From Ruminococcus sp. Phil11 (GTDB lineage: Bacteria; Bacillota; Clostridia; Oscillospirales; Ruminococcaceae), in assembly GCA_001940925.1 (NCBI GenBank), contig MSGZ01000006.1:1-64000 (forward strand): DNA of 64,000 bases. Direction: 5' to 3'. Below, one piece after another: positions 1 through 64,000 of the stretch (positions are counted from its first letter, which is position 1; every line of letters starts with the position of its first letter). The translations under genes and the position numbers were made by a program. The notes beneath the pieces were generated by a model. The model did no database searches. It was given only the letters and a program-made list of their open reading frames with translations, and was not told the origin of the DNA.

Positions 1-1
1 G

Positions 2-3000
2 CTTGAGTGGACGTCCGGTTCGGAGTCCACCGACATCAAGAACCTCGTTGACGGCACCTACACGCTGCACGAGGATGCGGCACCGAACGGCTATCTCGTC
101 TCCCACGACATGACCTTTGTCATTGAGAACGGCAAGGTCGTCAAGGTGAACGGCGAGGACTACACCGAGGGCAACGCAATCACGATGATCGACGAGCGTC
201 TGGGTGATGTGAAGATCGCGAAGAAGGACGCATTCGGCGGCGAGGTCGAGGGCGCGACCCTGACGCTGACCGGTAAGGACAGCGAAGGCAACATTATCAC
301 ATTCCCGGCAGGCTCCGTTGAGCCGGGTGCGGGCGCAGAGCTCGTGAACGGCAGCGGCGACAAGCTTGCATGGATCTCCGGCACAGAAACCACGAATGTT
401 CTGAATCTCGTTGACGGTATCTACACGCTGCACGAGCAGACGGCTCCGACCGGCTTTGCAGTCGCACAGGATATGACGTTCGAGATCGAGAACAGCAAGA
501 TCGTCAAGATCAACGGCGAAGCAGTCGCCGAGGGCACTGTCGTCGAGATGATCGACAAGGCACTTGCAGACGTCAAGATCTCTAAGCAGGATGCAGCCGA
601 CAGCAAGGAGCTCGAGGGTGCAACGATGCAGCTGACAGGTACCGACAAGGACGGCAATGCAGTCGCGTTCCCGGCAGGCTCTGTTGTTCCGGGCGAGGGC
701 GCAGTCCTGACGACCGGCGAAGGCACCAAGCTCGAGTGGACGTCCGGCAAGGCACCGACCGACATCAAGAACCTCGTTGACGGTACGTATGTGCTGCACG
801 AGGAAATTGCTCCGAACGGCTACGAGGTCGCAACGGATATCACCTTCGTGATCGAGGACGGCAAGCTGACGAAGATCGGCACCGAGACCGTCGCAGAGGG
901 CGAGAACCTGATCGTCATGTTCGATGACGCGAAGGTCACGACCACGGCCACCACAGCAACCACTGCTCCGGAGACTACGACGACCGCAAAGGCAACGACC
1001 ACCGCGGCACCGGCTACTACGACCGCAAAGGCAACGACCACCGCGGCACCGGCAACTACGACCGTGAAGGCAACGACTACCGCGGCTCCGGCTACCACCA
1101 CCGCAAAGGCAACGACAACTGCGGCTCCGGCTACCACCACCGCAAAGGCAACGACAACTGCGGCTCCGGCAACTACGACCGCAAAGGCAACGACTACCGC
1201 GGCTCCGGCAACCACGACCGCAAAGGTCACGACCACGACTGCGAAGGTCACCACGACCACCGCGAAGGTCACGACCACAACTGCGAAGGTCACCACGACC
1301 ACTGCGAAGGTCACCACGACCACTGCGAAGGCAACCACCACCGCACCGGTCACCACGACTGCTGTCACGACGACCGTCCGCGCTGAGGTGAAGATCTCCA
1401 AGCAGGATGTCCACAGCAAGGAAATCAAGGGCGCAGAGCTCACGCTGACCGGTAAGGACAGCACCGGCAAGGTCATCACCTTCCCGGAGAACTCTGTCGT
1501 TCCGGGCACGGGCGCAGAGGTCAAGACCGGCAGCGGCGACAAGCTCGTCTGGATCTCCGGCGATGAGGCAACTGACATCAAGAACCTGCCGGACGGCACG
1601 TACACGCTCCACGAGGAGGTCGCACCGAACGGCTACAAGGTTGCAACCGATATCACCTTCGTGATCGAGAACAGCAAGCTTGTGAAGATCGGCGATGAGA
1701 CGGTCACCGCGGATGCTCCGATCGTCATGATCGACGAGGCACTGGCAAATGTCACGATTTCCAAGCAGGATGTCCACAGCAAGGAAATCAAGGGCGCAAC
1801 ACTCACGCTGACCGGTAAGGACAGCGAAGGCAACATCATCACATTCCCGGCCGATTCGGTCAAGCCGGGCGAGGGCGCAACGCTTGTCAACGGCAGCGGC
1901 GATTCCCTTGTCTGGATCTCCGGCGACAAGCCGACCGATATCCGCAATCTTGACGACGGCACCTATACGCTCCACGAGCTGACCGCTCCGACGGGCTATC
2001 AGGTCGCGACCGACATCACCTTCGTGATCGAGGGCGGCAAGCTTGTGAAGATCGGCGACGAGACGGTCACCGCAGATGCTCCGGTCGTCATGATCGACGA
2101 GGCACTGGCAGAGGTCACGATCTCCAAGCAGGATGTCCACAGCAAGGAAATCAAGGGTGCAGAGCTGACGCTGACCGGCAAGGACAGCGAAGGCAATGTC
2201 ATTAGCTTCCCGAACGGTTCCGTCAAGCCGGGCACCGGCGCTGAGGTCAAGACCGGCAGCGGCGAAAAGCTCGTTTGGATCTCCGGCGACGAAGCAACGC
2301 AGATCAACAACCTGCCGGACGGCACCTACACGCTCCATGAGGAGGTCGCACCGAACGGCTACAAGGTCGCAACCGATATCACATTCGTGATCGACGGCGG
2401 CAAGCTTGTGAAGATCGGCGAGGAGGAAGTCACCGCGGATGCTCCGATCGTTATGGTCGATGAGGCACTTGCAAATGTGAAGATCTCCAAGCAGGATGTC
2501 CACAGCAAGGAAGTCCCGGGCGCAACCCTGACGCTGACCGGTACCGATAAGGACGGCAATGCAGTCGAGTTCCCGGAGGGCTCCGTTGTGACAGGCACCG
2601 GCGCAGAGCTGGTCAACGGCAGCGGCGAGAAGCTTGTCTGGATCTCCGGCGACGAGGCGACCCAGATCAAGAATCTGGATGACGGCACCTACACGCTCCA
2701 CGAGGAAGCGGCACCGAACGGCTACAAGGTCGCAACCGATATCATATTCGTGATCGACGGCGGCAAGCTTGTGAAGATCGGTGACGAGGAAGTCCATGCG
2801 GATGCTGAGATCGTCATGGTCGATGAGGCGATCGAGACAACGACCACCGCGACGACCACGACCGCAGCACCGACGACTACGACCACGACTACCACAACGG
2901 CGGCTCCGGTTACCACGACCTCTGCAAAGGCAGTGACCGAGACCACCACGACGACAACCGCGACAACCACGACGACGACAACCACCACCACGACAACAAC

Positions 3001-3862
3001 AACGACCACTACGACCACCACGACAACGACAACCACGACGACAACGACGACCACAACAACTACGACCACCACAACCACAATGACCACCGCGACCGAAGAA
3101 GTCACAACGCTGACTTCTGAGAACGGTCAGGCCGAGACCACTGTTGTCACGACCACGACTGTTCTGGCCGAGGTGCAGATCAGAAAGCAGGATGTTCACA
3201 GCAAGGAGATCAAGGGCGCAGAGCTCACGCTGACCGGTACCGATAAGGACGGCAACGCGATCGAGTTCCCGGCAGGCTCGGTTATTCCGGGCACCGGTGC
3301 TGAGGTCAAGACCGGCAGCGGCGACAAGCTCGTCTGGATCTCCGGCGATGAGGCAACTGACATCAAGAACCTGCCGGACGGCACGTACACGCTCCATGAG
3401 GAGGTCGCACCGAACGGCTACAAGGTTGCAACCGATATCACCTTCGTGATCGAGAACAGCAAGCTTGTGAAGGTCAATGATGCAGAGGTCGAATCGGGCG
3501 CGCCGGTCGTCATGATCGACGAGGCTGAGGATATCGTCACCACGACAAGCTGGATGACCGGCGAGCTCGCAGAGGAAGCAAACCGCACCTCCACGACGCA
3601 GACCGAGACTACTCCGGCTGAGACCGGCGACGACTCCGCAAGAGCGAGAACGACTGCTTCCGAAACGCAGACTGCTGCACCGGAAACCCAGACTACCGCA
3701 GCACCTGCAACGGCGACGCAGACCGTCCCGAGCGGCGGCGTGAACACCAAGACGGGTTCTGTCCAGACCGGTGATTCCGCTCCGGTCGCGGTCATGGTTC
3801 TCGGCATCCTCATGGGTGCAGCGGCCATTGCACTCCGCAAGCGCCGCGACGACGATCAGTGA
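2..3862 (+). CDS. CnaB/SpaA-repeat cell-surface protein (5' truncated)
   Basis: Large surface protein whose 5' end lies outside the window; the frame is open from base 2. It consists of Ig-like CnaB/SpaA modules of about 120 residues: one truncated, two complete (about 206-930), a Thr/Ala/Pro linker of KATTTAAPATT units (about 935-1380), four more modules (1384-2830), a poly-Thr linker (2840-3170) and a last module (to about 3530). Every module keeps a Lys in the ISKQD strand (IAKKD in the first), a Glu before APNGY and an Asp in IVMVD or VMID, the Lys/Glu/Asp set of the self-ligating FbaB CnaB2 domain. The tail is Thr-rich, then SVQTGD, a hydrophobic helix and a basic RKRR end, so it resembles a wall-sorting signal without LPxTG. 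Role inferred: adhesin or protease-resistant stalk. Confident in fold and location, not in ligand. Confidence 0.9.
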   Translation, partial: LEWTSGSESTDIKNLVDGTYTLHEDAAPNGYLVSHDMTFVIENGKVVKVNGEDYTEGNAITMIDERLGDVKIAKKDAFGGEVEGATLTLTGKDSEGNIITFPAGSVEPGAGAELVNGSGDKLAWISGTETTNVLNLVDGIYTLHEQTAPTGFAVAQDMTFEIENSKIVKINGEAVAEGTVVEMIDKALADVKISKQDAADSKELEGATMQLTGTDKDGNAVAFPAGSVVPGEGAVLTTGEGTKLEWTSGKAPTDIKNLVDGTYVLHEEIAPNGYEVATDITFVIEDGKLTKIGTETVAEGENLIVMFDDAKVTTTATTATTAPETTTTAKATTTAAPATTTAKATTTAAPATTTVKATTTAAPATTTAKATTTAAPATTTAKATTTAAPATTTAKATTTAAPATTTAKVTTTTAKVTTTTAKVTTTTAKVTTTTAKVTTTTAKATTTAPVTTTAVTTTVRAEVKISKQDVHSKEIKGAELTLTGKDSTGKVITFPENSVVPGTGAEVKTGSGDKLVWISGDEATDIKNLPDGTYTLHEEVAPNGYKVATDITFVIENSKLVKIGDETVTADAPIVMIDEALANVTISKQDVHSKEIKGATLTLTGKDSEGNIITFPADSVKPGEGATLVNGSGDSLVWISGDKPTDIRNLDDGTYTLHELTAPTGYQVATDITFVIEGGKLVKIGDETVTADAPVVMIDEALAEVTISKQDVHSKEIKGAELTLTGKDSEGNVISFPNGSVKPGTGAEVKTGSGEKLVWISGDEATQINNLPDGTYTLHEEVAPNGYKVATDITFVIDGGKLVKIGEEEVTADAPIVMVDEALANVKISKQDVHSKEVPGATLTLTGTDKDGNAVEFPEGSVVTGTGAELVNGSGEKLVWISGDEATQIKNLDDGTYTLHEEAAPNGYKVATDIIFVIDGGKLVKIGDEEVHADAEIVMVDEAIETTTTATTTTAAPTTTTTTTTTAAPVTTTSAKAVTETTTTTTATTTTTTTTTTTTTTTTTTTTTTTTTTTTTTTTTTTTTTTMTTATEEVTTLTSENGQAETTVVTTTTVLAEVQIRKQDVHSKEIKGAELTLTGTDKDGNAIEFPAGSVIPGTGAEVKTGSGDKLVWISGDEATDIKNLPDGTYTLHEEVAPNGYKVATDITFVIENSKLVKVNDAEVESGAPVVMIDEAEDIVTTTSWMTGELAEEANRTSTTQTETTPAETGDDSARARTTASETQTAAPETQTTAAPATATQTVPSGGVNTKTGSVQTGDSAPVAVMVLGILMGAAAIALRKRRDDDQ

Positions 3863-3895
3863 TCTGACGGAACGCATTGCACATTATAAAAAGAA

Positions 3896-3929
3896 CGGCT
3901 GTCCGGAGCGATCCGGGCAGCCGCTTTTT
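3896..3929 (+). terminator. Intrinsic terminator of the surface protein gene
   Basis: CGGCTGTCCGG and CCGGGCAGCCG form a GC-rich stem around AGCGAT, followed by CTTTTT, 33 bases after the stop codon. Confidence 0.85.
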
Positions 3930-3955
3930 GGTATCTTCGGGGAATCGGAATACAG

Positions 3956-3990
3956 AACGCCCCGTCGCGGAAAACGGCAGGGCGTTTTGT
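3956..3990 (+). terminator. Second hairpin, backup terminator
   Basis: AACGCCC pairs with GGGCGTT and is followed by TTGTTGT. It lies about 30 bases past the first terminator and may act on either strand. Confidence 0.5.
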
Positions 3991-4053
3991 TGTGATAAAT
4001 ATGCCGGAACAGGCGCGGCAGACCGGACAGGTATGTCCGCCTGCTCAGGAACA

Positions 4054-4084
4054 GCAAAAGCACCGGCAGAACCGATGCTTTTGC
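4054..4084 (-). terminator. Hairpin downstream of hpf
   Basis: GCAAAAGCA and TGCTTTTGC form a perfect 9-bp stem 37 bases past the hpf stop. No clear T-tract follows on the minus strand, so termination is only likely. Confidence 0.4.
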
Positions 4085-4120
4085 GTAATACTCATATCAT
4101 TTTGCAGGCTGCATCACCGT

Positions 4121-4651
4121 TCAGTCAACGGACGGCTCCAGCAGTGCGTAGTCGTCGTCCATGCGGCGATAGACAATGTTGATCGTACCGTTCTCCGCAT
4201 TCTGGAACACGAAGAAGGAGTGTCCCAGCATGTTCATTTGCAGGATCGCTTCCTCAATGCTCATCGGCTGGACGCGGAACGCCTTTCTGCGGATGAGGTT
4301 GTACTCGGTCTGCTCCTCGACGGTATCGGTGAATGCGTCCGGTGCGAGTGCGCTCTCCTTGATGCGCTTGCCGAGCTTGGTCTTGTTGCGGCGGATTTTG
4401 CGGATGATCTTCTCGATCGCAGAATCGAGCGCATCGTTCTTGTCAACGGCACTCTGCTCTGCACGGTAGATCATGCTGCCTGCACGAACGGTCAGCTCGC
4501 AGACGATCTGTCCGCGCTGCTCATTGAGCGTGATCTTGGCTTCTGCTTCGTCCTCGAAGAATTTATCCAGCTTCTGATTCAGCTTTTTTTCTGCGTATTC
4601 CGAGAAACTCGGACCGATCTGGATCTTTTTTGCCATAATATTCAGCTTCAT
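4121..4651 (-). CDS. hpf: Ribosome hibernation-promoting factor, long form
   Basis: 176-residue HPF. The N-terminal half (MKLNIMAKKIQIGPSF onward) is the beta-alpha-beta-beta-beta-alpha ribosome-binding domain. The C-terminal part (about residue 120 on, with FRVQPMSIEEAI and VYRRMDDDYALLEP) is the dimerisation domain that lets long HPF build 100S ribosome dimers in stationary phase. The start at 4651 is chosen because GCAAAGGAGG sits just upstream; a longer reading up to 4732 would overlap the -10 box of its own promoter. Single-gene unit, convergent with the surface protein gene. Length and domain order are normal for Firmicutes. Confidence 0.95.
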   Translation of the reverse strand: MKLNIMAKKIQIGPSFSEYAEKKLNQKLDKFFEDEAEAKITLNEQRGQIVCELTVRAGSMIYRAEQSAVDKNDALDSAIEKIIRKIRRNKTKLGKRIKESALAPDAFTDTVEEQTEYNLIRRKAFRVQPMSIEEAILQMNMLGHSFFVFQNAENGTINIVYRRMDDDYALLEPSVD

Positions 4652-4703
4652 ATATTCAGTTCCTCCTTTGCTCCGGCGTATATGTCTGCCGGTTGCTGTC
4701 TCT

Positions 4704-4732
4704 ATTATAGCATATTTATACAAAAAAATCAA
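4704..4732 (-). promoter_or_regulatory. hpf sigma-A promoter
   Basis: Minus strand: TTGATT (4732-4727), 17-base spacer, TATAAT (4709-4704), about 50 bases before the hpf start. Confidence 0.8.
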
Positions 4733-4830
4733 GTCCTATTTCAGGTTTTTGAGAAATTTCAGGAGATTGTCAAAAAGTGTACATAACGCGCAAAAAACAT
4801 GATACTTTTATGAAGGTACTGCGGCTGTGC

Positions 4831-4859
4831 TTGACTTTCCCGCGAATACATGGTATAAT
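4831..4859 (+). promoter_or_regulatory. Sigma-A promoter of the DJ-1 to mltG operon
   Basis: TTGACT, 17 bases, TATAAT, about 60 bases before the first start codon of a long plus-strand gene run. Confidence 0.85.
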
Positions 4860-4917
4860 AACTTGATATATTATGCACATAATCGAATCCTGTGAAGGAT
4901 CGGAGGAGGCAAGCGAT

Positions 4918-5463
4918 ATGATCTATGTTTTTCTTGCGGAAGGCTTTGAAGAAGTCGAAGCCCTGACACCGGTTGACTGCCTGCGCAGAGCCGGAAAGAC
5001 CGTGCAGACAGTCGGCGTCGGCGGAAGGGTCATTGCGGGCTCTCACGGTATCCCCGTGACGGCGGATATCGCCGCGGAGGACATCCGGCTGGATGATGCG
5101 CTGGAGATGATCGTGCTGCCCGGCGGGATGCCCGGAACGCTGAATCTCGGCAAAAGTCAGGCAGTGCAGGATGCGATCACCTACTGCGACGAAAACGGCA
5201 GACTGATCGCGGCGATCTGCGCGGCACCTTCCGTGCTGGGCGCACGCGGGCTCCTGAACGGCAAGACCGCGACCTGCTATCCGGGCTTTGAGCCGCAGCT
5301 GACCGGCTGCAATGCAGTCGCAGCACCGGTCTGTCAGGATGGCCGCATCATTACCGGCAGAGGGCCGGGTGCTGCAATGGATTTTGCGCTGAAGCTGGTT
5401 GAAGTCCTCTGCGGCGAAGAAAAGGCCGCGGCACTCGCGGAAGGCATGGTATATACAAAATGA
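4918..5463 (+). CDS. DJ-1/PfpI family protein
   Basis: 181-residue member of the DJ-1/ThiJ/PfpI superfamily. It starts MIYVFLAEGFEEVEAL, where the Glu next to the nucleophile is expected, and has the elbow Cys in AAICAAPSVLG. The whole single flavodoxin-like domain is present. Family members include YajL and DJ-1 chaperone/deglycase-type proteins, so a protein or small-molecule repair role is plausible, but the substrate cannot be read here. The start follows GGATCGGAGGAGG. Its stop overlaps the next start as ATGA, implying translational coupling to the folate enzyme. Confidence 0.85.
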   Translation: MIYVFLAEGFEEVEALTPVDCLRRAGKTVQTVGVGGRVIAGSHGIPVTADIAAEDIRLDDALEMIVLPGGMPGTLNLGKSQAVQDAITYCDENGRLIAAICAAPSVLGARGLLNGKTATCYPGFEPQLTGCNAVAAPVCQDGRIITGRGPGAAMDFALKLVEVLCGEEKAAALAEGMVYTK

Positions 5464-6041
5464 ACGGCATCACCGCAGAGAAAAAGGAGCTGCGCACCGC
5501 TGTGATGCATCAGCGGCGGGCAATGTCACTTGCGTTCCGGAAGGAGGCCGACCGGCTGATCGCAGAGGCGGTGCTCCGGCATCCGGCTTATCAGGCGGCA
5601 AAGCAGGTGTTCTGCTATGTCTCCATGCCGCATGAGGTCGGGACAAGGGCGATCCTTGCGGCTGTCCTTGCCGAGGGCAAAACGCTCGGGCTGCCGGTCT
5701 GTACGCCGGAGACAAGCGAAATGCAGTTTTACCGGCTGGACGCGCTCTCTGAGCTGCGTGCAGGTGCTTACCGGATCCCTGCGCCGCCCGTTTCGGCGGA
5801 CAGGCTGCTGGTTCCTTCGGCGGAGACGCTGATGATCGTTCCGATGCTTGCGTTTGACGCCGAGGGCTACCGGCTCGGCGCAGGCGGCGGATATTATGAC
5901 CGTTATCTCGCTGCACATCAGGTGCAGACGATCGGGATTTGCTATGCGGATTGCAGGATGACGCAGCTGCCGCATGACAATTATGACAGAAAGCTGATGT
6001 GCTGCGTTACGGAACAAAAAACGGAGGATTTTTATGGCTGA
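5460..6041 (+). CDS. 5-formyltetrahydrofolate cyclo-ligase
   Basis: 193-residue member of the 5-FTHF cyclo-ligase (MTHFS/YgfA) family, which converts 5-formyl-THF and ATP to 5,10-methenyl-THF. The N-terminal helix with KKELR and QRRAMS and the C-terminal nucleotide-binding loop RLGAGGGYYDRYL are diagnostic. Normal length. Its start overlaps the DJ-1 stop, and its stop lies 8 bases inside mltG, so the three genes form a tightly coupled operon. Confidence 0.92.
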   Translation: MNGITAEKKELRTAVMHQRRAMSLAFRKEADRLIAEAVLRHPAYQAAKQVFCYVSMPHEVGTRAILAAVLAEGKTLGLPVCTPETSEMQFYRLDALSELRAGAYRIPAPPVSADRLLVPSAETLMIVPMLAFDAEGYRLGAGGGYYDRYLAAHQVQTIGICYADCRMTQLPHDNYDRKLMCCVTEQKTEDFYG

Positions 6042-7557
6042 TGAAAAGACGCCGCTGACCGACGGCGGGCAGGAGGCTGCGGAGGAGCTTGCAGAGGCTC
6101 TGAGCGAGACTGCTTCAGACGCAGCAGATACGGCAGCGGATGCGGCAAAGTCCGCTTCGGATGAGGCTGCTGCGGAGGTGGAGGCGATCGTGCAGGATGC
6201 ATTGGCGGCAACGGACAATGCAGAAGCTGCCGCACCTGTTTCTGAGGCAGAGAAGCCGGCGGAAAAGCCGGCACCGCGGAAGAAGCCTGCCAAAAAAACC
6301 GGGCTCGCCGGACTGCTCCCGCAGAAGAAAAAAAAGAAGCGTCCGCGCAAGCGCACCATTGAGGATGAGCTTGCAGACCTTGCGGCAGAGGAAGCCGCAT
6401 TCGATGCATGGGGCAGACCGATTAAGAAAAAGAAGAAGAAAAAGCGCAGAAAGACCCGCAAGCTTTCCTGCACGCTCGTGCTGCTGACGCTGATCCTTGC
6501 GCTGTCCTCGGTACTGTCTGTCGTCATCCTTGCCGTTGCAAAGGAAATGTACGGCATTGAAAAGTCCGTTGACAAGAAGGTCATCAACATCCCGAACAAT
6601 GTCGGTACGCAGGCGATCGCGGAGCAGCTGGTGGATGAGGGTCTGATCTCCATGCCGATGATGTTCCGTCTGGTTTCCCGTATGAACCACATGGACGGCA
6701 AATATATCGCCGGCGACCATATCCTCACGGCGAGCATGTCCTACGAAACGATGATCGAGGAGCTCTGCACGACGGATGAAGAAGGCGGCCGTGAATACCA
6801 CAGCTTCACGATCTACGAGGGCGAGACGCTGATGAGCGTTGCAAAGCGTCTGGAAGAAAACGAATTCGTCAGAAGTGCGGATAAGTTCCTGTTCTACTTC
6901 AACAGCGGCGGCTACAACCTCTTTGAGTTTGAAAAGCATCTGCCGGAGAAATCTGCGCTGAAATTCCAGCAGATGGAAGGCTACTGCTTCCCGGATACCT
7001 ATCAGTTCTATATCAACGAGGATCCGAGCATCGTGGCGCAGAAGATCTACGCGAACTTTGATTCCAAGCTGTCCGAGGACGACTATAAGCGGATGAACGA
7101 GCTCAACATGTCTCTGGATGAGCTCATCACGCTGGCCTCCATGATCGAGGCGGAAGCAGGCGGCAAGGAGTATATGACGCGCATTTCGTCGGTATTCCAC
7201 AACCGTCTGACGCACTCGGGCGAGTTCCCGAAGCTCCAGTCCGACCCGACCAAGAAATATGCAAGAGATGTCATCGAGCCGAATCTCGACCGCGAGAACG
7301 AGACAATGCTCACTGCATACAACACCTACGAGGGCAACGGTCTCCCGCCCGGCGCGATCTGCAACCCGGGACGCGACGCGATCGAAGCGGCACTGTATCC
7401 GGATACGACGCCGTATTTCTACTTCAACGCAAATATCGACACCGGTGAGACCTACTTCGCTCAGACCAATGAGGAGCATGAGCAGAATCTCGCGAAGGTC
7501 AGAGCGGATCAGGCGGCAGCCGATGCAGCGGCAAACGGCGAGAACCCGAATGGCTAA
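6034..7557 (+). CDS. mltG: Endolytic murein transglycosylase MltG
   Basis: 507-residue YceG/MltG protein. An Ala/Glu-rich and then Lys/Arg-rich cytosolic tail of about 143 residues precedes one membrane helix (about 144-170), and the extracellular YceG domain follows. ASMIEAEAGG places the catalytic Glu at about residue 372, and LQSDPT and AICNPG motifs are present. MltG cuts nascent glycan strands and so limits their length. The cytosolic tail is much longer than in E. coli MltG but similar extensions are common in Clostridia. GGAGG precedes the start. Its stop overlaps the next gene. Confidence 0.95.
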   Translation: MADEKTPLTDGGQEAAEELAEALSETASDAADTAADAAKSASDEAAAEVEAIVQDALAATDNAEAAAPVSEAEKPAEKPAPRKKPAKKTGLAGLLPQKKKKKRPRKRTIEDELADLAAEEAAFDAWGRPIKKKKKKKRRKTRKLSCTLVLLTLILALSSVLSVVILAVAKEMYGIEKSVDKKVINIPNNVGTQAIAEQLVDEGLISMPMMFRLVSRMNHMDGKYIAGDHILTASMSYETMIEELCTTDEEGGREYHSFTIYEGETLMSVAKRLEENEFVRSADKFLFYFNSGGYNLFEFEKHLPEKSALKFQQMEGYCFPDTYQFYINEDPSIVAQKIYANFDSKLSEDDYKRMNELNMSLDELITLASMIEAEAGGKEYMTRISSVFHNRLTHSGEFPKLQSDPTKKYARDVIEPNLDRENETMLTAYNTYEGNGLPPGAICNPGRDAIEAALYPDTTPYFYFNANIDTGETYFAQTNEEHEQNLAKVRADQAAADAAANGENPNG

Positions 7558-8767
7558 GCCGGAGCTGCTTGCACCCGCAGGCGACGCGGAATGCTTCGGT
7601 GCGGCACTGCAGTTCGGCGCGGACGCGGTATACGTCGGCGCAAAGGACTACGGAATGCGCGCCGCGGCAAAAAACTTTGATTTTCCCGCACTGCATGAGG
7701 CGGTGCGGCAGGCACACGCGCAGGGCGTCAGGGTGTATCTCACCGCGAACGTCCTGCCGCGCAATGCCGAAATGGACGCCTTTCCGGCGTTCGTAAAAGA
7801 GGTCAGCGCGTGCGGCGTCGATGCCGTCATTGCCGCCGATCTCGGCGTCATCACGCAGCTTCGGGCGATCGCGCCGGAGCTCACTGTCCACGCCTCCACG
7901 CAGACCGGCGTCGTCAATTACCAGACGGCCAATGCGCTTTATGCGCTCGGCGTGAAGCGCGTCGTGCTGGCCAGGGAGCTTTCGATCGCGGAGATCGCGG
8001 AGCTGCGGGCAAAAACGCCGAAGGAGCTTGAGATCGAGGTCTTTGTGCACGGTGCGATGTGCATGAGCATTTCGGGGCGATGTCTGCTCTCGGAGTATCT
8101 GACGGGCAGAGACGCGAACCGCGGTGCCTGTGCGCAGTCCTGTCGCTGGAAGTACGCGCTCATGGAGGAGAAGCGTCCGGGGCAGTATTTCCCCGTGGAC
8201 GAGGACAGCGACGGCAGCTACATCTTAAACGCAAAGGATCTCTGCCTGCTCCCCTATCTGAAGGAGCTGGCGGAGGCGGGCGTCGATTCGGTCAAGATCG
8301 AGGGCAGAGCGAAGGCGGCTTATTATGTCGCCGGCGTGACGAATGCCTATCGCATGGCACTGGATGCGCTCTTTGATACCCCGCCGCGCGAGGTGCCGGA
8401 CTGGGTCATGCAGGAGCTGAACAATGTCAGCCACCGCCCGTATACGGTCGGGTTTGCCTTCGGGCAGCGCAAAGACCTGATCTGGCAGGAGGAAAACGGC
8501 TATATCCGCGATTACGAGGTCGTCGGCATCGTGCAGAAGCAGGAGAACGGCAGGCTGTATGTCAGCCAGCGGAACCGCTTTTTCGCGGGCGATGAAGTCG
8601 AGATCCTGATGCCGCAGAAAAAGCCGCTTGTCCTGACGGTCAATGACCTGCAAAACGGCGAGGGCGAGCCGATCGAAGCGGCGAACCATGCGGTCATGGA
8701 CTGCTCGTTCCTCTGTGAGCAGGAAGTTCCGGCAGGGGCATTTGTGCGGAAACGAACCGCGGAATAA
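7550..8767 (+). CDS. Peptidase U32 family protein, probable tRNA hydroxylation protein (TrhP/YrrO-like)
   Basis: 405-residue U32 family protein starting MAKPELLAPAGDAEC. It has the U32 signature (VFVHGAMCMSISGRC) followed by further Cys (GACAQSC) that could hold an Fe-S cluster, and a C-terminal beta domain. In Bacillus the mltG homologue is followed by trmR and the U32 pair yrrN/yrrO, which act in 5-hydroxyuridine formation at tRNA position 34; here the U32 gene directly follows mltG. The role is therefore inferred from family and order rather than from peptidase activity. The start overlaps the mltG stop; a longer upstream reading would run inside mltG and is rejected. Confidence 0.85.
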   Translation: MAKPELLAPAGDAECFGAALQFGADAVYVGAKDYGMRAAAKNFDFPALHEAVRQAHAQGVRVYLTANVLPRNAEMDAFPAFVKEVSACGVDAVIAADLGVITQLRAIAPELTVHASTQTGVVNYQTANALYALGVKRVVLARELSIAEIAELRAKTPKELEIEVFVHGAMCMSISGRCLLSEYLTGRDANRGACAQSCRWKYALMEEKRPGQYFPVDEDSDGSYILNAKDLCLLPYLKELAEAGVDSVKIEGRAKAAYYVAGVTNAYRMALDALFDTPPREVPDWVMQELNNVSHRPYTVGFAFGQRKDLIWQEENGYIRDYEVVGIVQKQENGRLYVSQRNRFFAGDEVEILMPQKKPLVLTVNDLQNGEGEPIEAANHAVMDCSFLCEQEVPAGAFVRKRTAE

Positions 8768-8779
8768 GGGGTGTAACAA

Positions 8780-8983
8780 ATGTACAAGAAAGACGGCATC
8801 ATATACGAAAGCGAACAGGAATACATGCTTGTGAAGGACAATGCGGCATCCGAACCGAAACCGCTCACAACGTCAGAGCGTGTCTGGCTGGTGCTTGCAG
8901 TCGTTTGCGTACTGCTTTTGCTGCTGTTTCTGAGCGTTATTTGTCACGAGGGTTTTCCGAATGTGATGCAGCCGCGGTGCTGA
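8780..8983 (+). CDS. Small single-span membrane protein
   Basis: 67 residues: a polar N-terminus (MYKKDGIIYESEQEYM), a strong hydrophobic helix (about residues 35-55, VWLVLAVVCVLLLLLFLSV) and a short tail. I do not recognise a family. It sits 12 bases after the U32 gene on the same strand, with only a weak GGGGTG ribosome site, so it may be read as part of the operon. Confidence 0.55.
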   Translation: MYKKDGIIYESEQEYMLVKDNAASEPKPLTTSERVWLVLAVVCVLLLLLFLSVICHEGFPNVMQPRC

Positions 8984-9018
8984 TATCAGTTCCGGCATCA
9001 TCCGGAATGAATGGGATT

Positions 9019-9062
9019 CCAAAGGGGCAGTGCCCCTTTGGCGAGGTTTGGAGCGGAGCTCC
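9019..9062 (+). repeat. Two adjacent three-base-loop hairpins
   Basis: CCAAAGGGGC-AGT-GCCCCTTTGG (9019-9041) and GGAGC-GGA-GCTCC (9050-9062) are perfect stems, placed just before the radical SAM start. The first could be a terminator, but no T-tract follows. They resemble hairpins in the array at 26.3-26.7 kb. Confidence 0.6.
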
Positions 9063-9088
9063 ATTTTGAATCCATCGGAGATACATCT

Positions 9089-10978
9089 ATGAACCTCTTT
9101 GAAAAGATCGAGCCGCTGCTGCTGAACGTGCAGAAGCCTGCGCGGTACATCGGCGGCGAGCCGGGAAGCATCATGAAAGACAAATCGCAGATCAAAGCGC
9201 GGTTTGCGTTCTGCTTCCCCGACCGCTACGACGTCGGCATGAGCCACCTCGGCATGAAGGTGCTCTATGCGGTCATCAATCAGCGGCCTGAATACTGGTG
9301 CGAGCGCGTCTTTGCGCCGGACACCGATTTTGAAGCACTGATGCGGGAGCATCATCTGCCGCTTTATGCGCTGGAGAGCCTGGAGCCGATCAAAGACTTT
9401 GATTTCATCGGCTTCACGCTGCAGTATGAGCTCTGCTATACGAATATCCTGAATATGCTGGACCTGGCGGGCGTACCGGTCTGGCAGCGCGAACGCGGCG
9501 AAAGCATCGCGCCGATCGTCTGCGCGGGCGGCTCCTGCGCGTGCAATCCGGAGCCGATCGCGGAGTTTGTCGATCTGTTCTTCCTCGGTGAGGGTGAGGA
9601 GGTCGATCTCGAGGTCATGGATCTCTACGTGAAGATGCGTGACGCAGGCGCGACCCGTTCGGAGTTCCTGAAAGCGGCCTCGCAGATCCAGGGCGTTTAC
9701 GTCCCCTCGCTTTACGACGTCAGCTACAATGAGGACGGCACCGTCAAGGCCGTCACCCCGAAGGACGGCGCACCTGCGACCGTCCGGAAGCGGATCATCG
9801 AAAACTTTGATAACTGTCCGGCACCGGAAAGCTTTGTCGTACCCTTCTCGGAGATCGTGCATGACAGAGCCGTCACGGAGGTGCTGCGCGGATGTCTGCG
9901 CGGCTGCCGGTTCTGTCAGGCGGGATTTTTATACCGCCCGTTCCGGGAAAAGACCCCGGAAACGATCTGTGAGCAAGCCAGAAAGCTGATCGGCAACACC
10001 GGCTATGAGGAGCTGTCGCTCTGCTCGCTTTCAACCTCGGATCATTCGCGGATCGAGGAAATGATGGACGGCCTGCTCACCTTTACCGAAAACGAGCACA
10101 TCAACCTGAGTCTCCCCTCCCTGCGCGTCGATAACTTCAGCACGGGGCTCATGAACCGCCTGCGGCGTGTCCGCAGCAGCGGTCTGACCTTCGCGCCGGA
10201 AGCCGGGACGCAGCGGATGCGCGACGTGATCAACAAGAACGTTACCGAGGAGGAGCTGATGCGCACCTGCAGGATCGCGTTCAATGCGGGACAGACCTCC
10301 GTCAAGCTTTACTTCATGATGGGTCTGCCGACCGAAACGGATGACGATATCCGCGGCATCATCGAGCTGGCGCAGCGCGTCGTTGATATGTTCTACGAAA
10401 TGGAGCGCAGGCCAAAGGGTAAGCCCGTGCAGATCTCCTGCTCGATCGCGACCTTTGTCCCGAAGCCCTTTACGCCGTTCGAGTTCCACCCGCAGGATAC
10501 GCGGGAAATGATCGCGCATAAGCAGAAGATCCTCGAGGAAGCAGTCGCGGGACACAAGCGCATCCGTGCAAGCTGGCACTTCCCGGAAACGAGCATTCTG
10601 GAAGCGGTGCTGGCAAAAGGCGACCGCCGTCTCTGTAATGTGATCTACGGCGCATGGAAGCGCGGCTGCATTTTCGATGCGTGGTCGGAGCATTTCAATT
10701 ATCCGCTGTGGCTCGAAGCCTTTGCGGAGCAGGGGCTGAACGTCGAGTTCTACGCGAACCGTCCGCGGCCGTATGACGAGGTGTTCCCGTGGGATCATCT
10801 GGATTATTACGTGGACAAGGCGTTTCTTATCCGCGAGAATGAAAAAGCCAAGCAGGCGCAGACAACCAAGCATTGCAGGCTGCAGTGTGCGGGCTGCGGC
10901 GTCACCAAGGTGACGGGGCATCCGTGCTTTGATTACAGCAAACCGCTCCGGGATCTTCCCGAAGCACTGACATCTTAG
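9089..10978 (+). CDS. B12-binding-type radical SAM protein (TIGR03960-like)
   Basis: 629 residues, starting MNLFEKIEPLLLNVQKPARY after TCGGAG. The N-terminal part resembles a cobalamin-binding-like domain and the central part is a radical SAM barrel with the cluster motif in GCLRGCRFC. A Cys-rich end (CRLQCAGCG) follows. The family is an uncharacterised radical SAM group that is fused or adjacent to a DUF2344 protein; that partner is at 12547. Function unknown. In many Firmicutes the two genes adjoin, but here three DUF2500-like genes intervene. A longer upstream start would read through the hairpins and lacks a ribosome site. Confidence 0.88.
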   Translation: MNLFEKIEPLLLNVQKPARYIGGEPGSIMKDKSQIKARFAFCFPDRYDVGMSHLGMKVLYAVINQRPEYWCERVFAPDTDFEALMREHHLPLYALESLEPIKDFDFIGFTLQYELCYTNILNMLDLAGVPVWQRERGESIAPIVCAGGSCACNPEPIAEFVDLFFLGEGEEVDLEVMDLYVKMRDAGATRSEFLKAASQIQGVYVPSLYDVSYNEDGTVKAVTPKDGAPATVRKRIIENFDNCPAPESFVVPFSEIVHDRAVTEVLRGCLRGCRFCQAGFLYRPFREKTPETICEQARKLIGNTGYEELSLCSLSTSDHSRIEEMMDGLLTFTENEHINLSLPSLRVDNFSTGLMNRLRRVRSSGLTFAPEAGTQRMRDVINKNVTEEELMRTCRIAFNAGQTSVKLYFMMGLPTETDDDIRGIIELAQRVVDMFYEMERRPKGKPVQISCSIATFVPKPFTPFEFHPQDTREMIAHKQKILEEAVAGHKRIRASWHFPETSILEAVLAKGDRRLCNVIYGAWKRGCIFDAWSEHFNYPLWLEAFAEQGLNVEFYANRPRPYDEVFPWDHLDYYVDKAFLIRENEKAKQAQTTKHCRLQCAGCGVTKVTGHPCFDYSKPLRDLPEALTS

Positions 10979-10999
10979 GCTTCCGAAAGGAGCGATCGT

Positions 11000-11506
11000 A
11001 TGCCTGTTTCATTCAATTTCGGCATTATTCAGTTTCTGATGTTTGCGTGTGCTGCGGCAGTGATTGTTTTCATTTTCGTGAAGGGGCTTTCCGAGAAGAA
11101 CGAGAACAACAATGCACCCGTGCAGACGGTTTGTGCAAGGATCGTCAGCAAGCGGATTGATGCCTATTCGGCCGACAGCCTGATAACGACACTGACGGAA
11201 AGTATGGTGAGCGGTGAGCGGGCAAGCCGCACGCAGTATTATGTGACCTTTGAGGCACCGGACGGCTCCCGTCTGGAGCTGAAAGTCAACGGCTCGGAAT
11301 ACGGAATGCTGGCCGAGGGCGATTACGGCGAGCTGACCTTTCAGAGAAAACGATACATCGGCTTCAACCGGCAGGCAGCACCGGAGCAAATGCTGTATGC
11401 ACAGCAGATACAGGCGCAGGAGCAGCTGAATCAGGCGATGCCGGAGCAGACGCTCCCGCAGAATTTCATACAGACAAGTGACGGGGATCAGCGCGCACAG
11501 TTCTGA
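11000..11506 (+). CDS. DUF2500-like membrane protein, copy 1
   Basis: 168 residues: one N-terminal membrane helix (about 8-30), then a DUF2500-type beta domain (VCARIVSKR, YYVTFEAPDGSRLELKV, GDYGELTFQRKRYIGF), and a Gln-rich tail. DUF2500 proteins are small anchored proteins of unknown function. AAAGGAGC precedes the start. It is the first of three consecutive homologues and shares long stretches with copy 2, including AEGDYGELTFQRKRYIGFNR. Confidence 0.8.
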   Translation: MPVSFNFGIIQFLMFACAAAVIVFIFVKGLSEKNENNNAPVQTVCARIVSKRIDAYSADSLITTLTESMVSGERASRTQYYVTFEAPDGSRLELKVNGSEYGMLAEGDYGELTFQRKRYIGFNRQAAPEQMLYAQQIQAQEQLNQAMPEQTLPQNFIQTSDGDQRAQF

Positions 11507-11530
11507 CCCCTTAGGAAAGGGGCAATTATA

Positions 11531-12058
11531 ATGGCAGTATCATACAGCTTATTTTCAATACTTTTCTTTTTCATGTTCGCAGCTGTCGCAGGATTCATCA
11601 TATATATGATTGTTCAGAAGATCTCTGAGGAGGTAAAAAACAGCAAAGCCCCCGTGCAGACGGTCTCCGCAAGGATCGTCAGCAAGCGCACGGAGGTCAG
11701 TTCCGCCGGCGGCACCATGCAGGCTGACGGCATGATGACAGGCAGCACGTCGTCTACCTCGCATTATGTGACCTTTGAGGCACCGGACGGTTCCCGTCTG
11801 GAGCTGAAAGTCAACGGCCCGGAATACGGGATGCTCGCGGAAGGCGATTACGGCGAGCTGACCTTCCAGAGAAAACGATACATCGGCTTCAACCGGCAGG
11901 CGACGCCGGAACAAATGCTGTACGCACAGCAGATACAGGAGCAGCAGCGGCTGAATCAGGCGATGCAGGAGCAGATGCGGTACGGGCAGACGCTTCCGCA
12001 GGACACCCCGCAGAATTTCATACAGACAGATGACGGGGATCAGCGCGCGCAGTTTTGA
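11531..12058 (+). CDS. DUF2500-like membrane protein, copy 2
   Basis: 175 residues, same plan as copy 1: membrane helix, short linker, DUF2500-like beta domain, Gln-rich tail ending DGDQRAQF like copy 1. The two are a recent tandem duplication, since the ends and the core are nearly identical while the variable loop (SSAGGTMQADG) differs. AGGAAAGGGG precedes the start; 24 bases separate it from copy 1. Confidence 0.8.
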   Translation: MAVSYSLFSILFFFMFAAVAGFIIYMIVQKISEEVKNSKAPVQTVSARIVSKRTEVSSAGGTMQADGMMTGSTSSTSHYVTFEAPDGSRLELKVNGPEYGMLAEGDYGELTFQRKRYIGFNRQATPEQMLYAQQIQEQQRLNQAMQEQMRYGQTLPQDTPQNFIQTDDGDQRAQF

Positions 12059-12123
12059 CTGTTTTTTCTTCGCAGGAAAGAGGATTTTCACAAACCCGAC
12101 GACAGAATAAGGAGGATCATCAC

Positions 12124-12516
12124 ATGGCAGGCAGAGGAAATCCGTTTGAAGGCATCGTACCGTTTCTGAAGGCATTGCCCTTCATCTTTTTCGTGATCGG
12201 AGTGATCGTGATCGTTCTGATCTGGCTGAACCGCAAGCGCAAGGAGCGTCTCGGCGAGCTGAAAGGCATGACGACCGTGAACGCGACTGTTGTTTACAAG
12301 CGGCGGGATGTGCGGCGCGACATCAATTCTGCACCCTATGACGAGCGTTACAGCAACACCAATTTTTATTATGTGACCTTTGAGGAGAAAACCGGCAATA
12401 AGCTCGAACTGCTGGTCTCCGGCGAGGTCTATGATTCGGTCCGGCGCGGAGAAAGCGGCGTGCTGTCCTATCAGGGACTGCGCTTTCTGGAATTTCTGCC
12501 GCAGAAGCGTGCATAA
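12124..12516 (+). CDS. DUF2500-like membrane protein, copy 3
   Basis: 130 residues, a more diverged and shorter homologue: N-terminal helix (FIFFVIGVIVIVLIWL), basic stop-transfer (NRKRKERL), then VNATVVYKRRDV, YYVTFEEKTGNKLELLV and GVLSYQGLRFLEF. No Gln-rich tail. The start at 12124 follows AATAAGGAGGATC; an in-frame ATG at 12055 lies in the previous stop region and is rejected. Confidence 0.82.
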   Translation: MAGRGNPFEGIVPFLKALPFIFFVIGVIVIVLIWLNRKRKERLGELKGMTTVNATVVYKRRDVRRDINSAPYDERYSNTNFYYVTFEEKTGNKLELLVSGEVYDSVRRGESGVLSYQGLRFLEFLPQKRA

Positions 12517-12546
12517 ATTTGCCGGATAACAGAAGGAGAGACAGGC

Positions 12547-13215
12547 ATGGTACCGGTCAGAGCGACCTTTGAAAAACGCCGCCGCGCGAAATATATTTCG
12601 CATCTGGATCTGATGCGCTGTATGCAGCGTGCGTTCCGGCGTGCGGGCGTACCGATCTGGTTCACGGAGGGCTTCAATCCCCATGCATATCTGATGTTTC
12701 CGCTGGCACTGTCGCTCGGCTGCGAAAGCGGCTGCGAGTGCATGGATTTCCGCATTGACGGGGACATGTCCATGCAGGAGGCAATGGAGCGGCTGAACCG
12801 CGTCCTGCCGCCCGACCTGCAGATTCTTGCGGTCGCTGCACCTGTCCGGAAGCACACGGACATTGCCTTTGCGGATTACGCGGTGCGCCTGGACAGCGAA
12901 CAGCCGGACGCGCTCCGCACAGCATGGGATGCGTTCATCGCGCAGCCGGAGATCCTTGTGGAGAAAAAGACCAAGCGCGGCACGGCGCAGGTCGATGTCA
13001 AGGCACAGGCGGAGATTCAGGACGTACAGACAGCGGCGGACGGGCTGCTGCTGAAGCTGCGGCTGCCTGCGGGCACCTCGGTGAATGTGAATCCGGGACT
13101 GCTGACCGATGCATTTCTGGCGTGGCTGCCGGAGCACGCGCCGGAGGTTCAGACCGGGACGGTGCATGCAGAACGGCTGGCGATCCTCTGCGCAGACGGA
13201 ACGCCGTTTGCCTGA
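12547..13215 (+). CDS. DUF2344 (TIGR03936) protein, partner of the radical SAM protein
   Basis: 222 residues, starting MVPVRATFEKRRRAKYISHL. KYISHLDLMRCMQRAFRRA and FTEGFNPHAYLMFPLAL are typical of DUF2344, which in other species is fused to the C-terminus of the TIGR03960 radical SAM protein. It therefore probably acts with the 9089-10978 product. AGAAGGAGAG precedes the start. It is the last gene of the run and is followed by a terminator. Confidence 0.88.
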   Translation: MVPVRATFEKRRRAKYISHLDLMRCMQRAFRRAGVPIWFTEGFNPHAYLMFPLALSLGCESGCECMDFRIDGDMSMQEAMERLNRVLPPDLQILAVAAPVRKHTDIAFADYAVRLDSEQPDALRTAWDAFIAQPEILVEKKTKRGTAQVDVKAQAEIQDVQTAADGLLLKLRLPAGTSVNVNPGLLTDAFLAWLPEHAPEVQTGTVHAERLAILCADGTPFA

Positions 13216-13237
13216 GCGGTCGCACGAAACACAAAAC

Positions 13238-13273
13238 AAAGGACGCTGATCGAAAAAATCGGCGTCCTTTTTT
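13238..13273 (+). terminator. Intrinsic terminator, GGACGC type
   Basis: AAAGGACGC pairs with GGCGTCCTTT, then a T-run. The same GGACGC...GCGTCC stem recurs at 18978, 23349 and 36244, often next to the dispersed intergenic element. Confidence 0.85.
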
Positions 13274-13455
13274 GCCGCCGGACAGGATTCCAAAGAGCGG
13301 GAGCTGTTTGGAATCCGAATCCGAACTGCAACGATTTCCGGAAATTACCAGTCGCAGAACGCGAAAAACTGCATATGATACTGTTAAGCGGCAAATCCGC
13401 GCGCCGGTGCGAACGGGAAAGTGGCAGTACAGCGATCGCTGCAGCCCATAGGATA

Positions 13456-13539
13456 GCTTCCGGTTCGGGTGCCGGAAGCGTCGCTTTTCGGATAACATGC
13501 ACCGCGGCGGACTGTGACGGTCTGCCGCGGTGCTGTTTT
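13456..13539 (+). terminator. Two further hairpins in a gene-free stretch
   Basis: GCTTCCGG/CCGGAAGC (13456-13479, then CGTCGCTTTT) and GCACCGCGGCGG/CCGCGGTGC (13499-13533, then TGTTTT). The 13216-13813 interval otherwise shows no gene on either strand; the hairpins may end an unseen short transcript. Confidence 0.5.
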
Positions 13540-13674
13540 CAGTCGTCAGTTTTTGCGGCGGTGCAGCCCTGAAATACAGCAAAAAATCATTCGTTTTGAC
13601 TAAAAAAGCAATGAATTTGTACGGATTCACAGAAAGGATGCTGAAATTGATAACCGGATTTTACAAATAATTCG

Positions 13675-13703
13675 TTGACATCCCCGCCAAAATGTGCTAA
13701 AAT
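13675..13703 (+). promoter_or_regulatory. Sigma-A promoter of the sugar-binding lipoprotein gene
   Basis: TTGACA, 17 bases, TAAAAT, 110 bases before the start, leaving a leader of about 100 bases. Confidence 0.85.
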
Positions 13704-13813
13704 GGTATCGGGCAGACAGCTTCGGAAACAAAATACAAGAATTCCGGCGTCTGCGGTTTCCATACACTGTTTTTTTCGTTTTTACGGGGTATATTTAAGG
13801 AGGAGCAGTCAAA

Positions 13814-15193
13814 ATGAAACGATCAGTAGGTACTCTGGCACTGCTGCTGGCAGCTTCCGCGGCAGCGGGTCTTTTGGCCGGCTGCGGCGAACAGGGCGGC
13901 GGCTACGATAAACCGCTTGATTCCGCAACGGCTGCGGAGGTCGCGGAGATCGCTGCAAAGGACGAGCGTCTGACCGGCGATCTGGAAAATAAAACGATCA
14001 AATGGATGGCGAACTGGGATATCAACCCGGATGCGACCGGCAAATCCACGCCGATCGAACTGGCGATCTTCCAGAGCCGCTACGGCGGCAAGGTTGAGTA
14101 TCATGAAGTCGTCTGGGAATCCCGCTTCGATCAGCTTACCAATTCGATCAACGGCGATGAGGGCATCGACTTCTTCCCGGCGAACGATCTGGACTGCATC
14201 CCGAAGGGCGTCATCAACGATATCTTCGTCCCGATCGACGACTATATTGACTTCAACGATCCGCTGTTCAAGGACACCAAGCCGATCTCCGATATGTTTA
14301 TGTGGAAGGGCAAGCATTATGTCATTGCCAACAATGTCACCGGCGATAACTGCGTCGTGATTTATAACCGCGATACCATTGAAGAAAACGGCCTGCAGGA
14401 CCCGGCCAAGCTGTTTGCAGAGGGCAAATGGGACTGGAACGCCTTTTCGGATATGCTGAAGCAGTTTGCCGATCCGGAGAACGGCCAGTTCGGTCTGGAC
14501 GGCTGGTGGTTTGAGGCCGGTCTCTCCGCGACCTGCGGCGTACCGTATATCGGTATGGAGAACGGCAAACTCATCAACAACCTGAAAAATCCTGCGATCG
14601 AGCGCGTACAGAACTGGTTTTATGACCTCGGCACGAGCAACTGCGTCGCGATCGGCGTCGGCGACTTCGGCTGGACGGCGCATAAGGAGTACATCGGGCA
14701 GGGCAAGGAGCTGTTCTGGCTCTGCGGCGACTGGGCACTCCTGAATACGACGTGGAAGACCGATTTCGGCGAGAACGCCATGTTCGTGCCGATGCCGAAG
14801 GATCCGGAGGCGGATAAGTATTATGTCCCCTGCGGTCTGGACGGCTATGTCATGGTCAAGAACGGCCATAATCCGGAGGGCGTTGCGAAGTTTGCAGCCT
14901 GCAAGCGCATGATGATTACGAATCAGCGCGCGGACGAGATCGCGACCGAGCTGCTCTATACCGATTACGGCTGGACAAAGGAAATGGTCGATATGCTGCA
15001 CAAGTGCCACGAAATGGCAAAGGAAAATCCGCACTACGACTTCTACAATGCCGTTTCCAGCGATGTGTCCACCATTCTGAGCGACAGTGAGAACAGCATC
15101 CGTACCGCGGCAAAGGGACAGGTCAAGTGGAGCGAGACCGTCGGTGTCATCAATGCTGCGATCGACGCTTACCTTGAAGATGCAAATTCCTGA
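13814..15193 (+). CDS. Extracellular solute-binding lipoprotein (family 1, sugar type)
   Basis: 459 residues. The N-terminus is a lipoprotein signal with LLAGC lipobox, followed by a family 1 substrate-binding fold (KTIKWMANWD, FQSRYGGKVEY, a GKHYVIANNVTGDN segment and WNAFSDMLKQF). Such proteins bind oligosaccharides outside the membrane and pass them to an ABC importer. No permease or ATPase gene lies next to it, and it has its own promoter and terminator, so it must use a transporter encoded elsewhere or serve another role. AAGGAGGAGC precedes the start. Confidence 0.88.
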   Translation: MKRSVGTLALLLAASAAAGLLAGCGEQGGGYDKPLDSATAAEVAEIAAKDERLTGDLENKTIKWMANWDINPDATGKSTPIELAIFQSRYGGKVEYHEVVWESRFDQLTNSINGDEGIDFFPANDLDCIPKGVINDIFVPIDDYIDFNDPLFKDTKPISDMFMWKGKHYVIANNVTGDNCVVIYNRDTIEENGLQDPAKLFAEGKWDWNAFSDMLKQFADPENGQFGLDGWWFEAGLSATCGVPYIGMENGKLINNLKNPAIERVQNWFYDLGTSNCVAIGVGDFGWTAHKEYIGQGKELFWLCGDWALLNTTWKTDFGENAMFVPMPKDPEADKYYVPCGLDGYVMVKNGHNPEGVAKFAACKRMMITNQRADEIATELLYTDYGWTKEMVDMLHKCHEMAKENPHYDFYNAVSSDVSTILSDSENSIRTAAKGQVKWSETVGVINAAIDAYLEDANS

Positions 15194-15212
15194 TCCGGAT
15201 TGCGGATCGGCA

Positions 15213-15252
15213 GCAGAGTCCGGTGCGGTTATGACCGGGCTCTGCAATTTTT
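15213..15252 (+). terminator. Intrinsic terminator
   Basis: GCAGAGTCCGG and CCGGGCTCTGC flank an 11-base loop; AATTTTT follows. Confidence 0.85.
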
Positions 15253-15400
15253 GTGCGCGCTGACCGGAAATACCCTGAAAAAAATGATAGTCAGATTCTT
15301 ATTTGAAATTAACGGCAATCATTCAGGTTTATTTCATGAAATCTGTGCATTCTGCTCAAAATCCTACTCTATAATTCTACAACGAACATTTTTTAATCAC

Positions 15401-15429
15401 TTGAAAATCACATGAAACTATGCTATAAT
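15401..15429 (+). promoter_or_regulatory. Sigma-A promoter of the LRR gene
   Basis: TTGAAA, 17 bases, TATAAT; the start codon is 51 bases downstream of the -10 box. Confidence 0.85.
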
Positions 15430-15479
15430 GATTATAATGCAACAATAGGCATCATTATCATTTTTCAGGAGGCGCGGCT

Positions 15480-18400
15480 ATGGGATTCAAAATAAAAAAC
15501 GGCGTTTTGCTGAAATATGAGGGTGTCAGCGCCTTGGAAAGACTTAAGATCCGCAAGCAGGATGAGACGCTTGCTGTGCCGAAAAATGTCTCTTCCATTG
15601 CTGACGAAGCGTTCTCCATGACAGAGGTCAGCAGTATTTTTCTGCCGCCGTCTGTCACCGTGATCGGAGAGCGCGCGTTTGCGCTGTGTGCAGATCTGCA
15701 GTATGTTGAATTTTCCGAGGGACTGCGTGAGATCGGAACGAATGCCTTTGACGGCTGCCATGTTCTGCGGACGGCCATGCTGCCCGATACCTGCACAACA
15801 GTCGGCGCATGGGCATTCTGCAACTGCGGCGGCCTGAAATCGGTCCGTCTCTCCGAGAAAATGGAGTCCATTCCCCGCGGCACATTCTCTGGCTGTTCGC
15901 GGCTGGAGGAGATCACGGTGCCGGCCAGTGTCGAGCATATCGACAACCGTGCGTTTTATGCGTGTACATCACTTCTGAAAGTGAATCTGACCAAAGGTCT
16001 GCGCACGATCGGGCGTGAGGCGTTTGCGTGCTGCTCGGCCATGTCCTCGATCTATATCCCGGAGACGGTGACGGAGATCGCAGAGGACGCATTTGCAGGC
16101 TGTACGGAGCTGCGGAATGTGATCATCCCGCCGTCCGTGACAAGGCTGCATCCCTATGCGTTCGGCTCGGAGAACCATATCCAGACGATTACGACGGTGA
16201 CCGGCAGTGGGGCGCACCAGTTCGCGCTGGAGCACAATATTCTCTGCTATACCGAAAAGGAGGCGGCGCAGCTCCGCGGCTGCAACCCGGCCTTTTCGCT
16301 GGAATACGGCACGCTGAAAAAATACACGCAGGAATACAATGTGCGTGATATCATGATCCCGGACGGCGTCATCTGCATCGGCAAGCACGCCTTTGAGCAG
16401 AACCGTCAGCTCGTCAGCGTCGTCATTCCGGAGGGCGTTGTCGAGATCAGCAGCTATGCGTTCAACGGCTGCCGCAGTCTGCAGCGGGTCTATCTGCCCA
16501 GCACGCTCAGACGCATCGGCAGATTTGCATTCCGCGACTGCTCTCTGCTGGAGGTCATTCTCCCGCAGGGCATCGAAACTATTGAGAAAAACGCGTTTCA
16601 GGGCTGTACGTCCATGCGGCGGTTCTACATGCCCGATACGCTGAAAACGCTGGAAAATGAGGCACTCCGCGACTGCATGTCGCTGAGCGAGCTGCGGTTC
16701 TCCGCGAGTCTCGAATCCGTCAGCGAGGGCGTCTGCGTCGGGTGTTCGTCCCTGCGCACCGCCGTGATCCCGGAGGGCCCGAAGTATATCCAGCAGAATG
16801 CATTTTCCGGATGCAGCAGCCTGCAGGAGGTGTTCATCCCCGACAGCGTCGTCGAGGTCTCCGGCAATGCATTTGCGGAAACCCCGCTGTTCAAGATGAC
16901 CGCAGGCCATTATATCGTCGGCAGATTCCTCATCAAGGCGGACGGCTACAGCCCGATCCCGGTCGGCGTGCACCGCATCGGCCCGCGTGCCTTTGAGCGC
17001 GGCGGCCTGCGGCAGGCGATCATTCCGGAGGGCGTCATCAGCATCGGCGACAACGCCTTCGCGAACTGCGGCGTCCTGACCGATGTCGTCATCCCGAAAA
17101 CGGTGACGGAGATCGGTGTGGATGCGTTTGCGTATACGCCGTGGATGACCCGCCGCACAGAACCGTATACCGTCGCAGGTGCGAACATTCTGCTGCGTGC
17201 CAATGTCATGACGCAGAAGATCAGCATTCCGGTCGGGGTGCGCTGCATTGCGCCGTCTGCGTTCTCGCAGCTCCCGGCCAAGCATATCGTGATCCCGAAC
17301 GGCGTCACGCATATCCAGCACGGTGCGTTCTCGTACTGCGAGCAGCTGGAAACCGTCGAGCTGCCCTCGACGCTGCGGCGTCTGGACGGCTATCTGTTCC
17401 ACGGCTGCACCAAGCTGAGCAAGGTCGTGTTTGCGCCCGGCCCGACGAAGGTCGGCCACGCGATGTTCAGCAGCTGCCTGTCGCTCAAGACGGTCACGCT
17501 GCCGGATACAGTCACCGAAATTGACAATGAAGCGTTTTATCACGCGGGCATCGAAAAGCTCGTGATCCCGGACGGCGTCACGCGCATCGGACAGTCTGCG
17601 TTCAGTCACTGCGGGCATCTGACGGATATCCTGATCCCGGCGTCTGTCACGGAGATCGCGGAAAATGCGTTCACCGAATGCCCGAAGTTCCGCGTCCATG
17701 CCGATTCCGGCAGCTATGCCGAGCGGTATGCGAAGCAGCATCATATGATGATGACGGCGGTTCCGATCAATCCGGCCGTGTTTACGGAGCCGGAGCCCGA
17801 GGCGGTTCAGCCGCAGCAGACAGCACCGGTGCCGCAGCGCAGAACAGATGAACCGCCCGCTGCCGATCCCGCATTCCTCTGGGAGAAGCACGAGCCTGCC
17901 GATACGGAGCCTGCCGCAGCCGGAAAGGAGCAGTCTGCCGAGCCGGAAAAGCCGGTTCCGGCAGAGGAGCCGAAGCCGAAGGCCGCGAAGAAATCCGCAC
18001 AGAAGGCGGAACCGCCTGCCGAAGCATCGGAAAAGCCTGCGGAGAAGGAAGCTGCAAAGCCGGTCGGACAGGAGCCGGTCAAGGCGGAGGAAGCAAAGCC
18101 CGAAAAGGCTGCGGAAGCATCCGCGGAGCCGGAACCCGCACCGAAGAAGCGGCGTAAAACCGTCACCTTCGATGAGGAGGAGGAGCAGAATTATGCCGAG
18201 CGCATCAAGCGCGAGCTTGAGGACGCCCGCAAGAATTCTGTCAAGGCAGACCCGAAGGTCAAGCTGCCGAAGCTGGTCGAGGAGCCTGCAGAGCCGCCTG
18301 CCCCGAAGCAGAAGAAGCGCAGAAAGAAGGAGCTCACCGAGGAAGAACGCGAGCTGAAGCTGCGTGCAAAGGAGACGCCGGAGGAGACGAAGGCGCGTCA

Positions 18401-18836
18401 CCGGGCAAAGCTGCTTGAGGATCTGCCGGAGCTGCCCGATCTGCCGGAGGAGCGCGTTTCCAAAAAGCGTCCCGCACCGGAGGCCGCAAAGCCCGAGCCC
18501 AAATCCGCTGAAGCCAAGCCCGAGGATAGCAAGCCCGCGCCGAAGCCGGTTGAGGTGCCGGAAATCAAGCTGGTGGAACCGATCCCTGCAGAGCCGAAAA
18601 GCGATCTGCTGAGCGGGCTGCCGGATGTTCCGGAGCTGCCGCCGCGCAAGAAGCCGGCAAGAACGATCCGGCTGGATATCCCGATGATCGACGAGGTCAA
18701 GCCGATCAACATCCCGAAGGTGGACGAAGGCGCGCCGCCGCCGTTATCCGCAGAGGCAGAGCAGGAAAAGGACCCGTTTGCAGATGCCGATATCCACTGG
18801 AACAGCGACCAGACCACATTCACGATCCGTTTTTAA
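15480..18836 (+). CDS. BspA-like leucine-rich repeat protein, no signal peptide
   Basis: 1118 residues. About residues 10-760 are LRR_5/BspA repeats of roughly 23 residues (pattern AFxxCxxLxxVxIPxSVTxIGxxAF). About 770-1118 is a disordered Pro/Glu/Lys/Ala-rich tail. LRR_5 proteins are usually secreted, but this one starts MGFKIKNGVLLKYEGVSA with no signal peptide, membrane helix or anchor, so it is either cytosolic or exported in another way. The start follows AGGAGGCGC. Its 3' end is followed by the inverted pair of intergenic elements. Ligand unknown. Confidence 0.88.
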   Translation: MGFKIKNGVLLKYEGVSALERLKIRKQDETLAVPKNVSSIADEAFSMTEVSSIFLPPSVTVIGERAFALCADLQYVEFSEGLREIGTNAFDGCHVLRTAMLPDTCTTVGAWAFCNCGGLKSVRLSEKMESIPRGTFSGCSRLEEITVPASVEHIDNRAFYACTSLLKVNLTKGLRTIGREAFACCSAMSSIYIPETVTEIAEDAFAGCTELRNVIIPPSVTRLHPYAFGSENHIQTITTVTGSGAHQFALEHNILCYTEKEAAQLRGCNPAFSLEYGTLKKYTQEYNVRDIMIPDGVICIGKHAFEQNRQLVSVVIPEGVVEISSYAFNGCRSLQRVYLPSTLRRIGRFAFRDCSLLEVILPQGIETIEKNAFQGCTSMRRFYMPDTLKTLENEALRDCMSLSELRFSASLESVSEGVCVGCSSLRTAVIPEGPKYIQQNAFSGCSSLQEVFIPDSVVEVSGNAFAETPLFKMTAGHYIVGRFLIKADGYSPIPVGVHRIGPRAFERGGLRQAIIPEGVISIGDNAFANCGVLTDVVIPKTVTEIGVDAFAYTPWMTRRTEPYTVAGANILLRANVMTQKISIPVGVRCIAPSAFSQLPAKHIVIPNGVTHIQHGAFSYCEQLETVELPSTLRRLDGYLFHGCTKLSKVVFAPGPTKVGHAMFSSCLSLKTVTLPDTVTEIDNEAFYHAGIEKLVIPDGVTRIGQSAFSHCGHLTDILIPASVTEIAENAFTECPKFRVHADSGSYAERYAKQHHMMMTAVPINPAVFTEPEPEAVQPQQTAPVPQRRTDEPPAADPAFLWEKHEPADTEPAAAGKEQSAEPEKPVPAEEPKPKAAKKSAQKAEPPAEASEKPAEKEAAKPVGQEPVKAEEAKPEKAAEASAEPEPAPKKRRKTVTFDEEEEQNYAERIKRELEDARKNSVKADPKVKLPKLVEEPAEPPAPKQKKRRKKELTEEERELKLRAKETPEETKARHRAKLLEDLPELPDLPEERVSKKRPAPEAAKPEPKSAEAKPEDSKPAPKPVEVPEIKLVEPIPAEPKSDLLSGLPDVPELPPRKKPARTIRLDIPMIDEVKPINIPKVDEGAPPPLSAEAEQEKDPFADADIHWNSDQTTFTIRF

Positions 18837-18837
18837 C

Positions 18838-18962
18838 GGGGAGCCTCCGCGGGCGATTCCCTCCGGGGGCGGTGAGCGAAGTGCTCCCAGCGATCATAAC
18901 GCACGCCGCTGGACGCGGCTTCTGCGGCTTTGCTTCTCCCAATGCTGAAGCACGCCGGAAGT
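18838..18962 (-). repeat. Dispersed intergenic element, reverse copy
   Basis: Starts directly after the LRR stop. Reverse orientation of the common core (GGAGGGAA, GGTGAGCGAAG, CGCCGC, GCTTCT, CCCAATGCTGAAGCAC). It faces the forward copy at 19016 across a terminator. Confidence 0.8.
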
Positions 18963-18977
18963 ATAGCACAAAAACAT

Positions 18978-19013
18978 AAAAGGACGCCGACTGTTTTGTC
19001 AGCGTCCTTTTTG
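18978..19013 (+). terminator. GGACGC-type terminator between two element copies
   Basis: AAAAGGACGC pairs with GCGTCCTTTT; T-tracts lie on both sides, so it can end both the LRR transcript and minus-strand transcription. Confidence 0.85.
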
Positions 19014-19015
19014 TT

Positions 19016-19127
19016 TCAATATTGGGAAGCAGTAACTCCAAAGAAGCCGCCCCGCGGCGTGTGCTGCGAATATTGGGCGAGCTTCGCTCACTGCCCCCGG
19101 AGGGAATCGCCAGCGCGGGCTCCGCGC
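19016..19127 (+). repeat. Dispersed intergenic element, forward copy
   Basis: Core ATTGGGAAGCAGTAACTCC, AAAGAAGCCGCCCCGCGG, GAGCTTCGCTCACTGCCC and GGAGGGAA, ending in the triloop hairpin GCGCGG-GCT-CCGCGC (19113-19127). Confidence 0.8.
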
Positions 19128-19128
19128 A

Positions 19129-19157
19129 AGAAAGGCACAGCCGAAGCTGTGCCTTTC
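19129..19157 (-). terminator. Terminator of the dockerin protein gene
   Basis: GAAAGGCACAGC and GCTGTGCCTTTC form a 12-bp stem with a CGAA loop, 22 bases past the stop of the minus-strand gene; a short CTT run follows. Confidence 0.75.
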
Positions 19158-19178
19158 TGTGTTGCCTGTGAATCGGGA

Positions 19179-21545
19179 TTAGCCCTCTTCCGGAAGTGCG
19201 CCTCTCAGACCAAGGTACTCAGATGCCCAGGTATCATAGGTCAGCGGCTCCTTGTGGAGCTCATCCATCGGAACGACCTTCTTGCCGACGATCTTCTCGT
19301 CATCCCAGTTCTTGTCGTAGTTCTTTGCAACCGTGATCTCGGTGTAGTATCTCAGGATATCCTGAACGTCCTCAACGGAGATCTCGCCGTTGCCGTCAGC
19401 AACGTCCATTGCATAGTGAGAATACGGGAAGTATGCTTCCTGCATCTCGCCCAGCGTGTTGTTGTAGAGGTACTTATCATCCTTCAGCAGGACAGATGCC
19501 TTTCTCTTAGCAACAGCAGTTTCCGTGTAGTAAACCAGTGCGAGCTGGACGTCTTCGACGGAGACTTCGCCGTTCAGGTCGGTATCGCCGCGGAGGACGA
19601 GGTAAACCGTGAACTTGCCTGCTCTCAGACCTTCCTTGATGCCTTCCTGCTCGATCAGAGCATCGTCATAGCCGGCATCCTTGATTGCCTTCTGGACAGC
19701 AGCAGCGTCCTTCAGGACAAAGTAAGCAGAAGAAGCAGAGCAGCCGACATCCTTCGGCATGGTCATTTCAGACGGGCTGGTGAACTCAGGCTTGAATGCA
19801 TCGGTGACTTCGACAGTCTTTGCAGGCTGCTCGACGCCGCTCTCGTAGAAGTGCAGGGAAACGCTCAGGCCGGACAGATCGAACTTGCCGTCCTCCTCGG
19901 ACCAGTAGACATAACCCTTGTCCTCGATGCCCTTGAACTCGAAGGAAACGTAGGTTGCCGGCGTGGTGGAGGTAACAGGTGTCTCAGAAGTGGTAGAGGT
20001 CACAGGAGCGGTGGTCTCAGAACCGGAAACTGTGGTCTCAGTGCCGGAAACAGTGGTCTCAGTACCGGAGACTGTGGTCTCGGTGCCGGAAACTGTGGTC
20101 TCAGTGCCGGAGACTGTGGTCCCGGTGCCGGAAGCAGTGGTCTCGGTACCGGTGACGTCGGTCTTTGCTTCCGTGGTGGTCGTCGTGGACGGAGCCGGCT
20201 CGGAAGTGGTGGTGGTGGTGATTGCCTCGGTCTCGATGGTGATGATACGCTCAACATCGTAGAATGCGGAGCCCTTCATGCCGTAATCGGACTCACCCTT
20301 TGCGGTGATCTTCTTTGCGGACTTGAAGGAAACGAGCTTCTTGTTCTCAGCAGCGAGCTTCTCCTCGATCGCAGCCTTGACCTCGTCAGCCTTGTCGTCC
20401 TCGATCTCGAGGATTGCTTCTGCGGTGTAGCCGTCGATCTTGTAGGAAGCGCTGGTTGCGTTCTCAACGATGCCCTGAATGTCAGAGAGCTTCAGCTGAA
20501 CATCAACGATGTCGCCGTAGTTTTTGCTGACGATGTCAACAGCTGCATCGTAGCAATCCTGAACTTTCTCATCCGTCCACACTGCGGAAGCGGTTGCCGG
20601 CTTCTCAGCGTTGAACTTGTTGATTGCCTTGTTGGTGTAGTACTCAGGAGCGTTGACGCTCTTTGCTGCCTCGATCAGCTTGTTGCTGTAATCGGTGTAG
20701 AGCGCGTCGATATCGGAAGCGGAAGCGGTGATCGCCTTCACAGCTTCGATCATTGCTGCGATGTAGCCCTCGCCGTTCTTTGCCTTCTTGACGTACTTGT
20801 CAACCTTCTCGTTGAACTTTGCGGTGTCGCCGCCGTTCTTTGCGCCTGCTTCCTTCAGAAGGGCAGCAGCCTCATCGACCTTTGCAAGAACGTACTCTTC
20901 AACAGCCTTGTAGTCCTTGTATTCCTTGCCGTTCTCGTCCTTGAGGGTGACCTCGTAGGAAACGGTCTTTGCATCGAAGTCAGTCTTGACATCGACGATC
21001 GCGGTGCACTTCAGGGTCAGCTTGGACCAGTCGACCACGACCGGCTTGCCGTTGAAGGTGACTTCCTTGCCGCCGTTCTGGATGCGCATCTCCTGCTCGA
21101 TCAGCTCGCCGCAGACCGGAGCGAGATCAGCGATCTCGATCGTTGCCTTGCCGTTTGCCTTGCCGTCGGTCTCGACCTTTGCCTCGGAAACAGCTGCGAG
21201 GATCTCATCAGCAGTTGCGGAGCTGACGCGGTCGGACTTCAGCATTGCCTTCTTTGCATACTTCTTGCCGCGGTCAAGGCCGACCGTGAAGCTCTTTGCG
21301 CCTGCAGTGAGGGCTGCAGCCTCCAGCTTGTCATTCCAGTCGGAATGCAGGCCGTTCCACGGGGTCTCTTCGTCGATCGGAACGAACAGGACAAACTCCT
21401 TGTCGATCGTTGTTGCGGAGCTTGCTGCAGCAGGTGCTTCATCAGCTGCGCTGACGTTCACAGTTGCTGCAACAGCGGAAAGCTGGCTCAGCACGAGAAT
21501 CGAACTGGAAGCGGCTGCGAGTGTACGCTTGAAAATTGATTTCAT
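19179..21545 (-). CDS. Secreted dockerin protein with Thr-rich linker
   Basis: 788 residues. A signal peptide (MKSIFKRTLAAASSSILVLS) leads into about 430 residues of unknown fold with helical stretches, then a low-complexity linker of TETTVSG heptads (about 19990-20220), a second globular region, and a C-terminal type I dockerin with two calcium loops, DTDLNGEVSVED and DVADGNGEISVED. The dockerin should dock it to a cohesin-bearing scaffold. No catalytic motif is recognised. AACAAAGGAGAGG precedes the start. It is a single-gene unit with its own promoter and terminator. Confidence 0.88.
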   Translation of the reverse strand: MKSIFKRTLAAASSSILVLSQLSAVAATVNVSAADEAPAAASSATTIDKEFVLFVPIDEETPWNGLHSDWNDKLEAAALTAGAKSFTVGLDRGKKYAKKAMLKSDRVSSATADEILAAVSEAKVETDGKANGKATIEIADLAPVCGELIEQEMRIQNGGKEVTFNGKPVVVDWSKLTLKCTAIVDVKTDFDAKTVSYEVTLKDENGKEYKDYKAVEEYVLAKVDEAAALLKEAGAKNGGDTAKFNEKVDKYVKKAKNGEGYIAAMIEAVKAITASASDIDALYTDYSNKLIEAAKSVNAPEYYTNKAINKFNAEKPATASAVWTDEKVQDCYDAAVDIVSKNYGDIVDVQLKLSDIQGIVENATSASYKIDGYTAEAILEIEDDKADEVKAAIEEKLAAENKKLVSFKSAKKITAKGESDYGMKGSAFYDVERIITIETEAITTTTTSEPAPSTTTTTEAKTDVTGTETTASGTGTTVSGTETTVSGTETTVSGTETTVSGTETTVSGSETTAPVTSTTSETPVTSTTPATYVSFEFKGIEDKGYVYWSEEDGKFDLSGLSVSLHFYESGVEQPAKTVEVTDAFKPEFTSPSEMTMPKDVGCSASSAYFVLKDAAAVQKAIKDAGYDDALIEQEGIKEGLRAGKFTVYLVLRGDTDLNGEVSVEDVQLALVYYTETAVAKRKASVLLKDDKYLYNNTLGEMQEAYFPYSHYAMDVADGNGEISVEDVQDILRYYTEITVAKNYDKNWDDEKIVGKKVVPMDELHKEPLTYDTWASEYLGLRGALPEEG

Positions 21546-21669
21546 TCTAACCTCTCCTTTGTTATGAAATGGATTATGTACGGGATGTGTCGCAGGTTCG
21601 GGCTGAAAGCGGGTCTGTTACAGCCTGTTTTCGATCCTTTCGTGTGCTGAGACACATATACATATTGAC

Positions 21670-21698
21670 ATTATAGCATTGTTCTGCCGAAATTGCAA
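21670..21698 (-). promoter_or_regulatory. Sigma-A promoter of the dockerin protein gene
   Basis: Minus strand: TTGCAA (21698-21693), 17 bases, TATAAT (21675-21670), leaving a leader of about 120 bases. Confidence 0.8.
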
Positions 21699-21917
21699 GC
21701 GATTTTTCATAAATTGTAAAGATTCAACAAAGTACATATTTTTGCTTATAAGCCTTTGGATATTTTATACACGCAATTTCCTGTTTTTTCCGCTGTTTCA
21801 CGGGAAAAACAGTGCCGTTTGAGGGTGCCTTTCTCGTCGTTTTGCACAAAATCCGTCACATATTGCGGATGTGTTATTGTTATCTGATAAATATATATAA
21901 AAATCGTATAAAAGCTA

Positions 21918-21946
21918 TTGACAAAATTGAAAATACGTGGTATAAT
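21918..21946 (+). promoter_or_regulatory. Strong sigma-A promoter of a short transcription unit
   Basis: Perfect consensus boxes TTGACA and TATAAT with a 17-base spacer, preceded by AT-rich DNA. No long gene follows; the transcript would run to the terminator at 22323. Confidence 0.88.
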
Positions 21947-21995
21947 ACAGACAAGAACAGAACAGAAACACCCAATCGAACAGGAGGCGTTACCA

Positions 21996-22004
21996 ATGGG
22001 CTGA
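21996..22004 (+). CDS. Two-codon micro-ORF (Met-Gly-stop)
   Basis: ATG GGC TGA behind an ideal AGGAGG (21982-21987), 8 bases away. It would act, if at all, by placing a ribosome on the RNA rather than through its product. Confidence 0.35.
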   Translation: MG

Positions 22005-22053
22005 CAGCAATATCTGCAAGATTCAATCACAGAAAAGAAAGGATGTGCTTCCG

Positions 22054-22077
22054 ATGCAGAGGGCATTCGACGGATAG
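22054..22077 (+). CDS. Seven-residue micro-ORF
   Basis: Encodes MQRAFDG behind AAAGGATGTGCTTCCG. Candidate leader-type peptide; no similarity recognised. Confidence 0.35.
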   Translation: MQRAFDG

Positions 22078-22140
22078 AATCCGGCAACAAAATGACGATC
22101 CTGAAAGCGATCGGATCTCAGAATAAAGGATGTGTTACCG

Positions 22141-22152
22141 ATGACCAGGTAA
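22141..22152 (+). CDS. Three-residue micro-ORF
   Basis: Encodes MTR behind AAAGGATGTGTTACCG. In another frame, an ATG at 22092 opens a 63-codon reading that runs through this site to 22283 and ends together with the 24-residue peptide, but that ATG has no ribosome site. Confidence 0.3.
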   Translation: MTR

Positions 22153-22208
22153 GCGGTTCCGTGGATACGGAAAACAGCAGGAAATATACAAGAAAGGATG
22201 TGAGTCCG

Positions 22209-22283
22209 ATGCCGGTCTCCGAAGGACAGCACAGCGGAAGGTGTGGTATAGGCCGGAAGCCGTGCGGTGAACTGAAAAGCTGA
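22209..22283 (+). CDS. 24-residue peptide with two cysteines
   Basis: Encodes a basic, Gly-rich peptide (MPVSEGQHSGRCG, then IGRKPCGELKS) behind AAAGGATGTGAGTCCG. It is the last and longest of the iterated units and its stop lies within the first arm of the terminator. Two Cys seven residues apart could form a disulfide. No family recognised. Confidence 0.45.
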   Translation: MPVSEGQHSGRCGIGRKPCGELKS

Positions 22284-22323
22284 CAGCTCTGTCACCCGTG
22301 CAGGCAGGGCTGTCAGCTTTTTT
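22278..22323 (+). terminator. Strong intrinsic terminator of the micro-ORF unit
   Basis: AGCTGACAGC and GCTGTCAGCT flank a loop that can pair further (CCCGTGCAGGCAGGG); TTTTTT follows. Confidence 0.88.
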
Positions 22324-22347
22324 GTGCACCGGAATATGCAGATGAAA

Positions 22348-22375
22348 CCGCCCGCAGATACGGCTCTGCGGGCGG
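22348..22375 (-). terminator. Terminator of the alpha/beta hydrolase gene
   Basis: CCGCCCGCAGA and TCTGCGGGCGG form an 11-bp stem close to the minus-strand stop; TTTC follows on the minus strand and TGTGTTTT on the plus strand. Confidence 0.6.
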
Positions 22376-22381
22376 TGTGTT

Positions 22382-23194
22382 TTACATGTTTTTCGAGGCG
22401 TAGCCGGACCAGCTTCTGTCGCGTGAGAGTGCGCCGCCTGCGGTGAACACCTGATAGCAGGAGGCATCCTCGCGGAGGAACGCGTCAAACCATGCGGTCA
22501 TGTAGCCGGAATATGAACCGGGGCTCGTGCAGCATTTGGTATGCCCCGCACCCTTGAGGCTCGCGTAAACGGCGGTCGAATGGGTGCTGTTATACGCAGG
22601 CTTGACATACCGCGAAGCCGGGACGATCCAGTCCGAGCCGCCCGTCGCATAGAATACCGGAACGGTCAGCTGTGCGGCGCTGCCGGTCTGGACATTGCCC
22701 GCGATCGTGAACACGCAGTCGATGCGGGCATCGGCGGCCGCAGCGTTGACGGAGCTCATTCCGCCCTGCGAATGTCCCGCCGCGCCGATGTGTTCGAGGT
22801 CGGCCTTGCCGTAAAAGACGCTGCCTGCGTCGTAATTTTCCGCGGTGATGAAGTCGATCGAGGCGCGCTGTGCATTGCCGTTTCCGGCGAACAGTTCGCG
22901 GTTTGCAACAACGATATAGCCGTCAGCGGCGAGATCGGACAGCAGCCCGTAGTAGAGCGCGGGCGCACACATGGTACCGTTCGCCCAGACGATGACCGGA
23001 TAGGTCGTTTCATCCTGCACGAGCAGGCTTTCCGGATAAAAAACGATGTGGCCGTCACCGAGCTGGTCGTCGCAGATGACCCCGCCGCTGTTATAAGAAG
23101 CCGCGGAGGCCGGTGCTGCTGCAGCCGGAACGGAGAGCGCGCAGATCACGCCTGCAAGCAGTGTGCTGATGATGCGTTTCGTCTTTTGTTTCAT
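22382..23194 (-). CDS. Secreted alpha/beta hydrolase (cutinase/chlorophyllase-like)
   Basis: 270 residues. A signal peptide (MKQKTKRIISTLLAGVICAL) is followed by an alpha/beta-hydrolase domain with the nucleophile elbow GHSQGG, an acid in GGSDWIVP and a His in GAGHTKCC. This plan fits secreted esterases or lipases of the dienelactone hydrolase/cutinase type, possibly acting on plant cell-wall or lipid esters, but the substrate cannot be set. Two Cys adjoin the catalytic His and another (ASCYQ) lies near the end, so disulfides are possible. AGAAAGGATG precedes the start. Confidence 0.85.
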   Translation of the reverse strand: MKQKTKRIISTLLAGVICALSVPAAAAPASAASYNSGGVICDDQLGDGHIVFYPESLLVQDETTYPVIVWANGTMCAPALYYGLLSDLAADGYIVVANRELFAGNGNAQRASIDFITAENYDAGSVFYGKADLEHIGAAGHSQGGMSSVNAAAADARIDCVFTIAGNVQTGSAAQLTVPVFYATGGSDWIVPASRYVKPAYNSTHSTAVYASLKGAGHTKCCTSPGSYSGYMTAWFDAFLREDASCYQVFTAGGALSRDRSWSGYASKNM

Positions 23195-23261
23195 GTTTCA
23201 ACATCCTTTCTGTTGACATTGTTGATATTGTCCACAAATCGAGCGGAATGTGAACAGCTTT

Positions 23262-23290
23262 ATTATAACATACCATGCTTGATTTGTCAA
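23262..23290 (-). promoter_or_regulatory. Consensus sigma-A promoter of the hydrolase gene
   Basis: Minus strand: TTGACA (23290-23285), 17 bases, TATAAT (23267-23262). Confidence 0.88.
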
Positions 23291-23344
23291 TCTTGTCAGC
23301 AAAAAAGTTGTATTGTGTCTGAGAAGTACCCGCCCGGCTGCGAA

Positions 23345-23572
23345 AATTGGACGCCGATTGCAGCATCAGCGTCCTTTTTCGTTATACTTCCGGCGTGCTT
23401 CAGCACTGGGGGAAGAAGCGCTAAAGAAGCCGCTCCGCGGCGTGTACTGCGAAAAATGGGAGAGCTTCGCTCACCGCCCCCGGAGGGAAATGCCTGCGGG
23501 CGTTGCCCGCCCGGAGGGAAACGGCTGTCGGCCCTGCCGACCCGAAGGAAAATGCCAGCGCGGGCTCCGCGC
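23345..23572 (+). repeat. Dispersed intergenic element, forward, with three hairpin modules
   Basis: Begins with the GGACGC/GCGTCC stem and T-run (23349-23379), then the core (GCTTCAGCACTGGGGG, AAAGAAGCCGCTCCGCGG, GAGAGCTTCGCTCACCGCCC) and three modules, each GGAGGGAAA-like plus a triloop hairpin: GCGGGC-GTT-GCCCGC (23496), GTCGGC-CCT-GCCGAC (23527), GCGCGG-GCT-CCGCGC (23558). Fullest copy in the window. Confidence 0.85.
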
Positions 23573-23608
23573 AAAAAAGCCGCTCTCCTTGCGGAAAGCG
23601 GCTTTTTT
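23573..23608 (-). terminator. rpsT terminator
   Basis: AAAAAAGCCGCT and AGCGGCTTTTTT pair; the minus strand ends in six T after the stem. Confidence 0.88.
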
Positions 23609-23628
23609 CATAACATTGTCGGTCCGAA

Positions 23629-23901
23629 TCAGCTTGCCTTGTTCAGAAGCTTCATCAGCTGAGACTTCTTTCTTGCGGCATTGTTCTTGTGCAGGATGCC
23701 CTTAGCACATGCCTGATCCACGCGCTTGATCGCGTAGCGGATCACGGTCTCGCGGTCAGTGCCGCCGACGTATGCCTTCTTGATCGCGGTCTTCAGTGCG
23801 GACTTGGTTGCCTTGTTCCGCGCTGCACGGATCTTATTGGTCTTGTCTCTCTTTTCCGGTGTCGGGCGCTTCTTCGGCCCAGCGTTCTTTGCAGCTGCCA
23901 T
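23629..23901 (-). CDS. rpsT: Small ribosomal subunit protein bS20
   Basis: 90-residue, Lys/Arg/Ala-rich helical protein, starting MAAAKNAGPKKRPTPEKRDK and ending with RKKSQLMKLLNKAS, typical of S20, which binds 16S rRNA early in 30S assembly. The start at 23901 follows AAAAGGAG; the longer frame to 23976 runs through the leader and is rejected. It is divergent from gpr, the usual arrangement in spore-forming Firmicutes. Confidence 0.96.
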   Translation of the reverse strand: MAAAKNAGPKKRPTPEKRDKTNKIRAARNKATKSALKTAIKKAYVGGTDRETVIRYAIKRVDQACAKGILHKNNAARKKSQLMKLLNKAS

Positions 23902-24053
23902 TGTCTGGTACTCCTTTTCTTGTCTGCCAATTTGCAGAATTTCTGAATAATTCTTGGAAAGCGGCACACAGTACATACAGAATGATTATGGCGGGATCAT
24001 TCTGCCAGCGCGGGTGGGGACCGCTTGCGTTCCATGCTGCCAAACCAACTATT

Positions 24054-24082
24054 ATTATATCAGGTTCGGCAAAAAAAAGCAA
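24054..24082 (-). promoter_or_regulatory. rpsT sigma-A promoter
   Basis: Minus strand: TTGCTT (24082-24077), a 17-base T-rich spacer, TATAAT (24059-24054). The leader is about 150 bases, long enough for S20 autoregulation. Confidence 0.75.
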
Positions 24083-24163
24083 TAGGGCAATCTGCGGAAT
24101 TTACGCCGGTTTCCGTACTGCGTTTCGGCGGAATGCACAACTTCACCGCTTCGGAGGTACAAT

Positions 24164-25033
24164 ATGCAGCAGCAGACAGCGTTCAGCCGCACGGATCTGG
24201 CGGTCGAGCAGACAGACAAAGCGGAATCATATCCCGGCATCACTGTGCAGGAACGCGGCAGAGCCTTCCGCATTACGGATATCACGATCGACTCCGACGA
24301 CCACGGCAAAGTGATCGGACGGGGAAAAGGCAGATATCTGACACTCGAATCGGCAGACCTGCACCATGCGACGCCGCAGCTCCGTGAACAGGCCGCCGAG
24401 CTTGCTGAGGAACTGCGGCAGTTTATCCCGGAGGGGGCTGTGCTGGTCGCGGGGCTCGGCAATGCAGATATCACGCCGGACGCGATCGGCCCGGAGACGG
24501 CGGGGCGCGTCCTTGCGACGCGGCATCTGCGGCGGGAGCTCACGGATAATGCGCCGGATACGGCCTTTCTGCGCGGACTGCGGCAGGTCAGTGTCCTTGC
24601 GAACGGCGTGCTCGGTCAGACCGGCATTGAGACCGCCGAGCTGATCGCGGCACTCCGGCAGACCGTTGACCCCGCCTGCGTCATCGCGATCGACGCGCTG
24701 GCCTGCTCCGATCTGCGGCGGCTCGGCACGACCGTGCAGATCTCCGATGCGGGTATTTCCCCGGGCAGCGGCGTACAAAACCGCCGTGCCGAATTGAGCC
24801 GCCGGACGCTCGGCGTTCCGGTGATCGCGGTCGGCGTCCCGACGGTCGTCGATCTGCACACGGTCGTCACGCAGGCGGCAGACGGTCATGCCGATCTGCA
24901 GCATGTCCCGAACATGATGGTCACGCCGCGGAATATTGACGAGCTGCTGCACCATGCGGCGCGGCTGCTCGCGCTGTCTCTGAATCTTGCGCTGCATCCG
25001 CAGTTCAGTTTTGAGGATGCGGAAGCCCTCTGA
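24164..25033 (+). CDS. gpr: Germination protease GPR
   Basis: 289-residue GPR endopeptidase, an atypical aspartic protease that degrades small acid-soluble spore proteins at germination. FSRTDLAVEQ near the N-terminus, IGRGKGRYLTLE, VAGLGNADITPDAIGP, GQTGIET and DALACSD are family hallmarks. It is slightly shorter than the Bacillus zymogen. CTTCGGAGG precedes the start. Its presence suggests that the organism descends from, or is, an endospore former. DUF421 and DUF4363 genes follow closely. Confidence 0.95.
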   Translation: MQQQTAFSRTDLAVEQTDKAESYPGITVQERGRAFRITDITIDSDDHGKVIGRGKGRYLTLESADLHHATPQLREQAAELAEELRQFIPEGAVLVAGLGNADITPDAIGPETAGRVLATRHLRRELTDNAPDTAFLRGLRQVSVLANGVLGQTGIETAELIAALRQTVDPACVIAIDALACSDLRRLGTTVQISDAGISPGSGVQNRRAELSRRTLGVPVIAVGVPTVVDLHTVVTQAADGHADLQHVPNMMVTPRNIDELLHHAARLLALSLNLALHPQFSFEDAEAL

Positions 25034-25051
25034 ACCCGAAAGGAGTATGCC

Positions 25052-25729
25052 ATGCTTGTCAGCTTTCTGCGCGTGCTGATTCTGTACCCGGTCGTCGTGT
25101 TCGGGATCCGGCTCATGGGCAAACGGCAGCTCGGGGAGCTGCAGCCGACGGAGCTGGTCGTCACGATCCTGATCTCCAACATCGCGACGCTGCCGCTTGA
25201 GGATCAGAATCTCCCGCTGCTGATGAGCATTGTCCCGATGCTGCTGCTCGTCTGCTTCGAGGTGCTGCTCTCATGGGGCGTACTGAAAAGCCGGCGGCTC
25301 AGGCATCTGCTTTCGGGTGCGCCGCAGGTCATTATCCGCGGGGGAAAGATCGACCGGGAGATCATGCAGGCACTCCGCTTTTCGCTTGACGACCTGATGA
25401 CCGCCCTGCGCGGCAGCGGCGTCTTTGATATCACCGAGGTGCAGCTTGCGGTCGTGGAAACAAACGGCAAGGTCTCGGTCTATCAGAAAGCACCCGCCCG
25501 TCCGGTGACCTGCGCCGATCTGCAGCTGAGACCGGACGCAAAGGATCCGCCGGAGGTGCTGATCGCGGATGGCTGCATCAGCAGAGAGGGCATGGCCGCG
25601 GCAGGCTGGACGGATGCCCGTTTGCAGAATATCCTGCGGCAGAAGCAGCTTTCCGCGGAGCAGGTCTATCTGCTGACGGCGGATGCGGCGGGGCTGCGCT
25701 GTCTCATCAAAAAGGAGGCTTCTGCATGA
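25052..25729 (+). CDS. DUF421 membrane protein (YetF/YcaP-like)
   Basis: 225 residues. Three N-terminal membrane segments (about 5-20, 35-55, 60-80) carry the signature GIRLMGKRQLGELQPTELVV, followed by a soluble DUF421 domain (VIIRGGKIDREIM, LRFSLDDLMTALRGSGVFDI). Family function is unknown; several members are linked to sporulation or germination. GAAAGGAG precedes the start; 18 bases after gpr. Its stop overlaps the DUF4363 start (ATGA). Confidence 0.9.
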   Translation: MLVSFLRVLILYPVVVFGIRLMGKRQLGELQPTELVVTILISNIATLPLEDQNLPLLMSIVPMLLLVCFEVLLSWGVLKSRRLRHLLSGAPQVIIRGGKIDREIMQALRFSLDDLMTALRGSGVFDITEVQLAVVETNGKVSVYQKAPARPVTCADLQLRPDAKDPPEVLIADGCISREGMAAAGWTDARLQNILRQKQLSAEQVYLLTADAAGLRCLIKKEASA

Positions 25730-26088
25730 AGAACAAACGGATCCGCACGGCAATTGCAGTGCTTTGCGGCATTATCCTGCTGATGACCGGCTCCGTCATC
25801 ACCGTGCGGCATTGCTGCGGCAGGCTGCTCCGGCAGACGGGACGCATTCTCGACGCGATCGGTACGGAGCAGGCCGCCGCGGAGATCGAGGCACTGGAAG
25901 CAGACTGGCGGCGGTACAGCATCCCGCTGCATCTGTTCGTCCCGAATCAGCCGCTGACCGACCTGAACAAGACGGTTTTCCGTCTGCAGGCGATGAACGC
26001 CGACGGCTGCGACGATCTGCGCGCAGAGCTCTGCGCTGTCAGAGCCGACCTCGAATGGATCCGCGGTCAGGAGCTGTCGCTTTTTTAA
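25726..26088 (+). CDS. DUF4363 family protein
   Basis: 120 residues: N-terminal membrane anchor (about 7-27) and an extracellular helical domain with NKTVFRLQAMNADGCDDLRAEL-type pattern. DUF4363 genes commonly follow DUF421 genes, which supports the call and a joint function. Translationally coupled to DUF421. Confidence 0.8.
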   Translation: MKNKRIRTAIAVLCGIILLMTGSVITVRHCCGRLLRQTGRILDAIGTEQAAAEIEALEADWRRYSIPLHLFVPNQPLTDLNKTVFRLQAMNADGCDDLRAELCAVRADLEWIRGQELSLF

Positions 26089-26112
26089 TGTATCGCTATA
26101 GGATGATTGATA

Positions 26113-26206
26113 ATGGGGCGGTGAGCGAAGCTCTCCCATTTTTCGCAGTACACGCCGCGGAGCGGCTTCTTTAGCGCTTTTTCCCCCAGTGCTGAAGCAC
26201 GCCGGT
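26113..26206 (-). repeat. Dispersed intergenic element, reverse copy
   Basis: Reverse core without hairpin modules: GGGGCGGTGAGCGAAGCTCT, ACGCCGCGGAGCGGCTTCTT, CAGTGCTGAAGCACGCCGG. Placed right after DUF4363. Confidence 0.75.
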
Positions 26207-26227
26207 CGCACAACACGAAACACAAGA

Positions 26228-26258
26228 GGGTGCTGACGTTACAAGTCGGCACCCTTTT
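26228..26258 (+). terminator. Intrinsic terminator after gpr-DUF421-DUF4363
   Basis: GGGTGCTGAC and GTCGGCACCC with TTTT; the same stem appears at 61131. Confidence 0.8.
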
Positions 26259-26320
26259 CGTATTTCGCTGCCGGTCAGGTGGTAGACTAACCGTTTGCAG
26301 CCTCACAAAAGTTTTTGATC

Positions 26321-26701
26321 CAGCTTTTTTCAAAAAGCTGGCAGGTCAAGGGCGGAGCCCTTGTCGCGCTCCGCAGAGCGCGAAATTCCCCTGTCATACG
26401 AAGGAGCTCCGAAAGGGGGAATCGAACAAAACGCTCCGGGGGATCGTTTTGGAGAGGGGGGAGCCCTGCGATAGAGGGCTCCCCCAAGCGAATCGCAAAG
26501 CGATTCGCAGCCGCCCGCAGCACGTAGGAGCGACGTTAGTCGCGACGAGTGACCGGGTGTACAGGTTTCCAAAGGGCGGAGCCCTTTGGGTGCGGAGCGC
26601 GAATGCGCGGAGCAATTCGCAGCCGCCCACAGCACATAGGAGCGGCGTCGGCCGCGACGAGTGACCGGGCGTTCCGGGTTCTTAGGGCTGGAAGCCCTAA
26701 G
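26321..26701. repeat. Array of perfect short hairpins with two tandem 60-bp repeats
   Basis: No gene is seen here. Perfect stems: CAGCTTTTT/AAAAAGCTG (26321), CAAGGGC-GGA-GCCCTTG (26347), CGCGCTC/GAGCGCG (26365), GCGAATCGC-AAA-GCGATTCGC (26488), CCAAAGGGC-GGA-GCCCTTTGG (26569) and CTTAGGGCT-GGA-AGCCCTAAG (26681). Two 60-bp direct repeats lie at 26501-26560 and 26613-26672, each holding a hairpin (GCGAC-GTTA-GTCGC and GCGGC-GTCG-GCCGC). Confidence 0.75.
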
Positions 26702-26750
26702 TTTTGCCGTTCACGCGTGCAGGCATTGCCCCGCCGTCAGAACGAAAAGT

Positions 26751-27629
26751 TCACCCGGCCCGACCGTCATCGCCGGAAATCTGCTCAGCCGGTTCTGCAG
26801 CAGCATATTTCTTCGGAAATACCCGCAGCAGCCAGATCATCCCCGCAAGGAAGATCAGCGCAAATACGATCAGAACAGGCAGCCGGAGTACGCCGTACCC
26901 GCTGACCCTGCGCTGCAGCAGACCGATCAGCCGGTCTCCGGTTTCCGTGCCGCCGGTGACAGAGAAAAACAGCGCAGCAAGATTGTGCAGACTGTGAATA
27001 AGCATCGCGTACAGGATAATCCCGGTCTCATAATAGCAGACCGCGAGAAAGATTCCGGCATTCAGGACATCCAGCCTGCCCGGCAGATTCCTGGACGAAT
27101 GCATCATCATAAACAGCATGGCCGGGAACAGCACGGCCAGCAGCCTGCTGCCGCTCTTTTTCAGCACACCGACCATGCCCGTCCGGAAAATCAGCTCTTC
27201 CAGAATGGGCGTGACGATGACTGTCAGCAGGATCTGCGCAAGCGTATCCCGTGTGTTTTCTGCCGGTGTCACGGACGAAAAGCGGGAGAGGATCAGCGCA
27301 GTAAGCGAGAACAGGAGCTTTCCGCCTGTCTCGACAAGCAGAAAAAACATCAGTGGCACCCGCAGATCAAAGCTGCGGAATTGCTGCCTGATTGGCCTAT
27401 GCTTCCCGAACAGCAGGCAGAGGATCACGCCTGCGATCGCGCCGACCGCGCCCCCGATATACCGCGCATGCTCAATTTTCCAATGCTCCCGGATCGTCAT
27501 GCTGCAAAACAGTTCAACGAATGTCGGGATCATTGCGAGCATCGCAAGCTGACCGGCATACATTGCTTTTTTGCATTTTTCCTGCGTGATCTCCCGTTGT
27601 TTGATCTCTTCCGGTGTCAGTTGTCTCAT
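26751..27629 (-). CDS. CPBP family intramembrane metalloprotease
   Basis: 292-residue multi-span membrane protein. The CPBP/ABI motifs are visible: EELIFR (Glu-Glu-x-x-x-Arg), a His in MMMHSS and a His/Asn in HSLHNLAAL. The family includes Rce1-like proteases and bacteriocin self-immunity proteins; the substrate here is unknown. A basic/polar N-terminus (QLTPEEIKQREITQEKCKK) precedes the first helix. GCGGAGGT lies before the start. Last gene of the minus-strand run from 31352, 19 bases after surE. Confidence 0.88.
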   Translation of the reverse strand: MRQLTPEEIKQREITQEKCKKAMYAGQLAMLAMIPTFVELFCSMTIREHWKIEHARYIGGAVGAIAGVILCLLFGKHRPIRQQFRSFDLRVPLMFFLLVETGGKLLFSLTALILSRFSSVTPAENTRDTLAQILLTVIVTPILEELIFRTGMVGVLKKSGSRLLAVLFPAMLFMMMHSSRNLPGRLDVLNAGIFLAVCYYETGIILYAMLIHSLHNLAALFFSVTGGTETGDRLIGLLQRRVSGYGVLRLPVLIVFALIFLAGMIWLLRVFPKKYAAAEPAEQISGDDGRAG

Positions 27630-27648
27630 CTGTCATACCTCCGCTCTG

Positions 27649-28362
27649 TCAGCTGATATTTTCCGCAAGCCCGACCGAGATATACCCGGACATAACTGCC
27701 TGAAAATCGGTGCCGTCCTCGGCGTCCTCGTTATAGTCCCCCTCGACCATGAGCCGCAGACCGCCCTCCGGCAGCTTTTCGATCACATTGTAATGGTCGC
27801 GGTAGATCATGCCGTGCGAGACGGTTCTGTCAAAAAGGATGCCGCCGCATTCTTCAAGCTTACAGCCGGGAAAATTGACGTTGAGGATCTGCCCGTACCC
27901 AAGCTTCTGATCCAGCAGCTCCGCAAGCACATCCTGCAGATACGCGTCCGTGACCTCGTGGCAGTCGCATGCCTGTTCGGAAAGCGCGATCGCGTGATAT
28001 CCCTGAAATGCAGCCTCAAATGCAGCACCCGCCGTCGCGGAATACTGGATATCCGATGCGACATTGTAGCCGAAATTGATGCCGGAGAGCACGGCGTCCG
28101 GCGGCTGCGGCATCAGGTTTTGGCAGATGCGCACGCAGTCGGCGGGTGTGCCGCTGCAGGAAAATGCATGTACCCCCGCGACCGGAAAATCATGCGGGTA
28201 AACGTCAATATGGTTGTGCAGTGTGATGCTGTGCGAGGCCGCGCTGCGCTGCGTTTCCGGCGCAATGACAAAGACCTCCCCGAATGCCTGTGCCGCCCTT
28301 GCCAGACGGATCAGGCCGTCCGCGCCGATGCCGTCGTCATTGGTGATGAGAATGGAACGCAT
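27649..28362 (-). CDS. surE: 5'-nucleotidase SurE
   Basis: 237-residue SurE family nucleotidase/acid phosphatase. The N-terminal metal-binding motif ILITNDDGIGADGL, then SAASHSITL, SGTPADCV and SGINFGYN are diagnostic. It dephosphorylates nucleoside 5'- or 3'-monophosphates with divalent metal. AAAAAGGAG precedes the start; it follows the flavodoxin gene by 16 bases. Confidence 0.95.
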   Translation of the reverse strand: MRSILITNDDGIGADGLIRLARAAQAFGEVFVIAPETQRSAASHSITLHNHIDVYPHDFPVAGVHAFSCSGTPADCVRICQNLMPQPPDAVLSGINFGYNVASDIQYSATAGAAFEAAFQGYHAIALSEQACDCHEVTDAYLQDVLAELLDQKLGYGQILNVNFPGCKLEECGGILFDRTVSHGMIYRDHYNVIEKLPEGGLRLMVEGDYNEDAEDGTDFQAVMSGYISVGLAENIS

Positions 28363-28378
28363 GAAAATCTCCTTTTTG

Positions 28379-28855
28379 TCAGTCGATAAGCTCCGCGATA
28401 AACTTTTTCAGGCGCACCGCATTGCCCTCCGCGTAGGTGCTTTTCCGGTCGGCCAGCGTCGCCGTGTGGCGGATGTGATGCAGCAGCTTCCGGAGATCCT
28501 CAAGACATTTGGTGTCGTCCGCGCCGCCGCTCAGCGTAAATACCGCCGTGACCTTTTCGTCCACGGCATACTTCGTCAGGAAGCTGCGGACCGGTGCGGC
28601 GATCTTCCACGCCCAGACCGGCGTTCCGAGGATGATCTCGTCAAAGCCGGCGGGGTCTGCGGAGAGCGGCTTCAGCGCGGGGGTCTGGTTCATCGTCGAG
28701 AGCATCCCGCCGTACAGGATGCGGCTCGCCCTGCCGGACGGCATCGGCTTTTCGGTTTCCAGCTCGATCAGTGCCGCGCCGAGCGACTCTGCGATCGTCT
28801 GTGCGGCTTCTTTGGTGTTGCCGTCAAGGGAATAGTAAATGACTGCGCGTTTCAT
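28379..28855 (-). CDS. Flavodoxin family protein
   Basis: 158 residues with the FMN phosphate loop near the start (VIYYSLDGNTKEAA) and a PVWAWKIAAPVRSFL segment typical of flavodoxin-like proteins (WrbA/flavodoxin_3 type). Acts as a low-potential electron carrier or FMN-dependent reductase. CAAAGGAGG precedes the start, and the start overlaps the stop of the upstream membrane gene by 4 bases. Confidence 0.85.
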   Translation of the reverse strand: MKRAVIYYSLDGNTKEAAQTIAESLGAALIELETEKPMPSGRASRILYGGMLSTMNQTPALKPLSADPAGFDEIILGTPVWAWKIAAPVRSFLTKYAVDEKVTAVFTLSGGADDTKCLEDLRKLLHHIRHTATLADRKSTYAEGNAVRLKKFIAELID

Positions 28856-30213
28856 GGGGTTACCTCCTTTGGATAAGTGTAATCAAGTTTTACATCCTGA
28901 AATTTCTTTTTCAATGTGACCTGATTCTTTTTTTCCAGCGTATACTCCACACTCCTGTCGATATGCAGAATACCGCCTGCGTCAATCTGTCCGATTGAAG
29001 TCAGATAACAGTCCTTGTTTTCCGCCAGAACGACATATACGATAACCGGCTCCGACGTTTCTTCCTGTGAAGTATCTGCCGCTGCAGTCTGCACAGTTGT
29101 CGTCGTGACTGTTGTTGCTGACGATTGAAGCACCGTCGTACCTGTTGTAGCCGTTGTTGTCAGTATTTCATTGATTTGATGAACTGCATCTGCGGATGGC
29201 AAGGCCAAACCACTGAGTTCGTTAGAATATTCTGTTGTTTCCGACGCAACATCATCTGAATATGAGGTATAGATTACAGAAAGAATTTTATTATCTTTGC
29301 CGCTTTCATATCCAGAAAAATAGCAGGATAGTCCTAAAAATGCAAAAACGATGCCCCCGAATATCAAAACTAAAACCATAGTATCCAATGCTGACGACTG
29401 CTTGTCTTTTTTTATTATTTCAGTGTTCCAGAACTCATAAAGCATAAAGTTGACAAGCCATTCTATCACCACAAAAGAACCGAACAGCCAGCATGATTGT
29501 TTATATTGTTTCCAGCCAAATGCGTCAAAGCAATGAATTAGAGGGATTAAGGCAGTAACGGCTCCAATAAATAACGCATAGCCAACGATGATTATACCCC
29601 AGTGCCAGCAAAAATCAAATTTTATCTTGTGCCTCTCTTCGGTTGCATTTTCTGACTTCTCCATTTTGTCTAAGAATATTAACGATAATATTATTTGCGT
29701 AATCCACACTATTGCAAGAATGATTGGGTGTCCGACAACTATCAATACGCTTTGAAGAAAAAAGCCGCTATTCATTGCTAAGATGTAAATAACATATTTT
29801 TTTCTGAGTAATTTGTCAAGTGATTCGCAAACAGGTAAAAACAGAATTGCCCAAAACGCAACGATAATGATAGCTAAGCATAATGGCCATGCCAATGTGT
29901 AAAACAAAGATTTATCCGCATAATTGTTCCACTCGTTTCCAACATTGAAATAAGCAAGATATCCCTGCCGGTAAAGATACATACATGCTGAAATTGCAAT
30001 AGTCCCGATTGTCACAAACAATCCCAAAATCAATTTGTGATCGCTCAGATAATCATTCGCAATCTTCAAAACAGTTTTGGGTTTCTCTTCCGGAACAGCA
30101 ATTTCAGATGCTTTCAGCGATTCAACTGCTTCATTTTCAACTTTGGTTCCCGTCACAGCCCCTGACGCGGTCGGCTGCTGCTGGGGATTCTTTTTATTGC
30201 CATTCTTCCCCAT
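28852..30213 (-). CDS. AT-rich multi-span membrane protein with Thr-rich segment
   Basis: 453 residues, no family recognised. A hydrophilic N-terminus (KNGNKKNPQQQPTASG) is followed by about six hydrophobic segments (residues about 60-305), then a Thr-rich stretch (TTTATTGTTVLQSSATTVTT) and a soluble C-terminal domain. DNA from about 29.2 to 30.1 kb is clearly richer in A/T than its neighbours, and codon choice differs, which suggests recent acquisition. GGAAGGATG precedes the start. It sits between the disrupted LRR gene and the flavodoxin gene, overlapping the latter by 4 bases. Confidence 0.7.
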   Translation of the reverse strand: MGKNGNKKNPQQQPTASGAVTGTKVENEAVESLKASEIAVPEEKPKTVLKIANDYLSDHKLILGLFVTIGTIAISACMYLYRQGYLAYFNVGNEWNNYADKSLFYTLAWPLCLAIIIVAFWAILFLPVCESLDKLLRKKYVIYILAMNSGFFLQSVLIVVGHPIILAIVWITQIILSLIFLDKMEKSENATEERHKIKFDFCWHWGIIIVGYALFIGAVTALIPLIHCFDAFGWKQYKQSCWLFGSFVVIEWLVNFMLYEFWNTEIIKKDKQSSALDTMVLVLIFGGIVFAFLGLSCYFSGYESGKDNKILSVIYTSYSDDVASETTEYSNELSGLALPSADAVHQINEILTTTATTGTTVLQSSATTVTTTTVQTAAADTSQEETSEPVIVYVVLAENKDCYLTSIGQIDAGGILHIDRSVEYTLEKKNQVTLKKKFQDVKLDYTYPKEVTP

Positions 30214-30234
30214 TATTTCACATCCTTCCCTGAT

Positions 30235-30376
30235 TTACTCAGCCGCCACAACCTTCAACCCATTCTTCTCCGCAAACTGATACGCCGCAGAATCCGCAGG
30301 GGCAATGACGGTCAGCTCGGGGCAGTCGGCAAAGCAGCCCTCCGCGATATCGGTCAGGGCTGCGGGCAGCCGGAAA
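30235..30376 (-). pseudogene. Out-of-frame 3' remnant of the LRR lipoprotein gene
   Basis: In another frame the minus strand continues RLPAALTDIAEGCFADC, then PELTVIAPADSAAYQF and KNGLKVVAAE, a normal last LRR_5 repeat and C-terminus. It is separated from the upstream part by a frame change near 30376, so the upstream frame stops early at 30354. Confidence 0.65.
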
Positions 30377-31352
30377 ACGCGTATGCACCGAGCGAAGTGA
30401 TCCCCTCACCGATTGTCACCCGCCGGAGCTCCGCACAGTCCGCGAAGCATTCCGCGCCGAGCGTGCCGGTGCAGTCCGAGAGATCCAGCTCCCTGACGCC
30501 GGTGTTCTGGAAGCTGTGTTCCCCGAGCGCAAGCGTACTGCCGTTCAGCGTGATCTCCGAGAGCGTCGTGCATTTCCGGAAGCAGGAATCGCCGGTCGTC
30601 AGCTCGCCGGAAAAGGTCAGCGTTTTCAGCTGTTCCAGTGCTTTGAAGCAGTCGTTCCCGAGGGTCAGGACGGTGTCCTCCGACGTGAATGTCTGCAAGG
30701 CGCAGTGCTCAAAGCAGTAATCGCCGAATGTGTATGCGCGGCCGCCGAGACTGACCGTTTCCAGCGCGGCGCAGTCCGAGCAGACATGGTTCCCGGCGGT
30801 CAGTGTCTCTGCGGGCACATACGAAAACGCTTTGATGCCGGACCCGTTGAACGCGTAGTCGTCCATTTCGGTGACCGTATCCGGCAGCTGAACCGCGCCC
30901 GCATACGCCGCACCGTAAAAGCCGTATCTTCCGACGGCGGTCACAGGCAGCCCGCCGAGCTCCGCCGGAACGGTCAGCACCGCCTCCGGATCGGCAGGGA
31001 CATGCTCAAAGCCGGTCACTGCCGCAAAGCCGTTCTGACTTTCAAAAACCGGCTGCAGCTGCTCCGGGTCTGCGGCAGAGACCTCTGCTGTGCTGACCGG
31101 TTCGGAATCGTCCCCGGAATCCGCCGTATCCGCGGGCGTGTGCGAAACATGCCCGCCGCTGTTGTTCTCCTGAATGCTCTCGATCAGGCTGTCGAGCATC
31201 GAATCCAGATCCGCCTCCGAACGTCCCGAGGATTCCTCCGCGGGCTCCTCCTCGGTGACAGGATCGCTGTTCGGCGGAGTATCGACCTCCGGGGCACAGC
31301 CCGTCATCAGCAGAGCACAGAGCAGTGCAGCGGTATATAGTCTGCGTTTCAT
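30354..31352 (-). CDS. BspA-like LRR lipoprotein, C-terminus frameshifted
   Basis: 332 residues in the open frame. Lipoprotein signal with LLMTGC, an acidic disordered segment (about 20-110), then five to six LRR_5 repeats (for example LPDTVTEMDDYAFNGSG). The frame ends abruptly with AYAFSGCPQP, while the last repeat and natural C-terminus continue in another frame to 30235. A small out-of-frame deletion within a repeat is the simplest cause. AAAAGGAGGCC precedes the start. Probably an anchored surface protein; truncated form may still fold. Confidence 0.82.
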   Translation of the reverse strand: MKRRLYTAALLCALLMTGCAPEVDTPPNSDPVTEEEPAEESSGRSEADLDSMLDSLIESIQENNSGGHVSHTPADTADSGDDSEPVSTAEVSAADPEQLQPVFESQNGFAAVTGFEHVPADPEAVLTVPAELGGLPVTAVGRYGFYGAAYAGAVQLPDTVTEMDDYAFNGSGIKAFSYVPAETLTAGNHVCSDCAALETVSLGGRAYTFGDYCFEHCALQTFTSEDTVLTLGNDCFKALEQLKTLTFSGELTTGDSCFRKCTTLSEITLNGSTLALGEHSFQNTGVRELDLSDCTGTLGAECFADCAELRRVTIGEGITSLGAYAFSGCPQP

Positions 31353-31381
31353 GCAGCGGCCTCCTTTTCATACGGCAGGTC

Positions 31382-31410
31382 TTGCAAAACCAGCCGGAAC
31401 ATGGTATAAT
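31382..31410 (+). promoter_or_regulatory. Plus-strand promoter facing a hairpin
   Basis: TTGCAA, 17 bases, TATAAT. The hairpin at 31417-31449 starts where its transcript would start, so any product would be about 35-40 bases. Confidence 0.55.
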
Positions 31411-31416
31411 ATGAAT

Positions 31417-31449
31417 AAAGTGCGGAACCTGCTGCGGCACCGCACTTTT
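31417..31449. terminator. Hairpin between two face-to-face promoters
   Basis: AAAGTGCGG and CCGCACTTTT pair. On the plus strand it looks like a terminator right at the transcription start; on the minus strand it forms the 5' end of the LRR lipoprotein mRNA. Confidence 0.6.
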
Positions 31450-31478
31450 ATTATAGCATATTATTAGCAGAATATCAA
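31450..31478 (-). promoter_or_regulatory. Sigma-A promoter of the LRR lipoprotein-to-CPBP run
   Basis: Minus strand: TTGATA (31478-31473), 17 bases, TATAAT (31455-31450). Confidence 0.8.
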
Positions 31479-31525
31479 TGGGAACAGACCGATTCGTCCG
31501 GCATTGCAGATACAAGTATACAGAG

Positions 31526-31558
31526 AAACGCGGCTGATGATCAGTCAGCCGCGTTTCG
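31526..31558. repeat. Perfect 13-bp inverted repeat
   Basis: GAAACGCGGCTGA and TCAGCCGCGTTTC flank a TGATCAG loop. No T-tract on either side. It could be a protein site or an RNA hairpin. Confidence 0.6.
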
Positions 31559-31656
31559 GGAAGAAGTAGAGAGGTATTATTTATCATGTTCATTTATCAT
31601 GGTTTTATTATAGCACGGAAAATGTGAAATTGCTTGCACTTTTTTTCAATATTCCG

Positions 31657-31693
31657 TGAACAAGTTGTGAACCGGTTTGAACAAGATGTGAAC
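31657..31693 (+). promoter_or_regulatory. Two direct repeats upstream of tatD
   Basis: TGAACAAGTTGTGAAC (31657) and TGAACAAGATGTGAAC (31678) differ at one base and are spaced 21 bp, two helical turns, ending 23 bases before the tatD start. Candidate operator or RNA-binding site. Confidence 0.5.
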
Positions 31694-31715
31694 GTGGGAA
31701 AAGGAGCCTAAAAAT

Positions 31716-32504
31716 ATGCAGACAGATTTGTGCATTTTTGATAGCCACACACATTACACCGATGCGGCGTTCGATGCCGACCGTGATGCGCTGCTGCGGT
31801 CGTTCCCGGAAAAGGGCGTCACCGGCTGCATGGTCTGCGGAACAGACCTTGCGACCTCCGCGGACTGCGTCAGCCTTGCGGCGCAGTACCCCGAACTGCT
31901 GATCGCAGCGGTCGGCGTACATCCGGAATGCCCGGTACCGCCCGACGGTTATCTTCAGGAGCTGGAACGGCTGGCCGCAAAGGATGCGGTCCACGCGATC
32001 GGGGAGATCGGGCTGGATTATCATTATGAGGGCTATGACAAGGTGCAGCAGGCGCGGGTACTGCGGGAACAGCTCGCACTTGCAAAGCGGCTTGATCTGC
32101 CGGTCATTCTGCACTGCCGCGACGCAACCGGCGATATGCTTGCGATCCTGCGGGAATTTGCACCGCTCTCCGGTGTGATGCACTGCTTTCCGGGTTCTGC
32201 GGAGACGGCGAAAGAGGTGCTGGGCATGGGGCTGTATATCGGCTTCACCGGGGTCATCACGTTCAAGAATGCACGAAAGCCGCTGGAAGCTCTGCGGAGC
32301 ATCCCGGCCGACCGCCTGCTGATCGAAACGGACTGCCCCTATATGGCACCGGTGCCGTACCGCGGCAAGCGCTGCGACAGCACCATGCTGACCGAGACGG
32401 CAGCGGTCATGGCGCGGGAAAAGGGCATGACGACCGCGGAGATCTGCCGCATCACCGCGGAAAATGCGGCGAGACTGTTCCGTGCGGCGCATCTGCTGAA
32501 ATAA
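31716..32504 (+). CDS. tatD: TatD family metal-dependent hydrolase
   Basis: 262-residue TatD/YcfH deoxyribonuclease. Metal ligands are visible in FDSHTHYTD, GEIGLDYH, LPVILHCRD, MHCFPGS and IETDCPYMAP. The family removes nucleotides from 3' ends of DNA and has been linked to DNA repair and quality control. AAAAGGAGCC precedes the start. The gene stands alone between element-rich intergenic regions. Confidence 0.94.
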   Translation: MQTDLCIFDSHTHYTDAAFDADRDALLRSFPEKGVTGCMVCGTDLATSADCVSLAAQYPELLIAAVGVHPECPVPPDGYLQELERLAAKDAVHAIGEIGLDYHYEGYDKVQQARVLREQLALAKRLDLPVILHCRDATGDMLAILREFAPLSGVMHCFPGSAETAKEVLGMGLYIGFTGVITFKNARKPLEALRSIPADRLLIETDCPYMAPVPYRGKRCDSTMLTETAAVMAREKGMTTAEICRITAENAARLFRAAHLLK

Positions 32505-32639
32505 ACCGGAATACGGCATATTTGCAATCGGCGTCCTTTTCGTTTTTATCTGCGAGGCAGACTGATGAGAACCGTTTTGCATCCTCGCTTGATCGTTTTG
32601 TCCGTGTGTATGATTTGGCTGAACTGTTTTCAGTCCCCG

Positions 32640-32678
32640 GAATATCGTTATTCACTATTCATTATTCGTCATTAACTG
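32640..32678 (+). repeat. AT-rich TTCACTATTCATTATTCG repeat
   Basis: CGTTATTCACTATTCATTAT followed by TCGTCATTAAC, directly in front of a dispersed element copy. The same motif is beside the copies at 38531 and 43141. Confidence 0.65.
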
Positions 32679-32685
32679 AAAACAA

Positions 32686-32793
32686 TGGGAGCAGTAACGC
32701 CAAAGAAGCCGCCCCGCGGCGTGTGTTCAGAATGTTGGGAGAGCTCCGCTCACCGCCTCCGAAGGGAAACGGAAGCGGGCGCTGCCCGCAGGG
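32686..32793 (+). repeat. Dispersed intergenic element, forward copy
   Basis: CAATGGGAGCAGTAACGCC, AAAGAAGCCGCCCCGCGG, GGAGAGCTCCGCTCACCGCC, and the hairpin GCGGGC-GCT-GCCCGC (32775-32789). Confidence 0.8.
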
Positions 32794-32908
32794 CTTCAGC
32801 ATTGGGAGAAGTGACCTAACAGAAGCCGCTCCGCGGCGTGCAGTTCAGACTGTTGGGGGAGCTTCGCCAACCGTCCCCGGAGGAAATCGCCTGCGGGGGC
32901 TCCCCGCG
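32794..32908 (+). repeat. Dispersed intergenic element, second tandem forward copy
   Basis: CTTCAGCATTGGGAGAAGTG, AGAAGCCGCTCCGCGGCGTG, GGGGGAGCTTCGCCAACCG, and the hairpin GCGGGG-GCT-CCCCGC (32893-32907). It directly abuts the first copy. Confidence 0.8.
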
Positions 32909-32949
32909 AAAATATTTGCGCATTTGTTGTTTGTTTCGCGCAAATCCTC

Positions 32950-32978
32950 TTGCATTTTTTTCCGGTTTGTGATATACT
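32950..32978 (+). promoter_or_regulatory. Sigma-A promoter before the TerB-like gene
   Basis: TTGCAT, 17 bases, TATACT; start codon about 55 bases downstream. Confidence 0.78.
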
Positions 32979-33032
32979 GATAGTACGGCAGAGGGCCGTA
33001 TGGAAATATAATAAGAAAGGATGGGATTTCCG

Positions 33033-33461
33033 GTGCTTTTTTTGCATGAGTTTGAACGGATCGAGGCGGAAGCGTTCCTGACGCTCGCATCTGAAATGAT
33101 CGAGGAGGACGGCGTTGTGACCGCCGAGGAGGATGCGCTGCTCGCGGACTACGCAGAGGCACTCGGCATCAGCGGATTTACCTATGACGCAGCGGCAGCG
33201 GCTGCCGCGCGCGATACCATGGCACAGCTGAACGAGGTCAGCAAGCGAAAGGTCTATATGGAGCTTTACTCGTTTGCGATCTGTGATGAATTTGAAGATC
33301 CCGCGGAGCGGAGAGCGCTCAATGAGCTGCGCGAAGCACTCGGTCTGGATGCACATATCTGCAGCAAGCTGGAGGCCTGTGCACAGGATCTGTTCAGCGT
33401 TTACAATTCGATCGAGGAAGCACTCACCGCGGAACCCTCTCCGATCGTTGTGGAAAAATAA
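33033..33461 (+). CDS. Small acidic helical protein, TerB-like
   Basis: 142 residues from a GTG start. All-helical and acidic, with the TerB-like pattern EMIEEDGVVTAEEDALLADY near the N-terminus. TerB-like domains occur in tellurite/stress proteins and in many unrelated contexts, so no function is assigned. The start is placed at the GTG because AAGAAAGGATGGGATTTCC lies upstream in the usual spacing; the in-frame ATG at 33021 is part of that ribosome site itself. Confidence 0.65.
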   Translation: MLFLHEFERIEAEAFLTLASEMIEEDGVVTAEEDALLADYAEALGISGFTYDAAAAAAARDTMAQLNEVSKRKVYMELYSFAICDEFEDPAERRALNELREALGLDAHICSKLEACAQDLFSVYNSIEEALTAEPSPIVVEK

Positions 33462-33468
33462 TACGAAA

Positions 33469-33524
33469 CGCCCCCGCCGGAATGCTCCGCTGACCGGAAC
33501 ATCTGCGGGGGCGAATCAGTTTTG
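33469..33524 (+). terminator. Hairpin between the TerB-like gene and the next gene
   Basis: CGCCCCCGC and GCGGGGGCG pair across a long loop that can form its own stem; AATCAGTTTT follows. May be a partial terminator. Confidence 0.5.
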
Positions 33525-33561
33525 CGGGCAGAGACCGCAATGCTGCAAGGAGGTCTGACAC

Positions 33562-33861
33562 ATGGAGGAGCATCAGCCGCGCAACGCTTTTGATATCCCG
33601 AAGGTGTTTTATTTTGAAGTCGGCAATGTGCATTCCGGCAGCCGGAAGCATCTGCGCTACCGCGTGGACCCTGCGGACGGCATTCTGCATATTGACGTCT
33701 GGCGGCAGGATCTCTGCTTTGAGATCGTGCAGGAGCGCGGAGAGATCGAAGGCCATGCGGAATATCCCGTCTCGGAGGAGGGCTTTCAGCAGATGCTCGA
33801 TTATCTGCAGGCGGAATTTGAAAAGCCGCTCCCGCCGGAAAAACCGATCGGAGGAACATGA
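33562..33861 (+). CDS. Hypothetical 99-residue protein
   Basis: Not recognised. Small, mixed alpha/beta pattern (FYFEVGNVHSGSRKHLRYRV, ILHIDVWRQDL), no signal peptide or membrane helix. AAGGAGG precedes the start. It overlaps the next gene (ATGA), so the two are probably co-translated and may form a complex. Confidence 0.7.
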   Translation: MEEHQPRNAFDIPKVFYFEVGNVHSGSRKHLRYRVDPADGILHIDVWRQDLCFEIVQERGEIEGHAEYPVSEEGFQQMLDYLQAEFEKPLPPEKPIGGT

Positions 33862-36209
33862 TCATGTTTGATGCAGAACAATATATTGCAGAATATCAGG
33901 CACTGGAGCACGGCGCACCGCGTCTGCGGGCGATCCAGAAAGCTTACCGCGCCGCGGATGAGGCGCATAACGACGAATGGAGCTTTCAGTTCCGCTACCG
34001 CTATCTGAACGAATCGACCTTTGAATGCGACGACGTCGATGCGCTCATCATCTTCCCGGAGATGATCGCGATCTACGACCGTAATGAGGAGCTGCAGGCG
34101 GACGACGACGTTTTTCAGGATCTGATGTGGGCGTTCAAGCTCATCATCGAAAACTCCGCGAAGTTCCACCATATCCCGCTGGAGCAGATCGACTCGTATT
34201 TTGAGGAGTTTAAGCGCCGTCTGGAAGCGGCAGGGAAATCCCTGCGCACCTATTATTTCAAGCGCGAGGATCTCTCCGAGCTGACCGGCAATCTGCTGCC
34301 GGAGGAAGAATACGGCAAATACCGCGATCTGCCTGCGGACGAACTGAAGGACTGCAATGCCTGTGAGCTCTCCCATGATGTGCGTATCGCGCTGCTGCAT
34401 GAGCAGCCCGAAAAGGCAAGAGAGATCGGTGCGCCGATCTTTTCCGGTGAGATGCACTGCGGCGAGGTGCCGGAAAATACCTTTGCCGCATGGATCCGCT
34501 ACGATATCAGACACGCCGAATACGGCGATGCGAAAAAGCTTGCCAAGCGGCTCTGGCCGATGGTGCGGCACCGCATGGATATGCTCTGCGAGATCGGCAC
34601 GCTGCTGCATCTGTACAGCATCATCGACCGGCAGAGCGGAATCACCGTGTTCCGGCATGAGATCCGCAATTTCATGAACTGCCGCAATCACTGGATGCGC
34701 ATGAAGTTTGCGTTCGGTGCCTATCAGCTGTTCTCCCGCGTTGAGGTCGAGGCGTTCAATGCGGTCATGCCGCGCGAATGCCCGTTCTGGAATCCCGAGC
34801 ATCACTATGAAACTGCGAAGATGCGCGATTTCTTCTATGAGGAGGCAAAGCAGCTTGCAGAGAAGTTCGATGCACGCAACGGCAACACCGTCTGCACGGA
34901 TATGCTGAATGCGGAGGATCCTGAATACGACGGCGAAGCGGCTGACATGGTCTGCGGCTTTGCGGAGCAGCTGCCGTCCGCGATCGGCGCGGTCTGTACC
35001 GAACTGCCGGAAACGCTGACCGCTGACAGCATCAGCGATACGCTGGATGCAGACGGCAGATTCAAGGTCGTGCTGCATTCCGCAGACCCGCAGGAGGGCG
35101 TGATCATGCTGCAGATCGCAGAGGGCGACGGCTCTGCGAATATTCATCAGGTCATCATCGTCTGCCAGCCGGTGCCGCCGGTGCAGGAATTCCGTCCGGC
35201 CAGTCCGATCGCAGAGGGCGTGGCGGAGGCCGTCACGAATGCAGAGGGAATGGTGCTCTGCGTGATGCCGTTTGAGGACGTGCAGCCCGATCTGGCACTG
35301 CATTTTCAGTTGAAGCTGCTGAATCTGCTCTGTCCGGGTGCGGTCGCTTATCTTGACCTCTCCCGCATGAAGCTGCTCCCGGCAGGCTGGGTGACGCTCG
35401 CCGCACACAGCGAGATCCCGCCGCAGGTCGATTATCTTTACAATTTACAGATCCACGGCTCGCAGGATGACGATTATCTCTGGATCACGACGAAGGGTCT
35501 GCAATGCTGCGGGCTCCGCGAGCTGGAGATCCTTGACGCAACAAAGGAAAATTATCCGCGCTACTGTGACATGCTCTGCTTTGCCGCGGAGCGCATTCTC
35601 CTGCGCGGGGAAATGTCCAATGCGGGCGAGCCGTTCACGGTCGTCCGGAAGGCGGATGATACCGATGTGGTCTGCACATGGGTGCCGTTCTCCGAGGCTG
35701 CCGCAGATTATCCGGATGACAACGCAGGCGGCCGCAGGGTGCGTGCGGAGTATCTCGGGGATGCCGCAGCGGATTTTGACGGCAATGCGGTGCTGTTCCT
35801 TGCAGGCAATGAAAAGCCGGACGGCTCGCGGGAGCGCATTCGGCTGAACACGATCACCGAGGAAATGTTCAGTCAGTTCTGGTACGGCAATTATATCGCA
35901 ACGGCAAGAAAAACCGCTGCACTTGCAAAGGAGCGTTATTCGATCTTTGCCGCGCTGTTTGAGAAAATGCCGGAGAATGCGTATGTCTGCATCCGGGAAA
36001 AGGGCGGCGACGGTGAGGAGCTCTGGGTGAAGGTGACGGCAGCAGAGGAGCATAAGATCGAGGGCACGCTTGCAGAGGACTGCGGCGCGGGCAAGGAAGG
36101 CGACCGGATCGAGGCTTCGCCGGAGCAGCTGCTTGATTTCTCCGTGCGTCTGGACGAAAACCTCGTCGTGCACCCGAACACCGCCTACATCGCGCTGGAG
36201 ATAGAATAA
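33858..36209 (+). CDS. Large cytosolic protein with DUF4026/DUF2314-like C-terminus
   Basis: 783 residues, no signal or membrane segment. The first 320 residues are helical (TPR-like pattern, for example WMRMKFAFGAYQLF). The middle and C-terminal parts resemble DUF4026, ending in a DUF2314/YegJ-like segment (ENAYVCIREKGGDGEELWVK, then EGTLAEDCGAGKEGDRI). Family assignment is from memory of the pattern only. ATCGGAGGAAC precedes the start, which overlaps the 99-residue gene. Function unknown. Confidence 0.7.
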   Translation: MIMFDAEQYIAEYQALEHGAPRLRAIQKAYRAADEAHNDEWSFQFRYRYLNESTFECDDVDALIIFPEMIAIYDRNEELQADDDVFQDLMWAFKLIIENSAKFHHIPLEQIDSYFEEFKRRLEAAGKSLRTYYFKREDLSELTGNLLPEEEYGKYRDLPADELKDCNACELSHDVRIALLHEQPEKAREIGAPIFSGEMHCGEVPENTFAAWIRYDIRHAEYGDAKKLAKRLWPMVRHRMDMLCEIGTLLHLYSIIDRQSGITVFRHEIRNFMNCRNHWMRMKFAFGAYQLFSRVEVEAFNAVMPRECPFWNPEHHYETAKMRDFFYEEAKQLAEKFDARNGNTVCTDMLNAEDPEYDGEAADMVCGFAEQLPSAIGAVCTELPETLTADSISDTLDADGRFKVVLHSADPQEGVIMLQIAEGDGSANIHQVIIVCQPVPPVQEFRPASPIAEGVAEAVTNAEGMVLCVMPFEDVQPDLALHFQLKLLNLLCPGAVAYLDLSRMKLLPAGWVTLAAHSEIPPQVDYLYNLQIHGSQDDDYLWITTKGLQCCGLRELEILDATKENYPRYCDMLCFAAERILLRGEMSNAGEPFTVVRKADDTDVVCTWVPFSEAAADYPDDNAGGRRVRAEYLGDAAADFDGNAVLFLAGNEKPDGSRERIRLNTITEEMFSQFWYGNYIATARKTAALAKERYSIFAALFEKMPENAYVCIREKGGDGEELWVKVTAAEEHKIEGTLAEDCGAGKEGDRIEASPEQLLDFSVRLDENLVVHPNTAYIALEIE

Positions 36210-36210
36210 G

Positions 36211-36225
36211 GCGGGGAGCCCCCGC
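36211..36225 (-). repeat. Remnant of the dispersed element (hairpin module only)
   Basis: GCGGGG-AGC-CCCCGC immediately after the stop codon of the preceding gene, with no core; followed by the GGACGC terminator. Confidence 0.6.
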
Positions 36226-36243
36226 TGGCTTAACTGAAAAAAA

Positions 36244-36278
36244 AAAAGGACGCTGATGCTGAAATCGGCGTCCTTTTT
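36244..36278 (+). terminator. GGACGC-type intrinsic terminator
   Basis: AAAAGGACGC and GCGTCCTTTTT pair; T-run on the plus strand, A-run on the other side. Confidence 0.85.
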
Positions 36279-36311
36279 GCTGTATGCGCTGAATGTGTGA
36301 CGGAGCAGGCT

Positions 36312-36836
36312 TTATACAGGATCGGCCTTGCCATGCTTCGTGATTTTCCCGTTCTCATTGCACTCGATGCGCTTGTCATGTTTACGGTCAATAAACTTTT
36401 TTATCATTCCGTTTTCGTACCATTCATAAAATATCCCCGTAATTTCCCCTTTCCGATAGAAACTATAATGATGAATCTTACCCGAGGGATAAAGCACAAC
36501 TTGTACCCCATCCTTTAATCCGTCTTTATAATGCCTGTAACCGCGCAGGTTTCCGTAATCATCTATATCATATAACAGTCCGGTAAAATACCCTTCGGAA
36601 TCGCAGATAAAGTAGTAATATTTTTCGTCCCAGCCGATCTCTTCATCGTCAAAATCTGTTCCGTGTTCGATCACATAATCCCGTGATAAGATACGAAGCT
36701 TCTTATGCTCCAGCACATAGTCACGGGACAGCTTATCCAGATCAAACGGTTTCTTGTTTGCGGCATCCGCATTTTTGGGCTGCGCAGGTTCGGACTGTTT
36801 GGGCTTTGGTTTCTCATGTTTCGGCTTGATATACAT
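36312..36836 (-). CDS. YwqK-like MORN-variant protein
   Basis: 174 residues. A Lys/Pro-rich N-terminus (KPKHEKPKPKQSEPAQPKN), then short beta repeats of the YwqK/MORN-variant type (GYRHYKDGLKDGVQVVLYPS, GEITGIFYEWYENGMIKKF). Database labels for this family often read 'toxin-antitoxin system YwqK family antitoxin', but no toxin gene is next to it. AT-richer than its neighbours. GGAGGTGAG precedes the start. Function unknown. Confidence 0.75.
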   Translation of the reverse strand: MYIKPKHEKPKPKQSEPAQPKNADAANKKPFDLDKLSRDYVLEHKKLRILSRDYVIEHGTDFDDEEIGWDEKYYYFICDSEGYFTGLLYDIDDYGNLRGYRHYKDGLKDGVQVVLYPSGKIHHYSFYRKGEITGIFYEWYENGMIKKFIDRKHDKRIECNENGKITKHGKADPV

Positions 36837-36921
36837 CGCATCTCACCTCCGAAGGATTCTGCATCACGGGCAGTTCCGCACGGTATTCCGTTTTGATGAT
36901 ACTGTCCCGGTCGGTTCCTGC

Positions 36922-36964
36922 GAGGGCTCCCCGCTGGGAGCAGTAACCTAACAGAAGCCGCCGC
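36922..36964 (+). repeat. Truncated dispersed element
   Basis: GAGGGCTCCCCGCTGGGAGC followed by AGTAACCTAACAGAAGCCG; the rest is missing. It lies directly against the stop codon of the following minus-strand gene. Confidence 0.6.
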
Positions 36965-37348
36965 TTAGTAGGCCTCCGTGTGTGCCAGATAGGTGAATAC
37001 ACCGTAAAATGCAGTTTCGATCAGCGGGAAAAACACATTGCGTTCCGCACGGATCGAGGACAGCAGCGAGAAGATCATAATGATCAGGCTGGCCACGCAG
37101 AGCTTTTTGCAGCGGTAGGGGTCGCTGTCAATGCCCGCCTTGCCTGCGAAGATCGAGATCAGTCCGGCCGCCGCAGGGAAAGCCAGAACAAGTGCCGTAA
37201 TCAGCGTGATGCCGCCGTGCATGGTCTGATCCAGACCGCTTGTCGCAAATGACATGAGCGCAAAGATCACCAGACAGACCAGACAGTTCAGTCCGCCGAT
37301 GACGATCGCAGCGATGCAGCAGCCTTTGAACAGTTTGTAAGTATCCAT
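36965..37348 (-). CDS. Small membrane protein, four hydrophobic segments
   Basis: 127 residues with segments at about 10-33, 45-67, 84-98 and 103-121. Not recognised. CAGGAGGTACATC precedes the start and it has its own consensus promoter. Its 3' end abuts a truncated intergenic element, which may supply the stop codon region. Confidence 0.7.
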   Translation of the reverse strand: MDTYKLFKGCCIAAIVIGGLNCLVCLVIFALMSFATSGLDQTMHGGITLITALVLAFPAAAGLISIFAGKAGIDSDPYRCKKLCVASLIIMIFSLLSSIRAERNVFFPLIETAFYGVFTYLAHTEAY

Positions 37349-37377
37349 GATGTACCTCCTGATGTAAATTTTCTAAT

Positions 37378-37406
37378 ATTATACACGAAAAGGCCGCGGT
37401 TGTCAA
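37378..37406 (-). promoter_or_regulatory. Sigma-A promoter of the small membrane protein gene
   Basis: Minus strand: TTGACA (37406-37401), 17 bases, TATAAT (37383-37378). Divergent from the mnmA promoter 19 bases away. Confidence 0.85.
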
Positions 37407-37424
37407 GACCCTGCAGCGGTTTCA

Positions 37425-37453
37425 TTGACACGCGGGAATATCCGTGCTATAAT
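37425..37453 (+). promoter_or_regulatory. mnmA sigma-A promoter
   Basis: TTGACA, 17 bases, TATAAT; start codon 49 bases downstream. Confidence 0.88.
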
Positions 37454-37501
37454 GGGGATTACGAAGAAAACCGGCATTTCGGCAACGATAACGGAGGAAT
37501 T

Positions 37502-38602
37502 ATGAAAAAAGCATTGATCGCCATGAGCGGCGGCGTGGATTCCAGCGTCGCGGCCTATCTGACGATGCAGGCGGGTTATGACTGCATCGGCTGCACGATG
37601 CGGCTGCACGGGGAAAGCGGTCTGCCGGACGACACCGCGGATGCGCGCGCCGTCGCGGAGCGTCTGGGGATCCCGTTCCGCGTGTTTGACCTGACGGCAC
37701 TGTTCAAAGAGAAGGTCATCGGCAGCTTTGTGGACTGCTATCTCTGCGGCAAAACGCCGAACCCCTGCATTGAATGCAACCGGCATCTGAAATTTGCAAA
37801 GCTGCTGGAATTTGCCGCGGAGCTCGGCTGTGAGAAGCTCGTGACCGGCCATTATGCGCAGGTCATTGAAACGCCGCAGGGCTTCCGGCTGAAGCGCGGC
37901 GCAGACCCCGGAAAGGATCAGAGCTACGTGCTTTATATGCTGACGGCGGAGCAGCTTTCGCATGTGCTGCTGCCGCTCGGCGGACTGACCAAGCCGGAGG
38001 TGCGCGCGATCGCGGAGGCGCAGGGCTTTGTCACGGCGCACAAGCAGGAATCGCAGGATATCTGCTTTGTGCCGGACGGCGACTATGCGCGCATTGTTGA
38101 GCGGGAAAGCGGCGTGAAGCCGGTGCCCGGTGATTTTGTCGATCTGCAGGGCAATGTGCTCGGGCAGCATCAGGGGATCATTCATTATACGGTCGGGCAG
38201 CGGCGCGGTCTGGGCATCGCGGTCGGGAAGCCTGCGTATGTCTGCGGACTGGATGTGCCGGGCAACCGCGTCGTGATCGGGGACAATGCCGATCTGTTTA
38301 CCGATACCTGCAAACTGGAGCGCATGAGCTGGACGGCGGGCGATCCCCCGAAAGAGCCAGTGCGCTGCACGGCGAAGATCCGCTACCGGCACCCGGCGCA
38401 GCCTGCTTTGCTGACGTTCACCGGAACGGATACGGCAGTTCTGCGGTTTGACGCGCCGCAGCGTGCGATCACCCCGGGACAGGCGGCTGTCTGCTATGAC
38501 GGGGATATCGTATTGGGCGGCGGGTCGATCGCGGGGCAGCCCCCGCTGGCGATTCCCTCCGGGCGGGCAGTGCCCGCTGACGATTCCCTCCGGGGGCGGT
38601 GA
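37502..38602 (+). CDS. mnmA: tRNA-uridine 2-sulfurtransferase MnmA
   Basis: 366-residue MnmA, which thiolates U34 of tRNA Lys, Glu and Gln. The PP-loop SGGVDSSVAAYL, the catalytic Cys pair (CGKTPNPCIECNRHLKF and ESQDICFVPDGDY) and the C-terminal beta barrel are complete. ACGGAGG precedes the start. The normal C-terminus (YDGDIVLGGGSI) is extended by about 22 residues (GQPPLAIPSGRAV, then PADDSLRGR) that are read from a reverse copy of the dispersed intergenic element, which also supplies the stop codon. Confidence 0.95.
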   Translation: MKKALIAMSGGVDSSVAAYLTMQAGYDCIGCTMRLHGESGLPDDTADARAVAERLGIPFRVFDLTALFKEKVIGSFVDCYLCGKTPNPCIECNRHLKFAKLLEFAAELGCEKLVTGHYAQVIETPQGFRLKRGADPGKDQSYVLYMLTAEQLSHVLLPLGGLTKPEVRAIAEAQGFVTAHKQESQDICFVPDGDYARIVERESGVKPVPGDFVDLQGNVLGQHQGIIHYTVGQRRGLGIAVGKPAYVCGLDVPGNRVVIGDNADLFTDTCKLERMSWTAGDPPKEPVRCTAKIRYRHPAQPALLTFTGTDTAVLRFDAPQRAITPGQAAVCYDGDIVLGGGSIAGQPPLAIPSGRAVPADDSLRGR

Positions 38603-38686
38603 GCGAACCTCTCCCAATCATCTAAGTACACGCCGCGGGGCGGCTTCTTTGGCTTTGCTGCTCCCAGCACTGAAGCCCGCCGAAAG
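38531..38686 (-). repeat. Dispersed intergenic element, reverse copy overlapping mnmA
   Basis: Two hairpin modules (GCGGGG/CCCCGC at 38531 and GCGGGC-AGT-GCCCGC at 38563) each next to TTCCCTCCG, then the reverse core (GGGGGCGGTGAGCGAACCTC, CGCCGCGGGGCGGCTTC). The first 72 bases lie inside the mnmA reading frame. Confidence 0.82.
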
Positions 38687-38705
38687 CATCCGAAAAACTT
38701 TGCTT

Positions 38706-38775
38706 TCGTGAAGAGTGAATAACGAATAATGAATAGTGAATAATGTACCGGTCTTTCACTATTCACTATTATATA
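38706..38775. repeat. AT-rich GAATAATGAATAGTGAATA repeat, inverted
   Basis: AATAATGAATAGTGAATAAT and, after a short gap, TTCACTATTCACTATTATAT on the same strand form an AT-rich inverted repeat around GTACCGGTC. Same motif as at 32640 and 43102. Confidence 0.65.
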
Positions 38776-38803
38776 TGGTATAACCGGAACGGAGATGAAA
38801 CAA

Positions 38804-39424
38804 ATGCAGAACCCGTGGGAGACGATCGCGCTTTCGGATTACGAGAACCACATGAAGCTGGAATCCGTCCGGCAGCTGCAGGCACTGAACCGCATGATGC
38901 AGGCACAGCTTGCCGCTTATCCGGCGGAATCCGTTATGATCCTCGGCATTGCGGGCGGAAACGGTCTGGAGTATATCCGGCCGGAACAGAAAACGGTGTA
39001 TGCCGTTGATATCAACGGGGCGTATCTGCGCACCGCGGCGGAGCGGCATCCGGCACTTGCCGGCAGACTGCGCTGTTTGCAGCTTGACCTGATAACGGAG
39101 GCGGAGAAGCTTCCGCAGGCAGAGCTGCTGCTCGCCGACCTGCTGATCGAATATATCGGATACGTAGCATTTCAGCGCGCCGTCCGGCAGGCAGCACCGG
39201 CATATGTCTCCTGCGTCATCCAGATCAACGAAGATGCGGCGGAATGGGTCTCCGATTCCCCGTATCTTCATGCATTTGACGGGCTTGACGCGGTGCATCA
39301 TCAGATCGCAGAGCAGCCGCTGAATGAAGTCATGCGGGAGATCGGATATACCGGCGTCCTGCGGGATGCCGAACCGCTCCCGAACGGAAAATCCCTGCTC
39401 CGTCTGGATTTTCAGAGAAGCTGA
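38804..39424 (+). CDS. SAM-dependent methyltransferase, class I
   Basis: 206 residues starting MQNPWETIALSDYENHM. Rossmann motif I is VMILGIAGGNGLEYI, with the acidic ribose-binding residue in VYAVDING and motif II around LQLDL. Substrate unknown. The start at 38804 is preferred because AACGGAG lies 10 bases upstream; an ATG at 38795 is too close to that site. Confidence 0.82.
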   Translation: MQNPWETIALSDYENHMKLESVRQLQALNRMMQAQLAAYPAESVMILGIAGGNGLEYIRPEQKTVYAVDINGAYLRTAAERHPALAGRLRCLQLDLITEAEKLPQAELLLADLLIEYIGYVAFQRAVRQAAPAYVSCVIQINEDAAEWVSDSPYLHAFDGLDAVHHQIAEQPLNEVMREIGYTGVLRDAEPLPNGKSLLRLDFQRS

Positions 39425-39452
39425 TAAATATTTTTTTCGCGGCAATCTTTTT

Positions 39453-39483
39453 TGCAACCTCGCAGAGACAAACGCTGTCTTAA
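39453..39483 (+). promoter_or_regulatory. Possible ECF-type autoregulatory promoter
   Basis: TGCAACC, 17 bases, GTCTTA, just upstream of the sigma factor gene. ECF promoters of Firmicutes typically have an AAC-type -35 and a CGTC/GTC-type -10. No sigma-A boxes are seen here. Confidence 0.4.
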
Positions 39484-39514
39484 TTGGCAGAGGAACATGA
39501 AAGGCGGTGTAACC

Positions 39515-40072
39515 GTGAATGATGAAAAGCTGATCGGATTGTTTGAAGCCCGCAGTGAGCAGGGCATCGAGGAGGCGAACCGTGCGTACGGCGGCCTTTG
39601 CCGTTCGATTGCAATGCATATTCTTTCAGACAGCCGTGATGCAGAGGAATGCGTCAATGATGCGCTGCTGCATGTGTGGAATGCGATTCCGCCGCAGAAG
39701 CCGCAGAAGTTTTCCGCATTTTTTGCATCAGTCACGCGCAATCTTGCACTGAACCGCTATGCGGCAAACCGCGCACAGCGGCGCGGCGGCGGACAGGTGC
39801 CGCTGGTGCTCGAGGAGCTTTCCGCGTGCATTTCCGCACCGGAGCGCACCGAGCAGGTGCTTGACCGCATGGCACTGCATGATACGCTGGAAGCGTTCCT
39901 CAAGGGTCTGCCTCCCAAGCACAGCAAGGTTTTTATGCGGCGGTATTTTTCCATGATGCCCGTCGCGGATATTGCCGCAGAGCTGAATATGCGTGAAAGC
40001 ACAGTCAAGAGCATCCTGCGCAGGACGAGAGCCAAGCTGCACGAACAACTTGAAAAGGAGGAGCTGCTATGA
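39515..40072 (+). CDS. ECF-type RNA polymerase sigma factor
   Basis: 185 residues from a GTG start. Region 2 (LCRSIAMHILSDSRDAEECV, then WNAIPPQKPQKFSAFFASV) and region 4 (LPPKHSKVFMRRYFSMM, IAAELNMRESTVKSILRR) are intact. The GTG at 39515 lies 7 bases after AAAGGCGG; an ATG at 39497 is the alternative. It overlaps the following membrane-anchored gene by four bases, the usual sigma/anti-sigma coupling. Confidence 0.88.
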   Translation: MNDEKLIGLFEARSEQGIEEANRAYGGLCRSIAMHILSDSRDAEECVNDALLHVWNAIPPQKPQKFSAFFASVTRNLALNRYAANRAQRRGGGQVPLVLEELSACISAPERTEQVLDRMALHDTLEAFLKGLPPKHSKVFMRRYFSMMPVADIAAELNMRESTVKSILRRTRAKLHEQLEKEELL

Positions 40073-41580
40073 AAGAACAGGATCTGCTGGAGGAGATCGG
40101 CAAGGTCTCCGAGGAGCTGATCGCGGCACACGCGCTGCCGGACGCAAAGCGGTACGGTGAGGGCGGTGCTGAACATTCAGTCACTGCAAAGGAGAAAATT
40201 GTCATGAGCGAAAAGAAAAATGAATATATCAAGAATCCGTTTATCCGTATGCTGCCCGCGATCGCGGCTGTGGCGGCGGTACTGGTCGCAGGCGTCATCA
40301 TCCTGCCGAAAACCGGCATCATGCGGACACCGGCAACGAGCGTCGAAACATCCGAGGTCACCGAAACATCCGATTACCGGCTGAAGATCAGCAAAGCGTG
40401 GATGAATGTCATTCCGGGGGCAGAGCTGGAGCATTCCGGCAATCTGGATGTGACGGCAGAGCTGGAATATGCCGGACAAGATGCCGCACCGACGGTCTGG
40501 TACGGCGGCTTCACGCTGGAAAAAAACGGCAAACTTCTGTACGAAAATGTGGCTGACGGCGTGCAGCCGGAGCATTTTGAGAATCCGGCAGCTGAACCGG
40601 CAGAGAACGGTGCCGTGATCTATGACAAAGAGCCGGAGCCGCTTCCGGTCGCGTATTCCGCACAGGGCGCAGTTCCGCTTTCGATCCTTGCACCGGATCT
40701 GGATGCACACTGGATTCAGAATGAGCCCGGTGATCTGATGCTGACAGTCTACTGCAGAGTCGGTTCCCCGGCTGCGGAGCCGATCACGGTCACTGCACCG
40801 GTCACGGATTATGAGGTCAGGGATTTTGAACCGACAGTGGCACTTCCGGATCTCAATAACTGGACGTATAACGATGCAAAGCAGCAGATTCAGAATGCAG
40901 GTCTCTTTGTGGACAAGCGCAGCGCATACAGCGATGAGATCCCGGAAGGCCATGTTATCTCGACCGATCCGGAGCTGCCAGCCGAACTGGCCCCCGGCAC
41001 ATATGTCCGCGTGATCGTTTCTCTCGGTCCGAGCAGCAATATCATTCCTGTTCCGAACTTTACCGGCCTGAACTGGGAGCTTGCAAAGACCATGGCGGAC
41101 GGCATGGGGCTGACTCTTACGAAGAATTGGGTTCCGTCATCTGAACCGGAAGGCACGGTGCTCGCGCAGAGCATCGAAGTCGGTACGGAAGTCGCGGAGG
41201 ACACGGTCATTGATCTGGATGTTTCCTCGGGCGACGAAAGAACCGAATTCCAAATCCGTCTGGTCAGAATCACGTTCCCGGTTCCGGCCGGAGCAGACGG
41301 CCTGTTCCATATCGGGCTTTACAAGGACGGCGAATGCGTCGTCGCGGGCACCAGCTTCAATCCGGAATATGCTGCCGGTGTGACCTCGGTTACAGTGCAG
41401 GTTGAAGCAGACACCGATTTGACCGCGTATCTGGTGAATGATAAGACCGACGCAAAAGCGGAGATCGGAACCTGCCATCTTGATGCTGCGGACGGAAGCT
41501 TCTCCTTCGGGGAAGAGGTCAATATGGAAGAAGTGTTCCGGCAGGTCACGGAGACCGGCACATCTTCAGCGGATCAGTAA
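40069..41580 (+). CDS. Membrane-anchored anti-sigma-like protein with two PASTA domains
   Basis: 503 residues. A cytosolic N-terminus of about 58 residues (EEIGKVSEELIAAHALPD) would hold the sigma factor, one membrane helix follows (about 63-82, MLPAIAAVAAVLVAGVIILP), then an extracellular part with a DUF4179/Ig-like region, two PASTA domains (about 262-325, VALPDLNNWTYNDAKQQI; about 328-392, IPVPNFTGLNWELAKTMAD) and a C-terminal beta domain. PASTA domains bind muropeptides or beta-lactams in PknB-type kinases, so this pair may sense cell-wall state. Role as anti-sigma is inferred from order and topology. Confidence 0.82.
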   Translation: MKEQDLLEEIGKVSEELIAAHALPDAKRYGEGGAEHSVTAKEKIVMSEKKNEYIKNPFIRMLPAIAAVAAVLVAGVIILPKTGIMRTPATSVETSEVTETSDYRLKISKAWMNVIPGAELEHSGNLDVTAELEYAGQDAAPTVWYGGFTLEKNGKLLYENVADGVQPEHFENPAAEPAENGAVIYDKEPEPLPVAYSAQGAVPLSILAPDLDAHWIQNEPGDLMLTVYCRVGSPAAEPITVTAPVTDYEVRDFEPTVALPDLNNWTYNDAKQQIQNAGLFVDKRSAYSDEIPEGHVISTDPELPAELAPGTYVRVIVSLGPSSNIIPVPNFTGLNWELAKTMADGMGLTLTKNWVPSSEPEGTVLAQSIEVGTEVAEDTVIDLDVSSGDERTEFQIRLVRITFPVPAGADGLFHIGLYKDGECVVAGTSFNPEYAAGVTSVTVQVEADTDLTAYLVNDKTDAKAEIGTCHLDAADGSFSFGEEVNMEEVFRQVTETGTSSADQ

Positions 41581-41599
41581 ATGCATCTGAAAGCAGAGA

Positions 41600-41632
41600 C
41601 CCTGCCCGTTCGCGGGCGGGGCTTGCTTTTTT
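41600..41632 (+). terminator. Terminator with UUCG loop after the anti-sigma gene
   Basis: CCCTGCCCG and CGGGCGGGG flank a TTCG loop; CTTGCTTTTTT follows and includes the -35 box of the next promoter. Confidence 0.75.
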
Positions 41633-41651
41633 ACCGGATTTATGCTATACT
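41623..41651 (+). promoter_or_regulatory. Sigma-A promoter of the M24 peptidase gene
   Basis: TTGCTT, 17 bases, TATACT, overlapping the T-tract of the preceding terminator. Confidence 0.72.
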
Positions 41652-41691
41652 GTATCTAAAATCGAACTGCACAAGAAATGAGTTGATCCAT

Positions 41692-42774
41692 TTGAACAGA
41701 ATCCCTGCACTTTCTGCGATCCTGCGGGAGGAGGACGCAGATGCAATGCTCCTGACCGGCGAGGTCAATCTGACTTACATCACGCAGATGACGGGTCTGG
41801 AAGGGCAATGCCTGATTTTACCCGATGATACGGCGATTTTCGTAACTGACGGGCGTTATACCGAGGCCGCGGAGCAAAAGCTCATCCCGCGCGGCTTTAC
41901 CGTGCTGACGCGCAGCAATATGAGCGCGATGTACGATTATCTGCGCAGCGTGCTGGAACAGCACGATATCCGCAGGCTGATGTACGAGGACGATGTGCTG
42001 ACGGTATCCGATTTTGCGCTGATGCGGGAGCAGCTGCAGCTTTCCTTTCAGCCGGTCGGCGACCGCATCCGGAAGCTCCGTGCGTGCAAATCGCCGGAGG
42101 AGGTCGATTGCATCGTCAGGGCGCAGCGCATTGCGGAGGCGGCGCTTGAACGTCTGCTGCCGAAGCTGCACGCCGGCATCACGGAGCGCGAGGCCGCGGC
42201 CATGCTGAACTATTATATGGCACTGGGCGGCAGCGAAAAGCCTTCCTTTGATACGATTTTGCTGTTCGGCGAGAACACGAGCAAGCCGCACGGCGTACCC
42301 TCTGACCGTGCTCTGAAAGAGGGCGATTTTGTCCTCGCGGATTTCGGCGCGGTGTATCAGGGCTATCATTCCGATATGACGCGCACCGTCGCTTACGGTC
42401 ACGCGAACGACGAGATGCGGCAGGTCTACGAAACGGTGCTTGCTGCGCAGGAGGCTGCGGCAAAGGCTGCAAGAGAGGGAATGCTCTGCTGCAATATGCA
42501 TGAGGCTGCGGCCAATGTGATCGCGGAGGCGGGCTACGGCGCATACTTCACCCATGCGCTCGGGCATTCGGTCGGGCTGGAGATTCACGAGACACCGGTC
42601 GCGTCCCCGCGCTGCGAAAAGCCCCTGACCCGCGGCATCGTCATGACGGATGAACCCGGAATCTATATGCCGGGAAAATTCGGCGTCCGCATTGAAGATA
42701 TGCTGCTCATTGAGGGCGACACACCGCGCAATCTGACGGCGTTCCCGAAAACGCTGCGGATCCTGCCGGTCTGA
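41692..42774 (+). CDS. M24 family metallopeptidase (Xaa-Pro aminopeptidase type)
   Basis: 360 residues, starting [18 protein letters not shown] after a TTG. N-terminal creatinase-type domain, then the M24 catalytic domain with metal ligands in [17 protein letters not shown] (two Asp), [14 protein letters not shown] (His), MTDEPGIY (Glu) and VRIEDMLLI (Glu). It cleaves an N-terminal residue before Pro. Upstream in-frame codons exist to 41581 but lie before the promoter, so the TTG at 41692 (or 41683) is the likely start; the ribosome site is weak (AAGAAATGAG). Confidence 0.88.
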
Positions 42775-42809
42775 AGTATTTTGATTTTCACGGAAAGGAG
42801 GAACCTGCA

Positions 42810-42965
42810 ATGAAATATGTCTGCTCTGTCTGCGGTTATGTCTATGACGAGGCGGCCGGCGATCCGGACAACGGCATCGCGGCCGGCACCAAGTTTGAGG
42901 ATCTGCCGGAGGATTTCGTATGTCCGCTCTGCGGCGTCGGCAAGGATATGTTCGAGGCTGAATAA
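42810..42965 (+). CDS. Rubredoxin
   Basis: 51-residue rubredoxin. Two knuckles, [12 protein letters not shown] and [12 protein letters not shown], bind one iron; the central part [19 protein letters not shown] is standard. A one-electron carrier, commonly used for oxygen and peroxide reduction in anaerobes. GGAAAGGAGGAACCTGC precedes the start. It lies 35 bases after the M24 peptidase gene and is probably co-transcribed with it. Confidence 0.95.
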
Positions 42966-42984
42966 GCGGTCTGCACGGATAACA

Positions 42985-43028
42985 AGCAGCCCGGCCGTAC
43001 ACGCGAATGCGCATACGGCCGGGCTGCT
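42985..43028 (+). terminator. Terminator after rubredoxin
   Basis: AGCAGCCCGGCCGTA and TACGGCCGGGCTGCT form a perfect 15-bp stem with a 14-base loop; the T-run is weak (GTTATG). Confidence 0.7.
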
Positions 43029-43101
43029 GTTATGAATCGAGGACTTTATTATAAGAGGATGTCGGAATTATGGGGGCGGCGTGCCCTTCGGGCAAATCTG
43101 A

Positions 43102-43140
43102 ATATTACGATTCACTTTTCACCATTCGTTATGCACTATA
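43102..43140 (+). repeat. AT-rich repeat, degenerate copy
   Basis: TTACGATTCACTTTTCACC followed by ATTCGTTATGCACTAT, in front of a forward dispersed element, as at 32640. Confidence 0.5.
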
Positions 43141-43255
43141 AGCATTGGGAGCAGTGACCTGTCAGAAGCCGCTTTAGCGGCGTGCATTGCGAATGTTGGG
43201 AGAGCTTCGCCACCGTCTCCGGAGGGAAATGGCTGTCGGCCCTGCCGACCGGAGG
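43141..43255 (+). repeat. Dispersed intergenic element, forward copy
   Basis: AGCATTGGGAGCAGTGACC, AGAAGCCGCTTTAGCGG (a compensated version of CCGCGG), GGGAGAGCTTCGCCACCG, GGAGGGAAATGG and hairpin GTCGGC-CCT-GCCGAC (43235-43249). It runs up to the end of the minus-strand membrane gene. Confidence 0.8.
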
Positions 43256-43263
43256 CACCTTTT

Positions 43264-43887
43264 TCAGAAGTGGTTGAGCGGTTCGCAGCTGCCCATGAAG
43301 TTTCTGCGGTAGAGGATCTGCTCGCGCTGATCCTCTGCGAGATGCCGCAGCACCGTGAAAAATGCGACATACAGCGTGCCCAGAAGCGCAAGCGACGGTA
43401 TCTCCATGCGGATGATGACAGCCGCATCAAACAGCAGAAGCATTCCGCCCGCGATCAGCGCGGCAATGCGGAGACCCTCCGAGCGGCGCAGATACCATGC
43501 CGCTGCACCGAGCAGTGCAGCCGGGATCAGTGCCAGCAGACGCGCAAACAGCATCGCCTCATTGACCCAGAAGCCGCCGATCCTTGAGGCCGCAAAGCAG
43601 CCGACGATCATCGGCATCAGATAACAGACCACGCCCGCGGAAGCCTGCAGCGGCGTCCTGGCACTGACCGCGATCAGTGTGCAGCAGACCGCCCACAGGA
43701 ACAGTCCCGTTGAGACCTGACCGCAGGCAAACAGCAGCTCGCCGAGGATGCCCGGATAATAGCCGCCGTACCATGCAGTCGTCAGGATGCCTGCCGCAAA
43801 GCCCGCGGCTGCGAGCACCAGCAGCCATTTGCTGAGCCGCTTTTCCTCTGCCGGATCCCCGCCGCAGAATAACGAATGCATTTTCAT
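43264..43887 (-). CDS. Six-span membrane protein
   Basis: 207 residues starting MKMHSLFCGGDPAEEKRLSK, then about six hydrophobic segments, ending SCEPLNHF. Family not recognised. The start overlaps the VanZ stop (ATGA), so it is co-translated with VanZ. A longer reading upstream runs through vanZ in another frame and is rejected. Confidence 0.75.
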   Translation of the reverse strand: MKMHSLFCGGDPAEEKRLSKWLLVLAAAGFAAGILTTAWYGGYYPGILGELLFACGQVSTGLFLWAVCCTLIAVSARTPLQASAGVVCYLMPMIVGCFAASRIGGFWVNEAMLFARLLALIPAALLGAAAWYLRRSEGLRIAALIAGGMLLLFDAAVIIRMEIPSLALLGTLYVAFFTVLRHLAEDQREQILYRRNFMGSCEPLNHF

Positions 43888-44417
43888 GTGAATCCACGCT
43901 CCTTGTTGATGAATTTCAGGATGGCGCCGGTGACCGGGCGGAACCATGCGGAAATGATGTACCCCGCCGCGCCCCCGGCTGTGTTGGTAATAAGGTCTGT
44001 GACGTCTGCGGTGCGGCCGGTGTGCGGCTGCAGCAGCTCGATCGCCAGACTGATGAGAAACGTCCGGAAAACGGTTCCGAAGAAGCAGGATCCTTCTTTG
44101 GTCAGCGGCCGGAGAAAGCTGTACGGCATCAGCAGCAGCGCGTTCAGCCCGATCTGACGCATGTAGTCGCCGCGCCGCAGCCGGACGTCGATGAACGGCA
44201 CGGTGTTCATCGGCGTGTACGGTATTTCTCTGATGTACGGCAGTGCGGCCAGCACCGGCAGCAAAGTCAGGTACAGCACCGCGGCAAAATGCACATACAT
44301 CAGCGTTCTGACCAGCAGCATATCTGCGCCCTGCTTTTTCCACCGCGGGAACAGCGCGAAGATATACAGGCAGAACATGACCAGCAGATCCGGGATCGTT
44401 GTCATATCGAGACTCAT
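43884..44417 (-). CDS. VanZ family membrane protein
   Basis: 177 residues with about five membrane segments. The VanZ pattern is visible: IPYTPMNTVPFIDVRLRRGD, NALLLMPYSFLRPL, FLISLAIELLQPHTGRTADV and TDLITNTAGGAAGYII. VanZ-like proteins are associated with low-level teicoplanin resistance, though most members have no proven role. AGAAGGAGAG precedes the start. First gene of a two-gene minus-strand operon. Confidence 0.9.
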   Translation of the reverse strand: MSLDMTTIPDLLVMFCLYIFALFPRWKKQGADMLLVRTLMYVHFAAVLYLTLLPVLAALPYIREIPYTPMNTVPFIDVRLRRGDYMRQIGLNALLLMPYSFLRPLTKEGSCFFGTVFRTFLISLAIELLQPHTGRTADVTDLITNTAGGAAGYIISAWFRPVTGAILKFINKERGFT

Positions 44418-44453
44418 GTTGCTGTCTCTCCTTCTGTTTCTCTTTCTGACAGC

Positions 44454-44482
44454 ATCATAGCATGAACGGCATGAAAAAACAA
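44454..44482 (-). promoter_or_regulatory. Sigma-A promoter of the VanZ operon
   Basis: Minus strand: TTGTTT (44482-44477), 17 bases, TATGAT (44459-44454). Confidence 0.65.
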
Positions 44483-44664
44483 GGGCTTTTCCCAATTATT
44501 CAGGTTTTCTTTCGCAATTCTTCATAAACCGCACGGGCAGTACCCGCGTCCGTTTTTTCGTGAACGGGAAATACCGGCCAATGAAAAGCTGACTGATCTC
44601 AGCTATGCCTGAAGGGTACATCGCCGTGATTCAGATCCGCGCTTCTTTTTTTTCTGTCTGCCCA

Positions 44665-44694
44665 TTGACATTTTTTCCTGTAATATGTTATAAT
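44665..44694 (+). promoter_or_regulatory. Sigma-A promoter of the permuted binding protein gene
   Basis: TTGACA, 18 bases, TATAAT; start codon 57 bases further on. Confidence 0.85.
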
Positions 44695-44750
44695 ATGAGC
44701 AGATACCCGTCCGGATGACGGAAGTTATGATATCAGGAGGTAGCGAGATC

Positions 44751-45539
44751 ATGAAAAGAAGGCTTATGACCGGCGGGATTTCCGCTCTGCTGCTCTGCGG
44801 GATGATGCTGACGGGCTGCGGCTCCGGAATTCCTGCAAACAAGGTGCACAGCGTTGCCGATCTGAACGGCAAAACGATCGGCGTGCAGGAAGGTACGACC
44901 GGCAACACGCTTGCAGGCGATATCGAAAATGCAACAGTTGAGACCTATGCAAAGGCTGCGGACGGTATCATGGCACTGGAGCAGGGCAAGATCGACGCTG
45001 TCATCGTGGACAGCGAAACTGCAAATGCATTTGTCGCAACGCATCCGGATATCACCGTGCTGGATGAGGCATTTGCGGAAGAAGAATACGCGATCGCAGT
45101 CGGGCTGCGTGAGAAGCAGCTGCTCGACGATATCAATATGGCACTGACACAGCTCGAGGTAGACGGCACGCTCGGCAGCATCAAGAAGAACTACGAGGGC
45201 GATGAAAAGGGTCAGCATCCCTATGAGATCAAGGATGTGGACAGAAGCAAGGGTACGCTCGTCATGGCGACCAATGCGGAATTCCCGCCCTATGAGGAGC
45301 GCATCGGCGCGGACATCGTCGGCTTTGATGTGGACATGATGAATGCGGTCTGCGATTATCTCGGTTATGAGCTGCAGATCTCGGACATGGCCTTTGATGC
45401 GATCATTCCCGCAGTTGAGGGCGGTCAGGCGGATGTCGGCGTGGCAGGTCTTTCCGTGACAGACGAGCGCAAGGTGCATGTTGCCTTCTCGAATGTCTAT
45501 GCAACGACCAATCAGGTCGTCGTCGTCAGAAGCAAATAA
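44751..45539 (+). CDS. Solute-binding lipoprotein (family 3, amino-acid type), circularly permuted
   Basis: 262 residues; signal peptide with lipobox MLTGC. All parts of an SBP_bac_3 amino-acid-binding protein are present but in reversed order. Residues about 27-142 are the second lobe (SVADLNGKTIGVQEGTTGN, GKIDAVIVDSE, FAEEEYAIAVG, DGTLGSIKKNYEG). Residues about 158-262 are the first lobe (GTLVMATNAEFPPYEE, GFDVDMMNAVCDYLGYEL, AGLSVTDERKVHVAFSN), which in ordinary members comes right after the signal peptide. The ligand residues (Arg in TDERK, Asp in VIVDSE) are kept, so it probably binds a polar amino acid. AGGAGG precedes the start. No permease or ATPase gene is adjacent. Confidence 0.88.
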   Translation: MKRRLMTGGISALLLCGMMLTGCGSGIPANKVHSVADLNGKTIGVQEGTTGNTLAGDIENATVETYAKAADGIMALEQGKIDAVIVDSETANAFVATHPDITVLDEAFAEEEYAIAVGLREKQLLDDINMALTQLEVDGTLGSIKKNYEGDEKGQHPYEIKDVDRSKGTLVMATNAEFPPYEERIGADIVGFDVDMMNAVCDYLGYELQISDMAFDAIIPAVEGGQADVGVAGLSVTDERKVHVAFSNVYATTNQVVVVRSK

Positions 45540-45542
45540 CAC

Positions 45543-45590
45543 AAAAAAGCAGCACCCCTTCCGGAAACGAACCGGAGGGGGTGCTTTTTT
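45543..45590. terminator. Bidirectional terminator
   Basis: AAAAAAGCAGCACCCC and GGGGGTGCTTTTTT pair with further GC pairs inside; it serves both converging genes. Confidence 0.88.
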
Positions 45591-45606
45591 GCTGCGGAAA
45601 CGCGGA

Positions 45607-46440
45607 TCAGGTGGTGAGGTAGCTGTAATTGCCGCCCATGATGCCTGCATTGATATGATAGAAGATCTCCATGCCGTCATCGTGGGTAATGGTCCAGCTG
45701 CCGTTCAGGTCGATCGCGCCCATAACGGTGTTGTAGTCCTTGCCCGGGAAGTTGTAGTTGCCTTCGTTTCTGAATGCAACGTCAACGTCTCTGATATCAA
45801 TATAGCAGTCGCCGTTTGCATCGCCCTCCATGGCCGGACGGATGACATACGAAACATTGAAGGTCTGGTTGTTGGAGGTGCGCTTCAGCTTGCCGTCCTG
45901 CGGGCAGGAGAAGGTCACGCCGTGCTTGACGCGGTTATTGACGATCTCGCTGGCGTAGACGGTGTTGGTTTCATCGTTGATGCCGGTGATGAAGATCGTG
46001 TGCTGCGAACCGTTGCGGGTCAGGACGATCTGGTCACCGAGGCGGATGACAGCGGGGCAGTTTGCATAGCCGCCGGGCAGCTCCACGAAGATCGTGTTCT
46101 GGCTGCCGAAGTGCGAGCAGGCAAGCGTTCTTGCAAATGCCTTTGCGTCGGTCAGCGCGCTGCCCTGCGATGTGCCGCTGATGTTCGCGGTGGTGAAGCC
46201 TTCGCCGAGAACCTTGCCGGAATAAACGGTGGTGTTCCAGTAGCTGTTTTCCGGATAGTTGTAAACAGACCAGAAGTAGCAGTTGTGGCTCATGTTGTAG
46301 GGCTCATTGCAGTATGCCTGCGAATTGCCGGTGGTCGGATGTGCGTTGTTGACTGCAGACGCGGAGAGTGCCTGCATACCGCAGACTGCGGTGATCGCAG
46401 CGCAGACCGCAGCGGCAGCTCTGGTGGAGATGTGTTTCAT
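45607..46440 (-). CDS. Secreted papain-like-fold protein with C-terminal dockerin, paralogue A
   Basis: 277 residues. Signal peptide (MKHISTRAAAAVCAAITAV), then a domain of about 190 residues that resembles a degenerate NlpC/CHAP-type fold: Cys in SHNCYFWSVYNY, GDQIVLTRNGSQHTIFITGI with a His where papain-like amidases have theirs. The C-terminus is a dockerin (DANGDCYIDIRD, then DLNGSWTITHDD). It is the only one of four tandem paralogues with both Cys and His. GAGGTG lies before the chosen start; an ATG two codons upstream is too close to it. Enzymatic role is inference. Confidence 0.78.
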   Translation of the reverse strand: MKHISTRAAAAVCAAITAVCGMQALSASAVNNAHPTTGNSQAYCNEPYNMSHNCYFWSVYNYPENSYWNTTVYSGKVLGEGFTTANISGTSQGSALTDAKAFARTLACSHFGSQNTIFVELPGGYANCPAVIRLGDQIVLTRNGSQHTIFITGINDETNTVYASEIVNNRVKHGVTFSCPQDGKLKRTSNNQTFNVSYVIRPAMEGDANGDCYIDIRDVDVAFRNEGNYNFPGKDYNTVMGAIDLNGSWTITHDDGMEIFYHINAGIMGGNYSYLTT

Positions 46441-46492
46441 GATCATTCACCTCATGTGCAATATTAACGCATTTATTCATGCGCATATTCAG

Positions 46493-46521
46493 ATTATAGC
46501 ACAAGAGAATATGCTTGTCAA
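46493..46521 (-). promoter_or_regulatory. Promoter of dockerin paralogue A
   Basis: Minus strand: TTGACA (46521-46516), 17 bases, TATAAT (46498-46493). Spacer TTGTGC end and upstream motif are shared with paralogue B. Confidence 0.88.
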
Positions 46522-46721
46522 TACCATATCGGCGTTTGTAATAATTACATATTTTCAGATAATATTGCGGAATTAGGCTATCAAAAACCGCGATTTAGCG
46601 AAATATTTAGTTATATATCGTTTGATTTTGCAAACTTGTATAGAATATGTTGAGCGCAGGAAAAGTGCACCGCGGGCAAATGTATATATCCGGCAATATA
46701 ATCATAAATCCGCGAATCAGG

Positions 46722-46758
46722 ACCGCCCCTCCGTTCCGGTGAACAGAGGGGCGGTTTC
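46722..46758 (-). terminator. Hairpin after dockerin paralogue B
   Basis: ACCGCCCCTC and GAGGGGCGGT pair; a T-run is clear only on the plus strand (TTTCTT). Confidence 0.6.
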
Positions 46759-46776
46759 TTGTCGGTCAAAACGGGA

Positions 46777-47613
46777 TCAGACAGTGGTGCAGTAGCTGTA
46801 ATTGCCGGTCATTCTGCCGTCGCTGTTGTTCATGAGGACGCCCATTGCATCGCGCCATGTGATCTGCCAGTCTCCGTCGATGTCGGCTGCAGCCATCGTC
46901 GCATTGTAGTCTGCGCCCGGGAAGCTGTATGCGTTGTAATGGTTGCTCAGCCATGTGAAGTCGGCACTGTCCACGACGGAGTCGCCGTTTGCATCGCCTT
47001 CCTTGACCGGACGGACAACGTAATCCACGGTAAAGACCGTGCCGTCAGAGATGCGTCTGAGCTTGTTGTAGCCGAACTTGACGTAGCCGGAGCCCCACTG
47101 GACGCAGCCGTTCACGAGCTCGCTTGCGTTGAGGGAGTAGTCATTGTAGACAGAGGTGATGAAGATCGCGTGCTGCTGACCGCTGCTGCTGGTCATGACG
47201 ATCTGGTCGCCCTGCTTGGCGGTTCTGGTATCGTCAACAATGTCAGCCGGCTGCTCGGTGAAATAGAGATTCTCGCTGCCGTAGTTGCCGATCGCGAGGC
47301 TTCTGACCCATGCGAGCGGTGCCGGCAGCGCAGTACCTTCGCTGATGCCGCTGAGGTTCGTCGTGGAGTAGCCCGGGCCGAACACCTTGCCCTGACGGAC
47401 CGTCTGCGACCATGCAGACCCCTGCGGGAAGTGGTAGACCTGCCAGAAGTAAAGGTTGTGGCTGAAGTTCATGCCGAACTCGGTGGAATCCTGTGTGTTG
47501 CCGGATGTCGGGTGTGCGCCGGTGATTGCGGATGCTGTGACTGCCTGCATTCCGCAGACTGCGGTGATTGCGGCGCAGAGCGCTGCTGCTGCCTTGATTG
47601 TGGTACGTTTCAT
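46777..47613 (-). CDS. Secreted dockerin protein, paralogue B
   Basis: 278 residues, close homologue of paralogue A: signal peptide (MKRTTIKAAAALCAAITAV), the same fold, and a complete dockerin (DANGDSVVDSAD, then DIDGDWQITWRD). The putative nucleophile is replaced (SHNLYFWQVYHF instead of SHNCYFW), while the His is kept (GQQHAIFITSV). It is therefore probably not a hydrolase any more and may bind its target. TTAAAGGGGAAA precedes the start; own promoter. Confidence 0.8.
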   Translation of the reverse strand: MKRTTIKAAAALCAAITAVCGMQAVTASAITGAHPTSGNTQDSTEFGMNFSHNLYFWQVYHFPQGSAWSQTVRQGKVFGPGYSTTNLSGISEGTALPAPLAWVRSLAIGNYGSENLYFTEQPADIVDDTRTAKQGDQIVMTSSSGQQHAIFITSVYNDYSLNASELVNGCVQWGSGYVKFGYNKLRRISDGTVFTVDYVVRPVKEGDANGDSVVDSADFTWLSNHYNAYSFPGADYNATMAAADIDGDWQITWRDAMGVLMNNSDGRMTGNYSYCTTV

Positions 47614-47663
47614 GCGTGTTTCCCCTTTAAGCAATATTTGCACATTTTGCTGTGCATATTTCG

Positions 47664-47692
47664 ATTATAGCACAGGAAAAATGGCTTGTCAA
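47664..47692 (-). promoter_or_regulatory. Promoter of dockerin paralogue B
   Basis: Minus strand: TTGACA (47692-47687), 17 bases, TATAAT (47669-47664). Upstream TGTAATTATTACAAA palindrome at about 47703-47719 as in paralogue A. Confidence 0.88.
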
Positions 47693-47870
47693 TACAATTT
47701 CTGCGTTTGTAATAATTACATAATTTCAGATTATATTGCGGAATGAGGCTATCAAAATGCACGAAACAGCATTTGTTTTGTTATATCTTGTGCAATTTTG
47801 CGGACGCGGCGGCGTGAACGGTCTGCGGGATATCGCGGGAGCAGACAATATTGTTATAAAATGAGCGGAT

Positions 47871-47905
47871 AAAAAGAACGTCCCGTTCCGAAAAACAGGA
47901 CGTTC
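47871..47905 (-). terminator. Terminator of dockerin paralogue C
   Basis: GAACGTCC and GGACGTTC pair; TTTTTATCC follows on the minus strand. Confidence 0.85.
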
Positions 47906-47920
47906 CTCTGCTTGTGTAAA

Positions 47921-48856
47921 TCAGCCTTCAGCGTTCATCTTGATATAGTGGAAGTATCCGCTGCCGTCAAATGTCATTCTGCCGGTATCGTTCACTGCGC
48001 CGGTAACGCCGTCCTTGTGGGTGAGGTTCCAGCCGACGGTGTAGAATGCAGAATACTCAACCTTGTAATCATTTGCCCATACAACTCTTGCGAAGATGTC
48101 GGTGCGGTAGATGCTCGGGTTCAGGAGTGCATTGACATCCTTCGGATAGAAGTTCGTCTGGTCTCCGATTTTGTTCTTGAGCCAGGTCTTATCAGCCTGC
48201 GTGAAGATGCCGTCGCCGTTCACATCGCCTTCCTTGATCGGACGGATCAGGAAGTCCATATAGATGTTGTCTTCCACAACGGTACCGTTGGAGTTCAGTC
48301 TCTGGAGATAGTAGCTTGTGCTGCTCTTCTTTCTGTAGGTGTTGCGCTCGATGATATGCGTGGAGTTGTTCAGAGAGAAGGCGTCGAAAGTGCCGTCGCT
48401 GTTCACATAAGTGATGAAGATGGTTTTCTGGGAACCGCTGCGGGTGCTGCCGAGTCGGATCTGGTCGCCCATTTTGATCGGGGTGTTGCCGTAGACGATG
48501 TGCTCCATGTAGGTCTTGGTGCCGAAGAAGGTGTTTGCGAGATGTCTGCAGAGAGCCTGAGAGCCGGTCAGCGGAGTGCCCAAGCCGGTGCCGCTGTAAG
48601 TGGTTCTCTTATATCCGTTCGAGCAAACATCGCCGCTGGAAACGGTCTCGTTCCAGTACTTGCCGCCGGAAATGTTGGCGTAACGGCTCCAGCCGCTGAC
48701 GGTGTAACCCATGTTCTGCGGAAGCTCGCACCAATCCTGGGTCTGCGTGTCGTAGTAGAATGTTTCCCATGCGTTTGCAGTGATAGCCTGCGATGCGCAT
48801 ACGGTCGTTGCTGCAGCGAACAGCATTGCTGTGATTCTGGACTTCATGTTTTTCAT
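47921..48856 (-). CDS. Secreted dockerin-like protein, paralogue C
   Basis: 311 residues. Signal peptide (MKNMKSRITAMLFAAATTV), then the same domain as A and B but with both the Cys and His replaced (VSGWSRYANISGG; GSQKTIFITYV). The C-terminus has one clear calcium loop (DVNGDGIFTQAD, KTWLKNKIGD) and then a different 70-residue end (VWANDYKVEYSAFYTVGW). GAGGTGG precedes the start. Most similar to paralogue D. An in-frame ATG at 48910 coincides with the predicted transcription start but lacks a ribosome site. Confidence 0.78.
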   Translation of the reverse strand: MKNMKSRITAMLFAAATTVCASQAITANAWETFYYDTQTQDWCELPQNMGYTVSGWSRYANISGGKYWNETVSSGDVCSNGYKRTTYSGTGLGTPLTGSQALCRHLANTFFGTKTYMEHIVYGNTPIKMGDQIRLGSTRSGSQKTIFITYVNSDGTFDAFSLNNSTHIIERNTYRKKSSTSYYLQRLNSNGTVVEDNIYMDFLIRPIKEGDVNGDGIFTQADKTWLKNKIGDQTNFYPKDVNALLNPSIYRTDIFARVVWANDYKVEYSAFYTVGWNLTHKDGVTGAVNDTGRMTFDGSGYFHYIKMNAEG

Positions 48857-48916
48857 ATTCTTTTCCACCTCATTTGTAAATTTTACACCGTTGCCGTACC
48901 TCCGGTGCATGGCCAG

Positions 48917-48945
48917 AGTATACCACAAGTTGATTTCGTTGTCAA
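48917..48945 (-). promoter_or_regulatory. Promoter of dockerin paralogue C
   Basis: Minus strand: TTGACA (48945-48940), 17 bases, TATACT (48922-48917). Box and spacer nearly identical to that of paralogue D. Confidence 0.85.
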
Positions 48946-49323
48946 TATTATTCTGAGTATTTTAATAATTATCTGATTGAAATTATATTGCTCATTTTTG
49001 TTTTCGCCTGCATCAGGCGGAAAATCTTGCACAGAATTTGTCGATTGTTGATTTGATAGCAAGATAATTACACAAACAATAATTTTTCCTGTTCTGCGGC
49101 CAAAAGGAGATTCTGCATCTCATTTAATATTAAAAATGCAGTATTACCGTGCTTTATAAATATGTATAGCCGGAACAAAATGCAGGCTGCGGCCAAAAAA
49201 TCGGCTTGCTGCGGGAAAACCGGACGCCGGGCAGCACGGGATACCGGCCGCTTGACCGATCATAGAAAATATATTATATTGCAGAGAATATGTATGCCGA
49301 AGTCCTGCTGTGAGATCGGCATA

Positions 49324-49364
49324 AAAAAGGACTCCCCGTTCCGAAGAACAGGGAGGAGCCTTTT
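49324..49364 (-). terminator. Terminator of dockerin paralogue D
   Basis: AAAAAGGACTCCCCG and CAGGGAGGAGCCTTTT pair imperfectly; TTTTTT follows on the minus strand. Loop GTTCCGAAGAA resembles that of the paralogue C terminator. Confidence 0.7.
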
Positions 49365-49376
49365 GTGTGCATTCGA

Positions 49377-50261
49377 TCAGCCGTTGGCGTTCATCTTAAC
49401 ATAACGGAAGTCGCCGGCAGTGCCCTGAGCGAGGCAGAAGCCCACAGTATAGTAGGTGGAGTACTCGACCTTCCACTCGTTTGCGTGAGCAACTCTTGCA
49501 AAGATCTCAGAGCTGTAGGTGCTCGGGTTCAGCAGCGTGTTCACATCGACCGGATAGTAAGACGGCTGATCACCGATCTTGTTCTTAAGCCAGGTCTTAT
49601 CACTGTTGTTGACCACGCCGTCACCGTTCAGGTCATACTCCTTGACCGGACGGATGAGGAAGTCCATGTAGATGTTGTCTTCCACGACAGTACCGTTTTC
49701 GTTGAGTCTCTGGAGATAGTAGCTGCTGCTGTTCTTCTTCTTGTAGGTCGTGCGCTCGATCTTGTGCGTGGAGTTGTTCAGGGAGTAGGTATCAATCTCC
49801 AGGCCGTTAACATAAGCAACAAAGAGGGTCTTCTGCGAACCGCTGCGGCTGGTGCCGATTCTGATCTGGTCGCCCTGCTCGATCGCGGTGCTGCCGTAAA
49901 TGATCTTCTCCATGAAGGTCTTGGTGCCAAAGAAGCCTTCAGCAAGCTCTCTTGCCAGAGCCTGAGAGCCGGTCAGCTGCGTACCGTTGTTGTTGCCGCT
50001 GTATGTGGTCTTGTAGTAACCCGATCTGCAGACTGCGCCGCTCGTGACGGTCTTGTTCCAGGATGCACCGTTGTTGATGTTGTTGTAACGGCTTGCGCCC
50101 TTGATGAACTGACCCATGTTGTAGGGAACCTGGCTGTAAGCCTGTGTAACAGTCGTGTAGTAGAAGGTCTCCCATGCGGATGCAGTGATTGCCTGTGCTG
50201 CGCTGACAACTGCTGTTGCTGCAACTGCAGCTGCTGCGATTCTGGACTTGATGCTCTTCAT
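49377..50261 (-). CDS. Secreted dockerin-like protein, paralogue D
   Basis: 294 residues, close homologue of paralogue C: signal peptide (MKSIKSRIAAAAVAATAVV), degenerate papain-like domain without Cys and His (MGQFIKGASRYNN; GSQKTLFVAYV), one calcium loop (DLNGDGVVNNSD) and the KVEYSTYYTVGF end. GAGGTGG precedes the start. The leader ATG equivalent to the one in paralogue C is out of frame here, which supports the downstream starts in both. Last of four tandem copies, each with its own promoter and hairpin. Confidence 0.78.
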   Translation of the reverse strand: MKSIKSRIAAAAVAATAVVSAAQAITASAWETFYYTTVTQAYSQVPYNMGQFIKGASRYNNINNGASWNKTVTSGAVCRSGYYKTTYSGNNNGTQLTGSQALARELAEGFFGTKTFMEKIIYGSTAIEQGDQIRIGTSRSGSQKTLFVAYVNGLEIDTYSLNNSTHKIERTTYKKKNSSSYYLQRLNENGTVVEDNIYMDFLIRPVKEYDLNGDGVVNNSDKTWLKNKIGDQPSYYPVDVNTLLNPSTYSSEIFARVAHANEWKVEYSTYYTVGFCLAQGTAGDFRYVKMNANG

Positions 50262-50322
50262 ATTCTTTTTCCACCTCATCTATGTTTTTTGCACCGTTGT
50301 CGTACCTCCGGTGCATGACCAG

Positions 50323-50351
50323 AGTATACCACAAGTTGATTTCGCTGTCAA
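50323..50351 (-). promoter_or_regulatory. Promoter of dockerin paralogue D
   Basis: Minus strand: TTGACA (50351-50346), 17 bases, TATACT (50328-50323). Confidence 0.85.
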
Positions 50352-50702
50352 TATTATTTGCTGTATTTTAATAATTATTTGATTATAAATTATATTGCGA
50401 GGATTTGTTTTGCAGGCCAGTGGTGGAAAATTTTGCTTTTATTGTTTGATTTGTTGCGGCAAGATCGGAATATTTATACAAATAGCGCGATTTGTCGTGT
50501 TCAGGCCAAAACTTCCCCCTGCTTTATAATTAACATTTAGATTTACGCAAATACGCGCTTTATAAATATGTATACCCGGAACAACGGCTTATTTCGGCTG
50601 CGCTTTTTCGGGAAACCGGCAAAATCTGCACTGCGGTCGAAAATGACGCTTTCTTTCCCGGAAAGTGATAGAATATGTATTATTTTGCACAAACCGGCCG
50701 GA

Positions 50703-50891
50703 CAGGCAAACCCCTCCCTGCCGAAGCGGGGAGGGGCTGCCTGTACCAAAGATATCAGCCGTGTTTACGGCGGAAGAAACAGCAGGGCTGCCGTGCGGCA
50801 TACGGCCGGCGCACTGAGCGGAGGACTCTGCCGGGTGCTTTCCGCAGTCTGCTCTGCGGAGCTGCGGCCGTCGGCCGGGTTCCTGCTGCGT
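50703..50891 (-). ncRNA. Candidate structured small RNA
   Basis: A consensus promoter (50926-50898) would start RNA near 50891; a very stable stem at 50744-50703 would end it. The roughly 190 bases between carry no convincing frame but pair well: GCAGCAGG with CCTGCTG closes the structure, ACGGCCG pairs with CGGCCGT, TCCGCAG with CTGCGGA, GCAC with GTGC, and CCGT with ACGG. No known RNA family (6S, SRP, RNase P, tmRNA, T-box) was recognised. The terminator T-run is weak (TTTGCC). Confidence 0.5.
50711..50736 (-). terminator. Long hairpin ending the candidate RNA
   Basis: CCCCTCCC and GGGAGGGG with a 10-base loop; the stem extends outward through ACAGGCA and TGCCTGT (50744-50703). Confidence 0.65.
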
Positions 50892-50897
50892 GGCAAT

Positions 50898-50926
50898 ATT
50901 ATACCATATTATAAAGGCGATGTCAA
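50898..50926 (-). promoter_or_regulatory. Promoter of the candidate RNA
   Basis: Minus strand: TTGACA (50926-50921), 17 bases, TATAAT (50903-50898). Confidence 0.85.
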
Positions 50927-51206
50927 CCGCGTTCATATTATTTTAAGATTTTCCGGACTGTCAATTATCTTGCGGTACGGTGGATTTTTCGCAGGTGCGC
51001 GGAAAAGATGTATGCCTGAAAAATCCGTTAATCATGCGGCTGCTGGCAGAACGGAATCGGTGCGTACCGCAGCCTGACTGTACATATAATAAGAACATAT
51101 TGCAGAGACGGACAACTGCGGCACGGTTCTCGCACGGACCCTGCATGTTCTCGAAATGTACGCAATATCGTTATATTTGAGAGGGAGACTATCAAAGAAG
51201 CCGCCG
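50927..51206. other. Gene-free interval
   Basis: No gene, clear promoter or repeat on either strand. TCAAAGAAGCCGCCG at about 51191 may be a fragment of the dispersed element. Confidence 0.5.
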
Positions 51207-51239
51207 AAAAAAGCCTCCGGCAGCACAAACCGGAGGCTT
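51207..51239 (-). terminator. Terminator of the zinc-ribbon operon
   Basis: AAGCCTCCGG and CCGGAGGCTT pair; six T on the minus strand. Confidence 0.85.
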
Positions 51240-51261
51240 CGTTCATATGCGCTTTCTTGGA

Positions 51262-51657
51262 TCAGAGCAGACCGAGCAGCATCAGGCCGCTGTGAACTGC
51301 CCGCGATTTTTCTATATAGCCCATCATTGTGGGGACGAGGATCATAATGAGTATGATCGTCAGCACAATGCCGATGATCTGCATGATGAGCGTCAGCTTG
51401 GCGTAGTTCTTCGCAGTCGGATCCTTCACCGTGCAGAGCATGATGATCGTGCCGATGATCGGCAGGAACGACAGCAACAGATACCAGCAGAACCAGCCGC
51501 CCGCGGATGTGACCACGCGCTGCTGGGAGATTGGGACATAGCTGTGTGAAGCCGGTGCCGCGCTCACGGGGCTCTTAGAAAGATCCGTGCCGCCGCAGTT
51601 CGGACAGCTCGTATAGTAATCCGGCAGCTCCGCGCCGCAGGAATTGCATCTTGCCAT
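51262..51657 (-). CDS. Zinc-ribbon membrane protein 1
   Basis: 131 residues: an N-terminal zinc ribbon (CNSCGAELPDYYTSCPNCGG), a linker, and two membrane helices (about 55-75 and 90-112) joined by the conserved loop CTVKDPTAKNYAKL. Paralogue of the gene just upstream. Family unknown; zinc-ribbon plus two-helix proteins are common in Clostridia with no set role. CTAGGAGGTAC precedes the start. Second gene of the operon. Confidence 0.82.
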   Translation of the reverse strand: MARCNSCGAELPDYYTSCPNCGGTDLSKSPVSAAPASHSYVPISQQRVVTSAGGWFCWYLLLSFLPIIGTIIMLCTVKDPTAKNYAKLTLIMQIIGIVLTIILIMILVPTMMGYIEKSRAVHSGLMLLGLL

Positions 51658-51703
51658 AACAGTACCTCCTAGATAACCGTTCGTTTGTCAAATGTTGTCT
51701 TGT

Positions 51704-52057
51704 TCACATATTGGCGATCGAGCTCATCATTCCTACCGCAAACGCGATAATATAGAACACGATTGCAACGATCTGCATGATCAGAAACACCTTGGCTGCA
51801 TTCTTCGCAGACGGATCCTTGACCGTGCAGAACATGATGATCGTGCCGATGAGCGGCAGAAAGCCGATCAGCAGGCTCCAGAGGAACCACTGTCCGACCG
51901 ATGTGACCGGCTCTTCAGCAGTATACATCGGCGCGGAAGAATATCCCGAGGGCGGTGCGGCGGTCTGTGCGCGTGCAGCGGAAAGCTGCGTTCCGCAGTT
52001 CGGGCACTGCGTATAGTAGTCCGGATTCTGAGATCCGCAGCGCGGGCATGTGAGCAT
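51704..52057 (-). CDS. Zinc-ribbon membrane protein 2
   Basis: 117 residues: zinc ribbon (CPRCGSQNPDYYTQCPNCGT), Ser/Ala/Pro linker, two membrane helices and the loop CTVKDPSAKNAAKV, nearly the same as in protein 1. Tandem duplication with moderate divergence. ATAAGGAGGTC precedes the start; first gene of the operon, 46 bases before the other. Confidence 0.82.
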   Translation of the reverse strand: MLTCPRCGSQNPDYYTQCPNCGTQLSAARAQTAAPPSGYSSAPMYTAEEPVTSVGQWFLWSLLIGFLPLIGTIIMFCTVKDPSAKNAAKVFLIMQIVAIVFYIIAFAVGMMSSIANM

Positions 52058-52140
52058 AATATGACCTCCTTATCAGTCGCAAAAGCTCCGAATGGTATGG
52101 AACGGAGTGATTCTTCCCTGTCATCGGAAGAATTGAGGAT

Positions 52141-52169
52141 ATTATAACATATTCCGGAAAAAAAAGCAA
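52141..52169 (-). promoter_or_regulatory. Promoter of the zinc-ribbon operon
   Basis: Minus strand: TTGCTT (52169-52164), 17 bases, TATAAT (52146-52141). Confidence 0.75.
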
Positions 52170-52289
52170 GTTTTTCAATGTTACCGATTTTCACAAAAAA
52201 TCAGCCCGTTCCTTGTGCATTCCGTATGACCGCATCCGGCAGGTTTTCATGAAAATTTCGTGAGAAGGCAAAAAAATCGAAAAAGGGTA

Positions 52290-52318
52290 TGGACATTTAC
52301 GAAAAAATCATGTATAAT
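52290..52318 (+). promoter_or_regulatory. Promoter of the PrsA-like lipoprotein gene
   Basis: TGGACA, 17 bases, TATAAT. Confidence 0.75.
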
Positions 52319-52378
52319 AGCAATGTATCGGGTTTTTTCAGAAATCTACCCAGAATTTGAAGGAGGCTCTTTATACCT

Positions 52379-53833
52379 ATGAATTTTATCAGAAAAGCCG
52401 CGGCGGCAGCACTGGCACTCTGCACAGTCCTGAGCTGCACCGGCTGCGGTGAGCGGACAGCCAATGTGATGCAGGTCAGCGGCTCCGACGTCCGTGCCGG
52501 CATTTACCTCTATTATGCGACCAGTGCTTACGGCGAAGCGATCGAGGTCATGCGCAAGGACGGCGAGAAGTTCGAGGACGTGGTCGATTCGAAGGATTAC
52601 AGGAAGATTCTTTCCAAGGCCGATATCGACGGCATCAAGGCGGAGCAGTGGATCGAAAACAAGGCGGTCGAGCACTGCGAGACCTTCATGGCGATCGAGA
52701 AGGAATTTGAGGCACTCGGCCTTTCGCTCAGCGGCGAGCAGCTCGCGGCGGCGGAAAGCAGCGCAGAGACCAGCATGAAGTATTACGGCGAGTTCTTCCA
52801 CGATGCCGGCATCGGCAAGGAGTCCGTCAAGGACATCGTGCTGAATACCTACAAGCAGGACGCTGTCTGGGAGGCCTACTACGGCAAGGACGGCAAGGAG
52901 AACATCCAGGAGCAGGAGCTCTACGACCATTATAAGGACAATCACTTCCGCATCAAGTACATCGAAATGCCGCTCAAGGACGGCGAGGGCAATCTGCTCA
53001 AGGCCGACGGCAAGGCGGAGATCGAGAAGATGGCGAACGATTACCTCAAGCGGCTCGGCAAGAAAAAGACCGAGGCCGAGAAGATGGAGGAGTTCGATTA
53101 TCTGATCGACGAGCACAAGGCGTATGTGACCTCGCTCTCCGAGGCAGCGGTCACCACGACCGACGAGAACGGCAAGACGATCACCACACCGACCACCGCA
53201 AAGGTCACGACCGTCGATGAGGAAAAGGCGACCACTGAAAAGGAGGCCGTTACCACCGCACCGGCTGAGGAAGATGAGAACGCAGAGCCGGAAACCGACG
53301 AGAACGGCGAAGCAGTCACGACTGCGGAGGTCACCACGCAGACGACTGCAACGACCGAGACCACCACGACCACGACTGTCTCCGGCCTCGGCTACGACAC
53401 CGCAAATGAGCGCGTGCTTGCAGTCAGCACCTCCGCGAAGGAGGAGGACAAGAAGGACGACGAGACCAAGACAGAGCCGACCTATACGCCCTGCGAAAAG
53501 GTCTATAACTGGGCGGTCGATCCGAATACCAAGTACATGGAGCCGACGCTCATCAAGGATGAGGAATGCTACTATGTGGTCGTCAAAATGGATATCGAGG
53601 ACCGCATGACTGATGATGACCTGTGGACAAGCAGCGCGATCGAGAACGTCCGTCAGGAAATGTACTACGACAAGTTCCTTGAGAAGCTGGACAAGATCGC
53701 AAAGGATCTGCCGGTCACCCGCAACGAAAGCGCGTTCCGCCGCTATAAGGTGCTGGACATTGACTATGTGACCTATCAGAATGCTCTGATGAGTGCATAT
53801 TCCAGCATGTACGGCAATTACTTCGGCGGCTGA
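52379..53833 (+). CDS. PrsA/SurA-like lipoprotein with Thr-rich insertion
   Basis: 484 residues. Lipoprotein signal with SCTGC, then a SurA_N/PrsA-like helical chaperone region (about 30-260; GSDVRAGIYLYYATSAYGEA, YYGKDGKENIQEQELYDHY). Where a parvulin isomerase domain might follow there is a Thr/Glu-rich low-complexity stretch (about 255-345, TTAEVTTQTTATTETTTTTT), then another folded part (about 370-484). It probably helps fold secreted proteins at the outer face of the membrane; isomerase activity is doubtful. GAAGGAGG lies 12 bases before the start. Confidence 0.75.
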   Translation: MNFIRKAAAAALALCTVLSCTGCGERTANVMQVSGSDVRAGIYLYYATSAYGEAIEVMRKDGEKFEDVVDSKDYRKILSKADIDGIKAEQWIENKAVEHCETFMAIEKEFEALGLSLSGEQLAAAESSAETSMKYYGEFFHDAGIGKESVKDIVLNTYKQDAVWEAYYGKDGKENIQEQELYDHYKDNHFRIKYIEMPLKDGEGNLLKADGKAEIEKMANDYLKRLGKKKTEAEKMEEFDYLIDEHKAYVTSLSEAAVTTTDENGKTITTPTTAKVTTVDEEKATTEKEAVTTAPAEEDENAEPETDENGEAVTTAEVTTQTTATTETTTTTTVSGLGYDTANERVLAVSTSAKEEDKKDDETKTEPTYTPCEKVYNWAVDPNTKYMEPTLIKDEECYYVVVKMDIEDRMTDDDLWTSSAIENVRQEMYYDKFLEKLDKIAKDLPVTRNESAFRRYKVLDIDYVTYQNALMSAYSSMYGNYFGG

Positions 53834-53849
53834 TCCGAAACGGCAAAAC

Positions 53850-53886
53850 AGGCAGGGGCATAAACCGAATGTCCCTGCCTTTGTTG
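53850..53886 (+). terminator. Terminator of the PrsA-like gene
   Basis: AGGCAGGGGCAT and ATGTCCCTGCCT pair; TTGTTGT follows. Confidence 0.8.
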
Positions 53887-53915
53887 TATACTCCGGAATA
53901 GAAAGGATGATCGAA

Positions 53916-54590
53916 ATGTCTGAATACTCTGCACACGAACCGATGAACGAACAGCTTGTCATGAAGCTGGAGCGTACCGTCAAGGCTCTGCGCGAAAACC
54001 GCATGGATGCCTGCTGGGTCAGAACGAAGGCGGATGCGCTCGCAAAGGTGAAGGAGCTGCTGCCGAAGGGCGCGGTCGTCTCGAACGGCGGCTCGATGAC
54101 GCTCAGCGAATGCGGCATCATGGATCTGCTGCGCTCGGGCGATTATGAGTTCCTTGACCGTGCTGCCGTCCCGCAGGAGGAGCTGCCCAAGCTGTTCCGG
54201 AAGGTCTTTTCCGCGGACGCTTATCTGATGAGCAGCAATGCCGTGACGGAGCAGGGCGAGCTCTATAATGTGGACGGCAACGGAAACCGCGTATCTGCGC
54301 TGATCTTCGGGCCGGAAAGCGTCATCGTCGTGGCGGGCGCGAACAAGATCGTGCCGGATATCCCCTCTGCGGTGCAGCGGGTCAAGCGGCTGGCGGCACC
54401 GGTCAATGCGATGCGTCTGCATCAGGATACGCCGTGTGCGAAATGCGGTACCTGCGCCGGCATCAAAGGCGATTTTGCTGCGGGATGTAAGGCGGAGCAG
54501 CGCATCTGCTGTTCGTATGTCGTGTCCGGCTATCAGCGTTTCCCGAACCGCATCAAGGTCATTCTGGTCGCGGAAAATCTCGGCTACTGA
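53916..54590 (+). CDS. LUD domain protein (LutC/YkgG family)
   Basis: 224 residues starting MSEYSAHEPMNEQLVMKLER. The LUD domain shows GAVVSNGGSMTLSECGI, DAYLMSSNAVTEQGELYNVD, GNRVSALIFGPESVIVVAG and a Cys group at the end (CAKCGTCAGIKGD, CKAEQRICC). Family members take part in lactate or other organic acid oxidation with LutA/LutB; no such genes are near, so this is a stand-alone member of unknown substrate. GAAAGGATGATCGAA precedes the start. Confidence 0.88.
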   Translation: MSEYSAHEPMNEQLVMKLERTVKALRENRMDACWVRTKADALAKVKELLPKGAVVSNGGSMTLSECGIMDLLRSGDYEFLDRAAVPQEELPKLFRKVFSADAYLMSSNAVTEQGELYNVDGNGNRVSALIFGPESVIVVAGANKIVPDIPSAVQRVKRLAAPVNAMRLHQDTPCAKCGTCAGIKGDFAAGCKAEQRICCSYVVSGYQRFPNRIKVILVAENLGY

Positions 54591-54604
54591 CAGGAGGGAA
54601 TCAT

Positions 54605-55102
54605 ATGGAACCGAAATATGCCGAAAACATCATTGCGGGCGTGCTGTTCAAGAAGAAATTTCAGTGGTATCTGACGGACAAGTCGATCTGGAAGCTGGAT
54701 TACCGCAGGCTGTACGATGACTGGCACCTGACCTATCAGAACCGCGGGAAATCCGATCTGGATTTTGTGAGGGAGGTCGGATCGTTCGGGGAATTTCTGT
54801 CCACGCGCTTCCGCATCCCGGTCGTTGACCGCGACACCGCAAAGGATTTTCTGAAGCAGCTTCGCGACAATGCGATCTCCGGAGGCGAGCTGGCGTATCA
54901 GTTTATCCGTGCGGAACATGAGGAGCAGCGTCGTGCACTGGTGCCGGTGTTCTTCGTGGATTTTGACAACAAGCGGTTCTTTTCGCAGTTCCCGGAGAAG
55001 GATAATTTTGAGCAGTATGCGCCGGAGGGCTGGCAGAGTGCCTATGCGGATTTCACTGCATACATCCCCGCCGCCGAACGCTACTGGATCGAGCCGGTGT
55101 AA
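54605..55102 (+). CDS. Hypothetical 165-residue cytosolic protein
   Basis: Not recognised. Aromatic-rich, no signal or membrane segment (FKKKFQWYLTDKSIWKLDYR; VPVFFVDFDNKRFFSQFPEK). It is followed by a dispersed element and lies 14 bases after the LUD gene behind CAGGAGGG, so it is likely co-transcribed. Confidence 0.75.
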   Translation: MEPKYAENIIAGVLFKKKFQWYLTDKSIWKLDYRRLYDDWHLTYQNRGKSDLDFVREVGSFGEFLSTRFRIPVVDRDTAKDFLKQLRDNAISGGELAYQFIRAEHEEQRRALVPVFFVDFDNKRFFSQFPEKDNFEQYAPEGWQSAYADFTAYIPAAERYWIEPV

Positions 55103-55133
55103 TGCGGTATCGCTTCGCGATGATCAGTAATGG

Positions 55134-55297
55134 GGCCCCGGGCGGGCAGTGCCCGCTGCCGTTTCCCTCCGGCGGGGAGCCCCCGCCGGCATTTCCCTCC
55201 GGGGGCGGTGAGCGGAGCTCTCCCCGGAAGCGAAATACACGCCGCTGACGCGGCTTCTCCGGTGTTCCTTCTCCCAACACTGAAGCCCGCCGACAGC
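55134..55297 (-). repeat. Dispersed intergenic element, reverse, two hairpin modules
   Basis: Hairpins GCGGGC-AGT-GCCCGC (55142-55156) and GGCGGGG-AGC-CCCCGCC (55171-55187), each followed by TTTCCCTCCG, then the reverse core (GGGGGCGGTGAGCGGAGCTC, CGCCGCTGACGCGGCTTC, CCAACACTGAAGCCCGCCG). Confidence 0.82.
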
Positions 55298-55317
55298 AAA
55301 AATGAAAATCATCCAAA

Positions 55318-55345
55318 CGGGCACCGGCTGAACCGTCGGTGCCCG
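55318..55345. repeat. Inverted repeat CGGGCACCG
   Basis: CGGGCACCG and CGGTGCCCG with a loop of 10 bases; no T-tract, so only a weak terminator candidate. Confidence 0.4.
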
Positions 55346-55477
55346 AATCATACTGCAAAAAAATTTTTCCGCAGTGCGCGAAAACCGAATCCCCGATCGT
55401 GTTATGGGTGAAGCGCGGTCAAACACCGCAATTCACGGCAGCGCGCGCCGAAATCAGATACAGGAGGTGAATCCCGC

Positions 55478-56053
55478 ATGGAACCGTTCAGTTTGGAAGA
55501 ACTGATGCTCCGGCATTACAACACATTACTGCGCCTTGCGATCCAGCACACCGGAAACCGCGCCGAGGCAGAGGATATCGTGCAGGACACCTTCCTGAAG
55601 CTGCTCGAATCCGGAAAGACCTTCCGCGACGATGAGCACGCAAAGGCATTCCTGATCCGGTCGGCGATCAACCGCTGCAAAGACTATCAGAAATCAGCAC
55701 GCAGAACCCGCAATGTCGCGCTCAGTGATACGGCAGAGCATCTGCTCCCCGCGGACAGCGGCGGGTTCACGGACGAAATCACGCAGACAATCCTCGACGC
55801 AATGCAGCAGCTCCGGCCGGATTTCCGGAATGTGATCTATCTATACTACTACGAAGAATATTCGATCAGGGAAATCGCTGCGATCCTGCACAAGAGCAGC
55901 AACACGGTCAGCTCATGGCTGACAAGGGCGAAAAATCAGCTGAAAGGAGTTTTGCAGAATGAACAGAACGACTTATCAAAGAGCAATGCAGCAGATTTCC
56001 GCACCGGAGGAGGAAATCCGCATGAAAACACAGCAGATTCAGGCTCGGTTTGA
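55478..56053 (+). CDS. ECF-type RNA polymerase sigma factor
   Basis: 191 residues. Region 2 (LAIQHTGNRAEAEDIVQDTF, KAFLIRSAINRCKDYQKS) and region 4 (LRPDFRNVIYLYYYEEYSI, AAILHKSSNTVSSWLTRAK) are complete. ACAGGAGGTGAATCCC precedes the start. The last 32 codons (after NQLKGVLQ) overlap the anti-sigma gene in another frame by 95 bases, longer than the usual short overlap; the extra tail is probably a by-product of that overlap. Confidence 0.92.
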   Translation: MEPFSLEELMLRHYNTLLRLAIQHTGNRAEAEDIVQDTFLKLLESGKTFRDDEHAKAFLIRSAINRCKDYQKSARRTRNVALSDTAEHLLPADSGGFTDEITQTILDAMQQLRPDFRNVIYLYYYEEYSIREIAAILHKSSNTVSSWLTRAKNQLKGVLQNEQNDLSKSNAADFRTGGGNPHENTADSGSV

Positions 56054-57125
56054 GGAACAGTCACTTCACGGCAGACGGAAACGCACCGGCAGACGGATCA
56101 TCGGCGTGATTGCCGCGGCAGCAGCCGCAGTGATGATCGGCGGGACAGTGACGGTCGGGGCACGCAACGACTGGAATTACAGCGGTCTTATGAACCGTTA
56201 CTTTTCCGAATGGTTCGGCAGAGAATACGATTACAGCTTTGACGGACAGGGCATCGACATCAACGACACGTTTGTCACGGAAAACTATGAGCTGACCGTC
56301 AAATCCGCCGTCTTCAATGCGTCCTCGTATTATGTTTTCTATGAGCTCCGGTTCAGCGATGCACTTCAGGCACAGATCGACGCGGCGGGCAGCAATGCGG
56401 CACAGCAGATCTGGCCGTTCGCCATGCTGCTCGGAAAGGATGAGGAGGTTAAGCGCGACCGGATCCAGAGCTTCTCCGGCCATTGCAGCGCGGAACGGAA
56501 TGCGGAGGGCGTATATGAAATCTCAGCGGAATATCCGTTCCTGCAATACGGCGGAAAACCGTTCACCGAGGATATTTCCGGGCTGAAGCTGGCAGTCTCG
56601 CCGGGCATCATCTGTCTCACGGTCTGCACGGACGGAATCAACAGGGATATGCTGCTCGAAGACCGTCCCGACGAGGATTCCCCTCCGGATATCCGCACCT
56701 ACAGTCTTGAAACGGTCAAAGCCGCACCGGAGGTCAGAAAAGAAACACCGGTCACGCTGGATATCACATCGGTCGTGCCGGATGCGCCCGCAAAGCCCTT
56801 TACGTTTGATTCGCTCACCGTTTCGGAGACTGCACTTGTCCTGAAGTATTCGTCTCTCCATGCACCAGAAGCGCAGAAGCTTCAGAACGATCAGGTCAGC
56901 ATCTGTACGTTCAACGAATTTTTCCGTGAGTGCGAGGTCACGCTGAACTGCGGCTTCGGCAAAAAACAGCGCTTTCAGGTGTCCAGATGCAGCCCGGATG
57001 TCATGCTGAATTGCTACAGCTTAGCCATTGATTACGCATCCGTGGAGATCATATTCCCGGAGCCGGTCACTCTTGACGGGCTGAAAGAGATCCGCATCAA
57101 CGGCCAGCGCATCCCTTTGAACTGA
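55959..57125 (+). CDS. DUF4179-type membrane anti-sigma factor
   Basis: 388 residues. A cytosolic N-terminus (about 1-45) with RTTYQRAMQQISAPEEEI, one membrane helix (about 47-68, IIGVIAAAAAAVMIGGTVTV), and an extracellular DUF4179-like beta domain (NRYFSEWFGREYDYSFDGQG, TFVTENYELTVKSAVFNAS). Such proteins pair with ECF sigma factors in Clostridia and release them upon an envelope signal. GAAAGGAGTTTTGC precedes the start, inside the sigma gene. Confidence 0.88.
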   Translation: MNRTTYQRAMQQISAPEEEIRMKTQQIQARFEEQSLHGRRKRTGRRIIGVIAAAAAAVMIGGTVTVGARNDWNYSGLMNRYFSEWFGREYDYSFDGQGIDINDTFVTENYELTVKSAVFNASSYYVFYELRFSDALQAQIDAAGSNAAQQIWPFAMLLGKDEEVKRDRIQSFSGHCSAERNAEGVYEISAEYPFLQYGGKPFTEDISGLKLAVSPGIICLTVCTDGINRDMLLEDRPDEDSPPDIRTYSLETVKAAPEVRKETPVTLDITSVVPDAPAKPFTFDSLTVSETALVLKYSSLHAPEAQKLQNDQVSICTFNEFFRECEVTLNCGFGKKQRFQVSRCSPDVMLNCYSLAIDYASVEIIFPEPVTLDGLKEIRINGQRIPLN

Positions 57126-57134
57126 ATCCGGCCT

Positions 57135-57178
57135 AAACGGCTGTATCTTCTGCAAACGCAGGGGTACAGCCGTTTTAC
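57135..57178 (+). terminator. Terminator of the sigma/anti-sigma operon
   Basis: AAACGGCTGTA and TACAGCCGTTTT pair; ACTGTTTT follows. Confidence 0.85.
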
Positions 57179-57180
57179 TG

Positions 57181-57399
57181 TTTTATTATCACATTGAACT
57201 GTCCGATTGTATCCTGATCGGTCGTGTTACCGATTTGTAACCTCTTAGCGCACGTAAATTCGTGATTTTTGGCGGTCTTACCAAAAACGGATTCCGTTTT
57301 TGTGCTGACTGCACAAGAATTTCCCGCAAAAATTGGAAAAAGTATTCGCGTAACAGTCAATTTTGCCAATCGGATGCGCCTTCATAAAATCTTCAAAGG
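57181..57399. other. Gene-free AT-rich interval
   Basis: No convincing frame, promoter or repeat on either strand, apart from scattered short inverted repeats such as GTTAC/GTAAC around 57227. Confidence 0.5.
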
Positions 57400-57428
57400 T
57401 TGACAAATTGATTACACCGTGCTATAAT
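57400..57428 (+). promoter_or_regulatory. Consensus promoter of the papain-like dockerin gene
   Basis: TTGACA, 17 bases, TATAAT; leader about 165 bases with the inverted repeat TCCG/CGGA near its start. Confidence 0.88.
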
Positions 57429-57600
57429 GGCAATACGCTCCGACACGTTCCGGAGACGCATCTGCGATAAAAACACAACGGTTTTGCAAAAAGCTTACAC
57501 AGAAAAGAAAACGCATAACAAAAGAAAAAAAGGGAAACCCGGGAAGGCCTGTGCTCGCCCACACCACATCCACACACGGAAAGAGAAGGTAACCCACCCC

Positions 57601-59127
57601 ATGAGAGAACAACTGAAACGGCTCATCTCAGCGGCAGCCGCGATCTGTCTGCTGCCGGGCATGACAGCCGCGCCGTATTCCGGCGTGCCGTGTTATGCTT
57701 TGACCGTATCCGCAGCCGCCGCAAGTGCTGCGCAGTACGGTCAGTCCGCTGCATTCGCAGAGGCGGTGCAGCGCATTGAGGAAGGTGCCTGCGGGCTCTA
57801 TACCGACAGAGACGGCACTCTGCCGGAGCAGCCGCTCGCGGTCGGCACCGCGCTCAACAAGTACCAGACCTATTTCGTCAGAACGACGAACGGCGGCGGC
57901 TGGAACGGCCGTCAGTGCTACATCTATTCGCAGGGTGTTTACAGCCAGCTGTTTGACGCGCTGCCGTGCAACGGACAGTATGATTCCGAATCAACACGCA
58001 CCGTCCTGCAGGGGCCTGCAGAGATCACGCCGCAGGTGCTTTCCGAACATCATGTCATGCCGGGTGCTTATCTGCGCACGACTGTGAACGAGGACGGCAG
58101 CTTCAACGGCGGTGCAGGTCACTCGCTCATCATTCTCGGCTATGATGCAGAGCAGATCACCGTGCTGGAGGGCAATGCCGACGGCTGGGGCGCGATCACG
58201 GAATCGACAATCAGCTATGAGGAATTTGCGCACCGGTTCACAACAGGCTGCAAGCCGACGCCGAGAACCGTCACGCATATCATCCAGCCGGATGAATCGG
58301 TTTATCTGGCACGCTACGGCATGTGTTATTCCGATCTGCCGGAGATCCCGCCCGCACCCGCACCGGAAGAACCGGCCGGAACGGAACCGGAGTTCTCCGA
58401 GCCGTGTACACCGGACGCCGATCACCCCGCCCCGTCTGTGATCCGGGAATATGTCCCGCAGACAGAGCCGGCAGTCACCGCAGCGGAAACAACGGCCGCA
58501 GCATCCGTGACAGAGGCCGTCACGGTGACAGAAGCGACGACGACCGTCACGGAAGCCGCAGAGACTGCACCGGAAACAGCTGCAGCTGTATATCAGCAGC
58601 CGCTGACCGCTTCGGAGCCTGCTCTGATGATGCCGCCCGCATATACGGCGGAGCCGATCCGTGTTTCCAGAAAGAGCACGCAGATCGCGCTGTTCCTGCC
58701 GGATGCACGGAGCTTCAGATGGAGCAGCAGTGACCCGGCTGTCGCACAGGTCGATGAGACCGGCAAGGTCACGGTCCGCGGAAACGGCAATGCGGTCATT
58801 ACCGCATCGCGTGAGGAAACCAGATATGAATTCCCGGTCTGTGCGCAGCTCGTCAGCTGGACAGAGCTCGGCGACATCAACATGGACGGCTCGCCTGATC
58901 CGGGCGATGCGAACATTGCCCTTGCGATGTATGTCGAATCGCTGGTCGGCAACACCGGCCGCGCCGCACTGACAGAGGAGCAGTTCGCCCGCGCAGATGT
59001 CGATGACAACGGCGTCATCAGTATTGAGGACGCGCAGAACATTCTGCTGTTCTATGTGGAATACACGCTTTCCGGCAACGGAAAGAGCCCGATGGAAACA
59101 TGGGCAAAGCTGCTGAATCTGGAATAA
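57601..59127 (+). CDS. Secreted papain-like (NlpC/CHAP-type) protein with Big2 and dockerin modules
   Basis: 508 residues. Signal peptide (MREQLKRLISAAAAICLLPG), then a domain (about 40-245) with a candidate nucleophile in GRQCYIYSQGVYSQLFD and a His in GAGHSLIILGYD, i.e. a papain-like amidase or peptidase plan. A Pro/Thr/Glu linker (about 250-345, TEAVTVTEATTTVTEAA) precedes a Big2 Ig-like domain (WSSSDPAVAQVDETGKVTV) and a C-terminal dockerin (DINMDGSPDPGDAN; DVDDNGVISIEDAQNILLFY). It likely cuts peptides or murein at a cohesin-bearing surface complex. AAGAGAAGG precedes the start. Distantly like the 45607 paralogue. Confidence 0.8.
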   Translation: MREQLKRLISAAAAICLLPGMTAAPYSGVPCYALTVSAAAASAAQYGQSAAFAEAVQRIEEGACGLYTDRDGTLPEQPLAVGTALNKYQTYFVRTTNGGGWNGRQCYIYSQGVYSQLFDALPCNGQYDSESTRTVLQGPAEITPQVLSEHHVMPGAYLRTTVNEDGSFNGGAGHSLIILGYDAEQITVLEGNADGWGAITESTISYEEFAHRFTTGCKPTPRTVTHIIQPDESVYLARYGMCYSDLPEIPPAPAPEEPAGTEPEFSEPCTPDADHPAPSVIREYVPQTEPAVTAAETTAAASVTEAVTVTEATTTVTEAAETAPETAAAVYQQPLTASEPALMMPPAYTAEPIRVSRKSTQIALFLPDARSFRWSSSDPAVAQVDETGKVTVRGNGNAVITASREETRYEFPVCAQLVSWTELGDINMDGSPDPGDANIALAMYVESLVGNTGRAALTEEQFARADVDDNGVISIEDAQNILLFYVEYTLSGNGKSPMETWAKLLNLE

Positions 59128-59141
59128 TCAGATCATACAAG

Positions 59142-59182
59142 AATCGCCTGCACAGCTCGTGCGCTGATGCAGGCGATTTTGT
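59142..59182 (+). terminator. Terminator between the dockerin gene and recQ
   Basis: AATCGCCTGCA and TGCAGGCGATTTT pair across a 15-base loop. recQ begins 30 bases later and may be read through. Confidence 0.85.
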
Positions 59183-59211
59183 CATGCACAGAAAAGGAAG
59201 TATTACAGAAT

Positions 59212-61062
59212 ATGACTCCGCAATCCGTACTCAAGGAATATTTCGGCTACGACCGCTTCCGCGACGGGCAGGAAGCCCTGATCGGACAGATCCTCTCCGG
59301 CGGCGATGTGCTCGGCATCATGCCGACCGGTGCCGGGAAATCGGTCTGCTATCAGGTCCCGGCGATGCTGCTGACCGGCATCACGATCGTCGTCTCGCCG
59401 CTGATCTCGCTGATGCAGGATCAGGTCACGGCACTGAAGGACGCCGGACTTCCGGCGGCGTGCCTGCACAGCAATCTCGATCAGCAGGCGTATTTTGAGA
59501 CACTCGATGCCGTCCGGAACGGGGAGATCCGGCTGCTTTATGCGGCACCGGAGCGTCTGCTGACGGACGCGTTCCTCTCGCTGACCGAATCGGTCGCGAT
59601 TGCAATGGTCGCCGTGGATGAGGCACACTGTCTTTCACAGTGGGGACAGGATTTCCGGCCGGGATATCTGCAGATCGCGGAGTTTCTGAATCTGCTGCCG
59701 CGCCGACCCGTTGTTGCGGCGTTCACCGCGACGGCCACGCAGTCCGTGCGGGACGATATCCGCAGGCTGCTCGGGCTGAAAGATCCGCTGGAGCTGGTCA
59801 CCGGCTTCGACCGCAGAAATCTCCGCTGGATCGTGGAGCGTCCGGCGAAAAAATACGATGCGCTGCTCAGGATCCTCAAACGGAACAAGGGCAAAAGCGG
59901 CATCATCTACTGCATATCCCGCCGCGTGACGGAGGAGATCTGTTCAAAGCTCTGTGCAGACGGCTTCCGTGCCGTGCGGTATCACGCGGGGCTTTCCGCT
60001 GCGGAGCGTACCGCCAATCAGGAGGCGTTTCTCCGCGACGAGGTGCAGATCATCACTGCGACAAATGCCTTCGGTATGGGCATTGACAAATCAAATGTAT
60101 CGTTCGTCGTGCATTACAATATGCCGAAAAGTATGGAGGCGTATTATCAGGAGGCGGGCAGAGCCGGACGCGACGGCAGTCCCGCGGAATGCACGCTGCT
60201 GTACAGCCCGCAGGATATCCGTACCAATGCGTTCCTGATCGACAACAACGAAAGCGAAAACGACCGCCTGACGCCGGAGCAGCGCACAGCCGTCCGGCAG
60301 AAGGATCATGAGCGGCTGCAGGCCATGGTGCGGTACTGCACCCTGACCGACTGTCTGCGGCATTATATTCTCGGCTATTTCGGGGAGCAGTCTCCGACGC
60401 ACTGCGGCAACTGCGGCAGCTGTCTTGCGGAGACGGAGACCGTGGATGCGACCGTTCCCGCGCAGAAGATCCTGTCCTGCGTGTTCCGCGTCGGGCAGCG
60501 CGGACGCCGCTGCGGTGCGAAAATGCTCTGTGATATTTTGCAGGGGAAGGACACAAAGCAGCTGAAGGAGGCGGGCTATCAGACGCTTTCGACCTACGGG
60601 CTGCTCGGGGATATCTCCCGCATTCAGCTGGAGCACATCGTCAGTATCCTGATCTCGCGGGGTTATCTGGTGACCGATACCGGACAGTACGCGACGCTCT
60701 CGCTGACGACAAAAGCGAATGCTGTCCTGCGCGGTCAGGAGACTGTGCAGATCGCGCTGCCGAAGCGTGACCTGAAACAGACGAAACGCGAGCAGCAGCT
60801 TGCAAATATGCCGGATTACGGCGTGGACGAGGAACTGTTCCAGAAGCTCCGGCGCGTGCGCGAGAAGCTGGCCGCACGGGAATTTGTCCCGGCGTATATC
60901 GTCTTTTCGGATGCGACGCTGCGCGATATGTGCAATAAGCGGCCGCAGGACGAGGAGGAAATGCTCGCGATCTCCGGCGTCGGAAAATACAAAATGGACA
61001 AGTACGGCGAGGCGTTTCTTGAAGCACTGCGTGCCTATCAAGATGTGTCTCCGACGGATTAG
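59212..61062 (+). CDS. recQ: ATP-dependent DNA helicase RecQ
   Basis: 616 residues. Walker A MPTGAGKS, DEAH box AVDEAHCLSQWGQDFRPGY, helicase motif VI region (QEAGRAGRDG), the RQC zinc site (Cys residues in CTLTDCLRHY and HCGNCGSC), winged helix and a C-terminal HRDC domain (about residues 535-610, RDMCNKRPQDEEEMLAISGV). Unwinds DNA 3' to 5' in recombination and fork repair. GAAAAGGAAG precedes the ATG at 59212; an ATG at 59167 lies in the terminator stem. Confidence 0.95.
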   Translation: MTPQSVLKEYFGYDRFRDGQEALIGQILSGGDVLGIMPTGAGKSVCYQVPAMLLTGITIVVSPLISLMQDQVTALKDAGLPAACLHSNLDQQAYFETLDAVRNGEIRLLYAAPERLLTDAFLSLTESVAIAMVAVDEAHCLSQWGQDFRPGYLQIAEFLNLLPRRPVVAAFTATATQSVRDDIRRLLGLKDPLELVTGFDRRNLRWIVERPAKKYDALLRILKRNKGKSGIIYCISRRVTEEICSKLCADGFRAVRYHAGLSAAERTANQEAFLRDEVQIITATNAFGMGIDKSNVSFVVHYNMPKSMEAYYQEAGRAGRDGSPAECTLLYSPQDIRTNAFLIDNNESENDRLTPEQRTAVRQKDHERLQAMVRYCTLTDCLRHYILGYFGEQSPTHCGNCGSCLAETETVDATVPAQKILSCVFRVGQRGRRCGAKMLCDILQGKDTKQLKEAGYQTLSTYGLLGDISRIQLEHIVSILISRGYLVTDTGQYATLSLTTKANAVLRGQETVQIALPKRDLKQTKREQQLANMPDYGVDEELFQKLRRVREKLAAREFVPAYIVFSDATLRDMCNKRPQDEEEMLAISGVGKYKMDKYGEAFLEALRAYQDVSPTD

Positions 61063-61090
61063 AAATGGGGACTCCGTCCCCAAGCCCCTG

Positions 61091-61108
61091 CTGGGGACTA
61101 GTCCCCAG
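61091..61108. repeat. 18-bp perfect palindrome
   Basis: CTGGGGACTAGTCCCCAG, next to a shorter GGGGACTCCGTCCCC, right after recQ. Confidence 0.5.
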
Positions 61109-61130
61109 ACCCCGTTATGTATAACAAATT

Positions 61131-61161
61131 GGGTGCTGACGGTTCAGTCGGCACCCGTTTT
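61131..61161 (+). terminator. recQ terminator
   Basis: GGGTGCTGAC and GTCGGCACCC followed by GTTTTCG; same stem as at 26228. Confidence 0.8.
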
Positions 61162-61293
61162 CGTTATACTTCCGGCGGGCTTCAGTGTTAGGAGCAATAA
61201 CGCCAAAGAAGCAGCCCCGCGGCGTGTGCTGCGAAAAATGGGAGAACTTCGCTCCCCGCCCCCGGAGGGAAATGCCCGCGGGGGCTCCCCGCC
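61162..61293 (+). repeat. Dispersed intergenic element, forward copy
   Basis: GCTTCAGTGTTAGGAGCAAT, AAAGAAGCAGCCCCGCGG, GGGAGAACTTCGCTCCCCGC, GGAGGGAAATGCC and hairpin GCGGGG-GCT-CCCCGC (61278-61292). Confidence 0.82.
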
Positions 61294-61296
61294 CCA

Positions 61297-62406
61297 TTAC
61301 AGATCATCGCGAAGCGATACCGCATCTATCACGCAGTATTCAGAGATGCAGCCGGTCTTGAACGGGATCGCCCAGCCGGATGCGCCGGACGTCACCAGAA
61401 AATCCGTATTCCCGCGCCGCTCTGTGCCGTATATGCGCTCATTTGCGCCGATCAGCAGCCCGATCAGTCCCGCCGGGAACACATGCCCGCCGTGCGTATG
61501 CCCCGAAAGCACCAGATCGGCACCGGCAGCGGCCTCTGCATCATAATCGTTCGGCTGATGATCGAGCATGATGCAGTAACGCGTTTTGTCGAGCGGTTCC
61601 GTCAGCTCCTGCGCAGTTTTCCGTTCGGAATAGCTGCGGTCGAGCCGACCCGTGACCGTGAAGCTGTCCCCGATCTCCGCGCTTTCGTCCCGCAGCAGCG
61701 TGACGCCGTTTTCCGCAAGTGCTGCCTGCAGCTCCTCCTCCGTGAAATCGCGGTAGCGGAAATATCCGGCGTCATGGTTGCCGTAAACGCTGTAAATGCC
61801 GTATGCCGTTTGCAGATTGCCGAGTGCTTTGCAGGCGGCGAGCATATCGGTTTTTTTGGTCTCATCATCAACAAAATCGCCGCAGATCAGCACAAGATCG
61901 GGCTTCTCCTGCCGGATCCTTTCGCAGAGCGCGGCGAATTTTGCGCCGTCCAGCGTGATGCTGAGATGCGTATCCGCAATCAGTACCGCACGCAGCGACT
62001 GCCCCGGTTCAAGCTTGTCTGTCCGGAAGGTGTATGCCGTCCGGTACACATGATGCGCAAAATACCAGCCCGCGCCGAGTACCGCGAAGGTCAGCAGCAG
62101 CGCGGTCCCGCCGGCATAATTGCGCGTGCGCTCTTTTTTCCGGCATTTCCGGATGATCCATGCTATAAAATCGCAGAGCATCCAGATCAGCATAAAGTAA
62201 ATGATAACGACCGGCATCGTATACAGATTGATGAAATATCCGGTGCTTAATATGCAGGCGACCGGCACCGCGGAAAGCACCCACGACAGCAGCTTATGCT
62301 TCTCTCCGAGCCGTTCCAGACAGCGGAACCGGTGAAACCGCGTCATCAGATAAAAGATGCTGATGACCGCGAGCACCGATACCGCGGCGAGAATTATGAT
62401 CCACAC
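61297..62406 (-). CDS. Membrane-anchored metallophosphoesterase
   Basis: 369 residues. Four hydrophobic segments in the first 130 residues, then a calcineurin-like phosphoesterase domain with all metal motifs: IADTHLS, CGDFVDDE, VYGNHDAGYF, LDHQPND and SGHTHGGHVFPAG. Substrate unknown; the YkuE/LpxH-like group acts on lipids or nucleotides at the membrane. No ATG fits. The GTG at 62406 lies 11 bases after ACGGGAG; a GTG at 62418 directly abuts that site and is the alternative start. Confidence 0.88.
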   Translation of the reverse strand: MWIIILAAVSVLAVISIFYLMTRFHRFRCLERLGEKHKLLSWVLSAVPVACILSTGYFINLYTMPVVIIYFMLIWMLCDFIAWIIRKCRKKERTRNYAGGTALLLTFAVLGAGWYFAHHVYRTAYTFRTDKLEPGQSLRAVLIADTHLSITLDGAKFAALCERIRQEKPDLVLICGDFVDDETKKTDMLAACKALGNLQTAYGIYSVYGNHDAGYFRYRDFTEEELQAALAENGVTLLRDESAEIGDSFTVTGRLDRSYSERKTAQELTEPLDKTRYCIMLDHQPNDYDAEAAAGADLVLSGHTHGGHVFPAGLIGLLIGANERIYGTERRGNTDFLVTSGASGWAIPFKTGCISEYCVIDAVSLRDDL

Positions 62407-62439
62407 GTTTTTATCCACTCCCGTATTTTACTTGATACT

Positions 62440-62468
62440 ATTATACATGTTCCGCTCCGAAATGTCAA
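62440..62468 (-). promoter_or_regulatory. Promoter of the phosphoesterase gene
   Basis: Minus strand: TTGACA (62468-62463), 17 bases, TATAAT (62445-62440), leaving a short leader of about 25 bases. Confidence 0.85.
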
Positions 62469-62624
62469 TGCAGGCGGCAGCATAATCATCCGCGCCGGCG
62501 CATATATATCCCTGTGAAGCCGTCTGCGGCGGAAAAAATGCGTTCCTGTCTGCACAACATTTCCGGAAGAAACCGCATAAAACTGTGCAGATATACAAAG
62601 AATGTGAAAAGATAAAGAAAACCC

Positions 62625-63045
<421 letters not shown>

Positions 63046-63101
63046 TTCCGTTTTAAGATCACATTGTTCCGGCAGGCAGCCGGGTTTATGAAAGGAGCTA
63101 A

Positions 63102-64000
<899 letters not shown>

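Follow-up and report, generated by a model that had tools for sequence, protein, structure and literature searches.

A small genus-wide unit in Ruminococcus sp. Phil11 that seems to be a series of ribosome landing sites with very short frames behind them

The unit and its surroundings

The window analysed here is the whole 64,000-nucleotide stretch from the start of contig MSGZ01000006.1 of Ruminococcus sp. Phil11. On its forward strand, positions 21918 to 22331 hold a unit, counted from promoter to terminator, that seems to be a small gene made up of nothing but ribosome landing sites in series, each with a few codons and a stop. The original prediction placed a perfect promoter and a strong terminator around about 380 bases without an ordinary gene, and both a promoter scan and the terminator arms confirm this. 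The promoter (21918-21946, +) is of the extended −10 type, TTGACA-17-TATAAT with TG before the −10 hexamer, and matches the consensus at 12 of 12 positions. It follows an AT-rich stretch (21873-21917, +) that resembles, and may act as, an UP element; A/T-rich sequence likewise precedes the promoter in other loci. The leader between the promoter and the start regions is A-rich. The unit closes with a predicted terminator hairpin (22265-22331, +) whose arms, 22265-22291 and 22305-22331, are 85% complementary and enclose the loop CCCGTGCAG, and which carries a T run.

Between these boundaries lie four initiation regions, just as predicted, with starts at 21996, 22054, 22141 and 22209 that open frames of 2, 7, 3 and 24 codons. 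Three of them are indeed nearly identical, being copies of AAAGGATGTGnnnCCGATG at 22038, 22125 and 22193; the fourth is AGGAGGCGTTACCA-ATG at 21996. Module 1 (21983-22004, +) consists of GGAGGCGTTACCA followed by ATG GGC TGA, a candidate fMet-Gly-stop minigene whose 2-codon frame is ATGGGCTGA. Module 2 (22038-22077, +) joins AAAGGATGTGCTTCCG to the 7-codon frame MQRAFDG* at 22054-22077, and module 3 (22125-22152, +) joins AAAGGATGTGTTACCG to ATG ACC AGG TAA (MTR*) at 22141-22152. Module 4 (22193-22283, +) carries AAAGGATGTGAGTCCG and the 24-codon frame 22209-22283, which ends at the foot of the terminator and is not conserved between clades. Allowing up to two mismatches, AAAGGATGTGnnnCCGATG matches the window three times where 0.06 matches are expected, and none of 100 shuffles reaches three. 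The looser form AAGGRYGTGNNNCCNATG occurs three times in the 3.7 Mb genome, always in this unit, and its reversed control does not occur.

The stop codon of module 2 lies in a predicted hairpin (22071-22083, +), which can be drawn as CGGAT[AGA]ATCCG or as CGGA[TAGAA]TCCG and for which there is covariation. In 17 of 21 module-2 stretches the end of the frame is predicted to pair with a segment downstream and so enclose the stop in a stem at least as stable as −2 kcal/mol, while the hairpin is weak or missing in L012, L018, L022 and L066. Over 21 loci the arms of the same locus give a mean of −5.5 kcal/mol, as opposed to −2.6 kcal/mol for swapped arms, and in none of 2000 swaps is the former value reached. 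At the wobble position of the Gly codon the pair is A-U, U-A, C-G or G-C, depending on the locus. We also considered a stop codon inside a hairpin as a rule for every module, and rejected it: the arrangement is clear in module 2 only.

Two readings of the unit as an ordinary small gene fared less well. The longer frame 22092-22283 (63 aa), put forward originally as the rival candidate for the real gene, extends the module-4 frame upstream and is not general. The frame of the last module is open for at least 39 codons upstream in 6 of 24 loci (the window, L010, L012, L013, L018 and L066) and closed within 31 codons in the other 18. The comparison also speaks against a small gene for a Cys-containing peptide preceded by leaders, since the last frame varies between clades; of its two cysteines, L010 has Tyr in place of one and L013 has Ser in place of the other. 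Separately, we tried and rejected coding upstream of the ATG (the K-D/G-V-x-P-M reading): that frame is closed within 30 nt upstream in 45% of the 88 modules defined below, no better than the other frames.

The divergent partner of the unit (19179-21545, −) encodes a genus-specific protein of 788 aa, which from its sequence we read as secreted and as dockerin-like at its C-terminus. The protein matches no Pfam family at cut-off and none from NCBIfam. Its N-terminal part is found in 28 of 30 genomes of the genus and in none of 41 genomes of other genera. In G017 the match begins only at residue 206, though the gene start is seen there; G004 gives no match, and G025 matches in the dockerin region only. 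The predicted promoter of this gene is TTGCAA-17-TATAAT (21670-21698, −), and recurring boxes, TTTGTTGAATCTTTACAATTTG, lie upstream of its −35 hexamer. The leader of the gene (21546-21663, −) and those of its relatives have recurring ends, AUGUAUAUGUG...GUACAUAAU, that are able to close a stem, and the region of the gene start is nearly constant (AAGGAGAGGUUUGA). The leader is possibly regulated or structured.

The gene downstream of the unit varies between loci; in the window the next gene lies on the opposite strand. Nearby, the same promoter scan finds a second 12-of-12 promoter (23290-23262), above a gene for a PETase-like hydrolase (22382-23194, −; Pfam PF12740) that scores far below the cut-off of the NCBIfam BHET hydrolase model. 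In addition, short frames in 18820-19171 and 23296-23705 share similar strings (ASALGE..., PRRE...), suggesting a repeated intergenic element.

Conservation in the genus, and what is conserved

The search for the motif in related genomes that had been proposed with the original prediction finds it in 28 of 30 genomes of the genus. A DNA search finds similar sequence in 21 of the 30, and at least one of these matches (G006, contig C107) is a different place. Some motif places lie on other contigs, namely all of those in G004 and single ones in G003, G008, G009, G011 and G029. At least one module stands divergent to the same secreted-protein gene in every one of the 27 testable genomes, that is, in all but G004, G025 and G019, where the gene starts 130 bases from the contig end. 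A gene start like MKSLFKRTLAAATGS is divergent to the unit in 25 of 25 loci. G003 (L123) has the same arrangement with a promoter and two modules; G011 has a single strict module, 440 bases from the divergent gene, to which our covariance model gives a weak score (18.3 bits, E 0.38). A matching promoter is present in 24 of 26 loci, the exceptions being L062 and L063, and a match to [CT][CT]CGTGCA follows the modules in 23 of 26, that of L066 being unlike a terminator. The unit is conserved across the genus at one locus. The relatives with matches are metagenome-assembled genomes labelled Oscillospiraceae, uncultured Ruminococcus or Clostridiales, several of them from rumen, omasum or horse faeces; among the 20 matching stretches of one scan, 11 belong to members of the genus and 9 to other organisms, the latter with one match each.

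Module 1 consists of ATG-GGC, at most one further codon and a stop in 21 of the 22 loci compared, a set that lies apart from L064 and L123; in L066 it is ATG TGG TAA. The peptides of module 2 begin with MQ[KRE]Y in 13 loci, the window's own being different, and module 3 reads MYR* in L011, L012, L016, L017, L020 and L062.

For the counts that follow, we use 88 modules in the 24 loci whose promoter and gene start are both recognised, with 2 to 6 minigenes counted per RNA. This set excludes L062 and L063 (promoter unmatched) and L122 (gene start unrecognised by the pattern), as well as the first modules of L018, L022 and L061, which have another Shine-Dalgarno sequence (SD). The loci are related to each other, so the counts are not independent. 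The pattern that defines a module fixes G-G, G-Y-G, Y-Y and ATG, and both bases of the Y-Y are C in 88 of 88 modules. Each of the 64 frames that have another module after them reaches its stop ahead of that module, compared with 24 of 64 and 26 of 64 for the two other frames.

Identity between relatives was counted within five groups of our choosing, which together take in 19 of the 24 loci. It amounts to 92% from SD to ATG, 81% in stop codons, 71% in the leader, 68% in the terminator and 60% in the linkers, where the first two values are inflated because modules and stops are defined by their sequence, the pattern fixing ten of the SD-to-ATG positions. The module positions that the pattern leaves free are nonetheless 83% identical (764 of 923 comparisons), against 65% (3729 of 5771) for linkers and frames together; they exceed linkers and frames in five of the five groups, slightly in one (89 against 86%). 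In the frame bodies, identity at codon positions 1, 2 and 3 is 75.5, 74.3 and 72.7%, and in the last frames, which show a slight bias, it is 77.9, 81.8 and 74.8%. This pattern of identity is what one would expect if selection acts on initiation and early termination and hardly at all on the peptide sequence. The free-position identity, the codon-position rates and the frame-specific stops agree with the original suggestion that the initiation signals, rather than the coding sequence, matter. As judged from these comparisons, starts and early stops are selected and the peptides mostly are not.

The modules can be read as an extended complement, with one mismatch and one extra base, of AGAAAGGAGGUGAUCC, which we take to be the usual clostridial 16S tail; a search for the 16S 3' end itself gave no match in this genome assembly. 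The predicted duplex with the assumed tail has a median of −15.8 kcal/mol over the 88 modules, as opposed to −7.2 kcal/mol for 26 long frames of the window at their best ATG, a comparison that is biased both ways (an SD-like pattern served to select the modules, and some of the 26 frames are spurious) and that serves as illustration, not proof. None of the 88 modules contains AAGGAGGTG, and GGAGGTG is found in one, the first of L064. In full-length folding the SDs are predicted to be no more open than the rest of the RNA, with a mean unpaired value per SD mostly of 0.1 to 0.6.

Similar layouts outside the genus

A strict two-module pattern is found in 3 of 247 genomes of the family, all from the window's genus, and in none of 125 other genera, although within that sample the pattern also missed one of the four genus members. 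Viral contigs gave no exact match to the pattern, which speaks against a phage origin. A covariance model (R1), built from the leader to module 2 and omitting L010, L023 and L028 from 22 loci, detects one further genus among 128 genomes (G102, 34.7 bits, E 0.003). The order of elements in G102 is that of the window: a strong promoter, a AAAGACAAGAAAAGAG leader, AAAGGCGGTGATTCC-ATG with 22 codons, then AGTGAGTCC-ATG TAC ACC TGA, closed by a terminator-like hairpin. Two of three genomes of the genus of G102 are matched by DNA. We also note a single module in Clostridiales bacterium MO.B6_11 (L072, about 7258-7379, −; 19.4 bits, E 0.24 with the covariance model), with the 8-codon frame MQTEAASS* before the gene of a secreted-looking protein.

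A relaxed pattern, AAAGGNNGTGNNTCCRATG, is matched in 19 of 244 family genomes (13 of 126 genera; three matches for the reversed control) and in 23 of 257 genomes of the order (15 of 137 genera; one match for the reversed control). Outside the genus, the places in the family set open frames of at most 24 codons in 11 of 16 cases and long frames in 5 of 16; in the order set the frames have at most 24 codons in 15 of 23 cases, 35 to 88 codons in 4 and are long in 4. Taken together, frames of at most 24 codons follow 26 of 39 AAAGGNNGTGNNTCCRATG starts outside the genus, compared with 24 of 92 AGGAGG-type starts in the sequence examined (Fisher p=2.4e-5, uncorrected for kinship). Judged by eye, the layout looks like that of a stand-alone unit in G102, G191 and G257 (one genus), G115, G080, G041, G158 and G167 within the family, and in G383, G431, G284, G425, G305, G442 and G417 in other families. 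Other AAAGGNNGTGNNTCCRATG places are leaders before genes, for example before an Hsp20 gene in G195. On these sequence grounds, units of similar layout appear to occur elsewhere in the order.

Eight of the family loci were fetched. A 6S RNA lies within 1 kb, on the other strand, in five of them, from three genera (G102, G191, G257, G115 and G080), and none lies within 1 kb at G041, G158 and G167. The micro-ORF units near 6S RNA (less than 1 kb, three genera) are L127, L152, L154, L155 and L156, and a DUF1292 gene adjoining the unit is confirmed by Pfam in three of the five 6S RNA loci. In G167 (L153, 1182-1253) a 3-codon module, MHS*, is preceded by a RAGATH-18 RNA. A different family of the order has units divergent to an asparaginase or an iron-dependent alcohol dehydrogenase gene (L163, 1500-1960; L164-L167; L161), neighbours that Pfam confirms at L163 and L161; units of the L163 type contain a frame of 17 codons together with a CCGATGGGCATACCGATGGGTATGG-like segment, without any Rfam match. 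Finally, L168, L169 and L179 have the same start motif with leader frames of 22 to 35 codons (MGSTDTEA.../MGSTEIET...) directly before lipoprotein-like genes, and these look like attenuator leaders.

Interpretation

To our knowledge, the minigenes known so far are leaders of genes. The unit has the start codon, the strong SD and the very early in-frame stop of a minigene, but a terminator follows its modules, and no gene stands downstream of them within the predicted transcript. Other known RNAs share some of its features. The STAB-SD of cry3Aa mRNA (Agaisse and Lereclus, 1996, as cited in PMC8309854) is reportedly a lone SD in the leader of an mRNA, with no frame behind it; like the unit, it has a strong SD near the 5' end, which stabilises the RNA there, presumably by ribosome binding, whereas the SDs of the unit carry AUG and in-frame stops and repeat along the RNA. 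Dual-function sRNAs that contain a small ORF, such as RNAIII/hld and SR1, resemble the unit as stand-alone transcripts of similar size with a short frame, a promoter and a terminator, but they encode one conserved peptide instead of several very short and poorly conserved ones. CsrB/RsmZ sponge RNAs likewise are stand-alone RNAs with repeated GGA motifs; the unit differs in its CsrA-less genus and in the in-frame stop after each AUG. Rfam gives no match in the window at the gathering score (of four hits at E≤5, all far below that score, none is a Csr RNA), and over 19 related loci it gives three tRNAs only.

Further counterparts are the leader minigenes and mini-ORFs of EHEC LEE1 and LEE4, axe-txe mg2 and B. 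subtilis ycbK (PMC8708949). Such frames are, as in the unit, very short (2 to 6 codons, that of LEE4 behind a strong ribosome binding site), and translating them, or having ribosomes bound to them, changes the stability of the RNA or the translation of what lies downstream; in LEE4 the ribosome occupancy of the leader minigene is reported to protect the transcript, and the same is proposed for axe-txe. The leader minigenes described there act in cis on a downstream gene, whereas the unit has no downstream gene and its minigenes, arranged in tandem, make up the transcript. No description of such a unit was found in the open-access literature searched, which included portions of PMC8708949, PMC6429828, PMC8040213 and PMC8309854.

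The reading that we favour, and to which we give about an even chance, is that of a ribosome-engaging RNA of tandem minigenes, serving RNA protection, the capture of ribosomes or of the initiation machinery, or both. The very strong promoter would make an RNA of about 380 nt. At each module a 30S subunit would bind, by extended but imperfect pairing with the 3' tail of its 16S rRNA, begin translation at the AUG, and, after 2 to 27 codons, terminate, in module 2 inside the small hairpin. The peptides would be by-products, and the function would be ribosome occupancy. Most likely the ribosomes would shield an abundant regulatory RNA from RNases; in addition or instead, the RNA may sequester 30S subunits or initiation factors and thereby report on or damp translation. 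Genome comparison shows the conservation, the frame-specific early stops, the hairpin covariation and the fixed divergent position on which this reading draws; that the RNA is made and translated, and which effect of the bound ribosomes is the useful one, we infer.

Several alternatives have to be weighed against this. The unit might instead encode a trans-acting regulatory RNA whose repeated motif binds some RNA-binding protein that otherwise binds mRNA start regions, in the manner of CsrB/RsmZ though without CsrA. A GGA-containing repeat is indeed kept while the rest of the RNA drifts, and AUG and CC are kept beyond the needs of an SD; yet none of the 30 genus genomes has CsrA (PF02599), for which E. 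coli, B. subtilis and T. maritima, 3 of 14 control genomes, were positive, AAGGRYGTGNNNCCNATG is nowhere else in the genome in a search that covered this form only, and a protein site has no need of in-frame stops. We regard this explanation as unlikely. A related candidate, the RNA as a mimic of the start regions of a regulon, was dropped on finding no further exact copy in the genome; in relatives, a few motif matches precede long frames (L065, L067, L068). That the peptides themselves are the products, with the unit a micropeptide operon for MG, MQKYSxG, MYR and a last peptide of up to 27 aa, would explain why frames are maintained and why MQ[KRE]Y recurs at the start of module 2, but it sits poorly with codon positions 1, 2 and 3 changing nearly alike in the frame bodies (the last frames being slightly biased), with a last peptide that varies between clades, and with several products of 1 to 3 residues; moreover, hairpin pairing accounts for the wobble of the module 2 Gly codon. 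A micropeptide operon seems to us quite unlikely, though the recurrence of MQ[KRE]Y, MYR and MG means that peptide or codons may still play a part.

The constant position of the unit raises the question of an action in cis, by which it would tune the divergent secreted-protein gene through transcription (supercoiling) or through the RNA itself. The divergent neighbour is the same gene in all 27 testable genomes while the downstream gene is inconstant, and that neighbour is likewise specific to the genus. On the other side, there is no signal of cognate pairing, the mean rank being 0.52 among 22 loci in a coarse test that allowed unlimited duplexes, and units of similar layout in other genera adjoin other genes; we see only a small chance for this explanation. 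One specific form of it, pairing of GGATGTG with CACATCC in the leader of the divergent mRNA, was rejected, as CACATC is present in part of the loci only and the cognate rank is the same 0.52. Lastly, the linkers do drift freely, as they would in a neutral remnant or a chance series of start-like sites, but such an origin is contradicted by the motif count relative to chance, the frame-specific stops, the conservation of the modules and their presence throughout the genus, and we hold it to be extremely improbable.

Returning to the ribosome-engaging RNA, its range may be wider than the genus. We suggest, tentatively and as something that could well prove wrong, an order-wide class of RNA genes whose working content would be translation initiation as such. 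They would be stand-alone transcripts in which one to six minigenes stand behind imperfect, extended complements of the 16S tail and hold or count ribosomes, as translation-state RNAs. The settings of such a class would be the secreted-protein gene in the window's genus, 6S RNA in three other genera, and the asparaginase or iron-dependent alcohol dehydrogenase gene in another family.

A conserved transcript made of little but minigenes would mean selection on initiation events without a product. If the favoured reading is true, the unit would be a natural and testable case in which ribosomes protect the RNA that they sit on or are titrated by it. The signature of AAAGGNNGTGNNTCCRATG with an early stop may, in turn, offer a simple way to find unannotated small transcripts in related gut bacteria.
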